A DNA stretch of 64,000 bases, taken from NCBI RefSeq assembly GCF_005280655.1, contig NZ_CP040058.1:219001-283000 (forward strand), written 5' to 3'. This DNA comes from Anaerostipes rhamnosivorans (GTDB lineage: Bacteria; Bacillota; Clostridia; Lachnospirales; Lachnospiraceae). The notes under the pieces are model-generated. The model was given only the letters and a program-made list of their open reading frames with translations. It had not been told where the DNA came from and ran no database searches. This document shows positions 1 through 64,000 of the stretch, piece by piece (the first letter of the stretch is position 1; every line of letters begins with the position of its first letter). The translations under genes were made by a program, and so were the position numbers.

Positions 1-849
1 GATCCCTGAATCAGGAACTCCGGCCACGGTGTCCGGTGATGCATCATCTCGCTGTGCGAGTTTCTTACCACAGTTATAGCGCATTTCTTCGACACTGATT
101 CCTTCATATGATGAGGATGGATAGCCATAATAAACCCAAAGGAAGGTACAGATTTTCATATCCTCACCTGGCTTCGCCAGGGTCTGGATTCCCTCCGGCG
201 TCAGAATAACGACTTCTCCGGGCCCTAGTTCACGGTCTGCAGTATAACCAAGGTTCAGGTATGCGAAGCTTTCAAATGAAATGCAATATCCGTCTTCCTT
301 TTTTCCAACAGCAACCGGTGTACGGCCCATTTTATCTCTTGCAGCATAGATCCCTTTTGGTGTAAGAAGGGCAATGGTCATGGAGCCGTCGATGATCTCC
401 TGGGCATGCTGAATTCCTTCCACAAGGTGCTCTCTCTGATTAATGATGGCTGCCACCAGCTCTGTAGCATTGATGTCACCGCCGCTCATTTCTAGAAAAT
501 GCGTGTGGCCTGAATCAAACATCTGCTTTATAATCTCATCCGTATTATTGATCTTACCGACGGTCATAATGGCATAGGTGCCATGGTGGGAACGTACAAT
601 CAATGGCTGCGGCTCATAGTCAGAAATACATCCAATACCCATGTAGCCATGCATTTTGTTGACATCTTTATCAAACTTTGTACGGAAAGGAGCATTCTCA
701 ATATTGTGAATGGCCCGGTCAAAACCATCTTCCTTACTGTAGACCGCCATACCGGCACGTCTTGTTCCAAGATGAGAATGATAGTCCGTCCCAAAATATA
801 AATCAAAAACACAGTCTTGTTTTGAAGTTACACCAAAAAATCCGCCCAT
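1..849 (-). CDS. PurF-like amidophosphoribosyltransferase paralogue, 5' part (runs off the window)
   Basis: The reading frame is open for 283 codons from an ATG at 849 and leaves the window. It starts MGGFFGVTSKQDC and continues with YHSHLGTRRAGMAVY, NAPFRTKF, HGYMGIGCISDYEPQP and GRTPVAVGKK, which is the class II glutamine amidotransferase (Ntn) fold of PurF. The family makes phosphoribosylamine from PRPP and glutamine, the first step of purine synthesis. The nucleophilic Cys that should sit directly before GFFG is absent; a Gly is there, so glutamine hydrolysis by this copy is doubtful. The phosphoribosyltransferase half lies outside the window. The start is supported by GGAGG just upstream at 851-856. 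A -10-like TATAAT for this gene lies at the edge of a repeat at 895. Confidence 0.85.
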   Translation of the reverse strand, partial: MGGFFGVTSKQDCVFDLYFGTDYHSHLGTRRAGMAVYSKEDGFDRAIHNIENAPFRTKFDKDVNKMHGYMGIGCISDYEPQPLIVRSHHGTYAIMTVGKINNTDEIIKQMFDSGHTHFLEMSGGDINATELVAAIINQREHLVEGIQHAQEIIDGSMTIALLTPKGIYAARDKMGRTPVAVGKKEDGYCISFESFAYLNLGYTADRELGPGEVVILTPEGIQTLAKPGEDMKICTFLWVYYGYPSSSYEGISVEEMRYNCGKKLAQRDDASPDTVAGVPDSGI

Positions 850-894
850 AATTTCCTCCGATTTGTAATTAAAATAATATTGATGCATTTATTA

Positions 895-1078
895 TACCTT
901 ATCGCGCAAAGCGCGTCTACCCGAAGGGTATGAGATACGGTGTGCCCTGTGGATATAAGTTTTTCTCCATTATCTCCAGTCGGCTCTGGAAAGGCCTCCT
1001 TCCGACAATGAAGAAAAACTATCGTGGGGTGGTACCTTCTGTTTAACCATCATCCTTCTCCAGCAGACACTACGTCCA
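895..1078 (+). repeat. Family 1 repeat, copy 1 (X forward, Y forward, partial Z)
   Basis: Module X (895-955) begins TACCTTATCG, holds the small hairpin GCGCAAAGCGC and ends near TGCCCTGTGG. Module Y (958-1020) is a long hairpin: AGTTTTTCTCCATTATC at 958-974 pairs with 1004-1020 with two mismatches. The stretch CTCCAGCAGACACTACGTCC at 1059-1078 recurs with one change at 24460-24479 (part of module Z). The rest of the 850-1235 gap shows no gene; it should hold promoters for both divergent genes. Confidence 0.85.
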
Positions 1079-1235
1079 TGTTCTACATAATTGGAGTGAT
1101 CGCGTCTACCCAAGGCAGAACAAGGACAGTTTTAATTAAAGGAAGTGCAGCTTTCATAATTCTTGCGGTTTTCTTTGCTTTAATGTTAGTATATTAATAA
1201 GACACGTCTGGTAAAATAAGAGGAGAGAGATCACT

Positions 1236-3869
1236 ATGGGGAAACAGGGTAATAAGGATAAAATTATAAAACTTCTCATGGAAAACAAAAAAGCGCAGAC
1301 TGCAGAGGAAATCGCAATTAGCCTGAAGATCCAGCGGAATACAGCCAGTGCTATTTTAAATGAACTTGCCAGAGAAGGAGTTATTCAAAAAGAAAAAACA
1401 AGACCGGTAATGTTTTCTTATATTGAGAAAGATTTTATGCCCTCTGATGACCCATTCGTTTCCTTTATCGGAGCCGGAAAAAGTTTGAGAGAAACAGTGG
1501 AAAAGTGTAAATTGTCAGCGGCATATCCAAAGAGAGGTATGCCGGTTTTATTGCTGGGGCCAAGCGGCGTGGGGAAAAGCCTGCTGGCGGAATACATTTA
1601 TAAATATGCAAAGTATGTTCATACGATACCGGAGGATGCACCGTTTATAGTGTTAAACTGCGCAGACTATGCAAATAATAAGGAATTGCTGTCTTCTATA
1701 TTATTTGGATACAAAAAAGGAGCGTTTACCGGGGCAAATAGTGATACAAAGGGGCTGATTGAAGAAGCCAACAAAGGATACTTATTTTTGGATGAAGTGC
1801 ACCGCCTTTCTCCGGAAGGGCAGGAAAAGCTATTCCATTATATTGATAAAGGGGTAGTATCCAGGATTGGAGATAACGGACATAATATCAAATTGAATGT
1901 CAGGCTGATTTTTGCAACAACAGAAGGAAAGGAACAGATGCTGGATACATTCTTAAGAAGAATTCCGGTGGATGTGACGTTACCTGCATTTCATGAAAGA
2001 ACATTGGAAGAAAAATATCAGTTGATTATTCATTTGATTCATCAAGAGGCATCCATTATGGAATGTGACTTTCTGGCCAGCAGTAATATTATCAATCACC
2101 TGTTGACGTTTCAGGGAAAAGGGAATATCGGAAGTCTGCGCAATATTATCAAACTGTCATGTGCCAAGGCATATAATAAGTCAAAAAATAAAGCAGATAT
2201 GATACCGGTGAACTTGAGACATTTATCAGATACGCAGCTATTTATGGGAAACACTGGATCTGTCCATTATGTGAATGAGGATGTTGAAATTCTGGCAAAT
2301 GAAAAGGCGGTTCAAGTAAATGCGAGAACAGAACAAGTAAATATCTATTTCCCGGCAGAGACGATTGCTGCTACCGTTTATGAATATTTAGAAAAGAAAA
2401 TATCAAAGGTTCAGTTCAGAAAAACTATATATAATGAGATCAACCAGATGATAGAGGATGTCATTTACCAGGAAATTGACCCTTTTATCCAAAATCTATA
2501 TAATCAGGCCATCGAAAATATCTTGGTTTATCTTCAAGATAATTATGGCCTGAAATATAATGGGATCATGGAAATGGTGTTTGTTAAAATATTATATGCC
2601 CTGAATAATCAGAGTGAGAAGCTTGATGACACCCGATATGAAATAATTGTGAATAAGCTGCAGCCAGTGATGTATCGCTACTATAAAATGGGTCTGATCT
2701 TTAATGAAATGGTCCATCAGAATATCGACTATGAGACAAATCCTTGGTTTGTGAGGTTATTTGCCATGCTTTATTTTTACAGCGTGGCAAAAGAAGACAG
2801 GGAATACACGAACGCTATTATTGTATCCCATGGGCCGGCTACGGCGTCCAGCATTGCCAGTACGGTAAACCGGGTATTTGAAACTTACATTTTTGAAGCC
2901 TTTGATATGGCGTATGATACGCCGAAAAATAAGGTTGTTTCAAGAATTAAGAAGTATTTAAAGAATACGAATACATCCAAGGGTCTTTTGATCTTCGTGG
3001 ACATGGGATCTCTGTTAAGTATCAGCAAGGATTTAAAGGATGATGTGGAGGGAGACCTTGGGATTGTAAACAATATTACGACGGAAATGGCTTTAGAGGC
3101 AGGAGAATTAATTTTGAACCACGAGGATCTGCAGGATGTTATGGATAAAATCATCTCCCATCATGTTACTAAGAGATCTTATGTGCCGAGCAGGCAGAAA
3201 CCAAAAGCCATTGTCTTATGCTGTATCACAGGGTTGGGAACTGCATCCAAAATGAAGACACTCCTCCAGGAATGTTTAGAGGGAATGGAACTGCAAGTAG
3301 TGGAGGTATCATTTTCTGACCTGCAGAAGAAAGGCAGCCAGTGTGATATTTTCCGAAAATATAACGTACAGTTTATTGTCACGACCAGTAAGGTGAAGGT
3401 GGAGGACTACATTGCGATCCATTTGAATGAATTGATTGATAAACGGGGTGAAGAGGTCATCTATGCTACAATTGGCAAGTATTATGAAAAGGAAAAGGTA
3501 CATAAATTTATCGAAAATATTGTCCGCAGTTTTACCATGAGAAACCTGATTGGCCAGTTAACGATCCTTAACCCGGATAAAATTATGAATGATGTGGAAG
3601 AGGCGGTGACCAGGCTTGAAATATTGGAGGGAACTCATTACCCTATTGATTTAAAAAAGATGCTTTATATCCATATGTGTGTGATGGTAGAGCGCTTAAT
3701 ATTAGAGAAAGGGTCGCTGCCGGACGATAACTCGACACAAGATCTAAAGTGTCGGGAAAGCTTTATGAAAAACTTAAAAGAAAGCTTTTCTGTCTTGGAA
3801 GACCAGTATAATGTGTCGATTAACAATCTTGAAATTCAAATGATCTATAATCTAATTCAAAATATCTGA
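1236..3869 (+). CDS. LevR-family sigma-54-dependent PTS regulator
   Basis: This is an 877-residue activator of sigma-54 promoters, controlled by PTS phosphorylation. In order it has an N-terminal winged helix (about 5-60), an AAA+ domain with Walker A GPSGVGKS (108-115), the sigma-54 contact loop GAFTGA (162-167) and Walker B LFLDEVH (Asp186), a PRD (about 405-510), a mannose-type EIIA-like domain with AIIVSHG (about 525-650), an EIIB-like domain starting near AIVLCCITG (about 658) and a C-terminal PRD. This is the normal LevR order and close to its usual length. It is followed by a terminator and then by a -24/-12 promoter before a mannose-family PTS operon, which is its evident target. Start: ATG after AGAGGAGAGAG. 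By family precedent it is activated when inducer uptake drains phosphate from the PTS. Confidence 0.93.
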   Translation: MGKQGNKDKIIKLLMENKKAQTAEEIAISLKIQRNTASAILNELAREGVIQKEKTRPVMFSYIEKDFMPSDDPFVSFIGAGKSLRETVEKCKLSAAYPKRGMPVLLLGPSGVGKSLLAEYIYKYAKYVHTIPEDAPFIVLNCADYANNKELLSSILFGYKKGAFTGANSDTKGLIEEANKGYLFLDEVHRLSPEGQEKLFHYIDKGVVSRIGDNGHNIKLNVRLIFATTEGKEQMLDTFLRRIPVDVTLPAFHERTLEEKYQLIIHLIHQEASIMECDFLASSNIINHLLTFQGKGNIGSLRNIIKLSCAKAYNKSKNKADMIPVNLRHLSDTQLFMGNTGSVHYVNEDVEILANEKAVQVNARTEQVNIYFPAETIAATVYEYLEKKISKVQFRKTIYNEINQMIEDVIYQEIDPFIQNLYNQAIENILVYLQDNYGLKYNGIMEMVFVKILYALNNQSEKLDDTRYEIIVNKLQPVMYRYYKMGLIFNEMVHQNIDYETNPWFVRLFAMLYFYSVAKEDREYTNAIIVSHGPATASSIASTVNRVFETYIFEAFDMAYDTPKNKVVSRIKKYLKNTNTSKGLLIFVDMGSLLSISKDLKDDVEGDLGIVNNITTEMALEAGELILNHEDLQDVMDKIISHHVTKRSYVPSRQKPKAIVLCCITGLGTASKMKTLLQECLEGMELQVVEVSFSDLQKKGSQCDIFRKYNVQFIVTTSKVKVEDYIAIHLNELIDKRGEEVIYATIGKYYEKEKVHKFIENIVRSFTMRNLIGQLTILNPDKIMNDVEEAVTRLEILEGTHYPIDLKKMLYIHMCVMVERLILEKGSLPDDNSTQDLKCRESFMKNLKESFSVLEDQYNVSINNLEIQMIYNLIQNI

Positions 3870-3886
3870 AAAAATCCAGAATCATA

Positions 3887-3930
3887 AAGCTTGTATTTAT
3901 GCCATTTTTATAAATACAGGCTTTTTTATT
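3887..3930 (+). terminator. Intrinsic terminator of the LevR-type gene
   Basis: A 14-bp stem (3887-3900 with 3910-3923, one G-T pair) with a 9-base loop is followed by a run of six T's. Confidence 0.85.
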
Positions 3931-3947
3931 TTACCTAAAATTAAAAG

Positions 3948-3965
3948 TTGGCATGGAAGTTGCTT
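3948..3965 (+). promoter_or_regulatory. Sigma-54 (-24/-12) promoter of the first mannose-family PTS operon
   Basis: TTGGCATGGAAGTTGCTT matches the consensus TGGCAC-N5-TTGC, with the invariant GG (3950-3951) and GC (3962-3963) 12 bases apart. It lies about 85 bases before the first PTS gene and directly after a sigma-54 activator gene. Confidence 0.9.
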
Positions 3966-4051
3966 TATATAAAAGTGAAGGTTGATTGATGCGGGACATC
4001 AGAGTGCAAGTGTCAAGTTTCCTTACGATATAGATCTGGAAAGGAGGAGAA

Positions 4052-4474
4052 ATGGTCGGATTAATTATTGCAACACATGGAAACACGGGCGTTGAACTGG
4101 TAAAGAGCGCGGAGATGTTCTCAGGCTCATTGGCAAATTATGAAACATGGGCTTTGAACCCAGGAGATAATATTGAGCTTGGAGAAAAAAGGATGGAACA
4201 GTATGTGAAAGAGCTGGATGAAGGTCAGGGAGTTCTCATCATGACGGACTTATTCGGAGGTACTCCATCAAATCTGGCGTTAAAGATTTCCATGAGAGAA
4301 CATGTGGGAGTACTAACAGGTGTGAACTTTCCAATGCTGATTCAATTTATATCAGACAGAGAGAAAAGTTCAATGGATGAATTGATTACAAAATGTGAAG
4401 AGTCAGGAAAGAGTGGAATTATGTGTCCAAGCAAGTCAATGGAGGCGAGGAGGAAGAAAGATGGCAGATATTAA
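4052..4474 (+). CDS. PTS mannose-family EIIA component
   Basis: This 140-residue cytoplasmic protein accepts phosphate from HPr on the histidine in IIATHGN (His9) and passes it to the EIIB next to it. MTDLFGGTPSN (about 65-75) is the family signature near the active site. It is the first gene of an operon that continues with IIB, IIC, IID, a Gfo/Idh oxidoreductase and a NagB-type deaminase. RBS AAAGGAGG precedes the ATG. Its C-terminus overlaps the start of the EIIB gene by 14 bases, so the two are probably translationally coupled. It has the full length for a stand-alone IIA domain. Confidence 0.95.
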   Translation: MVGLIIATHGNTGVELVKSAEMFSGSLANYETWALNPGDNIELGEKRMEQYVKELDEGQGVLIMTDLFGGTPSNLALKISMREHVGVLTGVNFPMLIQFISDREKSSMDELITKCEESGKSGIMCPSKSMEARRKKDGRY

Positions 4475-4937
4475 GCTGGTAAGAATTGATTATCGTCTGA
4501 TTCATGGACAGGTTGTAGCAAAATGGTTAAAAGTGAATCCTGTAAGAAGGATCGTACTAGTTGATGACGTGCTGGGAAATGACGAGTTTATGAGTGATAT
4601 CTATAAGATGGCGGTACCGAAAGGAACCGCTGTGGATATTGTAACCGTGGATAAAGCAAGAAGTGTCCTGGAGAAGACAAAGGATAGCGTCTTTCTGATT
4701 TTCAAGGATATCAACACGTGTTATCGTGCGGTTCAAGACGGTATGGAAATTCCTTCCGTGAATGTGGGAGCTGCTCCGGTTGAAAACGAAAGAAAGCTGA
4801 TTACCAGCGGGGTTGCGATTTCAGAAGAGGAAATGAAGAGATTAGAAGAGTTAAATGCGATGGGAATAGAGATTACGGTTCAGCCGATTCCTGAAATCTC
4901 CGCTCTCAGTTTTGACTCAGTTAAGAAAAAGATGTAG
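4461..4937 (+). CDS. PTS mannose-family EIIB component
   Basis: This 158-residue protein begins MADIKLVRIDYRLIHGQVV. His15 in the LIHGQV motif is the phosphate carrier that donates to the incoming sugar. I chose ATG 4461 because RIDxRLIHGQV starts about six residues into all members of the family and because GGAGGCGAGGAGGAAG stands just before it; an upstream in-frame start at 4395 would add 22 residues inside the EIIA gene. The central PSVNVGAAP stretch is typical. Substrate type within the family cannot be read from the sequence. Confidence 0.94.
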   Translation: MADIKLVRIDYRLIHGQVVAKWLKVNPVRRIVLVDDVLGNDEFMSDIYKMAVPKGTAVDIVTVDKARSVLEKTKDSVFLIFKDINTCYRAVQDGMEIPSVNVGAAPVENERKLITSGVAISEEEMKRLEELNAMGIEITVQPIPEISALSFDSVKKKM

Positions 4938-4947
4938 GAGGTAGAAG

Positions 4948-5712
4948 ATGAATACGATAGTTATCGCTGTCATAATGGGTGTGATGTATTGGTGGTGCAG
5001 AGGAATGATTTTCTCTTACTTTGGTTTTTTGTTTATATCAAGTCCGGTTACCGTGGGCCTTGTGGCGGGTGTTTTAATGGGGCATCCGATTCAAGGTTTA
5101 ATCATCGGCGGAGGTATCGCCCTGGTGTTTGCAGGTATTATAGCACCGGGCGGCAACCTGCCGACCGATGAGTGCCTGGCCGCGACCTGTGTCATCCCTA
5201 TTGCTATTGGGTCAGGTATGAGTGCTACTACCGCCATCGCATTGGCTGTGCCGATCGGACTGCTGGGATCATTTGTGACTAACTTAAGAAAAGTCGTGAA
5301 CACGTATTTTGTGAAGAAGGCCAATGATTATGCGGAAAATGGAAACGCAAACGGCATCTGGAGATGTGCGACGCTTTATCCGGTACTTCTGGCAATCCCT
5401 TTATTGTTCCTCCCGGTATTTGTGATCAATCTGGTTGGACAGGACGTAGTTGTGAACGTGATGAATGCGCTTCCGACCTTTGTTATCCATGGGCTGGAGG
5501 TTGCGGGAGGCATCCTGCCGGCTTTAGGGTTTGCCCTTATCATGAATATGATTGGAAAAGAAAAGTTAATACCATATGTATTTCTTGGATATATCCTCAT
5601 TGCGGTTGGAGGTATTAATTCTTTGACAGCAGGAATTATTGCAATCTGCATTGCGTTTATTTATGTATTCCAGAAGAGAGAAATTATGGAGGAGGTAAAT
5701 GAAAATGAGTAA
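4948..5712 (+). CDS. PTS mannose-family EIIC component (membrane)
   Basis: This 254-residue integral membrane protein forms part of the sugar channel with EIID. The run LVAGVLMGHPIQGLIIGGGIALVF, broken here by family convention at the Gly-rich turn, and PTDECLAATCVIP (about 72-84) are typical of the IIC family, as is the NGNANGIWR stretch in the middle. Several hydrophobic segments alternate with short loops. Start ATG follows TAGGAGGTAGAAG. The end overlaps the EIID gene. Confidence 0.93.
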   Translation: MNTIVIAVIMGVMYWWCRGMIFSYFGFLFISSPVTVGLVAGVLMGHPIQGLIIGGGIALVFAGIIAPGGNLPTDECLAATCVIPIAIGSGMSATTAIALAVPIGLLGSFVTNLRKVVNTYFVKKANDYAENGNANGIWRCATLYPVLLAIPLLFLPVFVINLVGQDVVVNVMNALPTFVIHGLEVAGGILPALGFALIMNMIGKEKLIPYVFLGYILIAVGGINSLTAGIIAICIAFIYVFQKREIMEEVNENE

Positions 5713-6529
5713 CGAACTAAACACGACGGAACAAAAACCGGCATTGACAAAAAAAGATTTAAATAAAGCAATGTTCCGGTGGTATATGTCGGCTGAGATG
5801 CCGTTGAATTTTGAAAATATGCAGGGAATTGCATTCTGCGGAAGCATAGCGCCGATTCTGAAAAAGCTTTATACAAAGAAAGAGGATTTATCGGAAGCGT
5901 TAAAACGTCATCTCTTGTTATATAACTGCAATGTGACAGCCGGGGGACTGATCCTTGGTACGACGATCGCCATGGAGGAGCAGAAGGCAAAAAACCCGGA
6001 TGGGATGCCGGCAGAAGCGATCACGGGGTTAAAGACTGGCTTGATGGGACCGGTAGCTGCCCTTGGAGACAGCTTTGACTGGGGGATCATCGGTACTCTG
6101 TTCAAAATTGCGGCGGCAACCTTAGCGGCAGCCGGCAATCCTCTGGCACTTGGGGTTTTACTCATTTTTGTTATGTATTGTATTGTGGAGCTGGTGTTCT
6201 TTACAAATATGACTTACAAAAAGGGAAGAAGCTCCATTAAGACAATCATGGGATCCGGTCTGATGCAGGATGTGATCTCCGGTGCCAATGTCCTGGCTAT
6301 GTTTATGATGGGAGCTATGACAGCGTCCATGGTCACACTGACAACTCCGCTGAAGATCAGCAGTGTTGTGATCCAGGACAAATTAGATGGGATATTCCCA
6401 GGAATCTTCCCATTGGCAGCCTTATTCCTGCTCTTTTACTTAGTAAGATATAAAAAGATTGGAACAGGTAAAATTGTCATCGGGATCATTGTTGTTTCTA
6501 TATTATGCGCTCTGATCGGTATTTTTTAA
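5705..6529 (+). CDS. PTS mannose-family EIID component (membrane)
   Basis: This 274-residue protein is the IID subunit, recognised by MFRWYMSAEMPLNFENMQG near the N-terminus, LMGPVAALGDSFDWG in the centre (the family has GPLAGIGDS or similar) and hydrophobic segments towards the C-terminus. I prefer ATG 5705 over ATG 5699: the ribosome site AGGAGG at 5690-5695 is nine bases before 5705 but only three before 5699. It completes a standard four-component transporter with the three genes before it. Confidence 0.92.
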   Translation: MSNELNTTEQKPALTKKDLNKAMFRWYMSAEMPLNFENMQGIAFCGSIAPILKKLYTKKEDLSEALKRHLLLYNCNVTAGGLILGTTIAMEEQKAKNPDGMPAEAITGLKTGLMGPVAALGDSFDWGIIGTLFKIAAATLAAAGNPLALGVLLIFVMYCIVELVFFTNMTYKKGRSSIKTIMGSGLMQDVISGANVLAMFMMGAMTASMVTLTTPLKISSVVIQDKLDGIFPGIFPLAALFLLFYLVRYKKIGTGKIVIGIIVVSILCALIGIF

Positions 6530-6575
6530 AGTCGCTGAAAACAGGTTCATCATATTTCAAAAGGAGATTGTACAT

Positions 6576-7598
6576 ATGAAAGAGTTAAATGTCGCTGTTG
6601 TAGGAGCCGGAATTTACGGGATTAATCATGTAAATGCATATACTTGGAATCCAAATACAAATCTTGTTGCGGTGTGTGATCTAAACAAAGAGATTACAGA
6701 TAAAATTGCCCAGGAATATAACGTTAAAACATACAATGATGTAAACGAGATGTTAGATCAGGAAGAGATTGACGCAGTATCCATCGCAACTCCGGATGCA
6801 TTTCATATGGAGCCGGCGCTGGCGGCCATCCGCCATGGAAAACCGATTCTGGTGGAAAAACCGTTGGCGACATCCTCCGAAGATGCGAAAAAGATCATAG
6901 ACGAGGCAGAAAAATATAAGGTGAGGGTAGCGGTTGACTATCACAAAAGATGGGACCCGGCAGCAATCAATGTGAGAAATGAACTTCAGAATCCTGAGAC
7001 GGGGGCTCCGATCCGCGGTTATATGAGCATGGATGATATCATTGATGTTCCTGCGAAATGGTTCAACTGGGCAGATAAATCCAGCCCTGTTCACTTTCTG
7101 GGAACGCATTGTTATGACCAGATCCGCTGGTATATGGGGTGTGAAGTGGAAGAGGTATATGCTGTGGGAACAAAAAAGGTATTAAAATCCAGAGGTGTTG
7201 ATACCTATGATTCCATTCAGGCAATTTTAAAAATGGAAAACGGTTGTTATTGGACCGTGGAGAATTCATGGATCCTGCCGGAAGGTTTTGCGAAAAATAA
7301 TGACGGAAGAACACAGATTCTTTGTGAGGATGCAATGTTTCGGATTGATTCCCAAAACCGCGGAGTAGAAATGTTTAATACACAGAAACAGCGTACGCCC
7401 AACTCTTATTTTATTTTAAATAACTGCGGCAGGCCCAGCGGATTTGGAATAGAACCCATCAACGATTTTGTTTACTGTCTTCAGAATGATATCCCTTTTA
7501 TCGCAGACGGCAACGATGGACTGCAGGCTGAGTTAATAGCAGAAGCAGTGCATCAAAGTCTGGAAGAGAATAAGGCAGTGAAGATAAAGAGGGATTAA
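6576..7598 (+). CDS. Gfo/Idh/MocA-family NAD(P)-dependent oxidoreductase
   Basis: This 340-residue protein has an N-terminal Rossmann fold (VVGAGIYGINHVNAY at 9-23; the canonical GxGxxG becomes GAGIYG) and the family's EKPLAT motif near residue 94, whose Lys is catalytic. The C-terminal half matches the family's substrate domain. Members oxidise or reduce hydroxyl groups on sugars, sugar phosphates and inositols. Sitting between the PTS genes and a NagB-type deaminase, it probably oxidises or epimerises the imported sugar phosphate; the substrate is unknown. RBS AAAGGAG precedes the ATG. Confidence 0.9.
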   Translation: MKELNVAVVGAGIYGINHVNAYTWNPNTNLVAVCDLNKEITDKIAQEYNVKTYNDVNEMLDQEEIDAVSIATPDAFHMEPALAAIRHGKPILVEKPLATSSEDAKKIIDEAEKYKVRVAVDYHKRWDPAAINVRNELQNPETGAPIRGYMSMDDIIDVPAKWFNWADKSSPVHFLGTHCYDQIRWYMGCEVEEVYAVGTKKVLKSRGVDTYDSIQAILKMENGCYWTVENSWILPEGFAKNNDGRTQILCEDAMFRIDSQNRGVEMFNTQKQRTPNSYFILNNCGRPSGFGIEPINDFVYCLQNDIPFIADGNDGLQAELIAEAVHQSLEENKAVKIKRD

Positions 7599-7613
7599 GG
7601 CGGAGAGTATAAT

Positions 7614-8354
7614 ATGACAATTTATGAGGGAAAAGATTATAAAGATTTAAGTAAAAAAGCAGCAGAGATCATTGCTGCCGAAATACGCATTAATCCAGGA
7701 GCTGTTCTTGGGCTGGCGACAGGATCTACTCCAGAAGGCGTGTACGAGCAGCTGGTGGAGTGGTATGAGGCAGGAGAGCTTGATTTTTCAAAGGTCACGT
7801 CCATCAATCTAGATGAATATAAAGGCCTTGACGGAAGCCATGAACAGTCCTATCGTCATTTTATGTACCAACATTTTTTTGATCATGTAAACATAAAGAA
7901 AAACCGGACATTTGTACCTGACGGAACAGAGATGAACTCTGAAAAAGCATGCATGGAGTATGAAGAGATCATAACCCAGAATGGCGGTATAGACCTTCAG
8001 ATTCTTGGACTGGGCGCCAATGGACATATTGGTTTTAATGAACCTGGCGAGGTTTTTATTCCGGAAACGCATTGTGTTAAATTGACACAAAACACGATTG
8101 ACGCGAATTCTCGGTTTTTTGAATCCCGGGAGGAGGTTCCAAAAGAAGCTTATTCTATGGGAATCAGGGGGATCCTTCAGGCGAAAAAAATTATTCTGAT
8201 GGCAGTCGGAAAGCAGAAGGCCCAGGCATTATATGATGCACTTTACGGTGGGATTTCTCCGGAAGTACCGGCATCAATCCTGCAGCTGCATCCACATGTC
8301 GCCGTATTTGCCGATGGGGAAGCGCTTACCGTGGTGAAAGAAAACAGGCCATAG
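7614..8354 (+). CDS. nagB: Glucosamine-6-phosphate deaminase (NagB family)
   Basis: This 246-residue protein has the NagB signatures LGLATGSTPEGVY (about 33-45), INLDEYKGL (general-base Asp), LGLGANGHIGFNEPG (about 136-150) and an H at THCVKLT. The family converts glucosamine-6-phosphate to fructose-6-phosphate and ammonia. It is the last gene of the sigma-54 operon, so an amino sugar, or a compound that becomes an amino-sugar phosphate after the Gfo/Idh step, is the likely substrate. There is no NagA in the operon, so N-acetylglucosamine is less likely than a free amine. It may be a NagB paralogue with another substrate. Confidence 0.88.
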   Translation: MTIYEGKDYKDLSKKAAEIIAAEIRINPGAVLGLATGSTPEGVYEQLVEWYEAGELDFSKVTSINLDEYKGLDGSHEQSYRHFMYQHFFDHVNIKKNRTFVPDGTEMNSEKACMEYEEIITQNGGIDLQILGLGANGHIGFNEPGEVFIPETHCVKLTQNTIDANSRFFESREEVPKEAYSMGIRGILQAKKIILMAVGKQKAQALYDALYGGISPEVPASILQLHPHVAVFADGEALTVVKENRP

Positions 8355-8387
8355 CGGCTGTTGCAACTGCAGCTTATAGACAGTAGG

Positions 8388-8427
8388 ACAAAGTGGAGGG
8401 TTGGTTATCCTCCACTTTGTTCTGTTT
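8388..8427. terminator. Bidirectional terminator between nagB and the cupin gene
   Basis: A 12-bp perfect stem (ACAAAGTGGAGG with its complement at 8409-8420) with a 9-base loop is followed by TCTGTTTT. It separates convergent genes. Confidence 0.8.
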
Positions 8428-8753
8428 TAATCAAATATAATCAGAGCCATAAATACAAGATCAGTGTCACCCGTGTTGGCCAGAGCATGCCCGTGATTAT
8501 CCGGTGTAAATGTCACATCTCCTGCCTTTACCGGGCGGACTGTGCCATTATCATCGTAATCGCCCTGTCCTGAAAGGATGTAGTAGGTCTCACTTTCGCC
8601 ATGGTGTTCATGGTAGCCGAGGGTGCAGCCTGGTTCGATAATGACTTCTGCGTATAAACCGCATTTTCCGTTTAACTCTTTTTCCCCTAAAACATGTTTG
8701 ATGATAACGTGTCCTTTTCCTCCGCACATGTTTTCTACTGTTTCTGTTTTCAT
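8427..8753 (-). CDS. Small cupin-domain protein
   Basis: This 108-residue protein is a single cupin barrel. GYHEHHGESETYYILSG carries the first metal-binding motif (two His and a Glu), and the second motif is around NHGHALAN. Such stand-alone cupins bind a metal and a small ligand; some are sugar isomerases or sensors, and I cannot say which this is. It is a monocistronic minus-strand gene with RBS AAAGGAG and a clear promoter upstream. Confidence 0.85.
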   Translation of the reverse strand: MKTETVENMCGGKGHVIIKHVLGEKELNGKCGLYAEVIIEPGCTLGYHEHHGESETYYILSGQGDYDDNGTVRPVKAGDVTFTPDNHGHALANTGDTDLVFMALIIFD

Positions 8754-8845
8754 AATATAAATCTCCTTTCAAGCTGGATAAATAGACAAAAAGGCCCCCA
8801 AAAGAGTTTTCGTCTTTGAGAACCTTTATGAACTATACTTCCTAA

Positions 8846-8874
8846 AATATAATCCCTGAGCAGGGGTTTGTCAA
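8846..8874 (-). promoter_or_regulatory. Vegetative promoter of the cupin gene
   Basis: Read on the minus strand: TTGACA, a 17-base spacer, TATATT. The spacer contains the palindrome CCCTGCTCAGGG, a possible operator. Confidence 0.75.
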
Positions 8875-8881
8875 ACTATAA

Positions 8882-8910
8882 TTGATTTATTTGTCCGGAT
8901 TGATTATAAT
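8882..8910 (+). promoter_or_regulatory. Vegetative promoter of the thiamine-precursor transport operon
   Basis: TTGATT, 17-base spacer, TATAAT, about 45 bases upstream of the riboswitch. Confidence 0.8.
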
Positions 8911-8954
8911 ACAAGCATAGCAACAGACAACAAGGAACATTCAAAAATCTAATA

Positions 8955-9048
8955 TACAGGGGTGCTGGCGTCATGCCGGCTGAGAGTAAGGCAAATGGAG
9001 CCTTTAACCCTTATACCTGATCTGGATAATGCCAGCGTAGGAATAGAA
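8955..9048 (+). ncRNA. TPP riboswitch (THI element)
   Basis: The sequence has the conserved THI-box blocks in order: GGGGTGCTGGCG (8959-8970), GGCTGAGAGTAAGGC (8978-8992), ACCCTTATACCTGATCTGG (9007-9025) and AATGCCAGCGTAGGAA (9028-9043). Thiamin pyrophosphate binding should favour the terminator at 9070-9098 and switch the operon off. Confidence 0.96.
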
Positions 9049-9069
9049 CAGCACAAACTGTGACAATTA

Positions 9070-9098
9070 CCCCGTTGGATTATCCAACGGGGTTTTTT
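9070..9098 (+). terminator. Riboswitch-controlled terminator
   Basis: CCCCGTTGGA and its complement form a stem with a tiny loop, followed by six T's. The ribosome site GGAGG begins at 9101, three bases after the T run. Confidence 0.9.
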
Positions 9099-9114
9099 AA
9101 GGAGGATGAAAAAG

Positions 9115-9411
9115 ATGAATGCAAGTGTAGCGATTCAGACATTGCCGGAGGCGGCTAACGATGAGGAATTGATCCGTATTGTGGATGAGGTTATTGACTA
9201 CATTAAAAGTACAGGACTTTCTTATTATGTGGGGCCGTTTGAAACTGCCATTGAAGGAGATTACGATGAACTGATGGATGTGGTAAAAGAGTGCCAGCAT
9301 ATTGCGGTGAGGGCAGGAGCGCCGTCAGTGGCAGCTTATGTAAAGGTATCCTATAAGCCAGAAGGAGATGTACTCACCATTGATAAAAAAGTTACGAAAC
9401 ACCACCAGTAA
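9115..9411 (+). CDS. Thiamine-binding protein of the MTH1187/YkoF-like family
   Basis: This 98-residue protein (MNASVAIQTLPEA) matches the small ferredoxin-like fold family once called DUF77 and later annotated as thiamine-binding: the pattern VDEVIDYIKSTGLSYYVGPFETAIEGDYDELMDVVK, abbreviated here in my reading to its key residues Tyr-Val-Gly-Pro and Glu-Thr-Ala-Ile-Glu-Gly, is diagnostic. Its position as first gene of a TPP-riboswitch operon supports a pyrimidine or thiamine-related ligand. ATG 9115 is chosen because ATG 9106 touches the ribosome site GGAGG at 9101-9105. Its end overlaps the permease gene by 44 bases. Confidence 0.88.
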   Translation: MNASVAIQTLPEAANDEELIRIVDEVIDYIKSTGLSYYVGPFETAIEGDYDELMDVVKECQHIAVRAGAPSVAAYVKVSYKPEGDVLTIDKKVTKHHQ

Positions 9412-10144
9412 AATACTGCCCGCGGCGGCTATTCTTATCATATTGGCGGTTTGGCAGTTTGTCAGCGGGGCTGGCATGGTTTCAAAGTTTCTGCTTCCAT
9501 CTCCATTGGATGTGCTAAAGGCATTGGTCAGTGATTTTCCGCTTTTGATGGTCAATGCGAAAGTAACGGTGATAGAGGCTCTTACCGGGCTGTTCATGGG
9601 CGTTGCCATTGGATTTCTCATGGCGGTTTTTATGGACCATTTTGATAAGCTTTACAAAGCATTTTACCCATTGATCGTACTGACGCAGACGATACCGACG
9701 ATAGCGATCGCACCTCTTTTGGTATTGTGGTTTGGTTATGAAATGCTTCCAAAGGTGATCCTGATTGTAATTGTGACCTTTTTCCCGATCACGGTAAGTC
9801 TGCTTGACGGTTTCCGTTCGGCAGACCAGGACACGATCAGCCTCATGCGTTCTATGGGGGCTACAAGTCTGCAGATTTTCCGGCATGTTAAGTTTCCGGG
9901 ATCATTGAGCCAGTTTTTTGCGAGTCTGAGGATCTCCGTGTCCTATGCAGTAGTAGGCGCTGTTATCTCAGAATGGCTGGGAGGCTTTGAAGGTCTGGGA
10001 GTCTATATGATACGAGTGAAAAAGGGGTTTTCTTTTGACAAAATGTTTGCGGTGATTTTCATCATATCAGCAATCAGCCTGCTGCTCATGTGGGCAGTGA
10101 ATCTGCTGCAGAAGAGATGTATGCCGTGGGAAGAGAAGAGTTAG
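9368..10144 (+). CDS. thiX: ABC transporter permease for a thiamine precursor (ThiX-like)
   Basis: This 258-residue inner-membrane protein belongs to the SsuC/TauC permease family. It has about six hydrophobic segments and the EAA loop (DGFRSADQDTISLMRSMGA, about 138-156) that contacts the ATPase. With the substrate-binding protein and ATPase that follow it forms one importer, and the TPP riboswitch points to a thiamine precursor such as a (formyl)aminopyrimidine. The start is uncertain: ATG 9368 directly abuts AAGGAG, while TTG 9380 has better spacing. The start lies well inside the previous gene. Confidence 0.88.
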   Translation: MYSPLIKKLRNTTSKILPAAAILIILAVWQFVSGAGMVSKFLLPSPLDVLKALVSDFPLLMVNAKVTVIEALTGLFMGVAIGFLMAVFMDHFDKLYKAFYPLIVLTQTIPTIAIAPLLVLWFGYEMLPKVILIVIVTFFPITVSLLDGFRSADQDTISLMRSMGATSLQIFRHVKFPGSLSQFFASLRISVSYAVVGAVISEWLGGFEGLGVYMIRVKKGFSFDKMFAVIFIISAISLLLMWAVNLLQKRCMPWEEKS

Positions 10145-10175
10145 AGGATCGATTAGGAATAGAGAGGTTGGTTTT

Positions 10176-11180
10176 ATGAAAAAAAGAATAGTGGCAGTTT
10201 TGCTTGCTGCAGTTATGATTATGTCCATCACAGGCTGCCAGAGCAAAGAAAATGGATCAGAAAAAAGTGAAGGTAAATTGACCAAAGTTACCTTTGTCCT
10301 GGATTGGACACCGAATACCAATCATACAGGAATTTATGTGGCAAAGGAAAAAGGATATTTTAAAGATGCAGGGCTGGATGTGGAGATTGTACAGCCGCCG
10401 GAAGACGGAGCAGAAGTTCTGGTGGGATCAGGGAAAGCCCAGTTTGGGATATCTTTTCAGGACAGCATGATGCCTGCGGTTGTGGGAGATGACGCGCTGC
10501 CAATCACAGCTGTCGCGGCAGTTTTACAGCACAACACATCTGGCATTATTTCCAGAAAAGGTGATGGTATCAGCAGTCCCAAAGGCCTGGAGGGAAAGAA
10601 GTATGCCACATGGAATCTGGAGATTGAAAAGGCAACCTTAAAACAGACGGTAGAAAAAGACCATGGGGATTTTAGCAAAGTCAAACTGATCCCTAGCACT
10701 GTGACCGATGAGGTTTCCGCACTGAAGAGCAAGAAGGTAGATGCCATCTGGATTTATTATGGATGGGCCGGCATTGCGGCAGAGGTTGCAGGATTGAAAA
10801 CAGATTATTTTGCATTTAAGGATATCGATCCGGTATTTGACTATTATACTCCGGTCATCATCGGCAATAAGGATTGGATGAAGAAGAATCCGGAAACTGC
10901 CAAGGCGTTTCTGGCAGCTGCAAAAAAGGGTTATGAGTTTGCCATAGATGATCCCAAGAGTGCAGCCGATATTCTCTGCAAAGCGGCACCGGAGCTGGAT
11001 TCTAAACTGGTGGAGAAGAGCCAGGAATACATGAAGGACCAGTACAAAGCAGAAGTTAAACAGTGGGGATATATGAATCCTAAGAGATGGAATGCCTTTT
11101 ATAATTGGATCAATGAAAAGGGGCTTTCTAAAACAAAGATTCCGGAGAACACCGGATTTACCAATGACTACTTGGAGTAA
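10176..11180 (+). CDS. thiY: ABC transporter substrate-binding lipoprotein for a thiamine precursor (ThiY/NMT1-like)
   Basis: This 334-residue lipoprotein has a signal peptide ending in the lipobox SITGC (Cys21). The mature part begins the NMT1/ThiY domain with LDWTPNTNHTGIYVAKEKGYF, shortened here to the motif DWTPNTNH-GIY, whose aromatic and Asn residues hold the pyrimidine ring in known homologues. It delivers the substrate to the permease from outside the membrane. RBS AGAGAGG precedes the ATG. The length is normal for the family. Confidence 0.92.
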   Translation: MKKRIVAVLLAAVMIMSITGCQSKENGSEKSEGKLTKVTFVLDWTPNTNHTGIYVAKEKGYFKDAGLDVEIVQPPEDGAEVLVGSGKAQFGISFQDSMMPAVVGDDALPITAVAAVLQHNTSGIISRKGDGISSPKGLEGKKYATWNLEIEKATLKQTVEKDHGDFSKVKLIPSTVTDEVSALKSKKVDAIWIYYGWAGIAAEVAGLKTDYFAFKDIDPVFDYYTPVIIGNKDWMKKNPETAKAFLAAAKKGYEFAIDDPKSAADILCKAAPELDSKLVEKSQEYMKDQYKAEVKQWGYMNPKRWNAFYNWINEKGLSKTKIPENTGFTNDYLE

Positions 11181-11185
11181 AGAAA

Positions 11186-11920
11186 ATGTCAGATTTAATT
11201 GTAACAGATGTTACACTTGCATATGAACACGAAAATGTTATCGAGGACATCAGGATTGAACTCCATGACAATGAACTGGTCTGCCTTCTGGGAGCAAGCG
11301 GTGGAGGAAAAACGACTTTGTTTAATGTGATCTCCGGGCTTAAAAGGCCTGATCAGGGGAACGTTTTGTTAAACGGCAGGGACATTACCGGACAGCCAGG
11401 GCATATCAGCTATATGCTGCAGAAGGATCTGCTTCTCCCTTACCGGACGATTGAGGACAACGTGGCGCTGCCACTGCTGATCCGGGGAGAGAAGAAAAAG
11501 GATGCCAGACAAAAGGTGGGTGCATTTTTCCAGGAGTTCGGGCTTGAGGGAACGCAGAAAAAGTATCCGAAACAGCTTTCCGGAGGAATGAGACAGAGAG
11601 CCGCTTTGCTTAGAACATACATGTTTTCGAAGGATGTGGCCTTACTGGATGAACCTTTCAGCGCACTTGATACACTGACAAAAAGCGATATGCACAGGTG
11701 GTATCTGGATGTCATGGATAAAATCCATCTGTCCACCTTATTTATAACGCATGATATTGATGAGGCCATTCTACTGTCAGACAGGATTTATCTACTGACG
11801 GGAAAACCGGGGAAGATTACAGACGAGATCACAATCCAGGAGCCCAAACCACGGAGACAGGACTTTAATCTTACGGCGGAATTCCTGAGGTATAAGAAAG
11901 AGATCTTGAACAAACTTTAG
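11186..11920 (+). CDS. thiZ: ABC transporter ATPase for a thiamine precursor (ThiZ-like)
   Basis: This 244-residue ATPase has Walker A GASGGGKTT (about 36-44), a Q-loop at MLQKDLLLPY, the signature LSGGMRQRAALLRTY, Walker B VALLDEPFSALD and the switch histidine in LFITHDIDEA. It powers the importer made with the two preceding genes and starts five bases after the substrate-binding gene. A terminator follows. Confidence 0.93.
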   Translation: MSDLIVTDVTLAYEHENVIEDIRIELHDNELVCLLGASGGGKTTLFNVISGLKRPDQGNVLLNGRDITGQPGHISYMLQKDLLLPYRTIEDNVALPLLIRGEKKKDARQKVGAFFQEFGLEGTQKKYPKQLSGGMRQRAALLRTYMFSKDVALLDEPFSALDTLTKSDMHRWYLDVMDKIHLSTLFITHDIDEAILLSDRIYLLTGKPGKITDEITIQEPKPRRQDFNLTAEFLRYKKEILNKL

Positions 11921-11940
11921 AGAAAAAATGTTGATATAAA

Positions 11941-11993
11941 GCAGGCCCCTGAAAAAGAAATTGATATTCAGGGGCCTGCTTTATGATTGTATG
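11941..11993 (+). terminator. Terminator of the thi transport operon
   Basis: GCAGGCCCCTGAA pairs with TTCAGGGGCCTGC across a loop of 13 bases; a short T run follows. Confidence 0.7.
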
Positions 11994-12045
11994 GTTAAGA
12001 TAAAGGGGTTATCCAAGTAGAGAAAATCTTACATACTTAAGACAA

Positions 12046-12205
12046 AGCAAGCCGGAGAACTGGTGAAAATGTCATATTCACAGGGTATGAAATACGGGAT
12101 GCCCTTTTGGGTATGAGTTATTTACCACTATTTCCGTCACGCTTTTGAAATGCGCTCCTCCAATAGTGGTAAATAACTTTCGTAAAGTGGCTCCTTTTGC
12201 TCCTA
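12046..12205 (+). repeat. Family 1 repeat, copy 2a (Z, X, Y with a different stem)
   Basis: Module Z: bases 12046-12076 are identical over 31 bases to 24487-24517. A partial X follows (about 12081-12115, with ACGGGATGCCCTTTTGGG). The Y hairpin is AGTTATTTACCACTATT at 12116-12132 pairing perfectly with 12162-12178. The flanks match other copies (TATGAG before; AGTGGC-CCTTTTG after), but the stem sequence itself differs and the pairing is kept. Confidence 0.85.
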
Positions 12206-12300
12206 TCATTTTACGTTTTGTGTGTTTTCTTTAAACGTTACATATTCGTTCAGGCTTACTGACAGTTCGTTAGAGAATAGATGAAATTTATAAAAACAAA

Positions 12301-12445
12301 AGGTGCCATCCTACGATAGTTTTTCTCCGTTGTCGGAAGGAGGCCTTTCCAGAGCCGACTGGAGACAATGGAGAAAAACTCATACCCACAGGGCATCCCG
12401 TGTCTTATACCCTTGGGGTGGGCGTGCTTCGCACGATAAGGTATA
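12301..12445 (-). repeat. Family 1 repeat, copy 2b (X-Y on the minus strand)
   Basis: On the minus strand this reads X (12443 to 12383) then Y. The Y stem is 12318-12334 with 12364-12380, 17 pairs including one G-T. It lies about 120 bases from copy 2a in the opposite orientation, so the two make a large imperfect inverted pair. Confidence 0.88.
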
Positions 12446-13300
12446 GTTTATTTTGTGAAGTATATGTTTAAAAAGTTCATTGGGTTTCTGTCGACCTGTC
12501 ATAGTGTAAAAATCATGGGGAGTCGACAGTGTAGATAAAATAAGGGAAAAGACTAAAATGTGAAGAGAATTGAAGTTTATATTTGATGGAGTTATAATAA
12601 TATTAATGAGGTCGACAAAAAGAGCTTAGAAAATGCCTGTTTTGTGTGGGTTTTATGAAAGCGGGTTTTAATAGATACATATTGGAATGTAAAGAGAAAA
12701 AAGCGGTAGTCAATCTGATTTTCCCCGATCACGTTAAATTGAAACATATTGGAATATTTAGAGTCCACCAGCTTCGACAGGCAGCTCAACATCATATGTG
12801 ATAATAGAACCATAATGGAACGTAATGTCATATAATGAATTAATAGTCCCTCTACACATCAAGGGAACTAACGGCATTCTAGATGAAAAAAAGTTTCAAC
12901 AGTAAAAACTAATTGATAATATGATAAAACGATCAGAGAAGAAGCTATAAAAGATTAAAAATCTATAAGATCGATGCTTATTTTGGTATAGGTTAATTGA
13001 ATAATGATTAATAGATCTACAAACGGATGCACAGGCTGCATTCGTTTTTTTGTTCCAGAGGAAAGTTCTCTAAACCTTCTTCTGGAATAAAAAAATCTGT
13101 GTATGGTATGTATACAAATACTTAAAGAAACTTAAATAGAATCTAATTCAAAGATAACTGAGGGTTCGAATGTTCATTTTTAAGTACAATATTTGCACAA
13201 CCATTTTAAAATAGAGTGACATTAATTGCTATTTTCTGAGAAATACAAAGAGAATATAATTGAAACATAAATAAAATAAAACCAATCAGGAGGAGCAGAC
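12446..13300. other. Intergenic stretch with no recognisable gene
   Basis: This AT-rich stretch lies between the repeats and the HPr gene. It holds an inverted repeat CTGTCGAC (12488-12495) / GTCGACAG (12522-12529) and a perfect -10 TATAAT at 13255-13260 with a poor -35, which suggests an activator-dependent promoter for the HPr operon. Short open frames here match nothing I recognise and have poor ribosome sites. Confidence 0.5.
13020..13048 (+). terminator. Orphan intrinsic terminator
   Basis: AACGGATGCA pairs with TGCATTCGTT (one G-T) and is followed by a T run. No gene precedes it within 1.1 kb on this strand, so it may end a small RNA or a decayed gene. Confidence 0.7.
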
Positions 13301-13561
13301 ATGTACGAAAAGGAATTGATCATTAACAACAAAACAGGGCTTCATGCCAGACCGGCAACGGAGTTATCTACATTATGCCGGAATTATGAGAGTGATATAA
13401 CAATCAAGACAGAGAATACTGAAGTTGATTCCAAAAGTATTATCAGCATTTTATCGGGAGGAATCTGCAAAGGGACAAAAATCAAGCTTGTAGTAAGCGG
13501 AACCGATGAAAAGGAAGCAGGAGAGAAGATCAGTGATTTTATTCAAAATTTAAAGGAGTAG
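13301..13561 (+). CDS. HPr-family phosphocarrier (operon-specific paralogue)
   Basis: This 86-residue protein has the HPr active site TGLHARPATE (His near residue 15) and a SKSIISI segment where HPr carries regulatory Ser46. HPr passes phosphate from Enzyme I to EIIA proteins. A copy placed first in a PTS operon, rather than with Enzyme I, suggests a dedicated carrier for this transporter or for its PRD regulator. RBS CAGGAGGAG precedes the ATG, and the next gene starts six bases after its stop. Confidence 0.93.
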   Translation: MYEKELIINNKTGLHARPATELSTLCRNYESDITIKTENTEVDSKSIISILSGGICKGTKIKLVVSGTDEKEAGEKISDFIQNLKE

Positions 13562-13567
13562 ATTTCT

Positions 13568-15622
13568 TTGGAATTAAAAAGCAGGCCAGCGTATATTTTA
13601 AAAATTATACTAGAACAAAAAAAGGGTTATACTGTCGACCGCATTATTGAAAAACTAAACATAACCAAGAGAACCTTTTACTATGATTTTGAACTGATTA
13701 ATGATTGGCTGCAAAGCAGGGAGCTGGGAAAGCTGGAGATTCAGTCTAAAATCATCTGTGTAAAATCTAATAAAATCGAAATGTTACAGGCCGAGATGAG
13801 AAAAAACGGAGGCTATTATTATTCTGTACAGGAAAGAAGGATCCTGGAGCTTTTGATGATACTGCTTTCCACTGAGGTTGTGACGATCGAGAAAATGCAG
13901 AACCTGTTTGATGTCAGCAAGAATACCATCTTGAAGGATATCAAAGAGTGGAAAAAACTTCTGGGAGACCAGGATATTGCTATTGCGAGTTCAATCAAAT
14001 TTGGGTATGTGCTCCAGGGAGAAGAGTTTGCAATTAGAAAGATTGTTGGAAAGGAAATAAAAAAATTAGAGAATTTCCAGCCAAAAGATATTCTAAAAAA
14101 ATGGATGCAGAAATCTTTAGTAACCATAACAGGGGAGGACTATGATTATCTGGAGATCGCAAGATGCCTGATCAAACAGTATGAACAAGATGAAAATATA
14201 AAGCTGGTTCTGGAAAATGAAGAACTGGAATGCAGTATGATCCTGATCTCATGGATCAGGAGTATGGACGGTTATACAATGAACCTTCATACAGAAGAGA
14301 AAGTCACTCTGGTTGAGACAAAACCGTATCAGTCTCTGAAACACAGTTTTGAAAAACTAAAGGTTTACAATTTAGAAATTCCTGAATCCGAGATATATTA
14401 TATTGCTACGCTTTTATTAGGTATAAAAGTTGCACAATTTGTTTCTCAGGATCAGGAGGACTTGTATATATCTAATTTTACTAAGGCATTGGTTGTTAAT
14501 TTTGAACGTATTGCCTGTATTTCTTTTGATAATAAGGCCCGTTTAATGACAAGGTTAAAAGGGCATATAAGACCGCTGTACTATAGATTGAAATATGGGG
14601 TTCAATCTACAAATCCATTGGTCCAGGATGTTATGAGAATGTATCCGGAAATATATGATTTCACTGAGAGAGCAGTGAAAGAGATGAAAGATGATCTGGC
14701 AAAGGTGCTGACATCAGATGAGATCGCATACCTGACAATCTATTTTATAAGCGATGAAAAGTATCAGACGATTCATAAAAAAAGCAATGTCTCAAAAGTC
14801 CTGGCACTCTGCGCGGACGGAATGGCAACTTCAACGCTGGTAAAAGAACAGTTAAAAACACTGTTCGGCAGCGCGGTAGACATTAAGCTGGGTATTATTT
14901 CTGAAGCTAAAAAATACGATTTGGATGAGTTTGCGCTGATCATTTCCACGGGGTATTCAGAGCTGCTGGCACAGAGAAAGAATATCGTGTTTACCAATGT
15001 TGTTCTGGAGGACGCTGATAAGAAAAAGATCATCCATGTTATGAACCGTTGTGGAGTGATAGGTGAGTATGACAGAACAATTCAGAGGATTATAGCGGCA
15101 GCCGCCCAAAGCACAAGCGGCACCGTAGATGAGAATGAACTGTATTTTAACGTTCTGCGGATTTTATTTGAGGTAGATAACAGAAAAATCGACCAAAAAT
15201 TGAATTCGGTTGAGGAATATATTCAAAAGAAAAGATATTCTCTACTGTCTGCACACAGCAGCAAAGAACAGCTGCTTATGCAGGGGTGTAAAAAAGCGGT
15301 TGGAGAAAATGCGTGGAAGCGGCTGTACAGTAGGTTATGTAACATGATGAACCATAACAAAATAAAATTTTATGAGATTACCGAAGATGTTGTAGTGCTT
15401 CACTGCCCAATGCGCGGAGACCTAAATGTAGAGATAAACTATGAAATTGTTGTTTCAAAGGAAAGGATAAAGATATCTGAGGAGATAAAAGGGAAAATAT
15501 TTATTTTCTTTGTAACCGTAGATCAAAATACACATTTCCCTGTACTGGAGGAGATTTATAATTATTGTGACAGTGAAAACGGGAGAGATTTATTGCTTGC
15601 TGTGAAAGGAGCAAATGAGTAA
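13568..15622 (+). CDS. BglG/MtlR-type PTS regulator (HTH, PRD, EIIB-like)
   Basis: This 684-residue activator has an HTH_11-type N-terminus (GYTVDRIIEKLNITKRTFYY), a second Mga-like helix-turn-helix near VSKNTILKDIKEWKK, two PRD regions (about 190-405) and a galactitol-type EIIB-like domain with LALCADGMATS (Cys near residue 416). The C-terminal part stands where an EIIA domain is expected but lacks the usual IPH motif; HCPMRGDLN is the closest stretch, so it may be degenerate. The start is TTG at 13568, nine bases after AAGGAG, with no better ATG nearby. It probably controls the galactitol-family PTS genes that follow. Confidence 0.88.
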   Translation: MELKSRPAYILKIILEQKKGYTVDRIIEKLNITKRTFYYDFELINDWLQSRELGKLEIQSKIICVKSNKIEMLQAEMRKNGGYYYSVQERRILELLMILLSTEVVTIEKMQNLFDVSKNTILKDIKEWKKLLGDQDIAIASSIKFGYVLQGEEFAIRKIVGKEIKKLENFQPKDILKKWMQKSLVTITGEDYDYLEIARCLIKQYEQDENIKLVLENEELECSMILISWIRSMDGYTMNLHTEEKVTLVETKPYQSLKHSFEKLKVYNLEIPESEIYYIATLLLGIKVAQFVSQDQEDLYISNFTKALVVNFERIACISFDNKARLMTRLKGHIRPLYYRLKYGVQSTNPLVQDVMRMYPEIYDFTERAVKEMKDDLAKVLTSDEIAYLTIYFISDEKYQTIHKKSNVSKVLALCADGMATSTLVKEQLKTLFGSAVDIKLGIISEAKKYDLDEFALIISTGYSELLAQRKNIVFTNVVLEDADKKKIIHVMNRCGVIGEYDRTIQRIIAAAAQSTSGTVDENELYFNVLRILFEVDNRKIDQKLNSVEEYIQKKRYSLLSAHSSKEQLLMQGCKKAVGENAWKRLYSRLCNMMNHNKIKFYEITEDVVVLHCPMRGDLNVEINYEIVVSKERIKISEEIKGKIFIFFVTVDQNTHFPVLEEIYNYCDSENGRDLLLAVKGANE

Positions 15623-15633
15623 AGGAGGATTCT

Positions 15634-16041
15634 ATGGAGAAAAGATGTATTTATTGCGGGCAGCCGATCACAAAAAAGCCAGTTATTGTTTGGATGAAAA
15701 GGGAAAAAGAAGAAGCACAATGCTGCAGTACGGACTGTTATAACAAAACATCCAGATTTATAAAATGGGACAAAACCTCGAGGCTCAAAGCCTATGTGAT
15801 TATTGGGATCTGTGCCGTTCTCAACTTAGTATTCATGGGTTTCTCCATGAAAGGCTGGTGGACGCATATACCGTTGATCGTCATAGGAATCTGTCTATGT
15901 AAGTGGCCGCTGGTATTTATGCATTTTCATAACTACGAAAGATTTGGAATTCCAAAAACACTTAGGTATGTCCGCCTTGCTTCATGGTTTCTTATTGTGT
16001 TTGGATCTGTCATTACGGCATGGGACATGTTCTCTTTATAA
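15634..16041 (+). CDS. Membrane protein with an N-terminal zinc-ribbon-like motif
   Basis: I do not recognise this 135-residue protein. Cys5, Cys8, Cys30 or Cys31 and Cys35 (CIYC and CCSTDC) form a TRASH-like or zinc-ribbon pattern. About three hydrophobic segments follow (near 52-73, 77-97 and 112-133). It begins 11 bases after the BglG-type regulator, with RBS AAAGGAGG, and ends before a fresh promoter region, so it is co-transcribed with the HPr and regulator genes. A role in metal-dependent sensing or in membrane control of the regulator is possible, but this is speculation. Confidence 0.7.
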   Translation: MEKRCIYCGQPITKKPVIVWMKREKEEAQCCSTDCYNKTSRFIKWDKTSRLKAYVIIGICAVLNLVFMGFSMKGWWTHIPLIVIGICLCKWPLVFMHFHNYERFGIPKTLRYVRLASWFLIVFGSVITAWDMFSL

Positions 16042-16138
16042 AATAGGTATAAAAAATGTAAAACATAAGAAATAAAAAATGAATAAAACTGCTCTTTTTG
16101 ATGGAATAGACCAATGATAAAATATACTTAGAAGTTAA

Positions 16139-16150
16139 GTTATCGATAAC
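16139..16150. promoter_or_regulatory. Perfect 12-bp palindrome upstream of the PTS genes
   Basis: GTTATCGATAAC lies 45 bases before the EIIA start, just after TATACTT. It could be the binding site of the BglG-type activator or another regulator. Confidence 0.4.
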
Positions 16151-16194
16151 CAAATATTCTGTTTAAATCTAAATATGGAAAGAGGTGACGATTT

Positions 16195-16650
16195 TTGAAA
16201 CTGCTAGATGAAGAACTTGTAATCTTGGATGCCGAAGTTAAAACGGCAGAAGATTGTATTAGACTTGGCGGAACTAGTTTTTATGAAAAAGGGTATGTGA
16301 AAGACGGATATACACAGGCTGTGATAGACAGAGAGAAAGTATATCCCACCGGTCTACCTGGAAAAGGAGTGGCTATTGCGATTCCACACACAAACAATAC
16401 ATATGTGAATAAACCGGCAGTAGGGGTCATTATTCCCAGAGAGCCCGTAAAATTCTGTGCAATGGGAACAAAGGATGTGTGGCTGGACTGTGAAGTGATT
16501 ATTCCTCTGGTAATTAAAGATTCGGATATGCAGATTAACATGCTGAAACAGATGATGAAGATTATTCAAGATGGAGAGCTGTTAAAGAAGATCAGGGATT
16601 CCAAAGATAAATCAGAGATCCTTTATTGTTTAAAAACTTTAGAGAGTTAG
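16195..16650 (+). CDS. PTS fructose/galactitol-type EIIA component
   Basis: This 151-residue EIIA-2 domain has the phosphorylated His65 in VAIAIPHTNN. It takes phosphate from HPr (perhaps the paralogue upstream) and hands it to the EIIB that follows. The start is a TTG, with AAAGAGGTGACG nine bases before it; there is no in-frame ATG nearby. The paralogue at 55822 shares FPTGL/YPTGL and PHT.N..V with it. Confidence 0.92.
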   Translation: MKLLDEELVILDAEVKTAEDCIRLGGTSFYEKGYVKDGYTQAVIDREKVYPTGLPGKGVAIAIPHTNNTYVNKPAVGVIIPREPVKFCAMGTKDVWLDCEVIIPLVIKDSDMQINMLKQMMKIIQDGELLKKIRDSKDKSEILYCLKTLES

Positions 16651-16665
16651 AAAGGAAGGGAAATT

Positions 16666-16965
16666 ATGAGGGCAATTAAAGTATTATCAGTATGCGGTTC
16701 AGGGACAGTGAGTTCAGCAATGCTTTCTTCAAAATTAGCAGATATATTTGAAGAAAAAGGATACGAGATGGAAGCCACAGAGGTCAGCCCGGGCGGTGTC
16801 CCCGGAGCGATGCAGGGAGGAGGCTATGACCTGATCGTTTATACAAGTCCTGTGGAGGGCAGCTATGGAGTTCCGATCCTAAATGCCACAGGCTTTCTTG
16901 TGGGGATCAATGAAGAAGAATTCATCGAAGAATTGATGCAGGAGGTAGAGAAATTAGAACTGTAG
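16666..16965 (+). CDS. PTS galactitol-type EIIB component
   Basis: This 99-residue protein has the active-site loop VCGSGTVSSAM, in which Cys10 carries phosphate. The fold is that of the small GatB-like EIIB proteins, and the length is normal. It starts 15 bases after the EIIA gene with RBS AAAGGAAGGG. Confidence 0.92.
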   Translation: MRAIKVLSVCGSGTVSSAMLSSKLADIFEEKGYEMEATEVSPGGVPGAMQGGGYDLIVYTSPVEGSYGVPILNATGFLVGINEEEFIEELMQEVEKLEL

Positions 16966-17007
16966 CATTGAGATACAGGTAGACATTTCACCAAGGAGGT
17001 TAAAAAT

Positions 17008-18435
17008 ATGTGGGACACACTGAAACTGTTTTTTGATACATTCGGCAACTACATAACCGTGCCGATCATCATATTTATCATATGTTTAATATTTAAAGCT
17101 CCGATAAAGAAGGCCTTTATGTCGGCTGTGCTGATCGGCGTTGGTTTAAAAGGAATGGCGTTTATAACCAGCGCGTTCGGCACCGTATTGTCAGCATTAG
17201 TAACAAAACTCATCGAACAGACAGGCATCAATCTTCCGGCATTGGATGTAGGATGGCAGGCCATTGCATCGGTGGCTTACTCCACAGATATTGGAATGAT
17301 GTTTATCGGGGTGGGGCTGGTCTTTCAAATCGTGATCTTTCTTGTAAAGATCACAGATATCTTTCAGCCGTCAGATCTGTGGAACAATTACTCAATCATC
17401 GTGTGGGGATCGCTGTTATACCAGATTAAAGGGAACTTGGTGATGGCATTTGTTCTTATGCTTTTTGTCAATCTGGTGGTGTTGCTGCTTGCTGAAATTG
17501 TGCAAAAGAGATGGTCAACATACTACCACTATCCAGGCTGTGCAATGATAGCGCCGCATCATATGGGGGATGTACCGCTGTACTTAGTTTTAGATTTTGT
17601 ACTCGGAAAACTCGGTGCAGATAAGATTAATTTAAGGCCGGACGCGATCAAAAAGAAAATCGGATTCCTGGGCGAACCTATGTATGTAGGGCTGATCGTT
17701 GGCTTGATTCTTGGGATTGTTGGAAATATCTCGACTTTAAATGAGATGACTTCATGGGGTCAGGTTGCAGACGTTGCGGTCACCTGTTCTGCGGTAATGG
17801 CAATTTTTCCTAAGATTGCTGGATTATTTGCATCAGGATTTACTGTCATCACGGATTACTCAAGAAAAACATTAAAGAAATCAAAATATGGAAAGGACCG
17901 GGAGTTTATCATCGCAGTAAATGATGCATTGGGATATGGAGAAGCAGCCACATTGACAACAGGCCTTCTGGTGATCCCGGTGGCCTTGCTGTTAGCCTTC
18001 GTTCTTCCCGGCAATATTGTCCTTCCTGTAATGGTTTTACCTTCACTTCCGTATATGGTGGAAGTACCGGTTTCTTTATCAAACGGTAACATTTTTAAAT
18101 CCTGGATTGCGGCATGTATCGTGTTCTGTGCAAAGCTGTTAATGGCATCTTCCTGGGCGGCTGTATTTACAGATATTGCAGTGAAGGCTGGTTATGAAGT
18201 GACTGCGGGCACTGTCTTGATTATCGGTTTTATTCTGTCAAACTGTACTGCAGGACTGATTACATACGCATTTTTGACCATGAATCCAATCGTGATTGGA
18301 GCTGTCATAGCAGTTTATCTCGTGTGCTTCGTATTATTTAAGAAGAATAAACAGAAGGTCTGGGATTATTTAGAATCCAATGCAATGGGAGGAGAACGCG
18401 CAGCAGCTGAGGCCTCGGGCGGCCAAACGGCATAA
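17008..18435 (+). CDS. PTS galactitol-type EIIC permease
   Basis: This 475-residue membrane protein is a GatC-family IIC, with about ten hydrophobic segments and the typical stretches ALDVGWQAIASVAYSTDIG (about 72-90) and LPGNIVLPVMVLPSLPYMVE. It forms the channel for a polyol or sugar and works with the two preceding genes. A paralogue lies at 56616 (shared LDMGWAPA/LDVGWQA and LPGNIVLP). The substrate cannot be read from the sequence. Confidence 0.92.
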   Translation: MWDTLKLFFDTFGNYITVPIIIFIICLIFKAPIKKAFMSAVLIGVGLKGMAFITSAFGTVLSALVTKLIEQTGINLPALDVGWQAIASVAYSTDIGMMFIGVGLVFQIVIFLVKITDIFQPSDLWNNYSIIVWGSLLYQIKGNLVMAFVLMLFVNLVVLLLAEIVQKRWSTYYHYPGCAMIAPHHMGDVPLYLVLDFVLGKLGADKINLRPDAIKKKIGFLGEPMYVGLIVGLILGIVGNISTLNEMTSWGQVADVAVTCSAVMAIFPKIAGLFASGFTVITDYSRKTLKKSKYGKDREFIIAVNDALGYGEAATLTTGLLVIPVALLLAFVLPGNIVLPVMVLPSLPYMVEVPVSLSNGNIFKSWIAACIVFCAKLLMASSWAAVFTDIAVKAGYEVTAGTVLIIGFILSNCTAGLITYAFLTMNPIVIGAVIAVYLVCFVLFKKNKQKVWDYLESNAMGGERAAAEASGGQTA

Positions 18436-18476
18436 GCTTTGAAACAAATGATATTCTAAAAACGAAAGGGGAATTT

Positions 18477-19532
18477 ATGAAGATCGTAGTAGCAGGGGAC
18501 ATCATTGTGAGCAGTGAATTGCTGGCAGAAGCTGCAGAAAGCCTGAAAATAAATGATGACACTGAGATTAAAAAGATCGTCTGGAAAGCAGATGACCGGA
18601 AGGAGTTTCAGAAAAAGGCGTTAAACATTGAAACAAATGGGCCTGATGCAGAGGAGATCCCGGAAGAACTGTATAAGGAAATTGAGGACGCGGATATTTT
18701 ACTGGTCCACTTCTGTCCAGTCCCGAAAAAACTAATCGAGATGGCTCAAAATCTAAAGCTCATCGGAACCTGCCGCGGGGGTCTGGAGCATATAGATGTG
18801 GATGCGGCAACTGAAAAAAATATCCCGGTAATTCATGTGATCAGAAATGCGGAGGCAACCTCAGATTTTGCTGTTGGTTTAATGTTTGCTGAGACAAGAA
18901 ATATTGCAAGAGCCCATGCAGCAATGAAACAGGGCGTCTGGAGAAAGGAATATGTTAACTCAGGTTATACCACTGCCATGAGAGAAATGACTGTGGGAAT
19001 CATAGGACTTGGACATATTGGCCGTTTAGTGGCAGAAAAAGCAGCCGGAATCGGAATGAATATCATAGCTTATGACCCGTTTGTGACCCAGGAAGCTATG
19101 GACTCCAGAGGCATTGCAGTAACCATGAAAGAGAAAGAAGAAGTGTTCAGAGAAGCGGATATCATATCACTTCATTTAAGGGTAACACCTGAGACTGAAA
19201 ACAGTATTAATGAAGAAGTTCTCAGTCTCATGAAACCAACAGCGTACCTGATCAATACATCCAGGGCCAAGGTTTTAGATAAGGCAGCGTTTCTTGATGT
19301 CTTAGAAAACAAAAGGATCGGCGGAGCGGCATTGGATGTATATTGGAATGAACCATTAGATCAGGATGATCCGCTTCTGAAATTGGATAACATTACTTTA
19401 ACACCGCATAATGCCGGAAATGTTGTGGATGCCCTGCCAAAATCTCCAAAGCTTCTGGCAGATACGATCAATCATTTTTGGGAGACAAAAACCAGCGATA
19501 TGGCAGTCAACTTAAAACAGATCACACGTTAA
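18477..19532 (+). CDS. D-isomer-specific 2-hydroxyacid dehydrogenase
   Basis: This 351-residue enzyme belongs to the SerA/LdhA-like family. It has the NAD-binding motif VGIIGLGHIGR (about 176-186) and the catalytic set Arg (in SLHLRVTPET), Glu (YWNEPLD) and His (LTPHNAG). It lacks the ACT domain of true SerA. Such enzymes interconvert 2-hydroxy and 2-oxo acids. In this operon it may act on a sugar acid or on an acid derived from the aldolase product, and it makes a sugar-acid substrate a real alternative to a polyol. RBS GAAAGGGG. Confidence 0.9.
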   Translation: MKIVVAGDIIVSSELLAEAAESLKINDDTEIKKIVWKADDRKEFQKKALNIETNGPDAEEIPEELYKEIEDADILLVHFCPVPKKLIEMAQNLKLIGTCRGGLEHIDVDAATEKNIPVIHVIRNAEATSDFAVGLMFAETRNIARAHAAMKQGVWRKEYVNSGYTTAMREMTVGIIGLGHIGRLVAEKAAGIGMNIIAYDPFVTQEAMDSRGIAVTMKEKEEVFREADIISLHLRVTPETENSINEEVLSLMKPTAYLINTSRAKVLDKAAFLDVLENKRIGGAALDVYWNEPLDQDDPLLKLDNITLTPHNAGNVVDALPKSPKLLADTINHFWETKTSDMAVNLKQITR

Positions 19533-19545
19533 AAAGGGGAACGAA

Positions 19546-20226
19546 ATGTTGTTAAAAAAAGAAAGAGAATTGGTTGTAGAGTACGGTAAAAAGATGAGTT
19601 CTGCCGGCTTAAGCAAAGGGACAAGCGGAAATATCAGTATTTATAATGCAGAAGAACAGTTAATGGCTATCAGCCCATCCGGTGTAGGGTATTTTGAGAC
19701 CGTCCCAGAAGATGTAGTTGTAATGGACTTGGAAGGAAAGGTTGTTGAAGGTGATAAAAAGCCCTCCAGTGAATGGGGATTACATACCATCTTTTATGTT
19801 AATAAACCTGACGCAAGGGCAGTCGTGCACACACATTCGACTTACTGTACAACATTCGCATGCTTACATATGCCGCTCAGGGCTTTGCATTATGTGATCG
19901 GAGGCGCCGGAACCGCAACAGTGCCATGTGCGCCATACCGTACATTCGGAACTCCCGAACTTGCGGAGGCAGCGATTGGAGCCTGCAACAAAGGAAAAGC
20001 TGTTTTACTTGCGAATCATGGCCTTTTAACATGCGGACCTAGTATTGAAAAAGCCTTTGGCCTGGCTGTAAATATGGAATTCTGCGCGGAAATGCAGTAT
20101 CGTGCAATGTCAATTGGTGAGCCGGTTATTTTAAGTGACGAAGAAATGGACGTTGTTATGGAGAAATTCAAGTCATACGGACAGCCCAAAAAAGACAAAG
20201 AAGAACAGAAGTCCAATTGTTACTGA
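19546..20226 (+). CDS. Class II aldolase (FucA/AraD family)
   Basis: This 226-residue protein has SGNIS (about 27-31), the catalytic Glu in PSSEWGLH, the zinc ligands in VVHTHSTY and a further His in LLANHGLL. The family includes L-fuculose-1-phosphate aldolase, L-ribulose-5-phosphate 4-epimerase and 3-oxo-tetronate-4-phosphate decarboxylase. Here it most likely splits a ketose phosphate made by one of the dehydrogenases into DHAP and an aldehyde. A decarboxylase role would fit a sugar-acid pathway. RBS AAAGGGGAACGA. Confidence 0.88.
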   Translation: MLLKKERELVVEYGKKMSSAGLSKGTSGNISIYNAEEQLMAISPSGVGYFETVPEDVVVMDLEGKVVEGDKKPSSEWGLHTIFYVNKPDARAVVHTHSTYCTTFACLHMPLRALHYVIGGAGTATVPCAPYRTFGTPELAEAAIGACNKGKAVLLANHGLLTCGPSIEKAFGLAVNMEFCAEMQYRAMSIGEPVILSDEEMDVVMEKFKSYGQPKKDKEEQKSNCY

Positions 20227-20246
20227 TGGAGGGACAGTGTATCAGA

Positions 20247-21275
20247 ATGAAGATGAGAAGAGCTGTTTTGTATCAACAAGAAGATCTAAGAATTGAAGAA
20301 TGCGAAATGCCTGAAATCGGGGACGGGGATGTACTTGTCAAAAATAAGGTTTCCACCACATGTGGGACTGATGTGAAAATATATAAAAGAGGGTACCCAT
20401 TATTGAAGCCGCCTCATCCTTTTGGTCATGAATTCTCAGGCGTCATCGCCAGAGTGGGCAGAAATGTAAAGAATTTCAGGGAGGGAGACAGGGTAGCTGT
20501 GCACAATACAGCCCCCTGCGGCCAGTGTTATTACTGTAAAAAAGGGTTTCCGTCTATGTGTGAAGATATGATGTTTAACAGGGGAACCTATGCAGAATAT
20601 GTGAAAGTACCGGGGAGAATCGTGGAGCAGAACATGTTTATACTAAAGGATTCCATTTCACATAAAAGCGCGTCACTGATGGAGCCGTTTTCCTGTGCTG
20701 TATACGGGATTGAAGAGTGCCCGATTCATTTAAGCGATGTGGTAGTGGTAAATGGGGCGGGTCCTATTGGCCTGATGTTTGCAAGACTAGCAGTTCTAAG
20801 AGGCGCACATGTGATCGTCACGGATAAAGCAGAGAATCGATTGGAGCTGGCAAAGAAACTGGGGGTCCATGAGGTATTAAATATTTCAGAGATTGAGGAC
20901 AGTGTCAGTGCGGTAAAGGCGATGACCGAAGGCAGCAGAGGCGCAGATATTGTGATCGAGGCAACCGGCCTGATCGGCGTATGGGAAAACAGTGTCAAGA
21001 TGGCCAGAAAAGCTGGTTTTGTCCTTCTGTTTGGGGGCACAAAGGAAAATAGTATCCTGCATATTGATGCGACCCTTCTGCATTATTCTCAGATAACGGT
21101 CAAAGGCGCATTCCATACAACGCCAAGACATGTCAGGAGTGCATTGGAATTGTTAGAAATGGGAGTGATCCGAAGCGACGATTTTATTCAAAATGAATAT
21201 CCGCTTGAGAGGTTAGAAGAGGCGGTTCTTGAACATGCAGCCCAAAAGGTGATTAAAAACTGCATTGTTTACTAG
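20247..21275 (+). CDS. Zinc-dependent medium-chain dehydrogenase (polyol dehydrogenase-like)
   Basis: This 342-residue enzyme has catalytic zinc residues in TTCGTD and GHEFSG, a structural zinc lobe CGQCYYCKKGFPSMC (about 86-100) and the nucleotide fold NGAGPIGLMFARLA (about 166-179). It is a close paralogue of the protein at 54785: both have a VKNKV..TCGTD start and a KGxFHTTPxHV stretch. It probably oxidises the imported polyol phosphate. ATG 20247 is preferred, since more upstream starts (20217 TTG, 20226 ATG) overlap the aldolase stop or its ribosome site; ATG 20253 is also possible. Confidence 0.88.
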   Translation: MKMRRAVLYQQEDLRIEECEMPEIGDGDVLVKNKVSTTCGTDVKIYKRGYPLLKPPHPFGHEFSGVIARVGRNVKNFREGDRVAVHNTAPCGQCYYCKKGFPSMCEDMMFNRGTYAEYVKVPGRIVEQNMFILKDSISHKSASLMEPFSCAVYGIEECPIHLSDVVVVNGAGPIGLMFARLAVLRGAHVIVTDKAENRLELAKKLGVHEVLNISEIEDSVSAVKAMTEGSRGADIVIEATGLIGVWENSVKMARKAGFVLLFGGTKENSILHIDATLLHYSQITVKGAFHTTPRHVRSALELLEMGVIRSDDFIQNEYPLERLEEAVLEHAAQKVIKNCIVY

Positions 21276-21296
21276 ACACAAAAGGATGGTGATAAC

Positions 21297-22448
21297 ATGT
21301 ATTCTATTAAACTTGGATGTGAAAAAATGTATTGGGGAAAGAATGCAGTGCAGCAGCTGAAAACATTAAATGGACCTAGAAAACGGGCATTTATTGTCAT
21401 GAGCGGGGACATTCTTATGGAGGTTGGTTCTTATAAAAAAGTAACGGATATATTAGAAGAAGCTGGTTTTGAGTACGAAGCCTACACAGAGGTGGAACCG
21501 GAGCCAAGTTTTCAAACGATATTAAAGGGTGCGGAAAAAATGAAGGCCTTTGAGCCGGATTGGATCATTGGATTCGGCGGGGGATCGGCGATGGACGCAG
21601 CAAAAGCTATGTGGGTATTTTATGAGAATCCTTCCTACAAGACATTGGATGAGACGATTCCTCCGAATACGATTGAAAATCTGAGGGTAAAAGCAAAAGT
21701 CTGCTGTATTACCACGTCCGCCGGAACAGGTAGTGAGGCGACCAGGGCGGCTCTGATCAAAGATATTGAGCAGAAGAAAAAATATTCCGTCAGGGATATG
21801 AACGGAAGACTTGTCCCGGATGTGGCTGTTTTAGATCCTGAGTTTACGGCCACAATGCCAAAGAGTTTAACGGCTGCTTCGGGAATGGATGCCCTGACAC
21901 ATGCCATAGAGTCTTATGTGACCCCGGCTGCAAATTCATTTTCCAAGGCAATGTCATTGGCATCTTTTCTTTATGGGTATGGAAGTTTAGTAAAGGCGTA
22001 TGAAAACCCGGAAGACGAAGAGGCAAGGGCGGATATGCTGGCGGCATCCTGTATGGGAGGAATTGCATTTTCTAATTCCGGATTAGGGATTGTCCATGGG
22101 ATCGCACATTCCTTTGGAGCAGAATATGGAGTGCCTCATGGGCTTGCTAATGCAATTGTGCTTCCTTATGGTTTAGAATATAATAGCCAGGATATACAAG
22201 TAAAAAGAATGTATGATGAGCTTGCAATGTATATCGGAAAAGCTTCACTGGCAGATGCGGTTGCAGAGTTAAGTGAAAAGATAAAGATTCCAAAATCCAT
22301 GAAAGAAAAAGTGGAGGAGGACATTTTTGTCAAGAATGTGGATAAGCTGACACAAAAAGCTATGGGTGACGTGGCAGCCCCATTTAATCCGGTTTCGCCG
22401 ACAGCGGAAGAGATGAAAAAATTAATTCTCAAGGTATACTATGGGTAA
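21297..22448 (+). CDS. Iron-containing alcohol dehydrogenase
   Basis: This 383-residue group III alcohol dehydrogenase has the nucleotide motif GFGGGSAMDAAKAM (about 99-112) and the metal ligands in GMDALTHAIESY (Asp and His) and VHGIAHSFGAEYGVPHG (two His). Family members such as FucO reduce lactaldehyde or other short aldehydes. As last gene of an aldolase operon it fits disposal of the aldehyde half of the cleavage and NADH recycling. RBS AAAGGATGGTG. A terminator follows. Confidence 0.92.
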   Translation: MYSIKLGCEKMYWGKNAVQQLKTLNGPRKRAFIVMSGDILMEVGSYKKVTDILEEAGFEYEAYTEVEPEPSFQTILKGAEKMKAFEPDWIIGFGGGSAMDAAKAMWVFYENPSYKTLDETIPPNTIENLRVKAKVCCITTSAGTGSEATRAALIKDIEQKKKYSVRDMNGRLVPDVAVLDPEFTATMPKSLTAASGMDALTHAIESYVTPAANSFSKAMSLASFLYGYGSLVKAYENPEDEEARADMLAASCMGGIAFSNSGLGIVHGIAHSFGAEYGVPHGLANAIVLPYGLEYNSQDIQVKRMYDELAMYIGKASLADAVAELSEKIKIPKSMKEKVEEDIFVKNVDKLTQKAMGDVAAPFNPVSPTAEEMKKLILKVYYG

Positions 22449-22464
22449 GTAAAAAATAAAGCAC

Positions 22465-22500
22465 AATAAAGAGCGGCCTGTAATCTGACCGTTCTTTATT
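22465..22500. terminator. Terminator-like stem between convergent genes
   Basis: AATAAAGAGCGG pairs with CCGTTCTTTATT (one G-T pair); the T run after it is weak. It could serve both strands. Confidence 0.6.
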
Positions 22501-22563
22501 GGTTAATAGATAAAGTGTTTTGTTCAACAGGAAAAGACCGAACTGACTAAAGTTTCGTGGCAA

Positions 22564-23622
22564 TCATTTTACAAAAAAGCTACTGATATAATAGTAAATG
22601 CTGCCACCCTTTTTTGTCTGCACATTTGTCTTTTTTTCTAAAAGTAGTTTGTCTTTTTCTAAACGGTATCGGTACATCATATCTTCTCCCAGTACATAGA
22701 TCTTATCATCTTTTACTTCCATCTGATCAATATTATGATCTAATGTCAGCAGCTTGCTTTGCATTTTCTTAGGATTGAATACTGTAATATTGTTACCCGT
22801 TCCATGCATATCGTTGTGTGTAATTAACAGCTTATGTTTATAAGGCTTAATTTGTTGCGGATTATAATAAGGTAAATTAATTTTTCTGATTTTTTGATTT
22901 TTAAAAGACATTCTTACCAGATAGCTCTCAGGATTATATTTTTTATCTTTTGGAACAGTGAAGTAAAGGTATTTATTATCTGAGTAAAAAAATGTTGTTT
23001 CACTGCCAATATCACTAATATCTTTTTCCCATTCGATCCTGAAATGATCTGGATTGATTTTTATTAGATAGCTTTTGGTATTATTCTGTTTGCTTTGATT
23101 AGCGGTAACATAGACTCCGTCATCACAAGAGTAAATAAAATTATAATTACGGATAGTTGATGGTGTATTGATTCTTTCTACCTTGCCAGTCTTTTTATGG
23201 TATTTGCTGATTGATGATGTTCCATTTAGCATATTTGTTGTATAAATAGAATCTGTGGAAACAGCAAAGCTGAACAAACCAGGTTTTTTAAAATTCATTT
23301 CGGTAACTGTTCCATCTTTTAAATGATATTCCAATACAATCTCCAGCTCTTTGACATAGGGCACTCCTTCTGGAATTGCATATACATTATTGTTCATGAC
23401 AACAGGAGGGGTAAAAAGACTCCCGTAATCTGCATATGGTATCTTATGCTGACCTATCCTCTTGAAATTTTTATCATAAAAAGATAAAATACTTTGATTT
23501 TTCTGCTCTGTTGTCTCGATTACACAAAATTCAAAATTCCTAAAGCTGTTCTGTTTATGACTACAGGCAGTAGAAAAGATTATAATACATGTCAGTAAAA
23601 GTAAAATAATTTTTTTTATCAT
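22564..23622 (-). CDS. Putative lipoprotein with a beta-propeller-like body
   Basis: This 352-residue protein begins with a signal peptide and lipobox FSTAC (Cys20), so it should be anchored outside the membrane. The rest is rich in short alternating strands (VYAIPEG, SIYTTN, GVYVTANQ, YLYFTVPKDK, KIYVLGEDMMYRY), which suggests a seven-bladed propeller or similar sensor fold, but I do not recognise the family. It lies 11 bases downstream of a gene for an exported NlpC/P60-like protein and is probably its operon partner. AT content is higher than in most neighbours. Confidence 0.8.
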   Translation of the reverse strand: MIKKIILLLLTCIIIFSTACSHKQNSFRNFEFCVIETTEQKNQSILSFYDKNFKRIGQHKIPYADYGSLFTPPVVMNNNVYAIPEGVPYVKELEIVLEYHLKDGTVTEMNFKKPGLFSFAVSTDSIYTTNMLNGTSSISKYHKKTGKVERINTPSTIRNYNFIYSCDDGVYVTANQSKQNNTKSYLIKINPDHFRIEWEKDISDIGSETTFFYSDNKYLYFTVPKDKKYNPESYLVRMSFKNQKIRKINLPYYNPQQIKPYKHKLLITHNDMHGTGNNITVFNPKKMQSKLLTLDHNIDQMEVKDDKIYVLGEDMMYRYRLEKDKLLLEKKTNVQTKKGGSIYYYISSFFVK

Positions 23623-23633
23623 AGAGTCTCCTA

Positions 23634-24260
23634 CTATTTTCGGTAGAGTAGCATTGTTTCTGAAGATGCAACTAACTCCAAAGGATGAACTGCAGCTCCA
23701 TACTCTGATCGGTTCATATTAATTTTATATTTGTCTTTAAAGGCAGCCCAAACTAACTGGGAACAATAAAATTTCTTTCTGGTTTTCACATTAAGATAGT
23801 TATAATTGTAAGGTTTGCCTATTTTATTTTTGCACCATTCTGCTGCTGAAGCACTTTGATTTAAAGACGCCCTTTTCGCCATTACACCATAACAAGTGGT
23901 TTTACTTTTATACCAGTTATTTTTTCCTTGCGTCACACCTTTACTTAGGGATTCTATTACAGTATTAGGGCTATATATGATTGCAGCATGCCCAGTCGGA
24001 ATTAACCCTTTATATTTATCTTTGGTCACAAGAATGATCCCTTTTCTTTCAGGATAACCTTTTGGATTAGCTCTTAGAAGGTTACTATTAACAGTGTTAT
24101 TTTCTGAAACGACCGGCTTTTTGTTAATCGCGGCTTCAAGTGATTTGATGCCTTCTTCATTGAAAACTTCATTATTAGTATCATCAGCCCTAACAGTTGT
24201 TGCAGAAAATAAAATAAGTGATGCTATTAATAAAATACTTTTTATTTTTGAAGATGTCAT
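23634..24260 (-). CDS. Exported NlpC/P60-like (YiiX/YycO-type) cysteine hydrolase
   Basis: This 208-residue protein has a signal peptide (about 1-25, cleavage near TVRAD). The later part has a His in LIPTGHAAIIY, the stretch VIESLSKGV and a Cys in FYCSQLVWAAFKD; this His-before-Cys order is that of the circularly permuted papain-like YiiX/YycO group. Such proteins are thought to be amide hydrolases acting at the cell surface. ATG 24260 is chosen because GAAAGGAT stands before it and a signal peptide begins there; a longer frame would start inside a repeat. It is followed by the lipoprotein gene. Confidence 0.83.
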   Translation of the reverse strand: MTSSKIKSILLIASLILFSATTVRADDTNNEVFNEEGIKSLEAAINKKPVVSENNTVNSNLLRANPKGYPERKGIILVTKDKYKGLIPTGHAAIIYSPNTVIESLSKGVTQGKNNWYKSKTTCYGVMAKRASLNQSASAAEWCKNKIGKPYNYNYLNVKTRKKFYCSQLVWAAFKDKYKINMNRSEYGAAVHPLELVASSETMLLYRK

Positions 24261-24297
24261 TTTTCTATCCTTTCTCTGATGAAAGTAAATATATATA

Positions 24298-24517
24298 TAC
24301 CCACAGGGCATCCCGTATATTATGGCCTTCGGGCGTGCGTGCTTCGCACGATAAGGTATGAGTTTTTCTCCATTGTCTCCAGTCGGCTCTGGAAAGGCCT
24401 CCTTCCGACAATGAAGAAAAAACTATCGTAGGTGGCACCTTTTGTCTTGCAACAGCCATCTCCAGCAGACATTACGTCCCTGAGACAGCAAGCCGGAGAA
24501 CTGGTGAAAATGTCATA
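24298..24517 (+). repeat. Family 1 repeat, copy 3 (X reversed, Y, Z): most complete copy
   Basis: X is reversed (24298-24358, ending CGCACGATAAGGTA). Y follows: AGTTTTTCTCCATTGTC at 24361-24377 pairs with 24407-24424 (one bulged A, one mismatch). Then come GGTGGCACCTTTTGTCTTGC and module Z (24460-24517). In one frame Z reads LRQQAGELVKMS and a stop, which resembles the tail of a chemotaxis receptor. The rest of the 24261-24852 gap holds no gene that I can see. Confidence 0.88.
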
Positions 24518-24852
24518 ATTAAATCTACTTTCTTGATATGTACAATTACACATGCTAAAATTATAAATATCCATGTGATACTTCTATCTGCTTTTGCAGA
24601 TGCAGGTTTGGCGGCCACTTGTATTACATGGATTTTGTTGTTTTCATAGACATCACTTCCTTTTCATCATTGCATTGATCCTCATTTATATATTACATAA
24701 AATTAAACAAGAACTTTCTTATGTTACAACTATGATTATAGTATATTTTTAGATGAATGTCAAATTATTCCTCACACGGGCCAGCACAAATTGTCAGGCT
24801 TTCTTGTACTATTTCAACTATACTGTTTCTACAGCAGAAGGGAGTGAACAAC

Positions 24853-25725
24853 ATGGAATGGATTTCCGGTCTTCAGAACGCAATTGATTATATAGAATCC
24901 CACTTGACGGAGGAGCTTGATTATCAGGAGGTCGCCCGGCAGGCATATTCCTCTAATTTTCATTTTCAGCGTGTATTTGGGATTCTCTGCGGCTGTACCC
25001 TGGGAGAGTATATCCGCAGCCGGAGGCTGACGCTAGCCGGCAGTGAACTGGCCTCCACAAAATGCCGGGTGATCGATGTCGCTCTGAAGTATGGCTACGA
25101 CAGTCCTGAGAGTTTCAGCAGAGCTTTCACAAAGTTTCATGGAATCAGACCATCTGAGGCCAGATCCCACAAAGCAAGGCTGAGATCCTTTTCACGTCTC
25201 TCTGTAAAACTTATCTTAGAAGGAGGAACAGTGATGGATTATAGAATTGAGGAGAAAGATGCTTTTCAGGTGATCGCTAAGAAAAAGAGGTACACCGGAG
25301 GCACAGAGATCGGCCAGCAGCAGATTCATAGGACATGGGAGGAATGCGGCAAGGACGGCACAATCGAGGCATTGTGCAGTTATATCCGTCCGGATGGGGT
25401 CTTTGGCGAAGCAGTGGCGGGGGTATGTTTTGACAGCCCGGATAAAGGGGATTTCGATTATGCCATAGCTGCTGCATATGATGGCAGTGAAGTAAAGGAA
25501 GGATTTACGATAGAAGAGATACCGGCGAATACCTGGATGGTATTTTCCTGTACGGGACCTTTGCCGGGTGCTTTCCAGGATCTCATGAAGAAGGTCTATA
25601 CAGAAGTGTTCCCTACAAACCGATATCAGCCGTCAGGCGGCATGTGTATTGAATTATATCCCGGGGACAATGTGAAGTCAGAAGATTACACCTGTGAATT
25701 GTGGTTTTCAGTAGCGGCAAAATAA
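24853..25725 (+). CDS. AraC-family regulator with a GyrI-like effector domain
   Basis: This 290-residue regulator has an N-terminal AraC DNA-binding domain (about 5-105, with RVIDVALKYGYDSPESFSRAF as the second helix-turn-helix, quoted to 20 residues as VIDVALKYGYDSPESFSRAF). A GyrI/Rob-like ligand domain (about 125-290) follows. The order is like that of SoxS-Rob type regulators that sense hydrophobic drugs. I chose ATG 24853, seven bases after GGGAGTG; upstream starts give a sequence unlike the family. It appears to be a single gene with its own terminator. Confidence 0.9.
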   Translation: MEWISGLQNAIDYIESHLTEELDYQEVARQAYSSNFHFQRVFGILCGCTLGEYIRSRRLTLAGSELASTKCRVIDVALKYGYDSPESFSRAFTKFHGIRPSEARSHKARLRSFSRLSVKLILEGGTVMDYRIEEKDAFQVIAKKKRYTGGTEIGQQQIHRTWEECGKDGTIEALCSYIRPDGVFGEAVAGVCFDSPDKGDFDYAIAAAYDGSEVKEGFTIEEIPANTWMVFSCTGPLPGAFQDLMKKVYTEVFPTNRYQPSGGMCIELYPGDNVKSEDYTCELWFSVAAK

Positions 25726-25743
25726 ATAGAGCAGACAGATGTG

Positions 25744-25772
25744 AAACGGCCAGTGAGGACTGGCCGTTTTAT
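25744..25772 (+). terminator. Intrinsic terminator of the AraC-type gene
   Basis: AAACGGCCAGT pairs with ACTGGCCGTTT over a 4-base loop, followed by T's. Confidence 0.85.
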
Positions 25773-25826
25773 ATTGATTTATAGTGTATTATATAGTAAT
25801 ATAAAATATATGAATGGAGGGACAAG

Positions 25827-26360
25827 ATGGCGACAATTGATTTAATAGTATTGGGGATGATTAAGGCACAGCCTCAGAGTGCCTATGAGCTGCAGAAGAA
25901 TGTTGAGTACAGGAATATTTCATGGTGGGTGAAGGTCAGTACCCCTTCAATCTACAAAAAGGTAGTACAGCTGGAAAAGAAGGGATATCTGTTAGGAGAG
26001 ATTGTCAAGGAAGGGAAGATGCCGGAGAAGACGGTTTACCATATCACAGATCAGGGTGACAAGTATTTTCTCACGCTGATGGAAGAAGCTTCAGGAGGAA
26101 TGGTGAGGCTGTTTTTGGATTTTAATGCGGTGGTAATGAACCTGAATTTTGTCTCAGAGAGCAAGAGAGCAGAGCTCATCGGCCGGATGGAAGGAGGGAT
26201 TCAGGAACTTAGGGAAGAAATCAAAGAAAAAAGTGAGGAGAGACAGCATGTTCCATTGACGGGAAAGACCATCTTGGATCAGCAGATGCGCCTCACAGAG
26301 GTCCTCACCGAGTGGATCACAGAATTCCGGCAGGAATATCTGCAGGAAGGTGAGGATTGA
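25827..26360 (+). CDS. PadR-family transcriptional regulator
   Basis: This 177-residue protein has the PadR winged helix (LIVLGMIKAQPQSAYELQKN; STPSIYKKVVQLEKKGYL; KTVYHITDQGD) and a C-terminal helical part (about 95-170) for dimerisation. PadR repressors respond to small aromatic or drug-like compounds. The AT-rich near-palindrome just upstream (around 25785-25805) could be its own operator. RBS TGGAGGGAC. The DUF3795 gene after it is probably in the same transcript. Confidence 0.9.
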   Translation: MATIDLIVLGMIKAQPQSAYELQKNVEYRNISWWVKVSTPSIYKKVVQLEKKGYLLGEIVKEGKMPEKTVYHITDQGDKYFLTLMEEASGGMVRLFLDFNAVVMNLNFVSESKRAELIGRMEGGIQELREEIKEKSEERQHVPLTGKTILDQQMRLTEVLTEWITEFRQEYLQEGED

Positions 26361-26393
26361 AGGAATAGTAGTAGAATCATAGGAGGGTGAGGA

Positions 26394-26657
26394 ATGTTTG
26401 AGTCAAGGTGCGGAGTCTGCTGTAATTCTTGTGATAGAAAAGAGCAGGTCAACTGTAAGGGATGCCTGGAGATGAAGCTTCCGTTTTGGGGAGGTGAATG
26501 TAAAGTGAAGGCCTGCTGCGAGGAAAAGACGCTTGATCACTGCGGGGTCTGTCCAGAGTTTCCGTGTGAGATGCTTTCTACAATGGGGGTAGATCAAGGA
26601 TTTGACCCTGAGCCTAAGCTTCGGCAGTGCAGGATCTGGTCGGAGGAAAACCGCTGA
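26394..26657 (+). CDS. DUF3795-like cysteine-rich small protein
   Basis: This 87-residue protein has ten or more cysteines, in pairs such as CGVCCNSC, CKGC, CKVKACC and CGVCPEFPC, which is typical of the DUF3795 family. The function is unknown; metal binding is likely. RBS AGGAGGGTGAGG precedes the ATG. It follows the PadR gene by 33 bases. Confidence 0.82.
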   Translation: MFESRCGVCCNSCDRKEQVNCKGCLEMKLPFWGGECKVKACCEEKTLDHCGVCPEFPCEMLSTMGVDQGFDPEPKLRQCRIWSEENR

Positions 26658-26687
26658 TAAATAGATACAAAATATGAGAAGACAGCA

Positions 26688-26721
26688 AAAGCCAGGGAAT
26701 TTTTTTTTATTCCCTGGCTTA
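26688..26721 (+). terminator. Intrinsic terminator after the DUF3795 gene
   Basis: AAGCCAGGGAAT pairs with ATTCCCTGGCTT; the loop itself is mostly T's. Confidence 0.75.
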
Positions 26722-26728
26722 AAAACTG

Positions 26729-26757
26729 TTTACAAATCAAAAAAAGCGTTGTATAAT
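26729..26757 (+). promoter_or_regulatory. Vegetative promoter of the GatY-like aldolase/PTS operon
   Basis: TTTACA, 17-base spacer, TATAAT. Confidence 0.85.
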
Positions 26758-26775
26758 ACATTCAAAAGTACAAAC

Positions 26776-26803
26776 GTCCGTACATTATAATATTAGGACG
26801 GAC
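26776..26803. promoter_or_regulatory. Inverted repeat, probable operator
   Basis: GTCCGT (26776-26781) and ACGGAC (26798-26803) flank an AT-rich core just downstream of the -10. A GntR/UTRA regulator closes the operon (32122) and is the likely ligand-responsive repressor. Confidence 0.55.
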
Positions 26804-26872
26804 AGACGGGAGGTGAAACAAAAAAACGGTACGGGAGGCAATGTAGAACAGCAGACGGTCGAGGAGGTTTCA

Positions 26873-27718
26873 ATGTATACAAGTTTAAACAGAGTTCTGA
26901 AAAAAGCAGATGAATTAAATATGGCAGTAGGAGCATTTAACACCCATAGCCTGGAAATGCTTCCGGCGATTATTTCAGCGGCAAAGGAGCAGGGTACTCC
27001 GGTCATTATACAGACCAGTGTGGGAACGGCAAACTATGTGGGGCACAGAAATCTGGTATCTGTGTGTGAAAGCATGTCAGACCAGGCGGGAATTGATGTT
27101 GTGCTCCACTTGGATCACGCAAAAGAGTATCAAGATATCAAAGAAGCAATTGATGCAGGATATAGTTCTGTCATGTTCGATGGATCTTCCCTGCCTCTGA
27201 AAGAAAATATTTTAAAGACACAGCAGATTATTGAATATGCAAAAAAGCATGATGTCTCTGTGGAGGCAGAACTGGGCATCGTAGGCGGTACTGAAGACGG
27301 GGTGGCGGCCTCCGAGGCAGAGGTTAAGTACACCGATCCGGAAGAAGCGGTCACTTTTGTACAGAAGACAGGGATTGACGCACTGGCTGTGGCCATTGGG
27401 ACGAATCACGGACAATATAAATCTAAGACCAACATTAACTTTGAACGTCTCAAGGAGATCAAAGAGGCGGTGGACCTGCCGCTGGTCATTCATGGAGGTA
27501 CTGGAGTTAAGGATGAAGATGTAAGAAAGGTCATTGACCTTGGTATCCGGAAATTCAATGTGGGTACAGAGCTCCTGGTAACATGGACAAAAAAATCAAA
27601 AGAGCTTTTCGGACATACTTCAGAAAATGCATCTCTGCGGAATAACGTTGTCCCATGTATTGAGGCAGTCAACGAAGTAGTCCAGGGCAAGATCAAACTA
27701 TTTAAAAATCTCAATTAA
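26873..27718 (+). CDS. Class II fructose/tagatose-bisphosphate aldolase family (GatY-like)
   Basis: This 281-residue zinc aldolase has HLDHAKEY (Asp and zinc His), VEAELGIVGG, the zinc His in GTNHGQY and LVIHGGTG, in the order of the KbaY/GatY/FbaA family. It splits a ketose-1,6-bisphosphate (or a related phosphate) into DHAP and glyceraldehyde-3-phosphate. I chose ATG 26873, four bases after GAGGAGGT, because MYTSLNRVLKKA is the normal family start. No phosphofructokinase-like gene is in the operon, so either a housekeeping kinase acts first or the enzyme takes another substrate. Confidence 0.9.
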   Translation: MYTSLNRVLKKADELNMAVGAFNTHSLEMLPAIISAAKEQGTPVIIQTSVGTANYVGHRNLVSVCESMSDQAGIDVVLHLDHAKEYQDIKEAIDAGYSSVMFDGSSLPLKENILKTQQIIEYAKKHDVSVEAELGIVGGTEDGVAASEAEVKYTDPEEAVTFVQKTGIDALAVAIGTNHGQYKSKTNINFERLKEIKEAVDLPLVIHGGTGVKDEDVRKVIDLGIRKFNVGTELLVTWTKKSKELFGHTSENASLRNNVVPCIEAVNEVVQGKIKLFKNLN

Positions 27719-27732
27719 GGCAGGTGAAGCAG

Positions 27733-28737
27733 ATGAGAGCAGGTTATTATACAGGAGACAGAACCTATGAGGTGAGAGAGATCCCGGAACGGGAGCCGAA
27801 GGGTGATGAAGTAAAGATTGAAGTGGCCTGGTGCGGTTTGTGCGGAACGGATATACATAAATTTGAGGGGAAGAATGGGGCAAGTCCCGTCATCCCGCCA
27901 ATCATTCTGGGACATGAGTGCTCAGGTATCGTGACAGCCGTAGGACCGGATGTCCAATACTTTAAGCCAGGAGACCGGGTAGCGGCAGATCCCAGCTTTG
28001 GCTGTGGGAAATGTATTTACTGCCAGCAGGGACTTCCGAACTTCTGCCTTGAACGGCATGGGGTGGCAAAGGGATTTTCCGATTATGTCTACCCTCCGGA
28101 GCAGAACGTCTATAAAGTTTCAGAAGACCTTGACTTAAGAGATGCGGCTTTTGCAGAGCCTCTGTCCTGTGTGATCCATGGACTGGATTTGATTCAGATA
28201 CAGGGCGGAGCTACAGTGGCTATTTATGGTCTTGGATCTATTGGAAGCCTCATGCTGCAAATGGTGAAATTGTCAGGAGCATCCCGGATTATTGTGGTCG
28301 AGAGGGAGCCGGAAAAGCAGAAGCTGGCACTGGAACTGGGAGCGGATTATGCGGTTGATGACAGAGAGATTGAACAGCTCGCAGAGAGATTGAACATTGA
28401 TTATGTCATTGAATGTATCGGTCTTAAGCAGACCATGGAGCAGTCATTTAGGATTGCAGGCAAGAACTCAAAGGTCCTGCTGTTTGGCCTGGGTGATCCT
28501 GACCAGCCGATCCTGATGAATCAGTTTGAAGCCTATACAAAGGAGCTCAGCATTTATACATCATACTTAAACCCGCATACAACAAAACGCGCGGTAGCAT
28601 TACTGGAGAGCGGAAAGTTGAATACAGATGCGATCATCAGCGCAAGCCTTTCTCTGGAAGAGATGGAAGAGGAATTAAAAACACAGGAAAATGCAAAAAA
28701 AGGGAAAGTAATGGTCCGCTTGAGCGGGAAACATTAA
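27733..28737 (+). CDS. Zinc-dependent medium-chain dehydrogenase
   Basis: This 334-residue enzyme has catalytic zinc residues in GLCGTDIHKFEG and GHECSG, the structural lobe CGKCIYCQQGLPNFC (about 94-108) and the nucleotide motif YGLGSIGSLMLQ. It resembles sorbitol, threonine or butanediol dehydrogenases, and in the operon it should oxidise the imported polyol or its phosphate. ATG 27733 is chosen six bases after AGGTG; a GTG at 27724 is the alternative. Confidence 0.88.
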   Translation: MRAGYYTGDRTYEVREIPEREPKGDEVKIEVAWCGLCGTDIHKFEGKNGASPVIPPIILGHECSGIVTAVGPDVQYFKPGDRVAADPSFGCGKCIYCQQGLPNFCLERHGVAKGFSDYVYPPEQNVYKVSEDLDLRDAAFAEPLSCVIHGLDLIQIQGGATVAIYGLGSIGSLMLQMVKLSGASRIIVVEREPEKQKLALELGADYAVDDREIEQLAERLNIDYVIECIGLKQTMEQSFRIAGKNSKVLLFGLGDPDQPILMNQFEAYTKELSIYTSYLNPHTTKRAVALLESGKLNTDAIISASLSLEEMEEELKTQENAKKGKVMVRLSGKH

Positions 28738-28758
28738 ATAGAAAAAGGAGGATTAAGA

Positions 28759-30393
28759 ATGGTACTTTCAGCAGTTTTAGTAGCTTTGCTGGCAACAATG
28801 GGGCAATGGTGGTTTTTCGGCCCGGTGACAAAATGTCTGGTATATCCGCTGACAACCGGGCTTCTGACAGGAATCTTCATGGGAGATCCCATGACAGGAA
28901 TGCTTGCCGGGGCCAACATCCAGCTGATTTATCTGGGATGGATCTCCGCAGGGGGAACTATGCCGAGCAATACCATCGTGGCGGGCATCTTCGGAACGGC
29001 AATGACAATTCTTTCAGGGGCGAGTCCCACAATGGCAGTTACCTTTGCGATTCCGTTTAGCATGTTCGGGCTTTTGCTGAACCAGATCTATATGACGGTA
29101 AATTCCTTCTGGATTCACAGAGCCGATGCCATGCTGGACAATGGAAATATCAACGGAGTACGGTGGATGAATTTTCTGCCCTCTTGTCTGGTGGCGTTCG
29201 TATTATACGGCATTCCCGCTTTTGCTCTGGTCATGTCAGGGAAATCGTGGGGTACGGCATTGATCAATGCCATTCCTAAGAGTCTTGTATCCGCGCTGCA
29301 GGTTGTGGGAGGGATCATGCCTGCACTTGGAATTGCTATGTTGCTTAACTATCTTGGAAAGAAAAAATTGGTCCCTTACTTTTTTGCAGGATTTTTCCTT
29401 ACCATCTATCTAAAACTGGATATCATGGCCATCGCAATCTTTGCGGCAATCATTGCAATCGTCATGTTTATGTCCGATAATAAAAAAGAAGAAGGAACGA
29501 AAAAGGTAAAACGCCTGACCTTGAAAAAGAACGAAGAACGTGCAGATTATACTGAGGAGGCTTCTGTAAAGGATTATAAGAAGAAGCTTTCAAAGAAGGA
29601 CCTGGTTAAAACCTGGATGGCCACTACCAGCACAGAAGCCTGTTATAATTATGAGCGCCTCCAGGCCCTTGGTATTGCAAACCTGATGCTCGGTCCGATC
29701 AAGCGTCTCTATGAATCAAGCGAGGACCGTGTAAGGGAGTTAAAGAAGTATATGGTATTTTATAATTCTGAGGTTTTTACCATCGGGCCGATCATCAACG
29801 GCATCACGGTTTCTATGGAGGAGGCACGGGCAAACGGAGAGAGTGTGTCTGCAGAAGATATTAATTCCGTCCGCACCGGTCTCATGGGGCCGGTGGCAGG
29901 AATCGGAGATACGGTTATGCAGGGAATCCTGTTCCCGATTTTAGCGGGTATTGGCTGCACCATGGCTCTGGACCGGAATTACATCGGACCTGTTTTCTTC
30001 ACTATTTTATTTGAAGTCCTGATCTTTACCTGTGGTTACTTCATGTTTATGAATGGTTACAAATACGGGAAGTCAACACTGCTGAAAATCCTGAAAAATG
30101 GTGTTATTGATAAAGTTACCAATGCATTCAGCGTTGTAGGGCTGATGGTTGTGGGATGTATGGCGGCTACAAGGATCACAGTCAACACTCCATTTAAGGT
30201 TTCTGTTGGAAGCGGAGTGGTGAAGTTCCAGGAAATCCTCAATTCACTGCTTCCGGGATTGATTCCTTTAGTCATCACACTGGTCGTATGGAAACTAGTT
30301 TCTAAGAAGATCAATGTCACATGGATTGTAGTGGGTATCTTTGTCATTGGAATTGCAGCATCATATTTAGGACTTCTGGGATTTGTAGGATAG
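28759..30393 (+). CDS. Fused PTS mannose-family EIIC-EIID
   Basis: This 544-residue membrane protein joins two normally separate subunits. Residues 1-240 are EIIC (LTTGLLTGIFMGDPMTGMLA, GANIQLIYLGW, NGNINGVRW, GGIMPALGIAMLLNYLGKK). A charged linker (about 242-280, rich in Lys and Glu) follows. Residues 280-544 are EIID (TEACYNYERLQALGI, LMGPVAGIGDTVMQGI, and the hydrophobic C-terminus). There is no internal stop or ribosome site at the junction, and the operon has no separate EIID gene. RBS AAAAAGGAGG. Confidence 0.93.
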   Translation: MVLSAVLVALLATMGQWWFFGPVTKCLVYPLTTGLLTGIFMGDPMTGMLAGANIQLIYLGWISAGGTMPSNTIVAGIFGTAMTILSGASPTMAVTFAIPFSMFGLLLNQIYMTVNSFWIHRADAMLDNGNINGVRWMNFLPSCLVAFVLYGIPAFALVMSGKSWGTALINAIPKSLVSALQVVGGIMPALGIAMLLNYLGKKKLVPYFFAGFFLTIYLKLDIMAIAIFAAIIAIVMFMSDNKKEEGTKKVKRLTLKKNEERADYTEEASVKDYKKKLSKKDLVKTWMATTSTEACYNYERLQALGIANLMLGPIKRLYESSEDRVRELKKYMVFYNSEVFTIGPIINGITVSMEEARANGESVSAEDINSVRTGLMGPVAGIGDTVMQGILFPILAGIGCTMALDRNYIGPVFFTILFEVLIFTCGYFMFMNGYKYGKSTLLKILKNGVIDKVTNAFSVVGLMVVGCMAATRITVNTPFKVSVGSGVVKFQEILNSLLPGLIPLVITLVVWKLVSKKINVTWIVVGIFVIGIAASYLGLLGFVG

Positions 30394-30406
30394 AAGGAGA
30401 GGAATC

Positions 30407-30844
30407 ATGATACATATCATTTTAGTAAGCCACGGACATTTCTGCCAGGGACTTCTGGAGAGTTTAACCATGGTGGCAGGGGAACAGGAGGCAGTTTCGG
30501 CTGTCCCTCTTCTTCCAGGAGAGGCGCCGGAAGCCTATCGGGCAAAGCTTTTAAAGGAAATCGAGGAACATGAGTCAAAAGAAGGGACCCTAATTTTATC
30601 GGATGTGACCGGGGGAACACCGTTTAACAGCACTGGATATTTAGCAAAAGACCATAAGATCGGACTTGTCTCAGGCATGAACATGCCGATGCTGATCACG
30701 CTCGTGTTTGCAAGGACTGGGGAGAGTACACTGGACGAACTGATCGGAGCTGCCACATCACCGGAGGCACTGGCAGTGAAAGGAATGAATTTAAGTGAAG
30801 GAGGTAAGAAAAAGCATGGAAAACTTAGTCTTAACAAGAATTGA
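30407..30844 (+). CDS. PTS mannose-family EIIA component
   Basis: This 145-residue protein has the phosphorylated His9 in ILVSHGHF and LSDVTGGTPFNS. It has a full-length single IIA domain and overlaps the next gene's start by 29 bases, so it is likely translationally coupled to the EIIB. It pairs with the fused IIC-IID to make a complete transporter. RBS AGAAGGAGAGG. Confidence 0.93.
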   Translation: MIHIILVSHGHFCQGLLESLTMVAGEQEAVSAVPLLPGEAPEAYRAKLLKEIEEHESKEGTLILSDVTGGTPFNSTGYLAKDHKIGLVSGMNMPMLITLVFARTGESTLDELIGAATSPEALAVKGMNLSEGGKKKHGKLSLNKN

Positions 30845-31292
30845 TGACAGACTGATCCACGGGCAGGTAATGACCGCATGGATTAAGCAGAAAAACGCAG
30901 TACAGGTGATCGTGGCAGACGACGAAGTGGCGGAAGATGATTTTATGATTAATGTGCTGGAGATGGCGGTGCCGGATGAGATCGCCATTGGGATCTTTAA
31001 CCGGCAGGATGCGGCAGAGTTTATGAGCCAGGGACTAGATGCCCCTACGATTCTTCTGGTAAAGGGACCGGAAATCCTCAATTATCTTGTGGATCATGGA
31101 ATAAAGATCGACGAGATCGACGTGGGTGGAATGGGAGCAAAAGAAGGAAGAAGCGTGCTGTATAAAAATATTTCCACAAACCCGGATGAGAACAAAAACT
31201 TTATGGAACTGATCGAAAAAGGGGTCAACGTTTTTGTGCAGGTGATGCCTCAGGATAAGCAGGTCAGCATTGCAGAGTATATAAAAAAATAA
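30816..31292 (+). CDS. PTS mannose-family EIIB component
   Basis: This 158-residue protein begins MENLVLTRIDDRLIHGQVM, with the phospho-His15. ATG 30816 is chosen because GAAGGAGGTAAG precedes it and the motif sits where the family expects; a start at 30795 would add seven residues. It is about as long as the EIIB of the first mannose-family operon but not a close copy. Confidence 0.93.
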   Translation: MENLVLTRIDDRLIHGQVMTAWIKQKNAVQVIVADDEVAEDDFMINVLEMAVPDEIAIGIFNRQDAAEFMSQGLDAPTILLVKGPEILNYLVDHGIKIDEIDVGGMGAKEGRSVLYKNISTNPDENKNFMELIEKGVNVFVQVMPQDKQVSIAEYIKK

Positions 31293-31305
31293 AGGAGGTT
31301 TTACG

Positions 31306-32088
31306 ATGAATACGGAGAGATTAGATGACAAGGTAACCGTGATCACCGGCGGCGGAAGCGGAATGGGAGCTGCCATGGCAAAAGAGTTTGCAAAGAGAGG
31401 TGCAAAGGTTGCAATCTTTGATCTGAATGAAGAAAAATCCCAGAAGGTCGTTGACGAGATCCAGGCATTTGGAGGGACGGCGTCTTTTTACAAGACTGAT
31501 GTGACCGTGAAGGCACAAATTGATGAAAACACATGCAAAGTCTCAGAGGAATATGGTAGAATCAATTCATGGATCAACTCCGCAGGATTTTCAAAGATGG
31601 CTCCGTTTCTGGACAGCAGCGAGGAGCTTTGGGACCTGACGATCAATGTCAATTTGAAGGCAACCTTTTTATGCTGCCAGGCAGCAGTCAGGGAGATGCT
31701 TGGCCACGGCGGGACGATCATCAATATGTCCTCATTGTCCGGAAAGAAGCCAAGCTCCTGGCAGACGATTTACTGTGCAAGCAAATACGGAGTGCAGGGA
31801 CTGTCCCAGTCCATCGCGAAAGAGTTCGCGGACGAGGGGATCCGGGTGAATACCATTTGTCCGGGGATTGTGCCTACTGAAATGTGGGAAAAATTAAAGT
31901 ACGAATATGCGAAAAAACGTGATCTTGATCCGGAAGAGGTACTTCCGTATTTCAAGAAGAATATTCCGATGCACAAGCTGGTGGATCTGAAAAATGTCAC
32001 AGATGCGGCGATCTTCTTAACTACGGACAGTTCCAGCTATCTGACCGGACAGTCCATCAACCTGGTCGGAGGAGAGTTGATGGAATAA
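31306..32088 (+). CDS. Short-chain dehydrogenase/reductase (SDR)
   Basis: This 260-residue enzyme has the cofactor motif TGGGSGMGAAMA (about 15-26), the NAG-like segment NSAGFSK, the catalytic Ser in NMSSLSGKK and the Tyr/Lys pair in YCASKYG. It belongs to the polyol and sugar dehydrogenases (sorbitol-6-phosphate 2-dehydrogenase is one). In this operon it may do the second oxidation or work on a second polyol. RBS AAAGGAGG. Confidence 0.92.
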   Translation: MNTERLDDKVTVITGGGSGMGAAMAKEFAKRGAKVAIFDLNEEKSQKVVDEIQAFGGTASFYKTDVTVKAQIDENTCKVSEEYGRINSWINSAGFSKMAPFLDSSEELWDLTINVNLKATFLCCQAAVREMLGHGGTIINMSSLSGKKPSSWQTIYCASKYGVQGLSQSIAKEFADEGIRVNTICPGIVPTEMWEKLKYEYAKKRDLDPEEVLPYFKKNIPMHKLVDLKNVTDAAIFLTTDSSSYLTGQSINLVGGELME

Positions 32089-32121
32089 TTTTAGAAATAT
32101 AGTTGCAGAGAGGTGTAAGCG

Positions 32122-32856
32122 ATGAAACATGAATTGGATTTCAGCGGCAGGGAACAGCTTTACTATCAGATTTATGATTTTATGTATCAGGATATTGTAA
32201 GCGGGAAGTATCAGATCGGAGACCTGATACCTGCGGAAAGTGAAATGATGGCCAGCTACAAGGTCAGCCGGGCCACGGTCCGCAAGGCTATGGACATGCT
32301 GGCAGACGAAGGGTTGATCGAGAAGAAGCGTGGACACGGCACCTATGTGAAAAGCCTGAAGGCAAAAAGTGATAACCAGAAGATTGTCAATTTTTTAAGA
32401 GAGCACCGGGAAGAAACAAGAGTTGCCTCCAAAAAGGTTCTAAATCAGACCGTTATAGAGGCGGACAGTGAAGTTGCAGAGAATCTTCATTTAGAAGAAA
32501 AGGCAAAGGTGATTAAGCTGGAGAGAATCCGGTATGCTGACGACAAACCTATGTACATTGAGATCAATTATTTAGACCACCAGTGGGTTCCTGAAGCTAT
32601 GGAGAGGGATTTCTCCAAGGAATCCCTGAGAGTCTATTATGTGAACCACTGCCATATCAAGCTTGCTAAAGCTGAGGAAAAGATCTATTCAATCCTGGCA
32701 GACGAGCGGACGGCCAGGCTGTTAAAGATCGAAGAAGGGGCACCGCTCATTTATGTGAAACGTATCTCGTTTGACGAAGAAAACATTCCAAGAGAATATG
32801 TAGAAGCTTATTACCGGGCAGATACCTACTATCTGACAGTTGAATTGGCACTATAA
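32122..32856 (+). CDS. GntR-family regulator with UTRA domain
   Basis: This 244-residue repressor has a winged helix (about 8-75, with KVSRATVRKAMDMLADEGLI) and a UTRA ligand domain (about 95-240). UTRA domains bind phosphorylated sugars. As last gene of the third PTS operon it is the likely regulator of the promoter at 26729 through the inverted repeat at 26776. RBS AGAGAGGTG. Confidence 0.92.
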   Translation: MKHELDFSGREQLYYQIYDFMYQDIVSGKYQIGDLIPAESEMMASYKVSRATVRKAMDMLADEGLIEKKRGHGTYVKSLKAKSDNQKIVNFLREHREETRVASKKVLNQTVIEADSEVAENLHLEEKAKVIKLERIRYADDKPMYIEINYLDHQWVPEAMERDFSKESLRVYYVNHCHIKLAKAEEKIYSILADERTARLLKIEEGAPLIYVKRISFDEENIPREYVEAYYRADTYYLTVELAL

Positions 32857-32859
32857 AGA

Positions 32860-32891
32860 CAGACTGTCGTTTTAAAACGGCAGTCTGCTTA
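32860..32891 (+). terminator. Terminator-like hairpin after the GntR gene
   Basis: CAGACTGTCGTTTT pairs with AAAACGGCAGTCTG (one G-T pair). The tail is weak, and the next gene may also be reached by read-through. Confidence 0.5.
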
Positions 32892-32905
32892 TTTAGGAGA
32901 TGTTT

Positions 32906-33511
32906 ATGAAAAAGACGATCATTCTTCTTGCCGGATATCCGGCAACAGGGAAGACATATTTGTGTAATCAGATCCTTGGCAGACACAGCGGTTTTATTGT
33001 TGTGTCCCAGGATGAGATCAAGGAGGAGCTGTGGGACCGTTGGGGTTTTGACAGCCTGGAAGAGAAAACGGCATTGGAAGAAAGAGGATGGAAGATTTAT
33101 TATGAAACATTAGGGGCTGGGATGCGTAAGGGGCAGATAATCATTTCTGACTATCCGTTCAGTGAGAAGCAGAAAGGGAGGCTTGAGGAACTGACTGAAC
33201 AATATGGATATCAGGCTGTTACGATCCGGCTGCTGGGGGACATTGATGTTCTATACCAAAGATCCAGGGAAAGAGACTTAGATCCCTCCAGGCATTTGGC
33301 ACATCTGGTGACCAGATATCACTTAGGAGATGTCATGGAGGACCGGTCCAAGGCCGATGCCTTGTTGTCATATGAGACGTTCAGAGACCGGTGTGAACAT
33401 AAGGGGTATGATAAGTTCCTTCTGGGAGAACTGCTGGAACTGGATGTTACGGATTACAGTTCCATAAATTACAATAAAGTATTAGACCGTATAGATAAGC
33501 TGTTAGAATAA
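32906..33511 (+). CDS. P-loop kinase-like AAA protein
   Basis: This 201-residue protein begins KKTIILLAGYPATGKTYLC, with the P-loop GYPATGKT (about 9-16), and has an Asp in VVSQDEIK, a lid-like Arg-rich segment (QRSRERDLDPSRH) and a C-terminal helical part. It resembles small kinases of the zeta-toxin/polynucleotide-kinase group (AAA_33); the substrate is unknown. ATG 32906 is preferred because AGGAG is seven bases before it, while ATG 32900 abuts it. Confidence 0.82.
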   Translation: MKKTIILLAGYPATGKTYLCNQILGRHSGFIVVSQDEIKEELWDRWGFDSLEEKTALEERGWKIYYETLGAGMRKGQIIISDYPFSEKQKGRLEELTEQYGYQAVTIRLLGDIDVLYQRSRERDLDPSRHLAHLVTRYHLGDVMEDRSKADALLSYETFRDRCEHKGYDKFLLGELLELDVTDYSSINYNKVLDRIDKLLE

Positions 33512-33549
33512 CTACTGATTTGACAAAATAGAAAGATGCAGGGATACTT

Positions 33550-34368
33550 ATGATAACGAAAACAATCAAATGTTTTGACATAGCACAGATTTGTGATTCC
33601 GGCCAGTGTTTCCGTATGCTTAAGAAGGATGCTCAGACATATTCAGTCATCGCGGGGGACAGGCACCTGGAGGTGGCTCAAAAGGGGGACCAATGTATTT
33701 TTTACTGTGAAGAAGATGAGTTTGAAAGCTTCTGGAAGGGTTATTTTGATCTGGACACAGATTACATAAAGTACAGAGAGTCCATCGACCAGCAGGACAA
33801 ATATCTGAAAGAGGCTTCGGAGTTTGGCTCTGGCATCCGTATTCTGAATCAGGATCTGTGGGAAATGATTGTTTCTTTCCTGATCTCGCAGCAGAATAAT
33901 ATTATTCGTATCCGCAGATGTATTGATAACATCTGCGAAAAATATGGGGAAGAAAGGAAAGACGCAAACGGGCATATCTATTACACTTTTCCCACGCCAA
34001 AGTCCATGGCATGCCTGCCGGAGGATGCATTAAAAGAATGCAATCTGGGCTACCGGAGCAAATATGTAGTCCGTACGGCTAAAAGTGTAGCAGATGGGGA
34101 AATTGATCTGGATGAGATTCGGCACATGAGTTATGGTCAGGCGAAGGAAGAGCTGATGAAGCTGTACGGGGTAGGTGAAAAGGTAGCAGACTGTATTTGC
34201 CTGTTTTCCCTGCACCATTTTGAGGCATTCCCGGTGGATACGCACATCAGGCAGGCACTTGACGGATATTATCCAGAAGGTTTCCCAATGGACAGATATA
34301 AAGGGTGTGAAGGTGTGATGCAGCAGTATATTTTTTACTATGAACTGATGGGAAAGAAAATAGGATAG
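33550..34368 (+). CDS. ogg: 8-oxoguanine DNA glycosylase (OGG family)
   Basis: This 272-residue glycosylase/lyase removes 8-oxoguanine from DNA. The N-terminal OGG domain (about 1-100) has the SGQCFRM stretch. The HhH-GPD domain follows, with SFLISQQNNI, the catalytic Lys in LGYRSKYV, the hairpin LYGVGEKVADCICLFSL and the activating Asp in FPVDTHIRQAL. The length fits bacterial OGG1 proteins. It lies 38 bases after the P-loop kinase gene and 24 bases before the sce7726 gene. RBS is weak (GATGCAGGG). Confidence 0.93.
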   Translation: MITKTIKCFDIAQICDSGQCFRMLKKDAQTYSVIAGDRHLEVAQKGDQCIFYCEEDEFESFWKGYFDLDTDYIKYRESIDQQDKYLKEASEFGSGIRILNQDLWEMIVSFLISQQNNIIRIRRCIDNICEKYGEERKDANGHIYYTFPTPKSMACLPEDALKECNLGYRSKYVVRTAKSVADGEIDLDEIRHMSYGQAKEELMKLYGVGEKVADCICLFSLHHFEAFPVDTHIRQALDGYYPEGFPMDRYKGCEGVMQQYIFYYELMGKKIG

Positions 34369-34392
34369 GGTTTACCTTATCCAGGAGTTGAT

Positions 34393-34980
34393 ATGTTATA
34401 CGACAAAGATATCCGGGAGCCTCTTTTTGATTTCCTGGAGGAGCGGCATGGGAAAATCAGAATCATCGAGGAAAAGCAGATGGGACGTTCCCGTGCTGAT
34501 ATTGTTATGGTCACGGAGTATGCTGTCTATGGCATCGAGATTAAAAGTGATGCTGATTCCTATGCCAGGCTGTCACGGCAGGTGAAGGATTATGACCGGT
34601 TCTTTGATTATAATTATGTTGTTGTGGGTTCCAGCCACGCACTTCATGTAGAAGAGAAGGTTCCAGAGTGGTGGGGAATTATCACTGTGGAAGAGATCGC
34701 AGGGGAGGTTGATTTTTACTTACTCCGGGAGCCGGGAATAAACAAGAAAGTTATATGGAACAAGAAGCTGAGTCTTTTGTGGAGGCCAGAGTTAGTACAT
34801 ATTCAGGAGTTAAACCAGCTTCCTAAATATAAGCAGAAAAGCAAGATATTTGTCATTGATAAGATCGTTGAGAAGGTACCGCCTGAACAATTGGGGAGAC
34901 AGATCTGCAGTGAATTATTTGAACGGGATTACAATGAAATTGAAACTATGATCCGTGAATATAAGGCAGGAAGAACTTAA
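34393..34980 (+). CDS. sce7726-family protein (PD-(D/E)xK nuclease-like fold)
   Basis: This 195-residue protein begins MLYDKDIREPLFDFLEERHG and has a nuclease-type core: Asp in GRSRADIVMV and the pair Glu/Lys in YGIEIKSDAD (about 53-62). The sce7726 family is often found near phage or mobile genes; here it follows the OGG gene and is probably in the same transcript. The role is unknown. RBS CCAGGAG. Confidence 0.82.
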   Translation: MLYDKDIREPLFDFLEERHGKIRIIEEKQMGRSRADIVMVTEYAVYGIEIKSDADSYARLSRQVKDYDRFFDYNYVVVGSSHALHVEEKVPEWWGIITVEEIAGEVDFYLLREPGINKKVIWNKKLSLLWRPELVHIQELNQLPKYKQKSKIFVIDKIVEKVPPEQLGRQICSELFERDYNEIETMIREYKAGRT

Positions 34981-35016
34981 GAGAGAGTGGTCATTATACC
35001 TTGCCAATAAAAGAAC

Positions 35017-35045
35017 TTGCATATTCTCTCAGGCAGGACTATAAT
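35017..35045 (+). promoter_or_regulatory. Vegetative promoter of the T-box leader
   Basis: TTGCAT, 17-base spacer, TATAAT, about 35 bases before the first T-box stem. Confidence 0.8.
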
Positions 35046-35074
35046 AACTTCCATAAAAGAAAATTAAATGTGAA

Positions 35075-35298
35075 AACACGATGATCAGGACAGAGAGCAT
35101 CCTTTAGTCTTTGCAGAGAGCCGGCGGCTGGTGAAAGCCGGAAAGAACGGGAAGCCTTACATCACCTGGGAGTGGCTTGAGTGAAGTAAAAGAGTAATTT
35201 AAGACGGGAGCTCCCGTTACAGAGCCGGATATTGTCAGATATCCAGAGTGTGCATGATTGTGCAAAAAAGAGTGGTACCGCGGATGATAGATTATTTC
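35075..35298 (+). ncRNA. T-box leader (tRNA-sensing)
   Basis: The leader contains the stem I landmarks AGAGAGCCGGCGGCTGGTG (35114-35132) and the antiterminator box AGTGGTACCGCGG (35271-35283). The terminator at 35299-35336 closes it. From the spacing to CTGGGAG the specifier triplet is probably ATC (isoleucine), at about 35161-35163; TAC in the same loop is the alternative. I rate this reading as tentative. Confidence 0.92.
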
Positions 35299-35336
35299 GT
35301 CTCTTTATGTTTTCGGACATAAAGAGACTTTTTTTT
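35299..35336 (+). terminator. T-box terminator
   Basis: GTCTCTTTATGT pairs with ACATAAAGAGAC and is followed by eight T's. Its T run is also the left arm of the family 2 hairpin. Confidence 0.92.
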
Positions 35337-35477
35337 ATGTCATAGGAAATTCCTACGGAACCTCCTATGACATAAAAAACGCTCCGCGAGGATCGCACTG
35401 CGGCGGTAAGGATTTATGTCGCCAATGCGACCCGCCGCAGGCGGAGAATCCCGCTTGTGGGATTCTTTCTTGTTCTG
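35331..35477 (+). repeat. Family 2 leader element, copy A (four hairpins)
   Basis: P1: TTTTTTATGTCATAGG (35331-35346) pairs with 35364-35379, and inside it TTCC (35350-35353) pairs with GGAA. P3: TGCGGCGG (35399-35406) pairs with CCGCCGCA (35432-35439), with an 11-base bulge on its 5' side and an inner GTCGC-CAAT-GCGAC. P4: AGAATCCC (35445-35452) pairs with GGGATTCT, followed by TTCTTGTTCT. The same plan is found at 43185. It fills the space between the T-box terminator and the dehydrogenase start. Confidence 0.8.
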
Positions 35478-35505
35478 TAGCTACGCCGGGAAAGGAGTTT
35501 TATTT

Positions 35506-36612
35506 ATGGGTTATTACAGTGTAAATTTACCAAGTTATACAATAGGAGAGGGGTGTTACGGCGAGATTCCGAAGACTGCGCGTTTTCTTGGAAAGACCGC
35601 GGTTGTCATCGGCGGAAAGACTGCTATGGCAAAGGCCAGGGAAAAGCTTTTAGAGGGAGTGGAAGATTCTGATATGGAAATCTTGGATTTTGTCTGGTAC
35701 GGGGGAGATTCTACTTATGAGAACGGAAATGCGCTGATGCAGCTAGAAGCAGTAAAAAAGGCAGACATGGTTTTTGCCGTGGGAGGCGGACGTGCATGTG
35801 ATACGTGCAAATACCTGGCAAATGAAATGGATAAACCGTTATTTTGTTTTCCTACAGTGGCTTCTAACTGTGCTGCTGTTACGGCGATCTCCGTAATTTA
35901 CAATCCGGATGGTTCTTTCAAGGAATATTACTATCCGAAAGTGGCGGATCATACATTTATAGAATCATCTATTATTGCGGATTCTCCGGAAGAGCTTTTA
36001 TGGGCAGGGATTGGGGATGCCCTGAGCAAGGAATGTGAAGCAGTGTTCGCATCCAGGGAAGATGAATTGTCCCATACACCTATGATGGGCGTACAGCTCA
36101 GCCGCATCTGCACCAGCCCCCTAGTTGAATATGGAAGACAGGCACTGGAGGATCTAAAGAATAAACAGGTTTCTTACGCACTGGAGCAGGTAACACTGGA
36201 TATCATTATAAGCACAGGTCTGGTATCCAATATGGTCAGCAACGCACCTCATTATTATTATAATTCCAGCCTGGCCCATTGTGTATATTACGGGTCTACG
36301 GTTACAAAGGGCGGCCACCAGCACCTTCATGGAGAAGTGGTATCTCTTGGTGTTCTGTGTCTCTTGACATTTGCAGAAGAGCTTGAGGAGAGAGAGCGGA
36401 TTGCCGGATTCAACTTAAGTATGGGGCTGCCGGTATGTTTTGATGATATTGAAGTTTCGGAGGATGAATTTGAGGCGATGGCAGAGAAGGCCATAACGAC
36501 CACAGAATGGGAATTTCGTCCGAAAAAAAGCGGGGTCACAAAAGAGAGTTTTATTCGATGTATGAGAGAGACAAATAGGTATGGAAAAGCATTGAAAAAA
36601 AGAATGAATTAG
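35506..36612 (+). CDS. GldA-like iron-containing alcohol dehydrogenase
   Basis: This 368-residue protein is in the glycerol dehydrogenase branch: FAVGGGRACDTCKYLA (nucleotide site, about 88-103), FPTVASNCAAVTAIS, the metal ligand region IGDALSKECEA and a His in GGHQHLHGEVVSLGVL. The substrate is a vicinal diol or hydroxy compound; it is not clearly glycerol. I chose ATG 35506, eight bases after AAAGGAG; an earlier ATG at 35416 lies in the leader element. The gene is downstream of a T-box, which is an unusual regulator for such an enzyme. Confidence 0.88.
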   Translation: MGYYSVNLPSYTIGEGCYGEIPKTARFLGKTAVVIGGKTAMAKAREKLLEGVEDSDMEILDFVWYGGDSTYENGNALMQLEAVKKADMVFAVGGGRACDTCKYLANEMDKPLFCFPTVASNCAAVTAISVIYNPDGSFKEYYYPKVADHTFIESSIIADSPEELLWAGIGDALSKECEAVFASREDELSHTPMMGVQLSRICTSPLVEYGRQALEDLKNKQVSYALEQVTLDIIISTGLVSNMVSNAPHYYYNSSLAHCVYYGSTVTKGGHQHLHGEVVSLGVLCLLTFAEELEERERIAGFNLSMGLPVCFDDIEVSEDEFEAMAEKAITTTEWEFRPKKSGVTKESFIRCMRETNRYGKALKKRMN

Positions 36613-36732
36613 AGAAATTACAGAAATAATGTCCATATTCAACGGAACATCTTGAAAAGACCAAGAAAGAGTTGTAAAGTAGAGCTTATCGATGAATGAC
36701 AGATAGCTCTGCGAAGCTTAGGAGTAGAAGAA

Positions 36733-37533
36733 ATGATTGAGATTAACCAGGACGAATATGACGCATTGACAGAATATATTCAGAATAGATATGGGATGAA
36801 GCTTTCTAACAAAAAGAACCTGATCCAATGTAGGATTCAGCATGAATTAGAAAGGCTTCATCTCACTGATTTTTTAGCGTATATGAAGGCGGTACAGGAA
36901 GATCCGGAGGAAGAACAGAAGCTGATTGACTTGACTGCCACCGGTTATACTTATTTTATGAGGGAGAGCGGACAGTTCCGTTATCTTGAACAGGAGGTTC
37001 TAAAGAAGCTGAAAAACAGCACAGAGGATGAGTCATTCCGTATATGGAGCGCAGGATGTGCTACCGGAGAAGAGTGTTATACCATCGCTATTACCGCCGA
37101 AGAGTGCAGGAGACGCGGATGGAAGCTTCCCAAGATCGAGATCACAGGAACTGATATTGCCAGGCACGAGCTTACACAGGGCGAGGAAGGCAGGTATCTT
37201 CCAAGACAGCTGGTAAAAGTTCCGGTAGACTGGAAGATGAGATATTTTCAAAAAGATGGCAGCGCATATGCGGTTATACGGCAGCTGAAGGAGATGGTAC
37301 AGTTCCGTTACCATAATCTTGCGGAGCTTCAATGGCCTGAGAACCAGTACGATGTGATATTCTGCCGGAATGTGATCGTCTATATGGATATTCAGAAGAA
37401 AAAAGAAATCCTGAAAGGTCTGTATCAAAGCTTAAAACCGGGAGGATACCTGTTTCTCGGAAATGGAGAGATTATCCGTCCGGGACATGGGAAATGGGAG
37501 TTCTTAGGGCACTCTGTATATCAGAAGAAATAA
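36733..37533 (+). CDS. cheR: CheR-family protein-glutamate methyltransferase
   Basis: This 266-residue enzyme has an N-terminal helical domain (about 1-70) and a SAM-binding domain with IWSAGCATGEECYTIAI (about 104-120), TGTDIAR and DVIFCRNVIVYMD. It methylates Glu on chemotaxis receptors. ATGYTYFMRE replaces the family's TTNETYFFRE. No other chemotaxis gene is nearby, although module Z of the repeats reads like a receptor tail. No convincing RBS beyond GCTTAGGAG. Confidence 0.9.
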   Translation: MIEINQDEYDALTEYIQNRYGMKLSNKKNLIQCRIQHELERLHLTDFLAYMKAVQEDPEEEQKLIDLTATGYTYFMRESGQFRYLEQEVLKKLKNSTEDESFRIWSAGCATGEECYTIAITAEECRRRGWKLPKIEITGTDIARHELTQGEEGRYLPRQLVKVPVDWKMRYFQKDGSAYAVIRQLKEMVQFRYHNLAELQWPENQYDVIFCRNVIVYMDIQKKKEILKGLYQSLKPGGYLFLGNGEIIRPGHGKWEFLGHSVYQKK

Positions 37534-37540
37534 AATGAAA

Positions 37541-37576
37541 CACAGCCTCAGATAGAAAATCTGGGGCTGTAATTAT
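37541..37576 (+). terminator. Terminator-like hairpin after cheR
   Basis: ACAGCCTCAGAT pairs with ATCTGGGGCTGT (G-T pairs tolerated); the tail is AATTAT, so the T run is poor. Confidence 0.55.
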
Positions 37577-37672
37577 ATGGTTCATCGTATTTTTACCTTG
37601 AGGTTTGCGTGGTCTTCTTGATAAGGTATAATAAGTAAGACAAGTTATTATGAATGTAGAAATGAGTATAGT

Positions 37673-40324
37673 ATGAAAAGATTAGTGATCGGAATTTTGG
37701 CCCACGTGGATGCGGGTAAGACAACACTCTCGGAGGGGCTTCTCTATGAGAGCGGAAGTATCCGCAGTATGGGCCGGGTAGACAATAAGGATGCTTTTTT
37801 AGATACCCATGAGCTTGAAAGGGACAGAGGGATCACCATATTTTCAAAACAGGCTGTGTTTGCCTTTGAAGATATGGAAGTCACTCTTTTAGATACGCCG
37901 GGACATGTGGATTTTTCTGCGGAGATGGAACGGACTTTGCAGGTATTGGACTATGCGGTCCTGGTGATCAGCGGGGCTGACGGGGTACAGGGCCATACCC
38001 AGACACTCTGGCGTCTGCTCAAAAAATATCAGATACCGGTATTCTTGTTTATCAACAAGATGGACCAGGACGGGACAGATAAAGAACTGCTTTTGGAAGA
38101 GTTAAAAAAATACTTGGATGAAGGCTGTGTGGATTTTTCCATGCAGGATGGCGGGAATTTTTATGAGAATATCGCGGTCAGCGATGAAAAGCTTCTGGAT
38201 GAATATTTGGAGTCAGGGAAGATATACACCGGCGGCGTGAGAGAAGTGATTTCAGAGAGAAAGGTTTTTCCATGCTTCTTCGGTTCGGCGTTAAAATCAG
38301 AAGGTGTTCACGAATTCTTAAAGGGGATTGAGACCTATACCAGAGAGATTGAATATCCTGCGGAGTTTGGTGCGAAGGTATTTAAGATTTCCAGAGACAG
38401 TCAGGGGAACCGCCTGACGCATCTTAAGATCACAGGAGGAGTGCTGAAAGTAAAGGCAGTTTTAAAAAGCGGTGATGAGGAGGAAAAGGTCAATCAGATC
38501 CGCATATACTCCGGAGAAAAGTATCAGACGGCAGATGAAGCACAGGCAGGTACAGTGTGCGCGGTCACGGGGCTTACAAAAACCAAGCCGGGTCATGGAT
38601 TCGGGATGGAAGAGGGTGGTTTTGAACCGGCATTGGAACCTGTCCTGACTTATAAGGTCATCCTGCCGGAAGGGACCAGTGCCAGCGTGATGCTGCCCAA
38701 GTTAAGACAGCTTCAGGAGGAAGAGCCGGAGCTTCACATTGTGTGGAACGAAGAACTCCAGGAGATTCAGGTGCAGATCATGGGAGAGGTGCAGCTGGAA
38801 ATATTAAAGAGCCTGATCGAGGAAAGGTTTGATACTTCTATAGAATTTGGAACCGGAAATATTGTCTATAAAGAGACCATTAATAACACAGTGGAAGGTG
38901 TGGGGCATTTTGAACCCTTGAGGCATTATGCGGAAGTACATCTTCTAATGGAGCCATTGGAGCCGGGAAGCGGCCTTCAGTTTGATTCTTCGTGCAGTGA
39001 AGATATGCTGGATAAAAACTGGCAGCGGCTGGTCCTGACGCATTTACAGGAGAGGGAGCACCCGGGTGTGCTCACAGGTTCGGCGGTCACAGATATGAAG
39101 ATCACTCTGGCAGCGGGCCGTGCCCATCTAAAGCATACAGAAGGAGGGGATTTCCGCCAGGCTACCTACAGGGCAGTGCGCCAGGGACTGAAACAGGCAG
39201 AGAGTGTGCTGTTGGAGCCGTACTACGAGTTCCGGCTGGAAGTGCCTCAGCAGATGGTGGGACGGGCTATGTCGGATATTGAGCGGATGTCTGGCAGTTT
39301 TGAGAATCCCCAGACGGAAGGGGAGATGTCAGTATTGGCCGGAAGCGCGCCGGTATCAGAAATGTGCGATTACCAGAAGGAAGTCATCGCCTATACAAAA
39401 GGACAAGGGCGTCTTTTCTGTACTTTAAAGGGTTATGAGCCATGCCACAATGCCAAAGAGGTGATTGAAAAGGTTGGTTATGATTCTGAGAGAGATGTAA
39501 AGAATCCTACAGGATCTGTTTTTTGTTCCCACGGGGCAGGATTTACGGTGAGCTGGGACCAGGTGAAGGACTATATGCATCTGGACAGCCAGTTAAATTC
39601 AGACGGCGGAAATCTTAACGAAGATGATACGGTACGGCAGACGTACACAGAAGAGGAATTCATCGACACAGAAGAGATTGACCGGATCATTGAGCAGACG
39701 TATTTTGCAAACAGAAAGCAGAAGAGCGGGTGGAAGAAAAAGAAACTGGAAAGGACTATTGAAGATTATAAGAGTTCTGTATCCAGGGCAGCGGTCAAGA
39801 AAACTTCAGGGAAAAAGTATCTGCTGGTGGACGGTTATAATATCATTTTTGCCTGGGATGATCTGAGGGAACTGGCAAAAGCTAATATTGACGCGGCAAG
39901 AGGAAAGCTTTTGGATATTATGAGCAACTATCAGGGGCTTAGGAAATGTGAACTGATCGTTGTTTTTGATGCGTACCGGGTGGCAGGACACGATACGGAA
40001 ATTCTGGATTACCATAACATTCATGTGGTTTATACGAAGGAAGCCGAGACTGCCGATCAATATATAGAAAAATTTGCGCATGAACACGGACGAAAATATG
40101 ATGTGACAGTGGCGACCTCCGATGGGCTGGAACAGATCATCATCAGGGGACAGGGATGTTCTCTGCTTTCCGCCAGAGAGCTGCTCGAGGAAGTAAATTT
40201 GGCAAGCCAGAAACTACGGGAGGAATATCTCGACAAACAGAAAAAAGAACGCCGTTATCTTCTGGATTCTGTGTCAGAGGAGGAGCGGGAAAAACTGAGG
40301 AATCTGAAGGAAACCAATGAATGA
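37673..40324 (+). CDS. TetM/TetO-like ribosomal-protection GTPase fused to a YacP/Rae1-like NYN nuclease domain
   Basis: This 883-residue protein has an EF-G-like GTPase: G1 AHVDAGKTT (10-18), RDRGITIF, G3 DTPGH (74-78) and G4 NKMD (128-131). EF-G domains II-V run to about residue 650 (FEPLRHYAEVHLLMEP is typical of ribosomal-protection proteins). After a Lys/Arg-rich linker (about 675-712), residues 714-865 form an NYN domain: KKYLLVDGYNIIFAW (Asp720), VVFDAYRV (Asp766) and ATSDGLEQ (Asp817), the acidic residues expected of the Rae1/YacP ribosome-associated endonuclease. Ordinary TetM is about 640 residues. Whether it gives tetracycline resistance is unknown. The next gene overlaps it. Confidence 0.93.
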   Translation: MKRLVIGILAHVDAGKTTLSEGLLYESGSIRSMGRVDNKDAFLDTHELERDRGITIFSKQAVFAFEDMEVTLLDTPGHVDFSAEMERTLQVLDYAVLVISGADGVQGHTQTLWRLLKKYQIPVFLFINKMDQDGTDKELLLEELKKYLDEGCVDFSMQDGGNFYENIAVSDEKLLDEYLESGKIYTGGVREVISERKVFPCFFGSALKSEGVHEFLKGIETYTREIEYPAEFGAKVFKISRDSQGNRLTHLKITGGVLKVKAVLKSGDEEEKVNQIRIYSGEKYQTADEAQAGTVCAVTGLTKTKPGHGFGMEEGGFEPALEPVLTYKVILPEGTSASVMLPKLRQLQEEEPELHIVWNEELQEIQVQIMGEVQLEILKSLIEERFDTSIEFGTGNIVYKETINNTVEGVGHFEPLRHYAEVHLLMEPLEPGSGLQFDSSCSEDMLDKNWQRLVLTHLQEREHPGVLTGSAVTDMKITLAAGRAHLKHTEGGDFRQATYRAVRQGLKQAESVLLEPYYEFRLEVPQQMVGRAMSDIERMSGSFENPQTEGEMSVLAGSAPVSEMCDYQKEVIAYTKGQGRLFCTLKGYEPCHNAKEVIEKVGYDSERDVKNPTGSVFCSHGAGFTVSWDQVKDYMHLDSQLNSDGGNLNEDDTVRQTYTEEEFIDTEEIDRIIEQTYFANRKQKSGWKKKKLERTIEDYKSSVSRAAVKKTSGKKYLLVDGYNIIFAWDDLRELAKANIDAARGKLLDIMSNYQGLRKCELIVVFDAYRVAGHDTEILDYHNIHVVYTKEAETADQYIEKFAHEHGRKYDVTVATSDGLEQIIIRGQGCSLLSARELLEEVNLASQKLREEYLDKQKKERRYLLDSVSEEEREKLRNLKETNE

Positions 40325-40337
40325 CAGAGGACTGCCG

Positions 40338-40955
40338 ATGGAATTTAATGAAAAACTACAACAACTGAGAAAGAAAAGCGGACTTACGCAGGAGCAGCTG
40401 GCCGAACAGCTATATGTATCAAGAACAGCAATATCTAAATGGGAAAGCGGAAAAGGCTATCCGAATATAGAGTCGTTAAAGTGTTTATCAAAGTTTTTTT
40501 CAGTATCCATTGATGAATTACTATCAAACGATGAACTGATAACTCTTGCAGAATGTGAGAACCGTTCTAATCTGAAGAAGATTTACAGACTGATCAGCTC
40601 AACGATCGATGTATTGGCGGTGGCCTTTATTGTACTTCCGATTTATGGAAAGCTTGAAGGCGGCCATGTTTATTCTGTGAATCTCCTGACAAATACGATG
40701 ACATCAAATATCAACAGCTTTATTTATTGGGCCATATTTTTATGTATGATCGGAATTGGGATTTTGAGATTAACCCTGATTCATTTTGAAAGAGAAACAT
40801 TTTATAACGTTGCCACAAAAATCTCACTTGTGCTGGGGGCGGTTGCGGTCTGCCTTTTTGCCGCTGCGAGGGAGCCCTATGTAACAATCTTGCTATTCTT
40901 GTTTTTTGCAGCAAAGACATTCATACAATGGAAACAGATCCAGATAAATAGCTGA
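40338..40955 (+). CDS. XRE-family regulator with a membrane domain
   Basis: This 205-residue protein has an XRE/Cro helix-turn-helix (MEFNEKLQQLRKKSGLTQEQ and AISKWESGKGYPNIESL) and four hydrophobic segments from about residue 85. Such membrane-bound regulators are common near drug or stress loci. ATG 40338 is chosen because AGAGGA stands eight bases before it; ATG 40317 also overlaps the previous stop. It probably shares the transcript of the GTPase-nuclease fusion. Confidence 0.87.
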   Translation: MEFNEKLQQLRKKSGLTQEQLAEQLYVSRTAISKWESGKGYPNIESLKCLSKFFSVSIDELLSNDELITLAECENRSNLKKIYRLISSTIDVLAVAFIVLPIYGKLEGGHVYSVNLLTNTMTSNINSFIYWAIFLCMIGIGILRLTLIHFERETFYNVATKISLVLGAVAVCLFAAAREPYVTILLFLFFAAKTFIQWKQIQINS

Positions 40956-40963
40956 AACCCTTT

Positions 40964-41003
40964 AAAAAGGCCTTTGACACAAAACGTGTCGGGGCCTTTT
41001 TGT
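40964..41003. terminator. Intrinsic terminator, possibly bidirectional
   Basis: AAAAAGGCC pairs with GGGCCTTTTT, with an inner GACAC-GTGTC stem; T runs occur on both strands. Confidence 0.8.
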
Positions 41004-41103
41004 CATTGTGACGGCAGGTTTCGTGCACTTTTGGATGCATGGATAGATAATTAAACTGCAGCTTGAAAATATATGGTTACAGTAAAAGAAAGGAATATCT
41101 ACT

Positions 41104-41766
41104 ATGCAAAAAGAATCAAGAAAAAGAACCATTATAACAGGAATCCTGTTTCTAGTTTTTCTGCTTTTCACGGTTATGGTGAAGACAATCGACGTACAAC
41201 CAGTTGGGCCTGAAGGATCTTTCGTTGGATTTGCCCATATAAATCAATTTGTGTTTGAGTTATTCGGCGTGAACCTGCTTTGGTACAGCATCACTGACTG
41301 GCTGGGAGCAGCAGCCATAGCAGTATCCCTGGGTTTTGCGGTCATGGGATTGTCCCAGCTTATAATCCGAAGGGATATCCGGAAAGTGGATGCCAGGATA
41401 TTATTGCTTGGTGTATTTTATCTTATCGTCGTTGTTTTTTATTTTTTCTTTGAACGGGTGATCGTCAATTACAGGCCGGTCCTGCTTTCTGGGAGTTTAG
41501 AAGCATCTTTTCCATCCTCTCATACAATGATTGTAATCTGTATCATGGTCACGGCTATGCTGCAGTTCCACCACTATCTGCGGCATAGGAAAATATGGCT
41601 GTGGGCAGCAGACTCAATCTCTGTTTTGATAATCATTGTTACAGTGATAGGCAGGCTTGTGTCGGGAGTACATTGGTTCACTGATATTGTGAGTGGTGTT
41701 TTACTCTCAGCTACATTGATTTCACTCTACTGCACTGCTTTAAAATATTTCGGGGAAAGTAAATAA
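41104..41766 (+). CDS. PAP2-family membrane phosphatase
   Basis: This 220-residue membrane protein has six hydrophobic segments, the PSSH motif (SFPSSHTM, about 139-146) and the third motif GRLVSGVHWFTDI (about 182-194), with the catalytic His. The first motif KxxxxxxRP is altered: the sequence before NYRP is ERVIVNYRP, so Glu replaces the conserved Lys. It may hydrolyse lipid pyrophosphates such as undecaprenyl pyrophosphate. RBS AAAGGAAT. Confidence 0.87.
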   Translation: MQKESRKRTIITGILFLVFLLFTVMVKTIDVQPVGPEGSFVGFAHINQFVFELFGVNLLWYSITDWLGAAAIAVSLGFAVMGLSQLIIRRDIRKVDARILLLGVFYLIVVVFYFFFERVIVNYRPVLLSGSLEASFPSSHTMIVICIMVTAMLQFHHYLRHRKIWLWAADSISVLIIIVTVIGRLVSGVHWFTDIVSGVLLSATLISLYCTALKYFGESK

Positions 41767-41860
41767 GGAATGGATATGCTGTTGAAGAGAGATTCTCTAG
41801 CGTTCATAAGTTTGTAGACTTTTAATTTTCTAAGAAAATAAGTTGAAAGCTATAAATTAA

Positions 41861-41915
41861 TTGACATTGTAGTTTTAAATATCTATACTATTCCTATAGA
41901 AATAGTATAGATATT
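41861..41915 (+). promoter_or_regulatory. Promoter TTGACA-17-TATACT with a perfect 15-bp inverted repeat
   Basis: The -35 is at 41861-41866 and the -10 at 41884-41889. AATATCTATACTATT (41878-41892) and its exact complement (41901-41915) overlap the -10 and the start site. This looks like an operator for an unidentified repressor. Confidence 0.7.
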
Positions 41916-41934
41916 ATACTTTGGAGGTGACAGT

Positions 41935-42549
41935 ATGCGTCAGATTTTATGCTTTGGGGATTCAAATACATATGGGCTGATACCTGGAACGGAAGGCCGA
42001 TATCCGTGGGGAGTGCGGTGGACCAGTTTGTTGGAGGAGATGGTGAATCCGTCCCAATACCGGATTGTGGAGGAAGGCCTCTGTGGACGCACAGCGGATT
42101 TCAGTGACCTGAGCCGTGCAGGGAGGAAAGCTACCGATTCTTTTTCTATGATCTTAGAGAGCCATCAGCCGCTGGATACTGTAATCTTGATGCTTGGAAC
42201 CAATGACTGCAAAAAGGTATATGATGCATCAGAATATCAGATTGGGAAAGGTTTAGAGAAGCTGTTAATAAAGATCAGAAACCATTCAGATAAAACAAAA
42301 GTGCTGATCGTGTCACCAATTGAACTTGGATTAGAAGTAGAAGAAAAAGATCCAGAATTTGACCGGAAATCTGTGAAAACATCAAGACGGCTGAAACATG
42401 TATACAGGAAGCTGGCAGAGAAATACGGGTTTGAATTTCTGGCAGCATCTGATTACGCACAAGCCAGTGAGAAAGATCAACAGCATTTAGATGAATATGG
42501 GCATCAGAAGTTGGCAACTGCCATTTTTAAAAATATTTTTGCTAAGTAG
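41935..42549 (+). CDS. SGNH/GDSL-family hydrolase
   Basis: This 204-residue esterase-like protein has block I CFGDSNTYG (Ser10), the Gly in LCGRTAD, block III GTNDCK (about 83-88) and a C-terminal DEYGHQKL (His near 192). It is related to acyl-CoA thioesterase I/arylesterase-like enzymes. RBS TGGAGGTGACAG. It stands alone behind an apparently repressible promoter, and a family 1 repeat begins seven bases after the stop codon. Confidence 0.9.
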   Translation: MRQILCFGDSNTYGLIPGTEGRYPWGVRWTSLLEEMVNPSQYRIVEEGLCGRTADFSDLSRAGRKATDSFSMILESHQPLDTVILMLGTNDCKKVYDASEYQIGKGLEKLLIKIRNHSDKTKVLIVSPIELGLEVEEKDPEFDRKSVKTSRRLKHVYRKLAEKYGFEFLAASDYAQASEKDQQHLDEYGHQKLATAIFKNIFAK

Positions 42550-42555
42550 ATATTG

Positions 42556-42640
42556 TACCTTATCGTGGGAAGCACGCCCACTCGGCTCTGGAAAGGCCTC
42601 CTTCCAACAATGGAGAAAAACTCTTGGAGGTGGCATACTT
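42556..42640 (+). repeat. Family 1 repeat, copy 4 (deleted in the middle)
   Basis: A partial X (42556-42581: TACCTTATCGTGGGAAGCAC) is joined directly to the 3' half of Y (42582-42622: TCGGCTCTGGAAAGGCC to GAGAAAAACT), followed by GGAGGTGGCA as in other copies. Confidence 0.8.
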
Positions 42641-43046
42641 TTCTATTGTTCTGTAAAAGAAAAATCCGACATAGCCGGATTTGGTAGTGATAACTATGCA
42701 ATTATTGTTTATCAAGAAAAAGAAAGATACAAAGCAGGAAGAAACGACATTTCAATACAACACTTGTTTTTGTTTATCCAACGTTTTTAAGCCGTTTCTT
42801 TTTTTTATTATAGTCAGTTTTCATGATAAGATCAATGTTTCCGTTTGTTTTTCCCAACCGATCCCCCTTTTTTTGCTTTACCTTTGAAATTGTCTTCAAT
42901 CCACCATTCTAAGTAGTTTTGTTGCCTTTTTATAGATTAGAGGTTGGGAAACTGTTACATTTTTTGTTTCCGAAGCCTATTCACTAAAGGACTTTGCTGG
43001 TATGTGTTTCTAAGAAGGAGTACTACAAAGCAGAAGATGTCCTCCC
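42641..43046. other. Intergenic stretch without a recognisable gene
   Basis: It holds AAATCCG-ACATAGC-CGGATTT (42664-42681), which on the minus strand is followed by T's and could end a minus-strand transcript. The rest is T-rich. Open frames here are short and match nothing known to me. Confidence 0.5.
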
Positions 43047-43113
43047 GTTATAATTATTCCTCGTGGCCGTAAGAAGGCCTTTCCAGAGCCGTTTGGAGTT
43101 TATAGAGGATAAC
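43047..43113 (-). repeat. Family 1 repeat, copy 5 (diverged Y)
   Basis: GAAGGCCTTTCCAGAGCC (43074-43090) is the Y core on the minus strand. The outer arms GTTAT...CCTC and GAGGATAAC pair with a 7-base insertion in the left arm. Confidence 0.65.
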
Positions 43114-43123
43114 TTTTTTGTTC

Positions 43124-43180
43124 TTGACAGGCTAGCGGTTACTAGCTATACTTGTTGTAACAAGGCTAGTAACCGCTAGC
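43124..43180 (+). promoter_or_regulatory. Promoter TTGACA-17-TATACT with two perfect operator arms
   Basis: GCTAGCGGTTACTAGC (43131-43146) fills the spacer between -35 and -10. Its exact complement lies at 43165-43180, just past the start site. Each arm is itself a GCTAG-N6-CTAGC palindrome, so these look like two repressor sites. The TetR gene at 44477 is in the transcript and is the obvious candidate. Confidence 0.8.
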
Positions 43181-43184
43181 TTGA

Positions 43185-43376
43185 TTTATTCCATAGGAAA
43201 GTTCTGCGAACCTCCCTATGGAATAAAAAAGCCCTGCGGGCATTATGCACACAAATGCGTGAGGTAACTATTTGACTGTGTCAAATCGCATTTGGCGCGC
43301 AAAGTTGCCAAGCCCCTCAAAGAGTGAGGGGTTGGGGTGTTGAAGTGGGCTTGCCCACTTTGTTCTTTCACAGAAG
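43185..43376 (+). repeat. Family 2 leader element, copy B (four or more hairpins)
   Basis: P1: TTTATTCCATAGG (43185-43197) with 43215-43227, inner GTTC-TGC-GAAC. P2: GCCC-TGC-GGGC (43231-43241). P3: CAAATGCG (43252-43259) with 43287-43294, an 11-base 5' bulge, inner TTTGAC-TGT-GTCAAA. An extra hairpin lies at 43311-43333. P4: AAGTGGGC (43343-43350) with GCCCACTT, followed by TGTTCTTT. It lies wholly within the 5' leader of the radical SAM gene. Confidence 0.82.
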
Positions 43377-43388
43377 GAGGGCAGGTTT

Positions 43389-44480
43389 ATGGAAGAGTTT
43401 CAGTTAGAAGAATACTTGAGCAACGGGGTAGAACGGATTCTTCGGAATATTGTTAAAATGTCAGATCCAAAAGGAAGTCTTTTTCTTCTAAAATTCATGG
43501 CTGCAGAAAAAAGGGCCAGAGTCATAAGGGAAAAATCAGAGATAAGGGGAGAGCATATCCCTCCATTCCTGATTGCCAGCATTACCAGTAAATGCAATCT
43601 TCACTGCAAGGGATGTTATGCCAGGGCAAATGGGGCTTGTAAGGAAGGCTTTGATTCCAAGGAGCTTACAGGGCGGCAGTGGGGAGACATATTCGGGCAG
43701 GCGGAGAGGCTGGGCATCAGTTTTATCCTGCTGGCAGGCGGGGAACCTCTGATGCGGAGAGATGTGATAGAGGAAGCGGGAAACCACAAGGGAATACTTT
43801 TCCCGGTGTTTACTAACGGAACCATGTTTGACGACGATTATTTTAAAATGTTTGCGGAAAAGAGAAACTTACTGCCGGTTCTGAGCATAGAAGGGGACAG
43901 AGAGCAGACTGACGCCAGGAGGGGATCCGGGATCTATTCCGTTCTGAACCAGACGATGAAGAATCTTAAGAAAGACCGTCTTTTATTTGGAGTATCGGTC
44001 ACGGTAACCAATGAAAACCTGCAGGAGGTTACATCGGAGGAATTCCTTGACAGGCTGGAAGAAAACGGATGCAAAGCCGTAGTTTATGTGGAGTATGTGC
44101 CTGCGGACGGCAAGACGGAATATCTGGCGCCGGGAGAAAGGGAGAGACAGGAATTTGACAGGAGGCTTCTGAAGCTGAGAAAAAAACAGGAACATATGAT
44201 GTTCATCTCTTTTCCTGGAGATGAAAAAGCTTCGGGAGGATGTCTGGCAGCAGGCAGAGGATTTTTCCATATCAATGCGGCAGGCGGGGCGGAACCTTGT
44301 CCATTCTCTCCTTATACAGACACCAATTTAGTACATACAAGTCTCAGGAAAGCGTTAAGTTCCCCCTTGTTTTTAAAACTGCGGGGAAGCGGCAGTCTGG
44401 AGGAATTCCACAGCGGGGGCTGTGCTCTGTTTGAGAAGGAACAGATGGTAAAAGGCTTGCTTAAGGGGGAAGAATTATGA
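43389..44480 (+). CDS. Radical SAM protein
   Basis: This 363-residue protein has the iron-sulfur motif CNLHCKGCYA (CxxxCxxC, about residues 67-74) and LAGGEPLMR, the usual SAM contact. The C-terminal region keeps several Cys (SGGCLAAGRG, EPCPFSP and GGCALF), which may hold an extra cluster as in SPASM-like proteins. The substrate is unknown; related proteins modify peptides or cofactors. It overlaps the TetR gene by four bases (ATGA), so they are coupled. RBS GAAGGAGGG. Confidence 0.88.
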   Translation: MEEFQLEEYLSNGVERILRNIVKMSDPKGSLFLLKFMAAEKRARVIREKSEIRGEHIPPFLIASITSKCNLHCKGCYARANGACKEGFDSKELTGRQWGDIFGQAERLGISFILLAGGEPLMRRDVIEEAGNHKGILFPVFTNGTMFDDDYFKMFAEKRNLLPVLSIEGDREQTDARRGSGIYSVLNQTMKNLKKDRLLFGVSVTVTNENLQEVTSEEFLDRLEENGCKAVVYVEYVPADGKTEYLAPGERERQEFDRRLLKLRKKQEHMMFISFPGDEKASGGCLAAGRGFFHINAAGGAEPCPFSPYTDTNLVHTSLRKALSSPLFLKLRGSGSLEEFHSGGCALFEKEQMVKGLLKGEEL

Positions 44481-45106
44481 CCACAAAAGAGCGGATCATT
44501 GAAGAAGCGTTGACGCTGTTTGCAGAAAAAGGATATCAGGGAACTAGTGTAAAAAATATCGCGGATGCGGTGGGTATTAAAGACAGTTCATTATATAAGC
44601 ATTTTAAGAGTAAGAAAGCAATATTTGATACCATCGTTCAGGAAATGTCAGTCCGCATGGAGCGTATGTCCAGGGAAAACGGCCTGCCCGATGAAAAAGA
44701 CATGGATGAAGCTGCCGAGCTTTACGGCAGTATCAGCGAAAATGGACTTTTGATGCTGAGTGAAAGAATTTTCCTGTTTTATTTGAGAGATGAGTTTGCG
44801 GCCCGATTCCGGAGAATGCTTGTGATCGAGCAGTACAGGGACAAAGAGGTCTATGAAGTCTACCGGGGTCTTTTTATGGATGCGGCGATCTCATATCAGA
44901 CGGAATTATTTGCTGAAATGATCAAACGTGGAGTGTTTGAGGGAAAAGACCCGGAGGCTATGGCGGTGAATTTTTACGCACCGATCTTTTTCCTTCTGAA
45001 CAAATACGATCAAGAACCGAGCAGGGAGAAAGAGGCGCTGAGAGCTCTCAGAAAGCAGGTGCTGGAATTTTCAAGACTTTATAAAAAGAGGGTGGAAGAC
45101 AAATAA
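44477..45106 (+). CDS. TetR-family regulator
   Basis: This 209-residue repressor has the TetR helix-turn-helix (EEALTLFAEKGYQGTSVKNI, then GIKDSSLYKHFKSKKAIF). It is coupled to the radical SAM gene and probably binds the paired sites at 43131-43180. The ligand domain (about 60-209) is unlike any that I can name. Confidence 0.9.
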   Translation: MTTKERIIEEALTLFAEKGYQGTSVKNIADAVGIKDSSLYKHFKSKKAIFDTIVQEMSVRMERMSRENGLPDEKDMDEAAELYGSISENGLLMLSERIFLFYLRDEFAARFRRMLVIEQYRDKEVYEVYRGLFMDAAISYQTELFAEMIKRGVFEGKDPEAMAVNFYAPIFFLLNKYDQEPSREKEALRALRKQVLEFSRLYKKRVEDK

Positions 45107-45128
45107 TCCGTTTTCCACTCTTTTTATG
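45083..45128 (+). terminator. Intrinsic terminator after the TetR gene
   Basis: AAAGAGGGTGGAA pairs with TTTCCACTCTTT and is followed by T's; the left arm lies in the end of the coding sequence. Confidence 0.7.
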
Positions 45129-45199
45129 TTGAAATAAGTATCGTTTGGATTTAAAATAACGATAGTTATATAACAAATGTTATTTTAGAGGAGGTTGAT

Positions 45200-45781
45200 A
45201 TGCCGAGACAGAGAATCACAAAGGAACTGATATTAACAAAGGCCTTTGAACTTGCCAGAGAGCAGGGGTATGAGGCGGTCAATGCCAGGAGTGCAGCCAA
45301 GCGGGCAGGCTGTTCGGTCCAGCCTATCTACAGCTGCTATGAAAATATGGAGGATCTGATGGGAGAGCTGTTTTCTTATACAAAACAGTTTCTTGGAAGA
45401 TACATTGAAGAACATGCAGATAAAAGAAACTTTTTTGAATCTATAGGCCTGTGCCATATAAGCTTTGCAAATGAGGAGAAGTATCTGTTCCGCCTTTTGT
45501 TTATGTCACCCTATGTGGAAGCAGAAAATTTTCAGGAATTTTATGCCCGGTTTATGGTAGATGGGGTTGAGGAAGAGATACAGGAAAACCTGGGGATTTC
45601 CAGGCAGCAGGCAAGAGAGCTTTATCAGCAGATGATGATATATACTCATGGGATCGCCTCCATTATTGCCACGGATGCTGCAGCTATCCCGTATGAAGAG
45701 GCCCATAAAATGATTGATGTGGCGTTCTGGGCGTTTTTGGCCCGGATCAGAAAGGAGAAAGATGAAAGTAATCATTCATGA
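45200..45781 (+). CDS. TetR-family regulator
   Basis: This 193-residue regulator has a TetR-type N-terminus (ILTKAFELAREQGYEAVNAR and AGCSVQPIYSCYENMEDLM). It starts a run of flavin-type genes (45762, 46262, 46921) and probably controls them. Its last 20 bases overlap the next gene. RBS AGAGGAGG. Confidence 0.9.
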   Translation: MPRQRITKELILTKAFELAREQGYEAVNARSAAKRAGCSVQPIYSCYENMEDLMGELFSYTKQFLGRYIEEHADKRNFFESIGLCHISFANEEKYLFRLLFMSPYVEAENFQEFYARFMVDGVEEEIQENLGISRQQARELYQQMMIYTHGIASIIATDAAAIPYEEAHKMIDVAFWAFLARIRKEKDESNHS

Positions 45782-46259
45782 TTTAGAAGAAAAAGAGCGG
45801 AATCGGCTTGTTCCCGGAGAATCTGAGGATATAAAGCTGGTTGGTAAAGAGGGAGAGATCCGAAATTGCATTGGCTGTTTTGGGTGTTGGGTCAAGACGC
45901 CCGGGAAATGTGTCATAAGAGACCAGTATGGGGATATGGGTGAGCTGCTTTCTGCGTGCGATGAGGTTGAGATCATTAGCCAATGCTGTTATGGGGGCTA
46001 CAGCCCTTTTGTGAAAAATGTTCTCGACCGGAGCATTCCTTATGTGCACCCCTATTTTGTTATTAAAAATGATGAAATGCATCATAAACAGAGATATCAG
46101 AAGACATTAAAACTGACCGTAAGGTTTTATGGAGAACAGATCACAGAGGATGAAAAGAGCATTGCGTCAGAGTTGGTGAAAGCCAACGCAGTCAACTTGT
46201 ACGCAGATGTTCAAAACATTCAGTTTGCTGAAACACCGTCCCAGTTAGGAGGCAGATGA
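45762..46259 (+). CDS. Flavodoxin-like/NADPH-dependent FMN reductase family protein
   Basis: This 165-residue protein begins MKVIIHDLEE and has CIGCFGCWVKTPGKCVIRD (about 44-62), whose Cys-rich loop is typical of the iron-sulfur flavoprotein/NAD(P)H oxidoreductase group, and SQCCYGGYSPFVKNVLDRS, the flavin phosphate region. A usual N-terminal GSPR-like loop is missing, so it may be a shortened member that pairs with the next protein. ATG 45762 follows AAAGGAG. It overlaps the TetR gene by 20 bases. Confidence 0.82.
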   Translation: MKVIIHDLEEKERNRLVPGESEDIKLVGKEGEIRNCIGCFGCWVKTPGKCVIRDQYGDMGELLSACDEVEIISQCCYGGYSPFVKNVLDRSIPYVHPYFVIKNDEMHHKQRYQKTLKLTVRFYGEQITEDEKSIASELVKANAVNLYADVQNIQFAETPSQLGGR

Positions 46260-46261
46260 GT

Positions 46262-46897
46262 ATGAAGATTGTAGGAATCAATGGAAGTCCAAAGTATTCG
46301 GGAAGCAGTTCGGAGATTATTTTGAAAGAGCTGGAAGCTCTGCTGACGGGACATGAGTATTCAGGGATTTCTGTCCGCAAACCGGAGATAACAGAAGAGA
46401 TGAAAAACCAGATCTTAGACTGTGACATCCTGGTCTTTGCGTTTCCTCTCTATGTGGACAGCATTCCATCTCAACTGACAGCGGCTTTACAGCAGATGGA
46501 AAGTATTTTAAGAGATGCACAGACAGACAAGATGGTGTATGCTGTTGTAAACTGTGGGTTTTATGAGGGCAGGCAAAACCACATTGCCCTAAAGATGATG
46601 AAGTGTTGGTGCCTGAAAGCGGGCCTCTCCTGGGGACAGGGTCTGGGGATTGGCGGAGGAGGCATGATTCCAATGTTTACAGATATCCCGGAAGGAAAGG
46701 GGATAAAGAAGGGTTTCTCAGAAGCCCTGAAAGAGCTTGCGGAAAATATCACAAAAGGAGGCAGAGCAGAGGACCGCTTTATCTCGCCGGGTATCCCAAG
46801 AATCATGTATAAATTGGCAGGGCAGATGGGATGGAGAAAGCAGATCAAGGACAATGGACTGCCGGTAAAAGAGCTGTCCAGACAAATTTCACGGTAA
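46262..46897 (+). CDS. NAD(P)H-dependent flavin oxidoreductase (flavodoxin fold)
   Basis: This 211-residue protein begins MKIVGINGSPKYSGSSSEII, the FMN phosphate loop, and has LVFAFPLYVDSIPSQL and VVNCGFYEGRQ, also flavodoxin-like. It lacks the Cys-rich loop found in its neighbour; together the two look like a split system. ATG 46262 is nine bases after GGAGG; ATG 46256 is only three. Confidence 0.87.
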   Translation: MKIVGINGSPKYSGSSSEIILKELEALLTGHEYSGISVRKPEITEEMKNQILDCDILVFAFPLYVDSIPSQLTAALQQMESILRDAQTDKMVYAVVNCGFYEGRQNHIALKMMKCWCLKAGLSWGQGLGIGGGGMIPMFTDIPEGKGIKKGFSEALKELAENITKGGRAEDRFISPGIPRIMYKLAGQMGWRKQIKDNGLPVKELSRQISR

Positions 46898-46920
46898 GCA
46901 TCTTCATGGAGGATGGAAGG

Positions 46921-47391
46921 ATGAGAAGAAAAGACAGGGAAGTCATAAAGGATGAGGAAATCGACAAGATCATTTCAAACTGTTATTGCTGCAGGCTGGG
47001 ATTTCAAGACGAGGGAAATATTTATATGGTACCTTTAAGCTTTGGGTATGAGAAAAACAACGGCAGGAGAATTTTTTATTTCCACAGCGCTAAAGAGGGA
47101 AGAAAGATTGATCTGATTCGCAAAAACCATTATGCTGGGTTTGAACTTGATACAAATTACAAACTGAAGGAAGGAACGAAGGCCTGCAGTTATTCCGCAC
47201 GGTTTCAAAGCGTGACGGGCAGCGGTAAGGTGGAGTTTATCGATGATCCGGAAGAGAGGAAAAAGGCACTCCGGGCTGTCATGTGTCAGAATACAGGAAA
47301 AGAGGAATGGGAGTTTTCTGAGGAAATGCTGGACGTGGTCTGTACATTTAAGCTGGAAGTTGAGGAATTATCTTGTAAAGAACATCTCTAA
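46921..47391 (+). CDS. Pyridoxamine 5'-phosphate oxidase-like flavin-binding protein (NimA type)
   Basis: This 156-residue protein (MRRKDREVIKDEEIDKIISN) has the split-barrel fold of the PNPOx-like/NimA group: VPLSFGYEKN, FYFHSAKEGRKIDLI and a nearby His. Members bind FMN or heme; some inactivate nitroimidazoles. ATG 46921 is chosen because the family starts with an RxxREI-like segment and GGATGGAAGG lies just upstream. A longer frame from 46831 would overlap the previous gene. Confidence 0.87.
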   Translation: MRRKDREVIKDEEIDKIISNCYCCRLGFQDEGNIYMVPLSFGYEKNNGRRIFYFHSAKEGRKIDLIRKNHYAGFELDTNYKLKEGTKACSYSARFQSVTGSGKVEFIDDPEERKKALRAVMCQNTGKEEWEFSEEMLDVVCTFKLEVEELSCKEHL

Positions 47392-47508
47392 ACCGGAATT
47401 TTATGATTGTAAAAAAATTCTAAATAATGAAGATCTATATTTCATGTGAGGGAAAAGTGTTATATAATAATAGTATTCGTTGAAAACAACCAACCATGGA
47501 GAATGAAT

Positions 47509-47874
47509 ATGGACACGATAAAGTATTTAACAGAAGAAGTACAGAGATTTTGTGAGGACCGGGATTGGGACCAATTTCACGGACCCAAGGACCTGGCCAT
47601 CGGGCTTTCCACAGAATCCAACGAACTGCTGGATTTGTTCCGTTTTAAGTCTGAGGATCAGATGCGGGAGATGATGAGACCGGGAGCTTCTAGAGAGCAT
47701 ATATCAGAGGAGCTCGCTGATGTGTTCTTTTTTCTTCTGCGTTTTTCCCAGATGTATGGATTTGATCTGAAGGACTGCCTCATGGATAAATTAGACAAAA
47801 ACGCAGAGAAATATCCGGAGGATCAAGTAAGGGGGAAAAATCTTAAGTATACGGAGCTTGTCCGCGAAAGATAA
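47509..47874 (+). CDS. MazG-like nucleotide pyrophosphohydrolase
   Basis: This 121-residue protein (MDTIKYLTEEVQRFCEDRDW) has the MazG-like metal site, with ESNELLD and EELADVFFFLL holding the paired Glu and Asp residues. Short single-domain members hydrolyse non-canonical or excess NTPs. ATG 47509 is about seven bases after GGAGA; ATG 47503 is possible. RecQ follows 61 bases later. Confidence 0.9.
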   Translation: MDTIKYLTEEVQRFCEDRDWDQFHGPKDLAIGLSTESNELLDLFRFKSEDQMREMMRPGASREHISEELADVFFFLLRFSQMYGFDLKDCLMDKLDKNAEKYPEDQVRGKNLKYTELVRER

Positions 47875-47935
47875 AACGGGGATTTTCTCTATGAGCATAG
47901 ATCACAGACAATGGATTTAGAAGGAAAGGCAGCTT

Positions 47936-49795
47936 ATGCAGAGTGCACACGGCTTATTAAAACAATATTTTGGATATGATGATTTTAGAGAAGGGCAGAA
48001 GCCTTTGATTAACGCAGTTCTGGAAGGTCAGGATGTATTGGGCATTATGCCCACTGGAGCAGGGAAGTCTCTTTGTTTTCAGATTCCGGCGTTGTTGATG
48101 CAGGGGATTACACTGGTGGTCTCTCCGCTGATCTCTCTTATGAAGGATCAGGTGGCAGCGTTAAATCAGGCCGGAATTCATGCAGCCTTTTTGAACAGTT
48201 CGCTGAGTATGGGTCAGTACAGGAAGGCTCTCAGCCTGGCCAGGGAGGGCCGATATAAGATCATTTATGTGGCGCCGGAGAGGCTTGAGACAGAAGGGTT
48301 TCTGCAGTTTGCCCTTTCCCCGGAAGTGGAGATTTCCTTTTTGGCCATTGATGAAGCCCATTGTGTTTCCCAGTGGGGCCAGGATTTCCGGCCCAGCTAT
48401 TTAAAGATCCTTTCTTTTTTAGAGAAACTGCCGTCCCGGCCAGTGTTGGGCGCATATACTGCCACGGCTACGGCGGAGGTAAGGGAAGACATCCTGGATA
48501 TTTTAAAGCTTAGAAGTCCCTTGGTTTTGACCACAGGATTTGACCGGAGCAATCTGTTCTTCGGAGTGAAAAAGCCCAGGGATAAGTATCGGGAGTTGGA
48601 AACCTATATAAAAGAAAAAGAGGAGAAGATGCCGGGCAGCAGCGGTATTGTTTACTGTCTTTCCAGGAAAAATGTAGAGGAAGTCTGTTACCGGCTCAGA
48701 GAAGCTGGTTTTTCTGTGACGAGATATCACGCAGGGCTGGCAGATGCAGAGCGGCGGGAAAACCAGGATGATTTTATCTATGACAGGAAACAGATCATGG
48801 TAGCAACCAATGCGTTCGGAATGGGAATTGATAAGCCGGATGTGAGGTTTGTGATTCACTATAATATGCCGAAGAATATGGAGAGCTATTATCAGGAGGC
48901 CGGAAGGGCAGGCAGAGATGGGGAAGCGGCAGAATGTATTCTTTATTTTGGGGCTTCGGACCAGAGGACCAACCGTTTTTTGATCGAAAGCGGAGAAGAA
49001 AATGAAGAACTGGACCGGGAGGCCAGGAGAATCATACTGCAGAGGGACTTGGAGCGACTTCAACAGATCACATTCTACTGTGCCACTAGTGAATGTCTGC
49101 GGCATTATATTTTAGATTATTTTGGGGAAGAAAGCGGCACGGAGTGCGGAAACTGCAGCAACTGTCTGGAAGAATTTGAATTTGCAGATATGACGGAGCA
49201 GGCAGAGAAGGTGGTCCGATGCATTCAGGACTGCCAAAGAAGCTTTGGTATCAACCTGATCGTGGATGTTCTGAGAGGGGCAGATAACCAAAAGATTCGC
49301 CAAAGGGATCTGAATGAAAATCCAGAATATAAGTCTTTATCTGATATGACAGTGCCGAGACTGAAGCAGCTGTTGAACGAGATGATTATGCAGGGATTTT
49401 TGGCTTTGAGTAATGATGATTACCCGGTGTTGGAACTGACTGATAGATCGGATGAACTTCTTGAAGGAGCCAGATTAACGATAAAGGTTTCCAAGAAGGA
49501 GGAGAAACAGCCGCCGAAATTCAGAAAGAAGAAGGCCGGTGCCGTTTCTGCGCTGGCAAAGGAGGATGTGGAATTGTTTGAAGAACTGCGCAGTCTCAGG
49601 ATGGAGATCGCAAAAGAGGAAAAAGTTCCGCCTTATATGGTATTCTCGGATAAAACACTGGCAGGCATGAGTTCGGAGAGGCCGCAGACCTTGAATGAAA
49701 TGCTGGAGGTAAGCGGAGTAGGACAGTTTAAGCTTGAGAAATACGGAGAGCGGTTTCTGGAGGGAATTAAACTGTTTGCTGAAAAAGAAGAGTAA
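47936..49795 (+). CDS. recQ: ATP-dependent DNA helicase RecQ
   Basis: This 619-residue helicase has motif I MPTGAGKS (about 39-46), the DEAH box in IDEAHCVSQWGQDFRPSY, QEAGRAGRDG (motif VI) and the zinc-binding Cys set (CATSECLRHYILDYFG and CGNCSNC, about 383-413). A winged-helix domain follows, and an HRDC domain occupies about 535-615. RBS AGAAGGAAAGGC. The length is normal for RecQ. Confidence 0.96.
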   Translation: MQSAHGLLKQYFGYDDFREGQKPLINAVLEGQDVLGIMPTGAGKSLCFQIPALLMQGITLVVSPLISLMKDQVAALNQAGIHAAFLNSSLSMGQYRKALSLAREGRYKIIYVAPERLETEGFLQFALSPEVEISFLAIDEAHCVSQWGQDFRPSYLKILSFLEKLPSRPVLGAYTATATAEVREDILDILKLRSPLVLTTGFDRSNLFFGVKKPRDKYRELETYIKEKEEKMPGSSGIVYCLSRKNVEEVCYRLREAGFSVTRYHAGLADAERRENQDDFIYDRKQIMVATNAFGMGIDKPDVRFVIHYNMPKNMESYYQEAGRAGRDGEAAECILYFGASDQRTNRFLIESGEENEELDREARRIILQRDLERLQQITFYCATSECLRHYILDYFGEESGTECGNCSNCLEEFEFADMTEQAEKVVRCIQDCQRSFGINLIVDVLRGADNQKIRQRDLNENPEYKSLSDMTVPRLKQLLNEMIMQGFLALSNDDYPVLELTDRSDELLEGARLTIKVSKKEEKQPPKFRKKKAGAVSALAKEDVELFEELRSLRMEIAKEEKVPPYMVFSDKTLAGMSSERPQTLNEMLEVSGVGQFKLEKYGERFLEGIKLFAEKEE

Positions 49796-49814
49796 AAAGT
49801 AAGAGGAGATTCAA

Positions 49815-50276
49815 ATGGCAGTTAGAAAAATACGAATGGACGGGGACCCGATCTTAAAAAAGAAGTGCAAAGTGGTTCCCCAGGTGGATGATACGGCAAG
49901 GCGTCAGCTGGATGATCTGATGGATACGCTACACAGTGTGGATAACGGTGCAGCGCTGGCGGCAAACCAGGCAGGAATCTTAAGAAGAATGATCGTTATC
50001 GATTACGAGGGTTATTATTTAAAGTTGGTGAACCCGGTGATTACTGAAAAAAGCGGATCACAGAGGTGTGTAGAGGGCTGTCTAAGTTTTCCGAACCGCT
50101 TTGGAAAAACCTTCCGTCCAGCCAAAGTGACAGTAGAAGCGTTGGATGAAAACGGCCAGGATGTGGTATATACGGTGGAAGGAGAGATGGCAAAGTGCTT
50201 CTGCCATGAGATCGACCATCTGGATGGCAAAGTATTTATTGACGAAATATATGAGTTTCTAGAGCTGGACGAGTGA
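49815..50276 (+). CDS. def: Peptide deformylase
   Basis: This 153-residue enzyme removes the formyl group from new proteins. Motif I reads GAALAANQ (the usual GxGxAAxQ has Gly in third place, here Ala), motif II is EGCLS (metal Cys) and motif III is CHEIDHLDG (two metal His and the catalytic Glu). It follows recQ by 19 bases with RBS AAGAGGAG. Confidence 0.95.
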   Translation: MAVRKIRMDGDPILKKKCKVVPQVDDTARRQLDDLMDTLHSVDNGAALAANQAGILRRMIVIDYEGYYLKLVNPVITEKSGSQRCVEGCLSFPNRFGKTFRPAKVTVEALDENGQDVVYTVEGEMAKCFCHEIDHLDGKVFIDEIYEFLELDE

Positions 50277-50292
50277 TATTCAGGGGACGGTT

Positions 50293-51492
50293 ATGAAACA
50301 GAAGCAGACGATAGAATATTATGAACAGCACGGGGAAGATTTTATCCTCGGCACGGAACAGAATGATATGAACCCTCTGTATAAAGTATTTGAAAAGTAC
50401 CTGCCGCCTGAAGGGTCTGTTTTAGATCTTGGCTGCGGTTCCGGAAGAGACAGCAGGTATTTTAAAGAGCATGGGTTTCAGGTGACCGCTCTGGACGCCT
50501 CGCCGGCCATGTGCAGGTACGCAGAGCAGATTCCTGATATTGAGGTGAGAAACGGCTTCTTTCAGGATATGACGGACAGGGAAGTGTTTGATGGAATCTG
50601 GGCCTGTGCATCTCTTCTACACATCGAAAAGAGTGGGCTTCCAGATGTGTTGAAAAGGCTTTGGTCTGCACTTAGGCACGGGGGTGTGCTCTATGCTTCT
50701 TTTAAACACGGGACAGAAGAATATGAAAAAGAAGGGCGGTTTTTCAGTGATCAGACAGAGCCTGTTCTGAGAAAATTGTTCAGTACAGCCGGCTTTGGGA
50801 TCATGAATATATGGCTGACGGACGATGTGAGGACAGACAGGCAAAAGGAGCGGTGGATCAATATTTTATGCAGAAAACAGGACAAAAAAATCGTATTGTT
50901 TGGAGACTCACTGACGGATTACTTTCCGATGGAGTTTTTTCAGGTTGTAAAAGCCCAGGTGTATAACAGGGGGGAAGCCGGGAATACAGCACCGGAGATG
51001 ACAGCCAGGGTCAGCAGGGATGTGGTGCCTTTCGCCCCAGATATTGTACTCATGCAGGGAGGGGCAAATGATTATCTGCTGCCTTTTTACAGAGGAGCGG
51101 AGACGGTGGCAGAACAACTTGTGCGGGCTGCGGACAGGATCAGAAAATACCTGCCGGAAACAAAGCTATACATCCAATCCCTCTATCCTATGAATACCTT
51201 GCCGCGCGAAGCGCGCCGTCCGAAGGACATAGAACACGGGATTCCTTTTTGGTCTGAGGGGAAATCAAATCATGAGATCCAACGGATTAATTCCGTCATT
51301 CAAAAGCTGTGTAAAGATAGGGGGTATTATTATGTGGATGTGTTTGCCGGGCTGGCCGGAGAGGATGGAGAACTGCCCTTATCCTATACGGTGGACGGGG
51401 TTCATCTTTCCAGGGAAGGATATGAACAGGTCTGGACAGTATTATCACAAGTGTTGATAAAAGAAGGATGTATGGGAGGCAGCTGTGGATAA
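50293..51492 (+). CDS. SAM methyltransferase fused to an SGNH hydrolase
   Basis: This 399-residue protein has two enzymes. Residues 1-195 are a class I methyltransferase (VLDLGCGSGRDS at 43-54). Residues 198-395 are an SGNH hydrolase: VLFGDSLTD (Ser near 206), GGAND (about 256-260) and TVDGVHLS (Asp368, His371). Between blocks III and V lies a 22-residue stretch (about 301-322) that is encoded by a family 1 repeat module and is unlike typical SGNH spacing. It starts 16 bases after the deformylase gene with RBS CAGGGGACGG. The substrate is unknown. Confidence 0.9.
   Translation: MKQKQTIEYYEQHGEDFILGTEQNDMNPLYKVFEKYLPPEGSVLDLGCGSGRDSRYFKEHGFQVTALDASPAMCRYAEQIPDIEVRNGFFQDMTDREVFDGIWACASLLHIEKSGLPDVLKRLWSALRHGGVLYASFKHGTEEYEKEGRFFSDQTEPVLRKLFSTAGFGIMNIWLTDDVRTDRQKERWINILCRKQDKKIVLFGDSLTDYFPMEFFQVVKAQVYNRGEAGNTAPEMTARVSRDVVPFAPDIVLMQGGANDYLLPFYRGAETVAEQLVRAADRIRKYLPETKLYIQSLYPMNTLPREARRPKDIEHGIPFWSEGKSNHEIQRINSVIQKLCKDRGYYYVDVFAGLAGEDGELPLSYTVDGVHLSREGYEQVWTVLSQVLIKEGCMGGSCG
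51195..51258 (+). repeat. Family 1 module X inside a coding sequence
   Basis: TACCTTGCCGCGCGAAGCGC, then CCGAAGGACAT and ACACGGGATTCC, follow the same order as X in intergenic copies (compare 12443 to 12383 on the minus strand). The last part also matches copy 2a (ACGGGATGCCCTTTTGG against ACGGGATTCCTTTTTGG) in the same reading frame. The reading frame of the host gene stays open. Confidence 0.75.
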
Positions 51493-51621
51493 GAATTATA
51501 AAAGGGCTGTCCAATTTGCTTAATAAGGCATTCGATAGTATGGCAACTGGTATAGAAGAGATCAAAATACAGCCATTCAAAGAAATATTAATTCTGGCAG
51601 TCACAAAGAAGGAGAGGTATC

Positions 51622-52293
51622 ATGGGAGAAAAACGGCTTTCAGACAGCGTTGCGGAGCAAATACTGACAATGATTACAATGGAAAAGAGGTTTCAGCCGG
51701 GGGACAAGCTGCCCAATGAAAACGAACTCTCGAAGGAGCTGGAGATCAGCAGGACTACACTGAGAGAGGCAGTCAGGGCACTGGTGGCAAATGGGATCCT
51801 GGAGATCCAGAGAGGCAGGGGGACATTTGTGACCCAGGGGATTGATACGGATAATCTTAAGTTTCTCACACCTTTAAAGGATGCCGAGGTCAATGCGGGG
51901 GACCTTTATGAGATGAGGCTCATCTTTGAACCGGAGGCCGCCTATTATGCAGCTCTCAGGGCCAGCGACGCAGAACTTGAACGGATTCTCTTCTATGGCC
52001 GCAAGGTGGAGGAAAAGATTCAGAGCAAAGAAGACAGGACAGAGGTGGAGCAGCTGTTTCACCGGTCTATCGCAAAGGCCACTCACAATGAGTTCATGAA
52101 CCAGCTCATGCCCGTGATCTATCAGGGAATCGGACAGGGGGTTACGCTGTCCAGGCAAAAGGAGATGGCAGTAAAGGATACCTTAAATGACCACAGATTG
52201 ATTATGGAATTCATGGAAGCCAGGAATGCGGAGGGCGCAAGGAGCGCAATGAGAATCCATATCCTGCATGCGATGAAAGAGCTTGGCATATGA
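51622..52293 (+). CDS. FadR-type GntR regulator
   Basis: This 223-residue protein has a GntR winged helix (about 5-70, ELEISRTTLREAVRALVANG) and an all-helical FCD domain (about 90-220) with the metal-binding pattern Asp/His/His. Such regulators often control sugar-acid or organic-acid catabolism. No target gene is adjacent; the dehydratase operon at 60.9 kb is one candidate. The stop codon TGA (52291-52293) is part of a family 1 repeat that starts there. RBS AAGGAGAGGT. Confidence 0.9.
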   Translation: MGEKRLSDSVAEQILTMITMEKRFQPGDKLPNENELSKELEISRTTLREAVRALVANGILEIQRGRGTFVTQGIDTDNLKFLTPLKDAEVNAGDLYEMRLIFEPEAAYYAALRASDAELERILFYGRKVEEKIQSKEDRTEVEQLFHRSIAKATHNEFMNQLMPVIYQGIGQGVTLSRQKEMAVKDTLNDHRLIMEFMEARNAEGARSAMRIHILHAMKELGI

Positions 52294-52358
52294 GTTTTTC
52301 TCCATTATCTCCAGTCGGATCTGGAAAGGCCTCCTTTACGGTGTGCCCTGTGGGTTTA
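52290..52358 (+). repeat. Family 1 repeat, copy 6 (5' part of Y joined to the end of X)
   Basis: TATGAGTTTTTCTCCATTAT and GGAAAGGCCTCC match Y to about 52336; TACGGTGTGCCCTGTGGG (52337-52354) matches the end of X. The 3' arm of Y is missing. Confidence 0.78.
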
Positions 52359-52397
52359 AATTATGGAGGATTCTGTCTACATAGACTTTTCCTTTCA

Positions 52398-52422
52398 GGA
52401 AGGCTTAGGCCTTCTTTTTTTT
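52398..52422 (+). terminator. Intrinsic terminator downstream of the FadR-type gene
   Basis: GAAGGC-TTAG-GCCTTC with a run of eight T's. Confidence 0.8.
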
Positions 52423-52423
52423 A

Positions 52424-52500
52424 TGCCATAGGATAGTTCTTCGAACCTCCCTATGGCAAAAATGAGGCAGGCCTGCCTATTCTGCTCTGCTTATTATGCG
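52424..52500 (+). repeat. Family 2 leader element, copy C (truncated)
   Basis: P1: TGCCATAGG (52424-52432) with CCTATGGCA (52450-52458), inner GTTC-TTC-GAAC. A second stem GGCAGGCCTGCC follows at 52465-52477, and TTATTATGCG (52491-52500) matches CATTATGCAC of copy B. P3 and P4 are absent. It starts directly after the T run of the terminator. Confidence 0.72.
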
Positions 52501-52575
52501 TGAAAATATCAATGGTTTTAAGAGTTCATCACAATATTCATGTGAAATATAAACAAAAAGTGTGATTAATTCAAA

Positions 52576-52604
52576 TTGTAATTATGCAATACGTAAAATA
52601 TAAT
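52576..52604 (+). promoter_or_regulatory. Vegetative promoter of the RhaD/Dha operon
   Basis: TTGTAA, 17-base spacer, TATAAT; the start site should be near 52611. Confidence 0.75.
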
Positions 52605-52628
52605 GAACCTACAAGGAGGGAGCAGAAT

Positions 52629-54707
52629 ATGTATTTGGATGAACGTAGTGAATTAATACTAAGTGATATTTTAGTAGAGAATAAAATTCATACAGAAGAA
52701 TTAAAAGAAAAATATAACATTTCATTAAGACAGCTTATGTACAGTGTAGAGAAAATAAATACATATTTGACTGAAAAAAGGGCAGAAACGATCACCAAGA
52801 ATAGAATGGGTGAATTGTATGTATCAATCAAGTCCAGGAAATTATTAGATCAATGGTTGAAAGAAATAAATTCTCAAAGCTATGTTCCATCTGAATTAGA
52901 GAGAAGTCAATTAATTACGTTTATGGTGATCACAATAGAAGAGGAATTATCATTACAACATTTTGTATCTGAATTAAAGGTAAGCAAAAATACAATTTTA
53001 AGTGATTTAAAAATCGTAAAGGAAAATCTAAAAAAATATTCATGTGAATTAAAATATACAAGATTAAAAGGATATTTTATCAAAGGAAATGAATTTGAAA
53101 TTCGCAAAATTTTAATAGAACTAGTAAATCTAATTTTAAATATACCTTATGGAAAATATATGGTCGAACGTATTACTAAAGTTACAAATGGAGAACTTCA
53201 AAAAGTCACAGATTGGCTGGAGGCCATTGAAAGAGATTTAAAAATTTCTTATACAGATGACAAGATGGAGACAACGCCTTATACAGTGGCATTGATATAC
53301 AGAAGAATTGAATTTGGGCACTACATTCAAGAAGACGATATGATCTTTCAAGAATTATCAGACACGAAAGAATATGCATTTGCCGAGAGATTGTTATCTT
53401 CTATTGGAAAAGTACCAAGGCAAGAACGTTTTTTTATAACATTACAATTACTATCGACTAATTTGGTTGGAGAATCTGTTTTATCAGAAAATCAAATGCA
53501 AAAAATGAATCAAGCAGTGAAAGAAGTTATTTTAAAGTTTGAAAATCGGGCTTGTATTATGTTTCAAGATCGAGATCGGTTAGTGCAAATGTTAGTGCAA
53601 CATATGAAGCCGGCATATTACAGAATAAAATATAATCTGACATTAACAACCAACTTGTTAGATCTGGTAAAAATAGAAATGATTGAGGAAGAACTACAGG
53701 AAATTTATTTATTGCTGAAACAATGTATGGAACCTATAGAGAGACTGGTAGAATGTAAGATCCCGGAAATTGAAATGCAATTTATCACAATGTTCGTTGC
53801 AAGCTGGTTCAGAAAAGAGGGACAGAAATTAGTAGAAAAACCTCGTGCGTTGGTTGTATGTCCTAATGGAATTACAGTGTCAAAAGTAATGCACAGCTCA
53901 TTAAAAGTTTTATTTCCTGAATTTGATTTTCTTAAATCTATTTCAGTAAGAGAATTTGAAGAAATGGATGATAGTACATATGACCTGATTTTTTCACCAG
54001 TTCGATTAAACACAACAAAAAAAATTTTTATTGTGGAGCCAGTGATTACAGTAAGTGATAAAAAGACGTTACGAAAAAAAGTGCTGGAAAATGTATATGG
54101 AATTAAAATGGTCGATTATGATGTAGATGAAGTATACAAGATAATGAAAAAGCACGTGAAAAGCGGCATAAGCTTCAATCAAGAAAAAAATATAAAAAGA
54201 GAATTAAAGAATTACTTTTCTATTAAGATTGATGATAACGTTGAGCAAAAAAATGATTGCGAAGATATCAATTTAACAGATTTAATTCATCAAAATTATA
54301 TTCAAATAAAGAAACAGGTTTCAAGCTGGAAAGAGGCAATGGAGATTGTAGCACAACCTCTATTAGACTACGGACATGTTACACCAGAGTATGTAGATCG
54401 AGTTATCCGCCAATACAATGATCTATCAATCCATATCATTTTTGGCGGGAAGATTGCAGTTCCTCATGGAATGCCTGATTTTGGCGTAAATGAATTAGGG
54501 ATGTCCATGTTAGTAATAAATGACCCAGTGAAATTTGGAGGATTGGATGTCCATGTATTTATGATGTTAGCGCCTGAAGATGAGAAAAGACATCTAAAAG
54601 CAATGCTGCAGATGACAAGCCTTGCAGCAGATGAAAACGGAATTAGAAGATTAGTTGAAGCAAATGACAAAAAAGAGATCATAGAAGTATTAAAGCAATA
54701 TCAATAA
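52629..54707 (+). CDS. BglG-type PTS regulator (HTH, PRD, EIIB-like, EIIA)
   Basis: This 692-residue activator has an N-terminal helix-turn-helix (IHTEELKEKYNISLRQLMYS), a second one near SKNTILSDLKIVKENL, PRD regions (about 190-400), an EIIB-like domain starting ALVVCPNGITVSK (about 410) and a complete EIIA-2 domain (about 550-692) whose phospho-His is in KIAVPHGMPDF. Unlike the regulator at 13568, its EIIA part is intact. ATG 52629 is chosen after AAGGAGGGA and lies downstream of the promoter; a start at 52584 would lie upstream of the -10. This gene is richer in A and T than its neighbours before 52.3 kb. Confidence 0.9.
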   Translation: MYLDERSELILSDILVENKIHTEELKEKYNISLRQLMYSVEKINTYLTEKRAETITKNRMGELYVSIKSRKLLDQWLKEINSQSYVPSELERSQLITFMVITIEEELSLQHFVSELKVSKNTILSDLKIVKENLKKYSCELKYTRLKGYFIKGNEFEIRKILIELVNLILNIPYGKYMVERITKVTNGELQKVTDWLEAIERDLKISYTDDKMETTPYTVALIYRRIEFGHYIQEDDMIFQELSDTKEYAFAERLLSSIGKVPRQERFFITLQLLSTNLVGESVLSENQMQKMNQAVKEVILKFENRACIMFQDRDRLVQMLVQHMKPAYYRIKYNLTLTTNLLDLVKIEMIEEELQEIYLLLKQCMEPIERLVECKIPEIEMQFITMFVASWFRKEGQKLVEKPRALVVCPNGITVSKVMHSSLKVLFPEFDFLKSISVREFEEMDDSTYDLIFSPVRLNTTKKIFIVEPVITVSDKKTLRKKVLENVYGIKMVDYDVDEVYKIMKKHVKSGISFNQEKNIKRELKNYFSIKIDDNVEQKNDCEDINLTDLIHQNYIQIKKQVSSWKEAMEIVAQPLLDYGHVTPEYVDRVIRQYNDLSIHIIFGGKIAVPHGMPDFGVNELGMSMLVINDPVKFGGLDVHVFMMLAPEDEKRHLKAMLQMTSLAADENGIRRLVEANDKKEIIEVLKQYQ

Positions 54708-54784
54708 TTGGTAACGATTCGTTGACGAATTGAATGGATGACGATCCATATATATAACAACAAACAAATAACAAGGAGAAAGAA

Positions 54785-55807
54785 ATGAAAAGAATTGTTT
54801 ATTATGGTATTCAGGATATTAGATTAGAAGAAGCAGAAATTCCTACACCAGGTCCTGGAGAGGTTGTAGTCAAAAACAAAGTTACATTAACCTGCGGGAC
54901 TGATTGTAAAATGTTTATGCGGGGATATCGTTATCAGCCGCCACATTTAATTGGTCATGAGGCATCTGGAGATGTTGTTGCAGTAGGTGAAGGTGTGACA
55001 AATTTTAAAATCGGGGATAGAGTAGTGGCTCACAATACAGCGCCTTGCCATAAGTGCTATTGGTGTAAAAAGGGACAACATTCAATGTGTACTGACCTGC
55101 CATCAAATCTAGGTGCATATGGAGAGTATCAGCTAATTCCAAAAAATATTGTGAATGAGACAATGTTTAAATTACCAGATGATATGGAATATAAGCAGGC
55201 AGCTTTGACAGAACCTCTTTCATGCGCGGTCTATGGGATTTCAAATGTCACAATTGAATTAGGAGATACAGTTGTTGTGAATGGATGCGGGCCAATTGGA
55301 CTTATGTTTATCCGATTAGCATATCTAAGAGGAGCCAGAGTTATTGCATGTGACAGACAGGAAAATAGACTGGCCCTGGCAGCAAAATTAGGTGCAGCTG
55401 AGACGATTAATATTGATGAGAAAGATCAGATTCAGGCGGTTAGAGACTTAACAGAAGATAGCAGGGGCGTAGATGTAGCCATTGAAGCAGCAGGATTGCC
55501 GCAGGTATGGGAAATTGCATTTAGACAAGTTAGAGCAGGCGGACAAGTATTGTGCTTCGGAGGAACTAAAAAAGATACAACGGTAAATATTGATTGCACA
55601 AGGATGCATTACGAACAAATTACGATCAAAGGTGTATTCCATACGACGCCCCAACATGTAAATGCTGCATTTGAGTTGTTAAAAATGGGAGCAATTCAGG
55701 CAGAAGATTTTGTAGAACATGAATATAAAATCGAAGACACAGAAGCGGCAATTAGAGAACATGCAGCTGGAAAAGTAATTAAAAACTGTATTGTTTATGA
55801 TGACTGA
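54785..55807 (+). CDS. Zinc-dependent medium-chain dehydrogenase (polyol dehydrogenase-like)
   Basis: This 340-residue enzyme has TLTCGTDCKMF and GHEASG (catalytic zinc), CHKCYWCKKGQHSMC (about 85-99) and NGCGPIGLMFIRLA (about 164-177). It is a paralogue of the enzyme at 20247, with nearly the same order of motifs and the shared KGVFHTTPQHV. It should oxidise the polyol phosphate delivered by the PTS genes that follow. RBS AAGGAGAAAG. Confidence 0.9.
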   Translation: MKRIVYYGIQDIRLEEAEIPTPGPGEVVVKNKVTLTCGTDCKMFMRGYRYQPPHLIGHEASGDVVAVGEGVTNFKIGDRVVAHNTAPCHKCYWCKKGQHSMCTDLPSNLGAYGEYQLIPKNIVNETMFKLPDDMEYKQAALTEPLSCAVYGISNVTIELGDTVVVNGCGPIGLMFIRLAYLRGARVIACDRQENRLALAAKLGAAETINIDEKDQIQAVRDLTEDSRGVDVAIEAAGLPQVWEIAFRQVRAGGQVLCFGGTKKDTTVNIDCTRMHYEQITIKGVFHTTPQHVNAAFELLKMGAIQAEDFVEHEYKIEDTEAAIREHAAGKVIKNCIVYDD

Positions 55808-55821
55808 TAAGGAGACATTAT

Positions 55822-56313
55822 ATGTCGATATCTAAAAACCTAGTAAGAAAAGAATATATTTACGAGAATCTTACTGTAAAAGATCAAGAAGAAGCGTTCG
55901 ATGTCATGGGAGGAAGGCTTGTAAAAGATGGAATTACAAAAAAGAGTTATGTACAGGCATTAAAAGATCGGGAGAAAAACTTTCCAACTGGTCTGGCTAC
56001 ATCAGGAATTGTAATTGCAATGCCGCACACGGACAGCAACCATGTAAATGAAGCATGTATTACGATCGCACGGTTAAAAGATCCCATTACATTTCATGAA
56101 ATGGGAAACAAAAACAATCTTCTGAATGTAGAAATGATTTTTATGCTTGCGCTAAATGACCCTACAATGCATTTGGAAATGCTTCAAAAGATTATTGGAA
56201 TGTTTAGCAACAAAGAAATTTTAAGTCTATTAAAAGAAGCAAAAACATCAGAGGAAATATATAACGTAGTTGTTAAAGCAACTGATGTTTCACTGAAAGG
56301 AGATAAATTATGA
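55822..56313 (+). CDS. PTS galactitol-type EIIA component
   Basis: This 163-residue EIIA-2 protein has the phospho-His69 in VIAMPHTDSN. It overlaps the EIIB gene by four bases. RBS AAGGAGACA. It resembles the EIIA at 16195 in length and motif spacing. Confidence 0.92.
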   Translation: MSISKNLVRKEYIYENLTVKDQEEAFDVMGGRLVKDGITKKSYVQALKDREKNFPTGLATSGIVIAMPHTDSNHVNEACITIARLKDPITFHEMGNKNNLLNVEMIFMLALNDPTMHLEMLQKIIGMFSNKEILSLLKEAKTSEEIYNVVVKATDVSLKGDKL

Positions 56314-56600
56314 AGACAATCGTTGTAGCATGTGGAGGCGGTGTCGCAACTTCCCAGACTTGCGCGGTAAAACTGGCAGACTTATTAGAAGAGCACGGAA
56401 TCAGCAGAAGTGATTTTCAAATTGAAGCTATTAACATTAATTCAATGCCCCAATATGAAAAAGTTGCTGACATATATGTATCAATTTGTGGAACTGAGGA
56501 TGCAACGTATGATTTACCGACGTTCAGCGGTGTTCCATTTATTACAGGTATGGGAGCTGAGGAGGAATTAGAAAAAATATTAGAGGAATTAAAAAAATAA
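56310..56600 (+). CDS. PTS galactitol-type EIIB component
   Basis: This 96-residue protein has the loop VACGGGVATSQT with phospho-Cys8. The length is normal for GatB. The ATGA overlap with the EIIA gene suggests coupled translation; RBS AAAGGAG lies inside that gene. Confidence 0.92.
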   Translation: MKTIVVACGGGVATSQTCAVKLADLLEEHGISRSDFQIEAININSMPQYEKVADIYVSICGTEDATYDLPTFSGVPFITGMGAEEELEKILEELKK

Positions 56601-56615
56601 ATAGGAGGAAAAACT

Positions 56616-57980
56616 ATGGGTTTATTACAAGCTTTTTTTCAGGGCTTAATTGATTTAGGTGCAAGTGTATTTCTGCCTATTATTGTAACATTGATTGGAA
56701 TTGTTTTAGGAATGAAGCCGGTAAAAGCGCTTTCAGCAGGTTTAACTTTAGGTGTCGCATTAGTCGGAATGAACCATGTCATGGCGTTAATGACAGATTC
56801 TGTAGGTGCCGCCGCCCAGGCATTTGTAAATAATACAGGTGTTCAATTAAAGGCACTGGATATGGGATGGGCACCAGCACTCAGCCTTTGCTGGACATGG
56901 CAATATGCATTCTTAATGTTCCCGGTACAGATCGTGATCAATATTATTTTGCTGGTTGTAGGATTTACAACTTGCCTGAATGTAGATATGTGGAATGTCG
57001 GCAATAAGGTATGTACAGCGTTTTTGGTAGCTTATGTATCTGGAAGTACGGTACTCGGTTTTGCATGTGCAGTGATTCAGATTGTCTTTGAATTGAAAAA
57101 CGCGGATTGCACAAGATATCGTCTTCAAAAATTATCAGGTATTCCCGGAATTTCAATGCCGCATCCAATGTTTTTAGCAGGAATTTATTATTATCCATTG
57201 ACTCATTTGTTGGATAAAATTGTTCCAGATACATTAAACATTGACGCAAAAAAAGTAAGAGATAAGATTGGAATTTTTGGAGAAAACCATATCATGGGAT
57301 TCATTGTCGGCTGCTTTATTGGAATCTTTGGCGGATATGGATATCAGAAAGTATTACAATTAGGGGTCCAGGCAGGATGCGCTCTGACATTATTCCCAAT
57401 GGTCGCAAAGCTATTTACAACAGCGCTTACACCTGTTAGCAGCGCAGCAACAGAATTTATGAAGAAAAGATTTCACGGAAAGAACATTACAATTGGAATG
57501 GACTGGCCGGTAATGGCAGGCCGTTCGGAGCATTGGTTATTAATGATCTTAGCAATTCCGGTGATCTTTATCTATGCCATCTTCTTACCTGGAAATATTG
57601 TATTACCGTTTGGCGGATTAATGGATATTTGTCTTATTGTTCCATTATTTTATCTGACAATGGGGAATATGTTGAAAATGGCGATCGGAACCTTAATTGG
57701 AATTCCAATTCATTTATATGTGGCATCCTATTTTGCGCCTCATTTCACAAAATTGGCACAGGTAACGGGAGGCGCCGCGGTTCCAAAAGGTCAGATGTTA
57801 GCATGGTTTGGAATGGATATTTCAGAATTAAGATGGGTATTTTCAGCGGCATCAGAGAAAAATATCATCGCAATTGTATTTTTAGTAATTACAATCCCGT
57901 TAGCAATTTACTATTTTAAATCAATAAAAAAAGAAGATTTACAGTACGCAAAAGAATTGGGAATTGATGTAGAAGCATAA
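56616..57980 (+). CDS. PTS galactitol-type EIIC permease
   Basis: This 454-residue GatC-family membrane protein has ALDMGWAPALSLCWTWQYAF (about 87-106) and LPGNIVLPFGGLMD, in the order of the family, and about ten hydrophobic segments. With the two preceding genes it makes a complete transporter. RBS ATAGGAGG. Confidence 0.92.
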   Translation: MGLLQAFFQGLIDLGASVFLPIIVTLIGIVLGMKPVKALSAGLTLGVALVGMNHVMALMTDSVGAAAQAFVNNTGVQLKALDMGWAPALSLCWTWQYAFLMFPVQIVINIILLVVGFTTCLNVDMWNVGNKVCTAFLVAYVSGSTVLGFACAVIQIVFELKNADCTRYRLQKLSGIPGISMPHPMFLAGIYYYPLTHLLDKIVPDTLNIDAKKVRDKIGIFGENHIMGFIVGCFIGIFGGYGYQKVLQLGVQAGCALTLFPMVAKLFTTALTPVSSAATEFMKKRFHGKNITIGMDWPVMAGRSEHWLLMILAIPVIFIYAIFLPGNIVLPFGGLMDICLIVPLFYLTMGNMLKMAIGTLIGIPIHLYVASYFAPHFTKLAQVTGGAAVPKGQMLAWFGMDISELRWVFSAASEKNIIAIVFLVITIPLAIYYFKSIKKEDLQYAKELGIDVEA

Positions 57981-57997
57981 AGCTGGAGGGATCATTT

Positions 57998-58234
57998 ATG
58001 CATGAGAAGAAGTTAAAGAAAATAGCCTTTGTTATATTGACATTAATGGATGCATTATTTTTGGTGATTAGTGTTTTGAACTGGGATATGATGTTGAGTA
58101 TCTGCTGTTTTGTCTTGGCTATATTGCTTACATACTTATATGAAGATGTCGGATTCGGAGAATTCTATTATGGGAAAAGAATGAGAAAAGAATATAGAGA
58201 AGCAAAAAGAGCAGCTAGAAAAGAAAAAAAGTAA
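57998..58234 (+). CDS. Small two-helix membrane protein of the PTS operon
   Basis: I do not recognise this 78-residue protein. It has two hydrophobic segments (about 9-25 and 29-47), then an acidic stretch (YEDVGFGEFYYGKR) and a highly basic tail ending RAARKEKK. It lies between the EIIC and DhaK genes, 17 bases after one and 11 bases before the other, with RBS CTGGAGG. It could be a small accessory subunit of the transporter or a membrane tether for the kinase. Confidence 0.75.
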   Translation: MHEKKLKKIAFVILTLMDALFLVISVLNWDMMLSICCFVLAILLTYLYEDVGFGEFYYGKRMRKEYREAKRAARKEKK

Positions 58235-58245
58235 GGAGACCGGAA

Positions 58246-59241
58246 ATGAAAAAAATTATAAATGATCCACTATCAGTTGTTGATGAAAGTGTAGAAGGGC
58301 TTCTATATGCATATGGCGATTTTTATGAAAAGGTCCCTGAAGTAAACGGGATCATATTAAAAGAGAAAAAGAAAAAAGTCAGCATCATTTCAGGCGGAGG
58401 AAGTGGTCACGAGCCTATGCTATCCGGACTTGTTGGAGAGGGTATGTTAACTGGGGCAGCGATGGGAAGCGTATTTGCTTCCCCGGACCCTAATACAATT
58501 TCAAAAACCATAATTTCTGCAGACCAAGGAGAAGGTGTGCTCTGCCTTGTATGGAATTATGCAGGAGATACGATGAATTTTATGGTTGCTCAAGATTTAG
58601 CAATGGCAGCTGGAACTGCAGTTGAACAGGTCATCATAAATGATGATGTTGCATCTGCACCTAGAAATGACAAAGATGGCCGACGGGGAGTTGCCGGAAT
58701 GTTGTTTGTTGCAAAAATAGCTGGGGCAGCAGCAGATTTAGGGTATTCATTACAAGAGGTAAAGGAAATCGCCCAAAGGGCAAATGATAACCTTCGGTCT
58801 ATCGGAGTTGCGCTGACACCATGCTCTATTCCAGGGAACCCGCCTAATTTTAATATTGGAGACAATGAGTTTGAATATGGGATGGGAATCCATGGAGAGG
58901 CTGGAGTGAAACGAGAAAAAATGAAAACTGCAGATAACATTGTGGAAGAAATGTTGGCAGATATCATAAATGATTTTGGCTCTCTTGAAAATAAAGAAGT
59001 CCTGGTACTTGTCAATGGAATGGCGGCAACGACTAGTTTAGAATTAAATATCATGAACCGAAAACTCAATCATATTTTAAAGGAGAAAAACGTTCAGGTG
59101 TATGACAATGTAATAGGTTCATTTTGTACATCGTTAGAAATGGCGGGTGCTTCTATCTCAATCATGATGTTAGATGAAGAGTTGAAAAAGCTATATAATC
59201 AGCCTGCATATACGCCATGCTATTATCACAGGGGGAAATAA
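58246..59241 (+). CDS. dhaK: Dihydroxyacetone kinase subunit DhaK
   Basis: This 331-residue protein has the DhaK substrate domain: SIISGGGSGHEPMLSGLVGE (about 46-65), NYAGDTMNF and MGIHGEAGVKRE, whose His (near 216) covalently holds the ketone. It works with DhaL; no DhaM is in the operon, so the phosphate donor could be ATP or a DhaM elsewhere. Relatives also phosphorylate tetruloses such as erythrulose. RBS AAGGAGACC. Confidence 0.92.
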   Translation: MKKIINDPLSVVDESVEGLLYAYGDFYEKVPEVNGIILKEKKKKVSIISGGGSGHEPMLSGLVGEGMLTGAAMGSVFASPDPNTISKTIISADQGEGVLCLVWNYAGDTMNFMVAQDLAMAAGTAVEQVIINDDVASAPRNDKDGRRGVAGMLFVAKIAGAAADLGYSLQEVKEIAQRANDNLRSIGVALTPCSIPGNPPNFNIGDNEFEYGMGIHGEAGVKREKMKTADNIVEEMLADIINDFGSLENKEVLVLVNGMAATTSLELNIMNRKLNHILKEKNVQVYDNVIGSFCTSLEMAGASISIMMLDEELKKLYNQPAYTPCYYHRGK

Positions 59242-59254
59242 AGAGGTGACAATC

Positions 59255-59887
59255 ATGAAGGAATTGACTGTAGAACAAACAAAAGAGATGATGTTTTCTG
59301 TTGCGGATAAAATGATAGAAAGCAAAGCAATGTTGTGTGAGATTGACGGAAATATTGGAGATGGAGATCATGGACTTGGCATCGAAAGAGGCTTTACGTC
59401 TGTGAAACAATTTCTGCAAGATAAAAATCCTGAAACTATATACGACATTTTCACAGGAGCAGGGATGGCAATGATGAATTCCATGGGTGGAGCATCAGGG
59501 GTTATTTTTTCAGCAATTTTTATGGGGATCGCACAGCAGCCGAAAGAAGATACCTTAAGCCTAGATGCATTTATTGGTATGTGTGAAAGTGGACTGAAAA
59601 AAATCAAAGTTGTCGGGAAAGCAAAGAAAGGCGACAAAACTATGATTGATGCTTTAGAGCCAGCGGTGGAGGCCATGAAAAAAGCACCGAAGGATTGCGG
59701 ATTCCCGGAATTATTACACATTGCTTATGAGTCGGCGCTGCAAGGTGTTGAAGATTCCAAAGGGTATATCGCGAAATTCGGAAGAGCAAAATTCTTAGGA
59801 GAGAGAGCGCTTGGACATGAGGATGCAGGGGCTGTTTCAGTTTCAATTATTTTTAAATCAATGAGTGAATATGCTGCAACTGTATAG
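59255..59887 (+). CDS. dhaL: Dihydroxyacetone kinase subunit DhaL
   Basis: This 210-residue protein is the nucleotide-binding subunit: CEIDGNIGDGDHGLGIERGF (about 29-48) holds the Asp residues that bind Mg-ADP or ATP, with GDKTMIDALEPA and RAKFLGERALGHEDAGAVS later. ATG 59255 follows AGAGGTG; a GTG start at 59246 would include the ribosome site. Confidence 0.9.
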   Translation: MKELTVEQTKEMMFSVADKMIESKAMLCEIDGNIGDGDHGLGIERGFTSVKQFLQDKNPETIYDIFTGAGMAMMNSMGGASGVIFSAIFMGIAQQPKEDTLSLDAFIGMCESGLKKIKVVGKAKKGDKTMIDALEPAVEAMKKAPKDCGFPELLHIAYESALQGVEDSKGYIAKFGRAKFLGERALGHEDAGAVSVSIIFKSMSEYAATV

Positions 59888-59904
59888 GTGAGGAGAAACA
59901 TGCG

Positions 59905-60702
59905 ATGAATATTTTGAAAAATCCATTTTTTGAAGAAGCGATCGATGCTTGTAGGTATTTCTGGGAAGCTGGATGGGGCGAGAACCATGCTGGAAACCTT
60001 ACATATTTATTATCTGACGAACAAGTTCAGGAGATAAAAGAGGACGAAGATGTAAAAAAAACAGCACCAACACAAATTGCTATGACATTTGAAGCGAAAG
60101 AGTTAATTGGAAAGTACTTTTTAGTGACAAGAGCAGGAGCATTTTTCAGGACAATTCATAAACATCCAGAAAAAGATTTAGGAATTGTTAAAGTAAACGA
60201 GGATAGTGTAGATATTATTTGGGGATTTGAAAATGGGACCATGAGACCGACAAGTGAGTTCCCTGCACATTTATTATGTCATCAGGCAAGGCTGAAACAA
60301 AATCCAGAGAATCGATTGGTTATGCATTGTCATCCGACACATACAATCGCAATGACGTTTGCTCATGAAATTGATGAGGAGAAATTCACAAGAACTATGT
60401 GGAGCTTAAATTCGGAATGTGTACTAGTCTTCCCGGAAGGATTGGGTATGCTGCCGTGGATGGTATGTGGAGAAGGTGCGATCGGACCAGAAACTGCAAG
60501 AAAAATGGAAAAGTATCGAATTGTAATTTGGCCTTACCATGGAATGTTTGCAAGTGGCACATCTTTTGAAGATACAATTGGTTTAATAGAGACTGTTGAG
60601 AAAAACGCGCAGGTATATATGTTAAATGGCGGAAATATAAAAAACGGTTTAACAGAAGATCAGGTAAAGGAATTAGCCCAGGTATTTGGTCTATGGGATT
60701 GA
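59905..60702 (+). CDS. rhaD: Rhamnulose-1-phosphate aldolase family (RhaD-like)
   Basis: This 265-residue zinc aldolase matches RhaD along its length: GWGENHAGNLTYLL (about 24-37), LVTRAGAFFRTI, TSEFPAHLL (catalytic Glu), MHCHPTHTIAMT (zinc His, about 139-144), VVFPEG/VFPEGLGMLPWMV and WPYHGMFASG (zinc His). E. coli RhaD cleaves L-rhamnulose-1-phosphate to DHAP and L-lactaldehyde. No rhamnose isomerase or rhamnulokinase is in the operon; PTS phosphorylation plus the zinc dehydrogenase could supply the ketose-1-phosphate instead. It is the last gene before a terminator. RBS GTGAGGAGAAAC. Confidence 0.92.
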   Translation: MNILKNPFFEEAIDACRYFWEAGWGENHAGNLTYLLSDEQVQEIKEDEDVKKTAPTQIAMTFEAKELIGKYFLVTRAGAFFRTIHKHPEKDLGIVKVNEDSVDIIWGFENGTMRPTSEFPAHLLCHQARLKQNPENRLVMHCHPTHTIAMTFAHEIDEEKFTRTMWSLNSECVLVFPEGLGMLPWMVCGEGAIGPETARKMEKYRIVIWPYHGMFASGTSFEDTIGLIETVEKNAQVYMLNGGNIKNGLTEDQVKELAQVFGLWD

Positions 60703-60763
60703 TCTCCTTTGATCACAACTTTAAATATCAGATTAAGCAGCGAGACTGTTTGAAGTTTTATGA

Positions 60764-60797
60764 ATGGGCAGAGCCGATTTTTCGGTATCTGCCCATA
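60764..60797 (+). terminator. Terminator of the RhaD operon
   Basis: ATGGGCAGA pairs with TCTGCCCAT, with an inner CCGA/TCGG stem; weak T tail. Confidence 0.7.
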
Positions 60798-60875
60798 TTT
60801 GTATGATACAGGAACTTTCTGTCTATCAGCAATCGCTATGGTCTTTACAGACTTTTGTTTCTTTTATATTCTTTA

Positions 60876-60952
60876 GATACATCATATGTATATATTGACA
60901 TTAGACATCATATGATTTATAATACAACAAACAAGAGGTATGATGTCTAATG
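60876..60952 (+). promoter_or_regulatory. Promoter TTGACA-17-TATAAT with a perfect 14-bp inverted repeat
   Basis: The -35 is at 60895-60900 and the -10 at 60918-60923. CATTAGACATCATA (60899-60912) is repeated inverted at 60939-60952. A third palindrome, ATACAT-CAT-ATGTAT, lies at 60877-60891. This resembles operators of GntR/FadR-type regulators. Confidence 0.75.
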
Positions 60953-60971
60953 TTAAAAGGAGGCTATGATT

Positions 60972-62630
60972 ATGAGAAGTGACCGTATTAAGAAAGGTGA
61001 TACGAAAGCCCCCCAGCGTTCTCTGCTGTACGCGCTGGGACTTACGGAGGAAGAGATGGAGAGACCGTTGATCGGAATTGTCAGTTCAAAGAATGAGATT
61101 GTTCCGGGACACCGGAACCTGGATAAGATCGAAGAGGCGGTAAAACAGGGAGTTGCCCTGGCAGGAGGCGTGCCGATTGTATTTCCGGCGATAGCAGTCT
61201 GTGACGGCATTGCCATGGGCCATGAGGGAATGAAGTATTCCCTGGTTACAAGAGAACTGATCGCGGATTCCACGGAGGCCATGGCCTGCTCCCATCCGTT
61301 TGACGGATTGGTTATGATCCCTAACTGCGATAAAAATGTTCCGGGGCTTTTAATGGCGGCGGCCCGGCTGGATATTCCTTCTATTTTTGTGAGCGGCGGC
61401 CCCATGCTGGCGGGAACGATGGATCGGCACCGGATCAGCTATTCTACTGTATCCGAAGCAGTGAGCAGACATCAGACAGGGGAGATCACGGGAGAAGAAC
61501 TGAAAACTTGTGAACAGAAGGCCTGCCCTACCTGCGGTTCCTGTTCAGGTATGTTTACCGCCAACAGTATGAACTGTCTGACGGAAGTGCTGGGAATGGG
61601 GCTGCCGGGAAACGGGACCATACCGGCCGTTTACTCGGAAAGGATCAGGCTGGCAAAAAAAGCGGGCATGCAGATCATGGAGCTGGTAGAAAAAGATGTG
61701 AAACCTTCAGATCTTATGACGAAGAAAGTCTTTGAAAATGCCCTGGCTGTGGATATGGCTCTGGGGTGCAGCACAAACAGTATGCTCCATCTGCCGGCGG
61801 TTGCCCATGAGTGCGGGATTCATCTGGATCTGGCTATGGCAAATGACATCTCTGAGAAGGTACCGAACCTGTGTCACTTGGCGCCTGCCGGGGAAGCTTA
61901 TATAGAAGATCTGAATGAAGCCGGGGGAATCCCGGCGGTCATGCATGAGTTAAACAAACTGGGCCTGATCCATACAGATCCGCTCACCTGTACCATGAAG
62001 ACGGTTGAGGAAAATATCAGAGGAAAAGAGATCAAGAATACCGATATTATCCGGACGGTGGATGACCCGTACAGCAGGACCGGGGGAATTGCGGTATTGA
62101 AAGGGAATCTTGCACCGGATGGCTGCGTGGTCAAAAGGTCCGCGGTGGCGGAAGAAATGCTGCACCACAAGGGCAGGGCCAGGGTCTTCGACGGGGAGGA
62201 AGATGCTCTCAAAGCTATTTACTCAGGTATTGTTGTACCTGGAGATGTGGTAGTCATACGATATGAAGGTCCCAAAGGGGGACCGGGTATGAGAGAAATG
62301 CTGAATCCCACATCTGCCATTATGGGCAGCGGTTTGGGAGACAGTGTGGCATTGATCACGGACGGACGATTTTCCGGAGCTACAAGAGGCGCTGCCATCG
62401 GCCATGTGTCACCGGAAGCGGCGGTGGGAGGAACCATCGCGCTTGTACAGGAGGGAGATCTGATCGAAATCGATATCCCAAACCATACGGTCCAGCTGCT
62501 GGCAGATGAAAATGAGATCAAAAAACGAAAAGCTGCCTGGGTGCCAAAAGAACAAAAGATTCAAAAAGGGTATCTGAAAAGGTATGCAAGAAGTGTGACT
62601 TCGGGCAGCAGCGGAGCAGTATTAGATTAA
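60972..62630 (+). CDS. ilvD: IlvD/Edd-family dehydratase
   Basis: This 552-residue iron-sulfur enzyme has [15 protein letters not shown] (about 76-90), PNCDKNVPG (cluster Cys), [18 protein letters not shown] (further Cys, about 187-204) and the C-terminal [10 protein letters not shown]. It matches dihydroxy-acid dehydratase best, the step that makes 2-keto acids for valine and isoleucine. Because it stands apart from other ilv genes and next to a dehydrogenase with its own operator, a sugar-acid dehydratase role is possible. ATG 60972 is nine bases after AAAAGGAGG; ATG 60966 is three. Confidence 0.85.
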
Positions 62631-62643
62631 TAAATTTGGAAAA

Positions 62644-62690
62644 GAAAAAGATGACAGAGGTTTTTTGGAACTTCTGTCATCTTTTTTGCG
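62644..62690 (+). terminator. Intrinsic terminator after the dehydratase gene
   Basis: AAGATGACAGAGG pairs with CTTCTGTCATCTT with small irregularities, followed by a T run. Confidence 0.82.
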
Positions 62691-62730
62691 CTACTTAAAA
62701 GAGATAGTTAACGATAGTTCGTTAGCGACA

Positions 62731-62783
62731 TTAACCAAAAGAAACAGGAAAATCAGGTTCATTCTAAATTTAATTTTGGTTAA
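62731..62783. promoter_or_regulatory. Inverted repeat TTAACCAAAA / TTTTGGTTAA
   Basis: Two perfect 10-base arms (62731-62740 and 62774-62783), 43 bases centre to centre, lie upstream of the next promoter; a probable activator or repressor site. Confidence 0.5.
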
Positions 62784-62828
62784 ATCGTGGAAAAGAGATT
62801 AGTTCGCATGGAATCTATTGAAAACCAA

Positions 62829-62857
62829 TTGACAGCTGGAAATGATTCTTGTATGAT
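62829..62857 (+). promoter_or_regulatory. Vegetative promoter of the second dehydrogenase operon
   Basis: TTGACA, 17-base spacer, TATGAT. A small palindrome TGTTCCG-GATAA-CGGAACA (62879-62897) lies just downstream of the start site and may be an operator. Confidence 0.78.
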
Positions 62858-62913
62858 GCAATTGTAATTAAAGAACAGTGTTCCGGATAACGGAACAAAA
62901 GAAAGGAGGCAGT

Positions 62914-63948
62914 ATGAAAACGTTAGTTTATTCCGGGCCAGAGAAGGTGGAAGTGCAGGAAAGACCCCCGGCAGAACTAAAAGAAGGGCAGGTCCGCATC
63001 AAGGTACGTTACTGCGGAATCTGCGGTTCTGACATTGGGATCTTTGCAGGCAAACATCCAAGAGCAAAGGCGCCGCTGGTGCTGGGGCATGAATTTGTCG
63101 GGACCATTGAGGAGATCAAGGGCGGTAGCAGCAAATTTAAGGTGGGTGACCGGGTGGCACCATACCCGCTTTTATCCTGCGGGGAATGTTTTGCCTGCCG
63201 CACTGGCATTCCGCATGTGTGCAGATCATTGAAGCTGATCGGGATTGATACGGACGGAGGGATCGCAGAGTATGTAAACTGTGATGAGGATGTGCTGTTT
63301 AAGCTTGATGATGGTCTCTCTGACCGAGCAGCGGCAGTGATAGAACCGCTGGCGGTCATCATCAGGACCATGCACCAGGCAGATTTTCAGATGCTTGATA
63401 CAGCAGCAGTCATCGGGGCCGGACCCATCGGAGTGCTGACAGGAATCGTACTGAAAAACGCGGGTGCCTCCAGGATCATCATTTCCGATGTAGACCGGGA
63501 GCGGTTAAAGATCTGCAGGGATTTCGGTTTTGAGACGGTGAATGTTCTGGATCAGGACCTGGCAGAGTATGTGGCGCTGCAGACCGGCGGAACCGGTGTG
63601 GATGTTGTGTTTGAATGCAGCGGCTCTGCACCGGCGGCAGGGCAGATGACAGAGATCTGCAGGATCGGCGGGAAGATCTGTCTGACGGGAGTACATAAGG
63701 AGCCCCATGCGGTGAACCTTCAGGACGTAAATTTCAAGGAACAGACCTTGGTGGGAAGCCGTGTATATACAAAAAGAGAGTTTGGACAAGCGGTGCAATA
63801 TGCCGGACGGATAGCGGATGATTTAGAAAGGGTCGTCACTCACATAGTGGATCTTAAAAATGCAGATACTGTATTTGAGCTGATCCGTGATCCGCAGGAG
63901 AGTACATTGAAGGTTCTGGTGGACTGCAGCGTGGAGAACGAAGATTGA
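62914..63948 (+). CDS. Zinc-dependent medium-chain dehydrogenase
   Basis: This 344-residue enzyme has YCGICGSDIGIFAGKHP and GHEFVG (catalytic zinc), CGECFACRTGIPHVC (about 88-102) and IGAGPIGVLTGIVL (nucleotide site). It resembles L-idonate/galactonate or sorbitol dehydrogenases, so a sugar-acid or polyol substrate is likely. ATG 62914 follows AAAGGAGGC; a start at 62878 would be in the operator. It is the first gene of an operon that leaves the window. Confidence 0.88.
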   Translation: MKTLVYSGPEKVEVQERPPAELKEGQVRIKVRYCGICGSDIGIFAGKHPRAKAPLVLGHEFVGTIEEIKGGSSKFKVGDRVAPYPLLSCGECFACRTGIPHVCRSLKLIGIDTDGGIAEYVNCDEDVLFKLDDGLSDRAAAVIEPLAVIIRTMHQADFQMLDTAAVIGAGPIGVLTGIVLKNAGASRIIISDVDRERLKICRDFGFETVNVLDQDLAEYVALQTGGTGVDVVFECSGSAPAAGQMTEICRIGGKICLTGVHKEPHAVNLQDVNFKEQTLVGSRVYTKREFGQAVQYAGRIADDLERVVTHIVDLKNADTVFELIRDPQESTLKVLVDCSVENED

Positions 63949-63965
63949 AGTCAGGAGGATGAAAG

Positions 63966-64000
63966 ATGAAGAAATTATCAGATGCGACGTTACTGCCCCA
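63966..64000 (+). CDS. Start of the next gene (partial)
   Basis: An ATG eight bases after CAGGAGGATG begins MKKLSDATLLP; only 11 codons are visible, so the product cannot be named. Confidence 0.6.
   Translation, partial: MKKLSDATLLP

Follow-up and report, generated by a model that had tools for sequence, protein, structure and literature searches.

What is the work of a protein that carries a translational GTPase and a ribonuclease on one chain? The question is raised by a gene of Anaerostipes rhamnosivorans at 37673..40324 (+) of the window, by which we mean the whole 64,000-nt stretch of contig NZ_CP040058.1 analyzed here; the gene starts with ATG and runs as a single continuous reading frame of 883 aa. 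We put a probability of roughly 60% on the reading that its product is a chromosomal housekeeping ribosome-associated mRNA endonuclease riding on its own translational GTPase, and that it replaces Rae1 (YacP) in many clostridia. In the GTPase half, Pfam places GTP_EFTU at residues 4-223, EF-G_D2 at 232-303, EFG_III at 322-393, EFG_IV at 396-510 and EFG_C at 512-595; domains G, II, III, IV and V of an EF-G-type translational GTPase are all present, with the GTP-binding motifs intact. NYN_YacP follows at residues 717-879 (E 4e-54, 183.4 bits against a cut-off of 24.6), and this part matches in sequence the PDB chain 5mq9, ‘Uncharacterized protein YacP’ (E 1e-24). A first, sequence-only reading of the DNA had proposed a GTPase followed by an NYN domain with Asp720, Asp766 and Asp817, which the reading frame, Pfam and the PDB alignment bear out: these residues align with D7, D53 and D104 of 5mq9, and a fourth acid that it had missed, D795, aligns with D81 (chain numbers counted on the alignment). 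Judged by its sequence, the NYN part is a YacP/Rae1-type nuclease domain. The parts of the gene are as follows.

37673..40324 (+): fused translational GTPase and NYN (YacP/Rae1) nuclease gene, 883 aa plus stop (ORF, Pfam)
37673..38341 (+): G domain, residues 1-223, with G1-G5 motifs AHVDAGKTT, RGITI, DTPGH, NKMD and SAL (Pfam, 89-sequence column counts)
38342..38857 (+): domains II and III, residues 224-395 (Pfam, structure model)
38858..39205 (+): domain IV, residues 396-511, the best conserved part, mean majority 0.83 (Pfam, column counts)
39116..39157 (+): domain-IV tip GRAHLKHTEGGDFR, residues 482-495 (alignment)
39206..39457 (+): domain V, residues 512-595 (Pfam, structure model)
39458..39592 (+): subfamily extension, residues 596-640, GYDSERDxxNPTGSVFCSHGAGF..WDQVKDYMHL (alignment)
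39593..39814 (+): linker, residues 641-714, mostly disordered (pLDDT <50 at 645-664 and 678-710)
39668-39712 (+): short conserved linker helix, residues 666-680, with E668, I672 and T676, modeled at a pLDDT of only 54-59 (alignment, model)
39815..40222 (+): NYN (YacP/Rae1) nuclease domain, residues 715-850 (Pfam, PDB match, columns)
39830-39832, 39968-39970, 40055-40057 and 40121-40123 (+): NYN acids D720, D766, D795 and D817 (alignment)
40223..40321 (+): C-terminal tail, residues 851-883, poorly conserved (column counts)

Conservation was counted over 89 non-identical fused proteins, made up of the window's own, 17 loci and 71 further loci, the last being the 72 that passed a full-length filter among the best 80 of at least 591, minus one duplicate. 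The choice of the best 80 with a domain IV-V profile builds in likeness to the window, and the counts mostly rest there: D720 and D766 are kept in 89/89 proteins, D795 and D817 in 88/88 rows with a letter at the column, and the G motifs are near-invariant. All four acids are also kept in 17/17 further, more divergent fused rows of the alignment; D720, D766 and D817, on whose conservation the sequence-only reading had made its nuclease depend, are thus invariant in both sets. The same 17/17 divergent rows share a tip core of KH(T/S) or RHT, with the first tip histidine missing in two of them (L205 and L212). Over the 89 proteins the mean majority per column is 0.83 in domain IV, 0.73 in the extension, 0.71 in the G domain, 0.70 in the NYN domain and 0.31 in the linker, and selection looks to be acting on both engines of the fusion, on domain IV most. 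The GTPase and NYN parts are fused in one frame at 77 of these best 80 loci, the NYN part lying in a different frame from the GTPase at the other three (L082, L102 and L123). When fused domains are set against standalone YacP proteins, the four acids and 23 columns reach at least 90% in both sets. Specifically altered in the fused form is R831, which is conserved in standalone YacP but replaced in most fused rows, while E792, A829, E836 and L837 are less conserved there, and because of these changes the substrate contacts of the fused NYN domain may differ, which tells against a mere duplicate of Rae1.

The GTPase half resembles the ribosomal protection proteins TetM and TetO, which give its best PDB sequence matches, and a fold search limited to residues 1-627 returned the TetM fold with its five domains. 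Some database entries for the fused protein are named for tetracycline resistance, others EF-G or GTP-binding protein. Atkinson 2015 reports, in the part of PMC4342817 that concerns these proteins, that in ten clostridial species a YacP-like NYN domain was added to Tet proteins, and suggests resistance to antibiotics through RNase activity; the architecture is the same, and the window protein belongs to this set. The PDB matches, the fold, the Tet names and the 2015 suggestion speak for a protein that confers resistance to tetracycline or another A-site drug, its nuclease adding to the protection. Against the curated tet_protect model, however, the fused protein scores 440.5 bits for a cut-off of 775, and it falls below every Tet cut-off tried, whereas L003, the genome's own Tet gene used as a control, reaches 852.4 bits and also passes the TetM/W/O/S cut-off (1307.9 vs 1100). 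L003 is a separate TetM/TetW/TetO/TetS-family gene at about 936.9 kb of the genome, and its product is 31% identical to the fusion. EF-G and RF3 share domains G, II and III with the fusion, which lies below the cut-off of the EF-G equivalog TIGR00484 as well (299.1 vs 659.4 bits); the genome has another EFG_IV gene, L002, a 709-aa frame with an EF-G-type tip. We know of no nuclease on EF-G or RF3.

The clearest differences lie at the domain-IV tip and behind domain V. Aligned with the tip of the fusion, GRAHLKHTEGGDFR, the own-genome Tet protein has LYYSPVSTPADFR and the own-genome EF-G GSYHDVDSSEMAFK, and the loop III motif of Tet(M/O), YYSPVST, is absent from the domain IV of the fusion, where the alignment has GRAHLKHTEGGDF. 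Fused and unfused members of the subfamily carry GRAHxKHT(E/S)GGDF or near variants at the position where L003 has LYYSPVSTPADF and EF-G GSYHDVDSSEMAF, the variants furthest from this pattern being those of L045, L048, L050, P0209 and P0237. The 45-residue extension is likewise common to fused and unfused members and absent from both L003 and the own-genome EF-G. According to the passages of PMC4750697 that deal with it, TetM loop III is held to displace tetracycline and a shortened loop abolishes the action, but a triple S508A P509A V510A TetM was active. Because loop III tolerates some substitutions, the difference in tip is not decisive, and this variability counts on the side of a resistance protein. 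Two observations count against one. Of 200 genera sampled in the window's family, 172 have the GTPase (E 1e-80 or better), which makes it a core rather than an occasional gene, and the loci have no common neighborhood: no operon partner was found, the commonest neighbor family occurring in only 13/88 loci.

We consider a resistance protein quite unlikely; the GTPase looks like one but, as far as scores, tip and extension indicate, probably is not one, and the Tet label in print and in databases is probably wrong. The ‘ribosomal-protection’ identity of the sequence-only reading is not supported by the scores and the different tip, and its suggestion of a role under antibiotic stress finds no support, the genome having a separate Tet gene. 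That reading had also allowed that the fusion might already be characterized as a plain tetracycline-resistance protein, which holds to the extent that it was described as Tet in 2015 and that some entries are so named, but no experiment behind the label was found. In a literature search made largely by listing, outside which lie two Rae1 papers that may discuss the fusion (PMC5412759 and PMC6152456), PMC4342817 is the only paper found to describe it, and no experiment on it was found. The fusion is real, conserved, widespread and in print since 2015. We depart from the resistance suggestion in that part of PMC4342817 by separating the GTPase from Tet and by tracing the nuclease as a relocated Rae1; beyond the same part go this separation, the unfused sister clade and the relocation from the rlmB-sigH slot, as well as the linker helix, the co-occurrence of the two parts and the two fusions that lack a normal domain IV.

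A profile of domains IV, V and the extension (A2) separates the subfamily in a sample of 299 genomes of the phylum, where 18 fused proteins score 353-467 bits, two unfused ones about 325 and the rest about 140 or below. The question of how widespread the fusion is, raised by the sequence-only reading, can thus be answered for this sample: its 18 fused genomes span eight family codes. In Paenibacillus, Bacillus, Neobacillus and others the unfused form is common; it measures about 650 aa. In these ‘translation factor GTPase family’ proteins (Paenibacillus, Bacillus, Neobacillus, Priestia) the tip, mostly GRAHNKHTSGGDFR, is nearly the same as in the fusion and the C-terminal extension is present, but linker and NYN domain are absent, and in G194 and G219 yacP is a separate gene adjoining rlmB. 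In the GTPase tree, the 37 fused rows group in one clade (99/96*) and the unfused rows in another (100/99*), which has 16 rows mostly of Bacilli and a further five of the window's family; the two together form a clade of their own (100/100*) apart from Tet, for which the tree had a single true Tet protein, at the end of a long branch. In the NYN tree, 41 fused domains lie on one side of a branch and 28 standalone YacPs on the other (90/91, unstarred). A single fusion event would fit the one fused clade seen on both trees.

Within the window's family, one part of the GTPase-bearing genomes has open frames of 848-1095 aa in 143/150 cases; a shorter frame still carries the NYN domain in G304, G396, G438 and G449 and its first part in G471, while the NYN part is in a neighboring frame in G340 and on another contig in G393. 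The other 22 GTPase-bearing genomes comprise 17 with frames of 856-1038 aa and 5 with unfused frames of 654-694 aa. YacP is found in 180 of the 200 family genomes, and the 20 without it all lack the GTPase as well. Five genomes show two YacP matches, which look like pieces of one gene in G374, G428 and G471, while in G337 and G452 one of the two is an additional, partial copy located where a contig ends.

Where, then, is the ordinary yacP of the genomes that carry the fusion? Rae1/YacP (PDB 5mq8 and 5mq9; studied in Bacillus subtilis) shares the NYN domain and the four acids with the fusion, but as a standalone protein it is encoded by frames of about 170-210 aa in the rows sampled, adjoining rlmB, whereas the fused form is joined to a GTPase, sits elsewhere and in most rows has R831 replaced. 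At each of the 25 standalone yacP loci among L005-L033 rlmB adjoins yacP; sigH is in view at 23 of them, and mrnC is often nearby. The window's own genome has cysS-mrnC-rlmB-sigH intact, with rlmB and sigH 7 bp apart, and its sole YacP match is the fused one. Likewise, at the 16 rlmB loci over the family cut-off in the 17 other fused genomes, no YacP match is in view; at 15 of them the gaps between the RlmB and SigH alignments are 16-393 bp, too short for yacP, and the remaining one (L180) has no sigH in view. G240, another fused genome, has no rlmB locus over the family cut-off. In the phylum sample, all 18 genomes with the fusion, that of the window among them, have a single YacP match. The fused genomes that were checked thus have no yacP in the rlmB-yacP-sigH slot, and the fusion looks to be a Rae1 that has moved.

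The neighborhood of the standalone gene could also be read as pointing to a factor for rRNA or tRNA maturation or for ribosome assembly, in which the GTPase docks on a subunit and the NYN domain trims RNA. Standalone yacP adjoins rlmB and often mrnC, both genes of rRNA enzymes, a maturation role was proposed for the NYN domain in a 2006 paper cited in the relevant part of PMC4342817, and yacO and rae1 mutations fall in one pathway in the parts of PMC6613710 that treat them. The fused gene, however, lies outside the rlmB-sigH slot, 20/200 family genomes lack both parts, and Rae1, the closest studied relative, appears in the pertinent parts of PMC10100781 and PMC6613710 as a translation-dependent A-site endoribonuclease. 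We regard such a maturation factor as rather unlikely and keep to a relocated mRNA endonuclease. Frames of 249-308 aa at three standalone yacP loci (L051-L053) were considered as further fusions and set aside, as rlmB adjoins and the extra part resembles nothing by eye. One 184-aa standalone NYN protein (L237, in G357) has no rlmB within 5 kb in a genome with an unfused GTPase; it is 62% identical to the window NYN domain, and L240, a standalone NYN protein adjoining rlmB, reaches 61%. L237 is possibly an NYN domain freed from a former fusion.

Whether the two parts work together can be asked where they are not joined. Five family genomes have an unfused GTPase and a separate yacP, adjoining rlmB in four, and a sixth (G397) has an unfused GTPase split over two frames and a separate yacP. 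Among family genomes without a fused gene, leaving out the odd fusions of G433 and G476, YacP is present in 6/6 with an unfused GTPase and in 5/25 without the GTPase (Fisher 0.0006, rising to 0.0018 when the broken copy of G397 is dropped, in a test that ignores kinship and incomplete genomes). This co-occurrence suggests that the GTPase and YacP work together even when unjoined. The parts might instead be two independent, co-expressed activities, a backup EF-G- or EF4-like factor and a tethered Rae1 that acts freely, as a mostly disordered and poorly conserved linker would allow and as the separation of the parts in two Bacilli-like genomes and the five family genomes would agree with. Yet the fusion recurs across eight family codes of the phylum sample, in one fused clade, the linker helix is conserved, and two fusions with a lost or eroded domain IV keep the G motifs joined to the nuclease. 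Independent activities are, on balance, unlikely.

These two odd fusions bear on the mechanism that our preferred reading, a ribosome-associated endonuclease, would use. L232 (G433; 2358-4400, minus strand) consists of G, II, III, linker helix and NYN, and lacks domains IV and V; its protein is in the database as one 661-aa cluster (P0241, 4 members, 2 contigs), beside which all 119 other matches listed have both domains. What remains is similar to the domain content of RF3. L261 (G476, a genome in 2 contigs; 931 aa) has an eroded domain IV, with tip and extension gone, and retains the G motifs and the linker helix; both variants retain the four NYN acids. The G core and the nuclease can therefore outlive domain IV. 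Since two fused proteins do without the domain-IV tip, action of the tip in the A site is not general, and since they keep G motifs, helix and nuclease, the GTPase core alone may be the docking motor.

Rae1 is described as an A-site endoribonuclease whose loss in B. subtilis alleviates the efp swarming defect (in the sections of PMC6613710 on this gene) and as needing translation to destabilize mRNAs (in those of PMC10100781). It is plausible that the GTPase half and the Rae1-type nuclease share the ribosomal site of action. We suppose that the EF-G-like part, loaded with GTP, would dock at the factor site when a 70S ribosome has paused, with domain IV, to go by its fold, directed to the decoding center, and that GTP hydrolysis and release would empty the A site. 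The NYN domain on its 74-residue tether might then reach mRNA in the A site so freed, or mRNA on a neighboring ribosome, and cut it, after which the message would decay and the ribosome be open to rescue. An EF-G-like factor places its domain IV in the A site; a Rae1-type domain would need that one site too, and the two competitors would therefore have to act in turn or on different ribosomes. We favor the order bind, hydrolyze, leave, cut, or else cutting on a neighboring ribosome within reach of the tether. On this model A-site cutting would be gated by GTP. The full version, in which the GTPase recognizes stalled ribosomes and, by hydrolyzing GTP, allows the Rae1 domain on its tether to cut A-site mRNA, we put forward only tentatively, as a doubtful possibility. 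Such a GTP-gated, one-chain nuclease would resemble a clostridial counterpart of GTPase-plus-nuclease no-go decay.

If the endonuclease reading is correct, many clostridia, among them the common gut genera Anaerostipes and Blautia, rely on one protein with two engines for mRNA decay linked to the ribosome, and the fusion offers a direct way to test how a nuclease of the Rae1 type gains access to the A site. Such a result would correct a recurrent misannotation as resistance and define a subfamily of translational GTPases that has a conserved domain-IV tip of its own and for which we found no known function.

Just upstream of the fusion gene, the stop of an eight-codon frame (37650-37676) overlaps the start codon (ATGA). 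This frame was considered as a regulatory leader and rejected, as the upstream sequences of relatives have no common frame (by eye, uncounted). A promoter scan performed at chance level (6 found vs 6.0 expected). An Rfam search of the window gave no match near the fusion gene, both matches lying elsewhere. One, a T-box leader (35072-35307, 122 bits), lies upstream of a gene like those of iron-containing alcohol/glycerol dehydrogenases (35416-36612), which seems to us a surprising target for a switch that senses tRNA. The other is a TPP riboswitch at 8948-9059, which scores 59.1 against a gathering score of 54.3.
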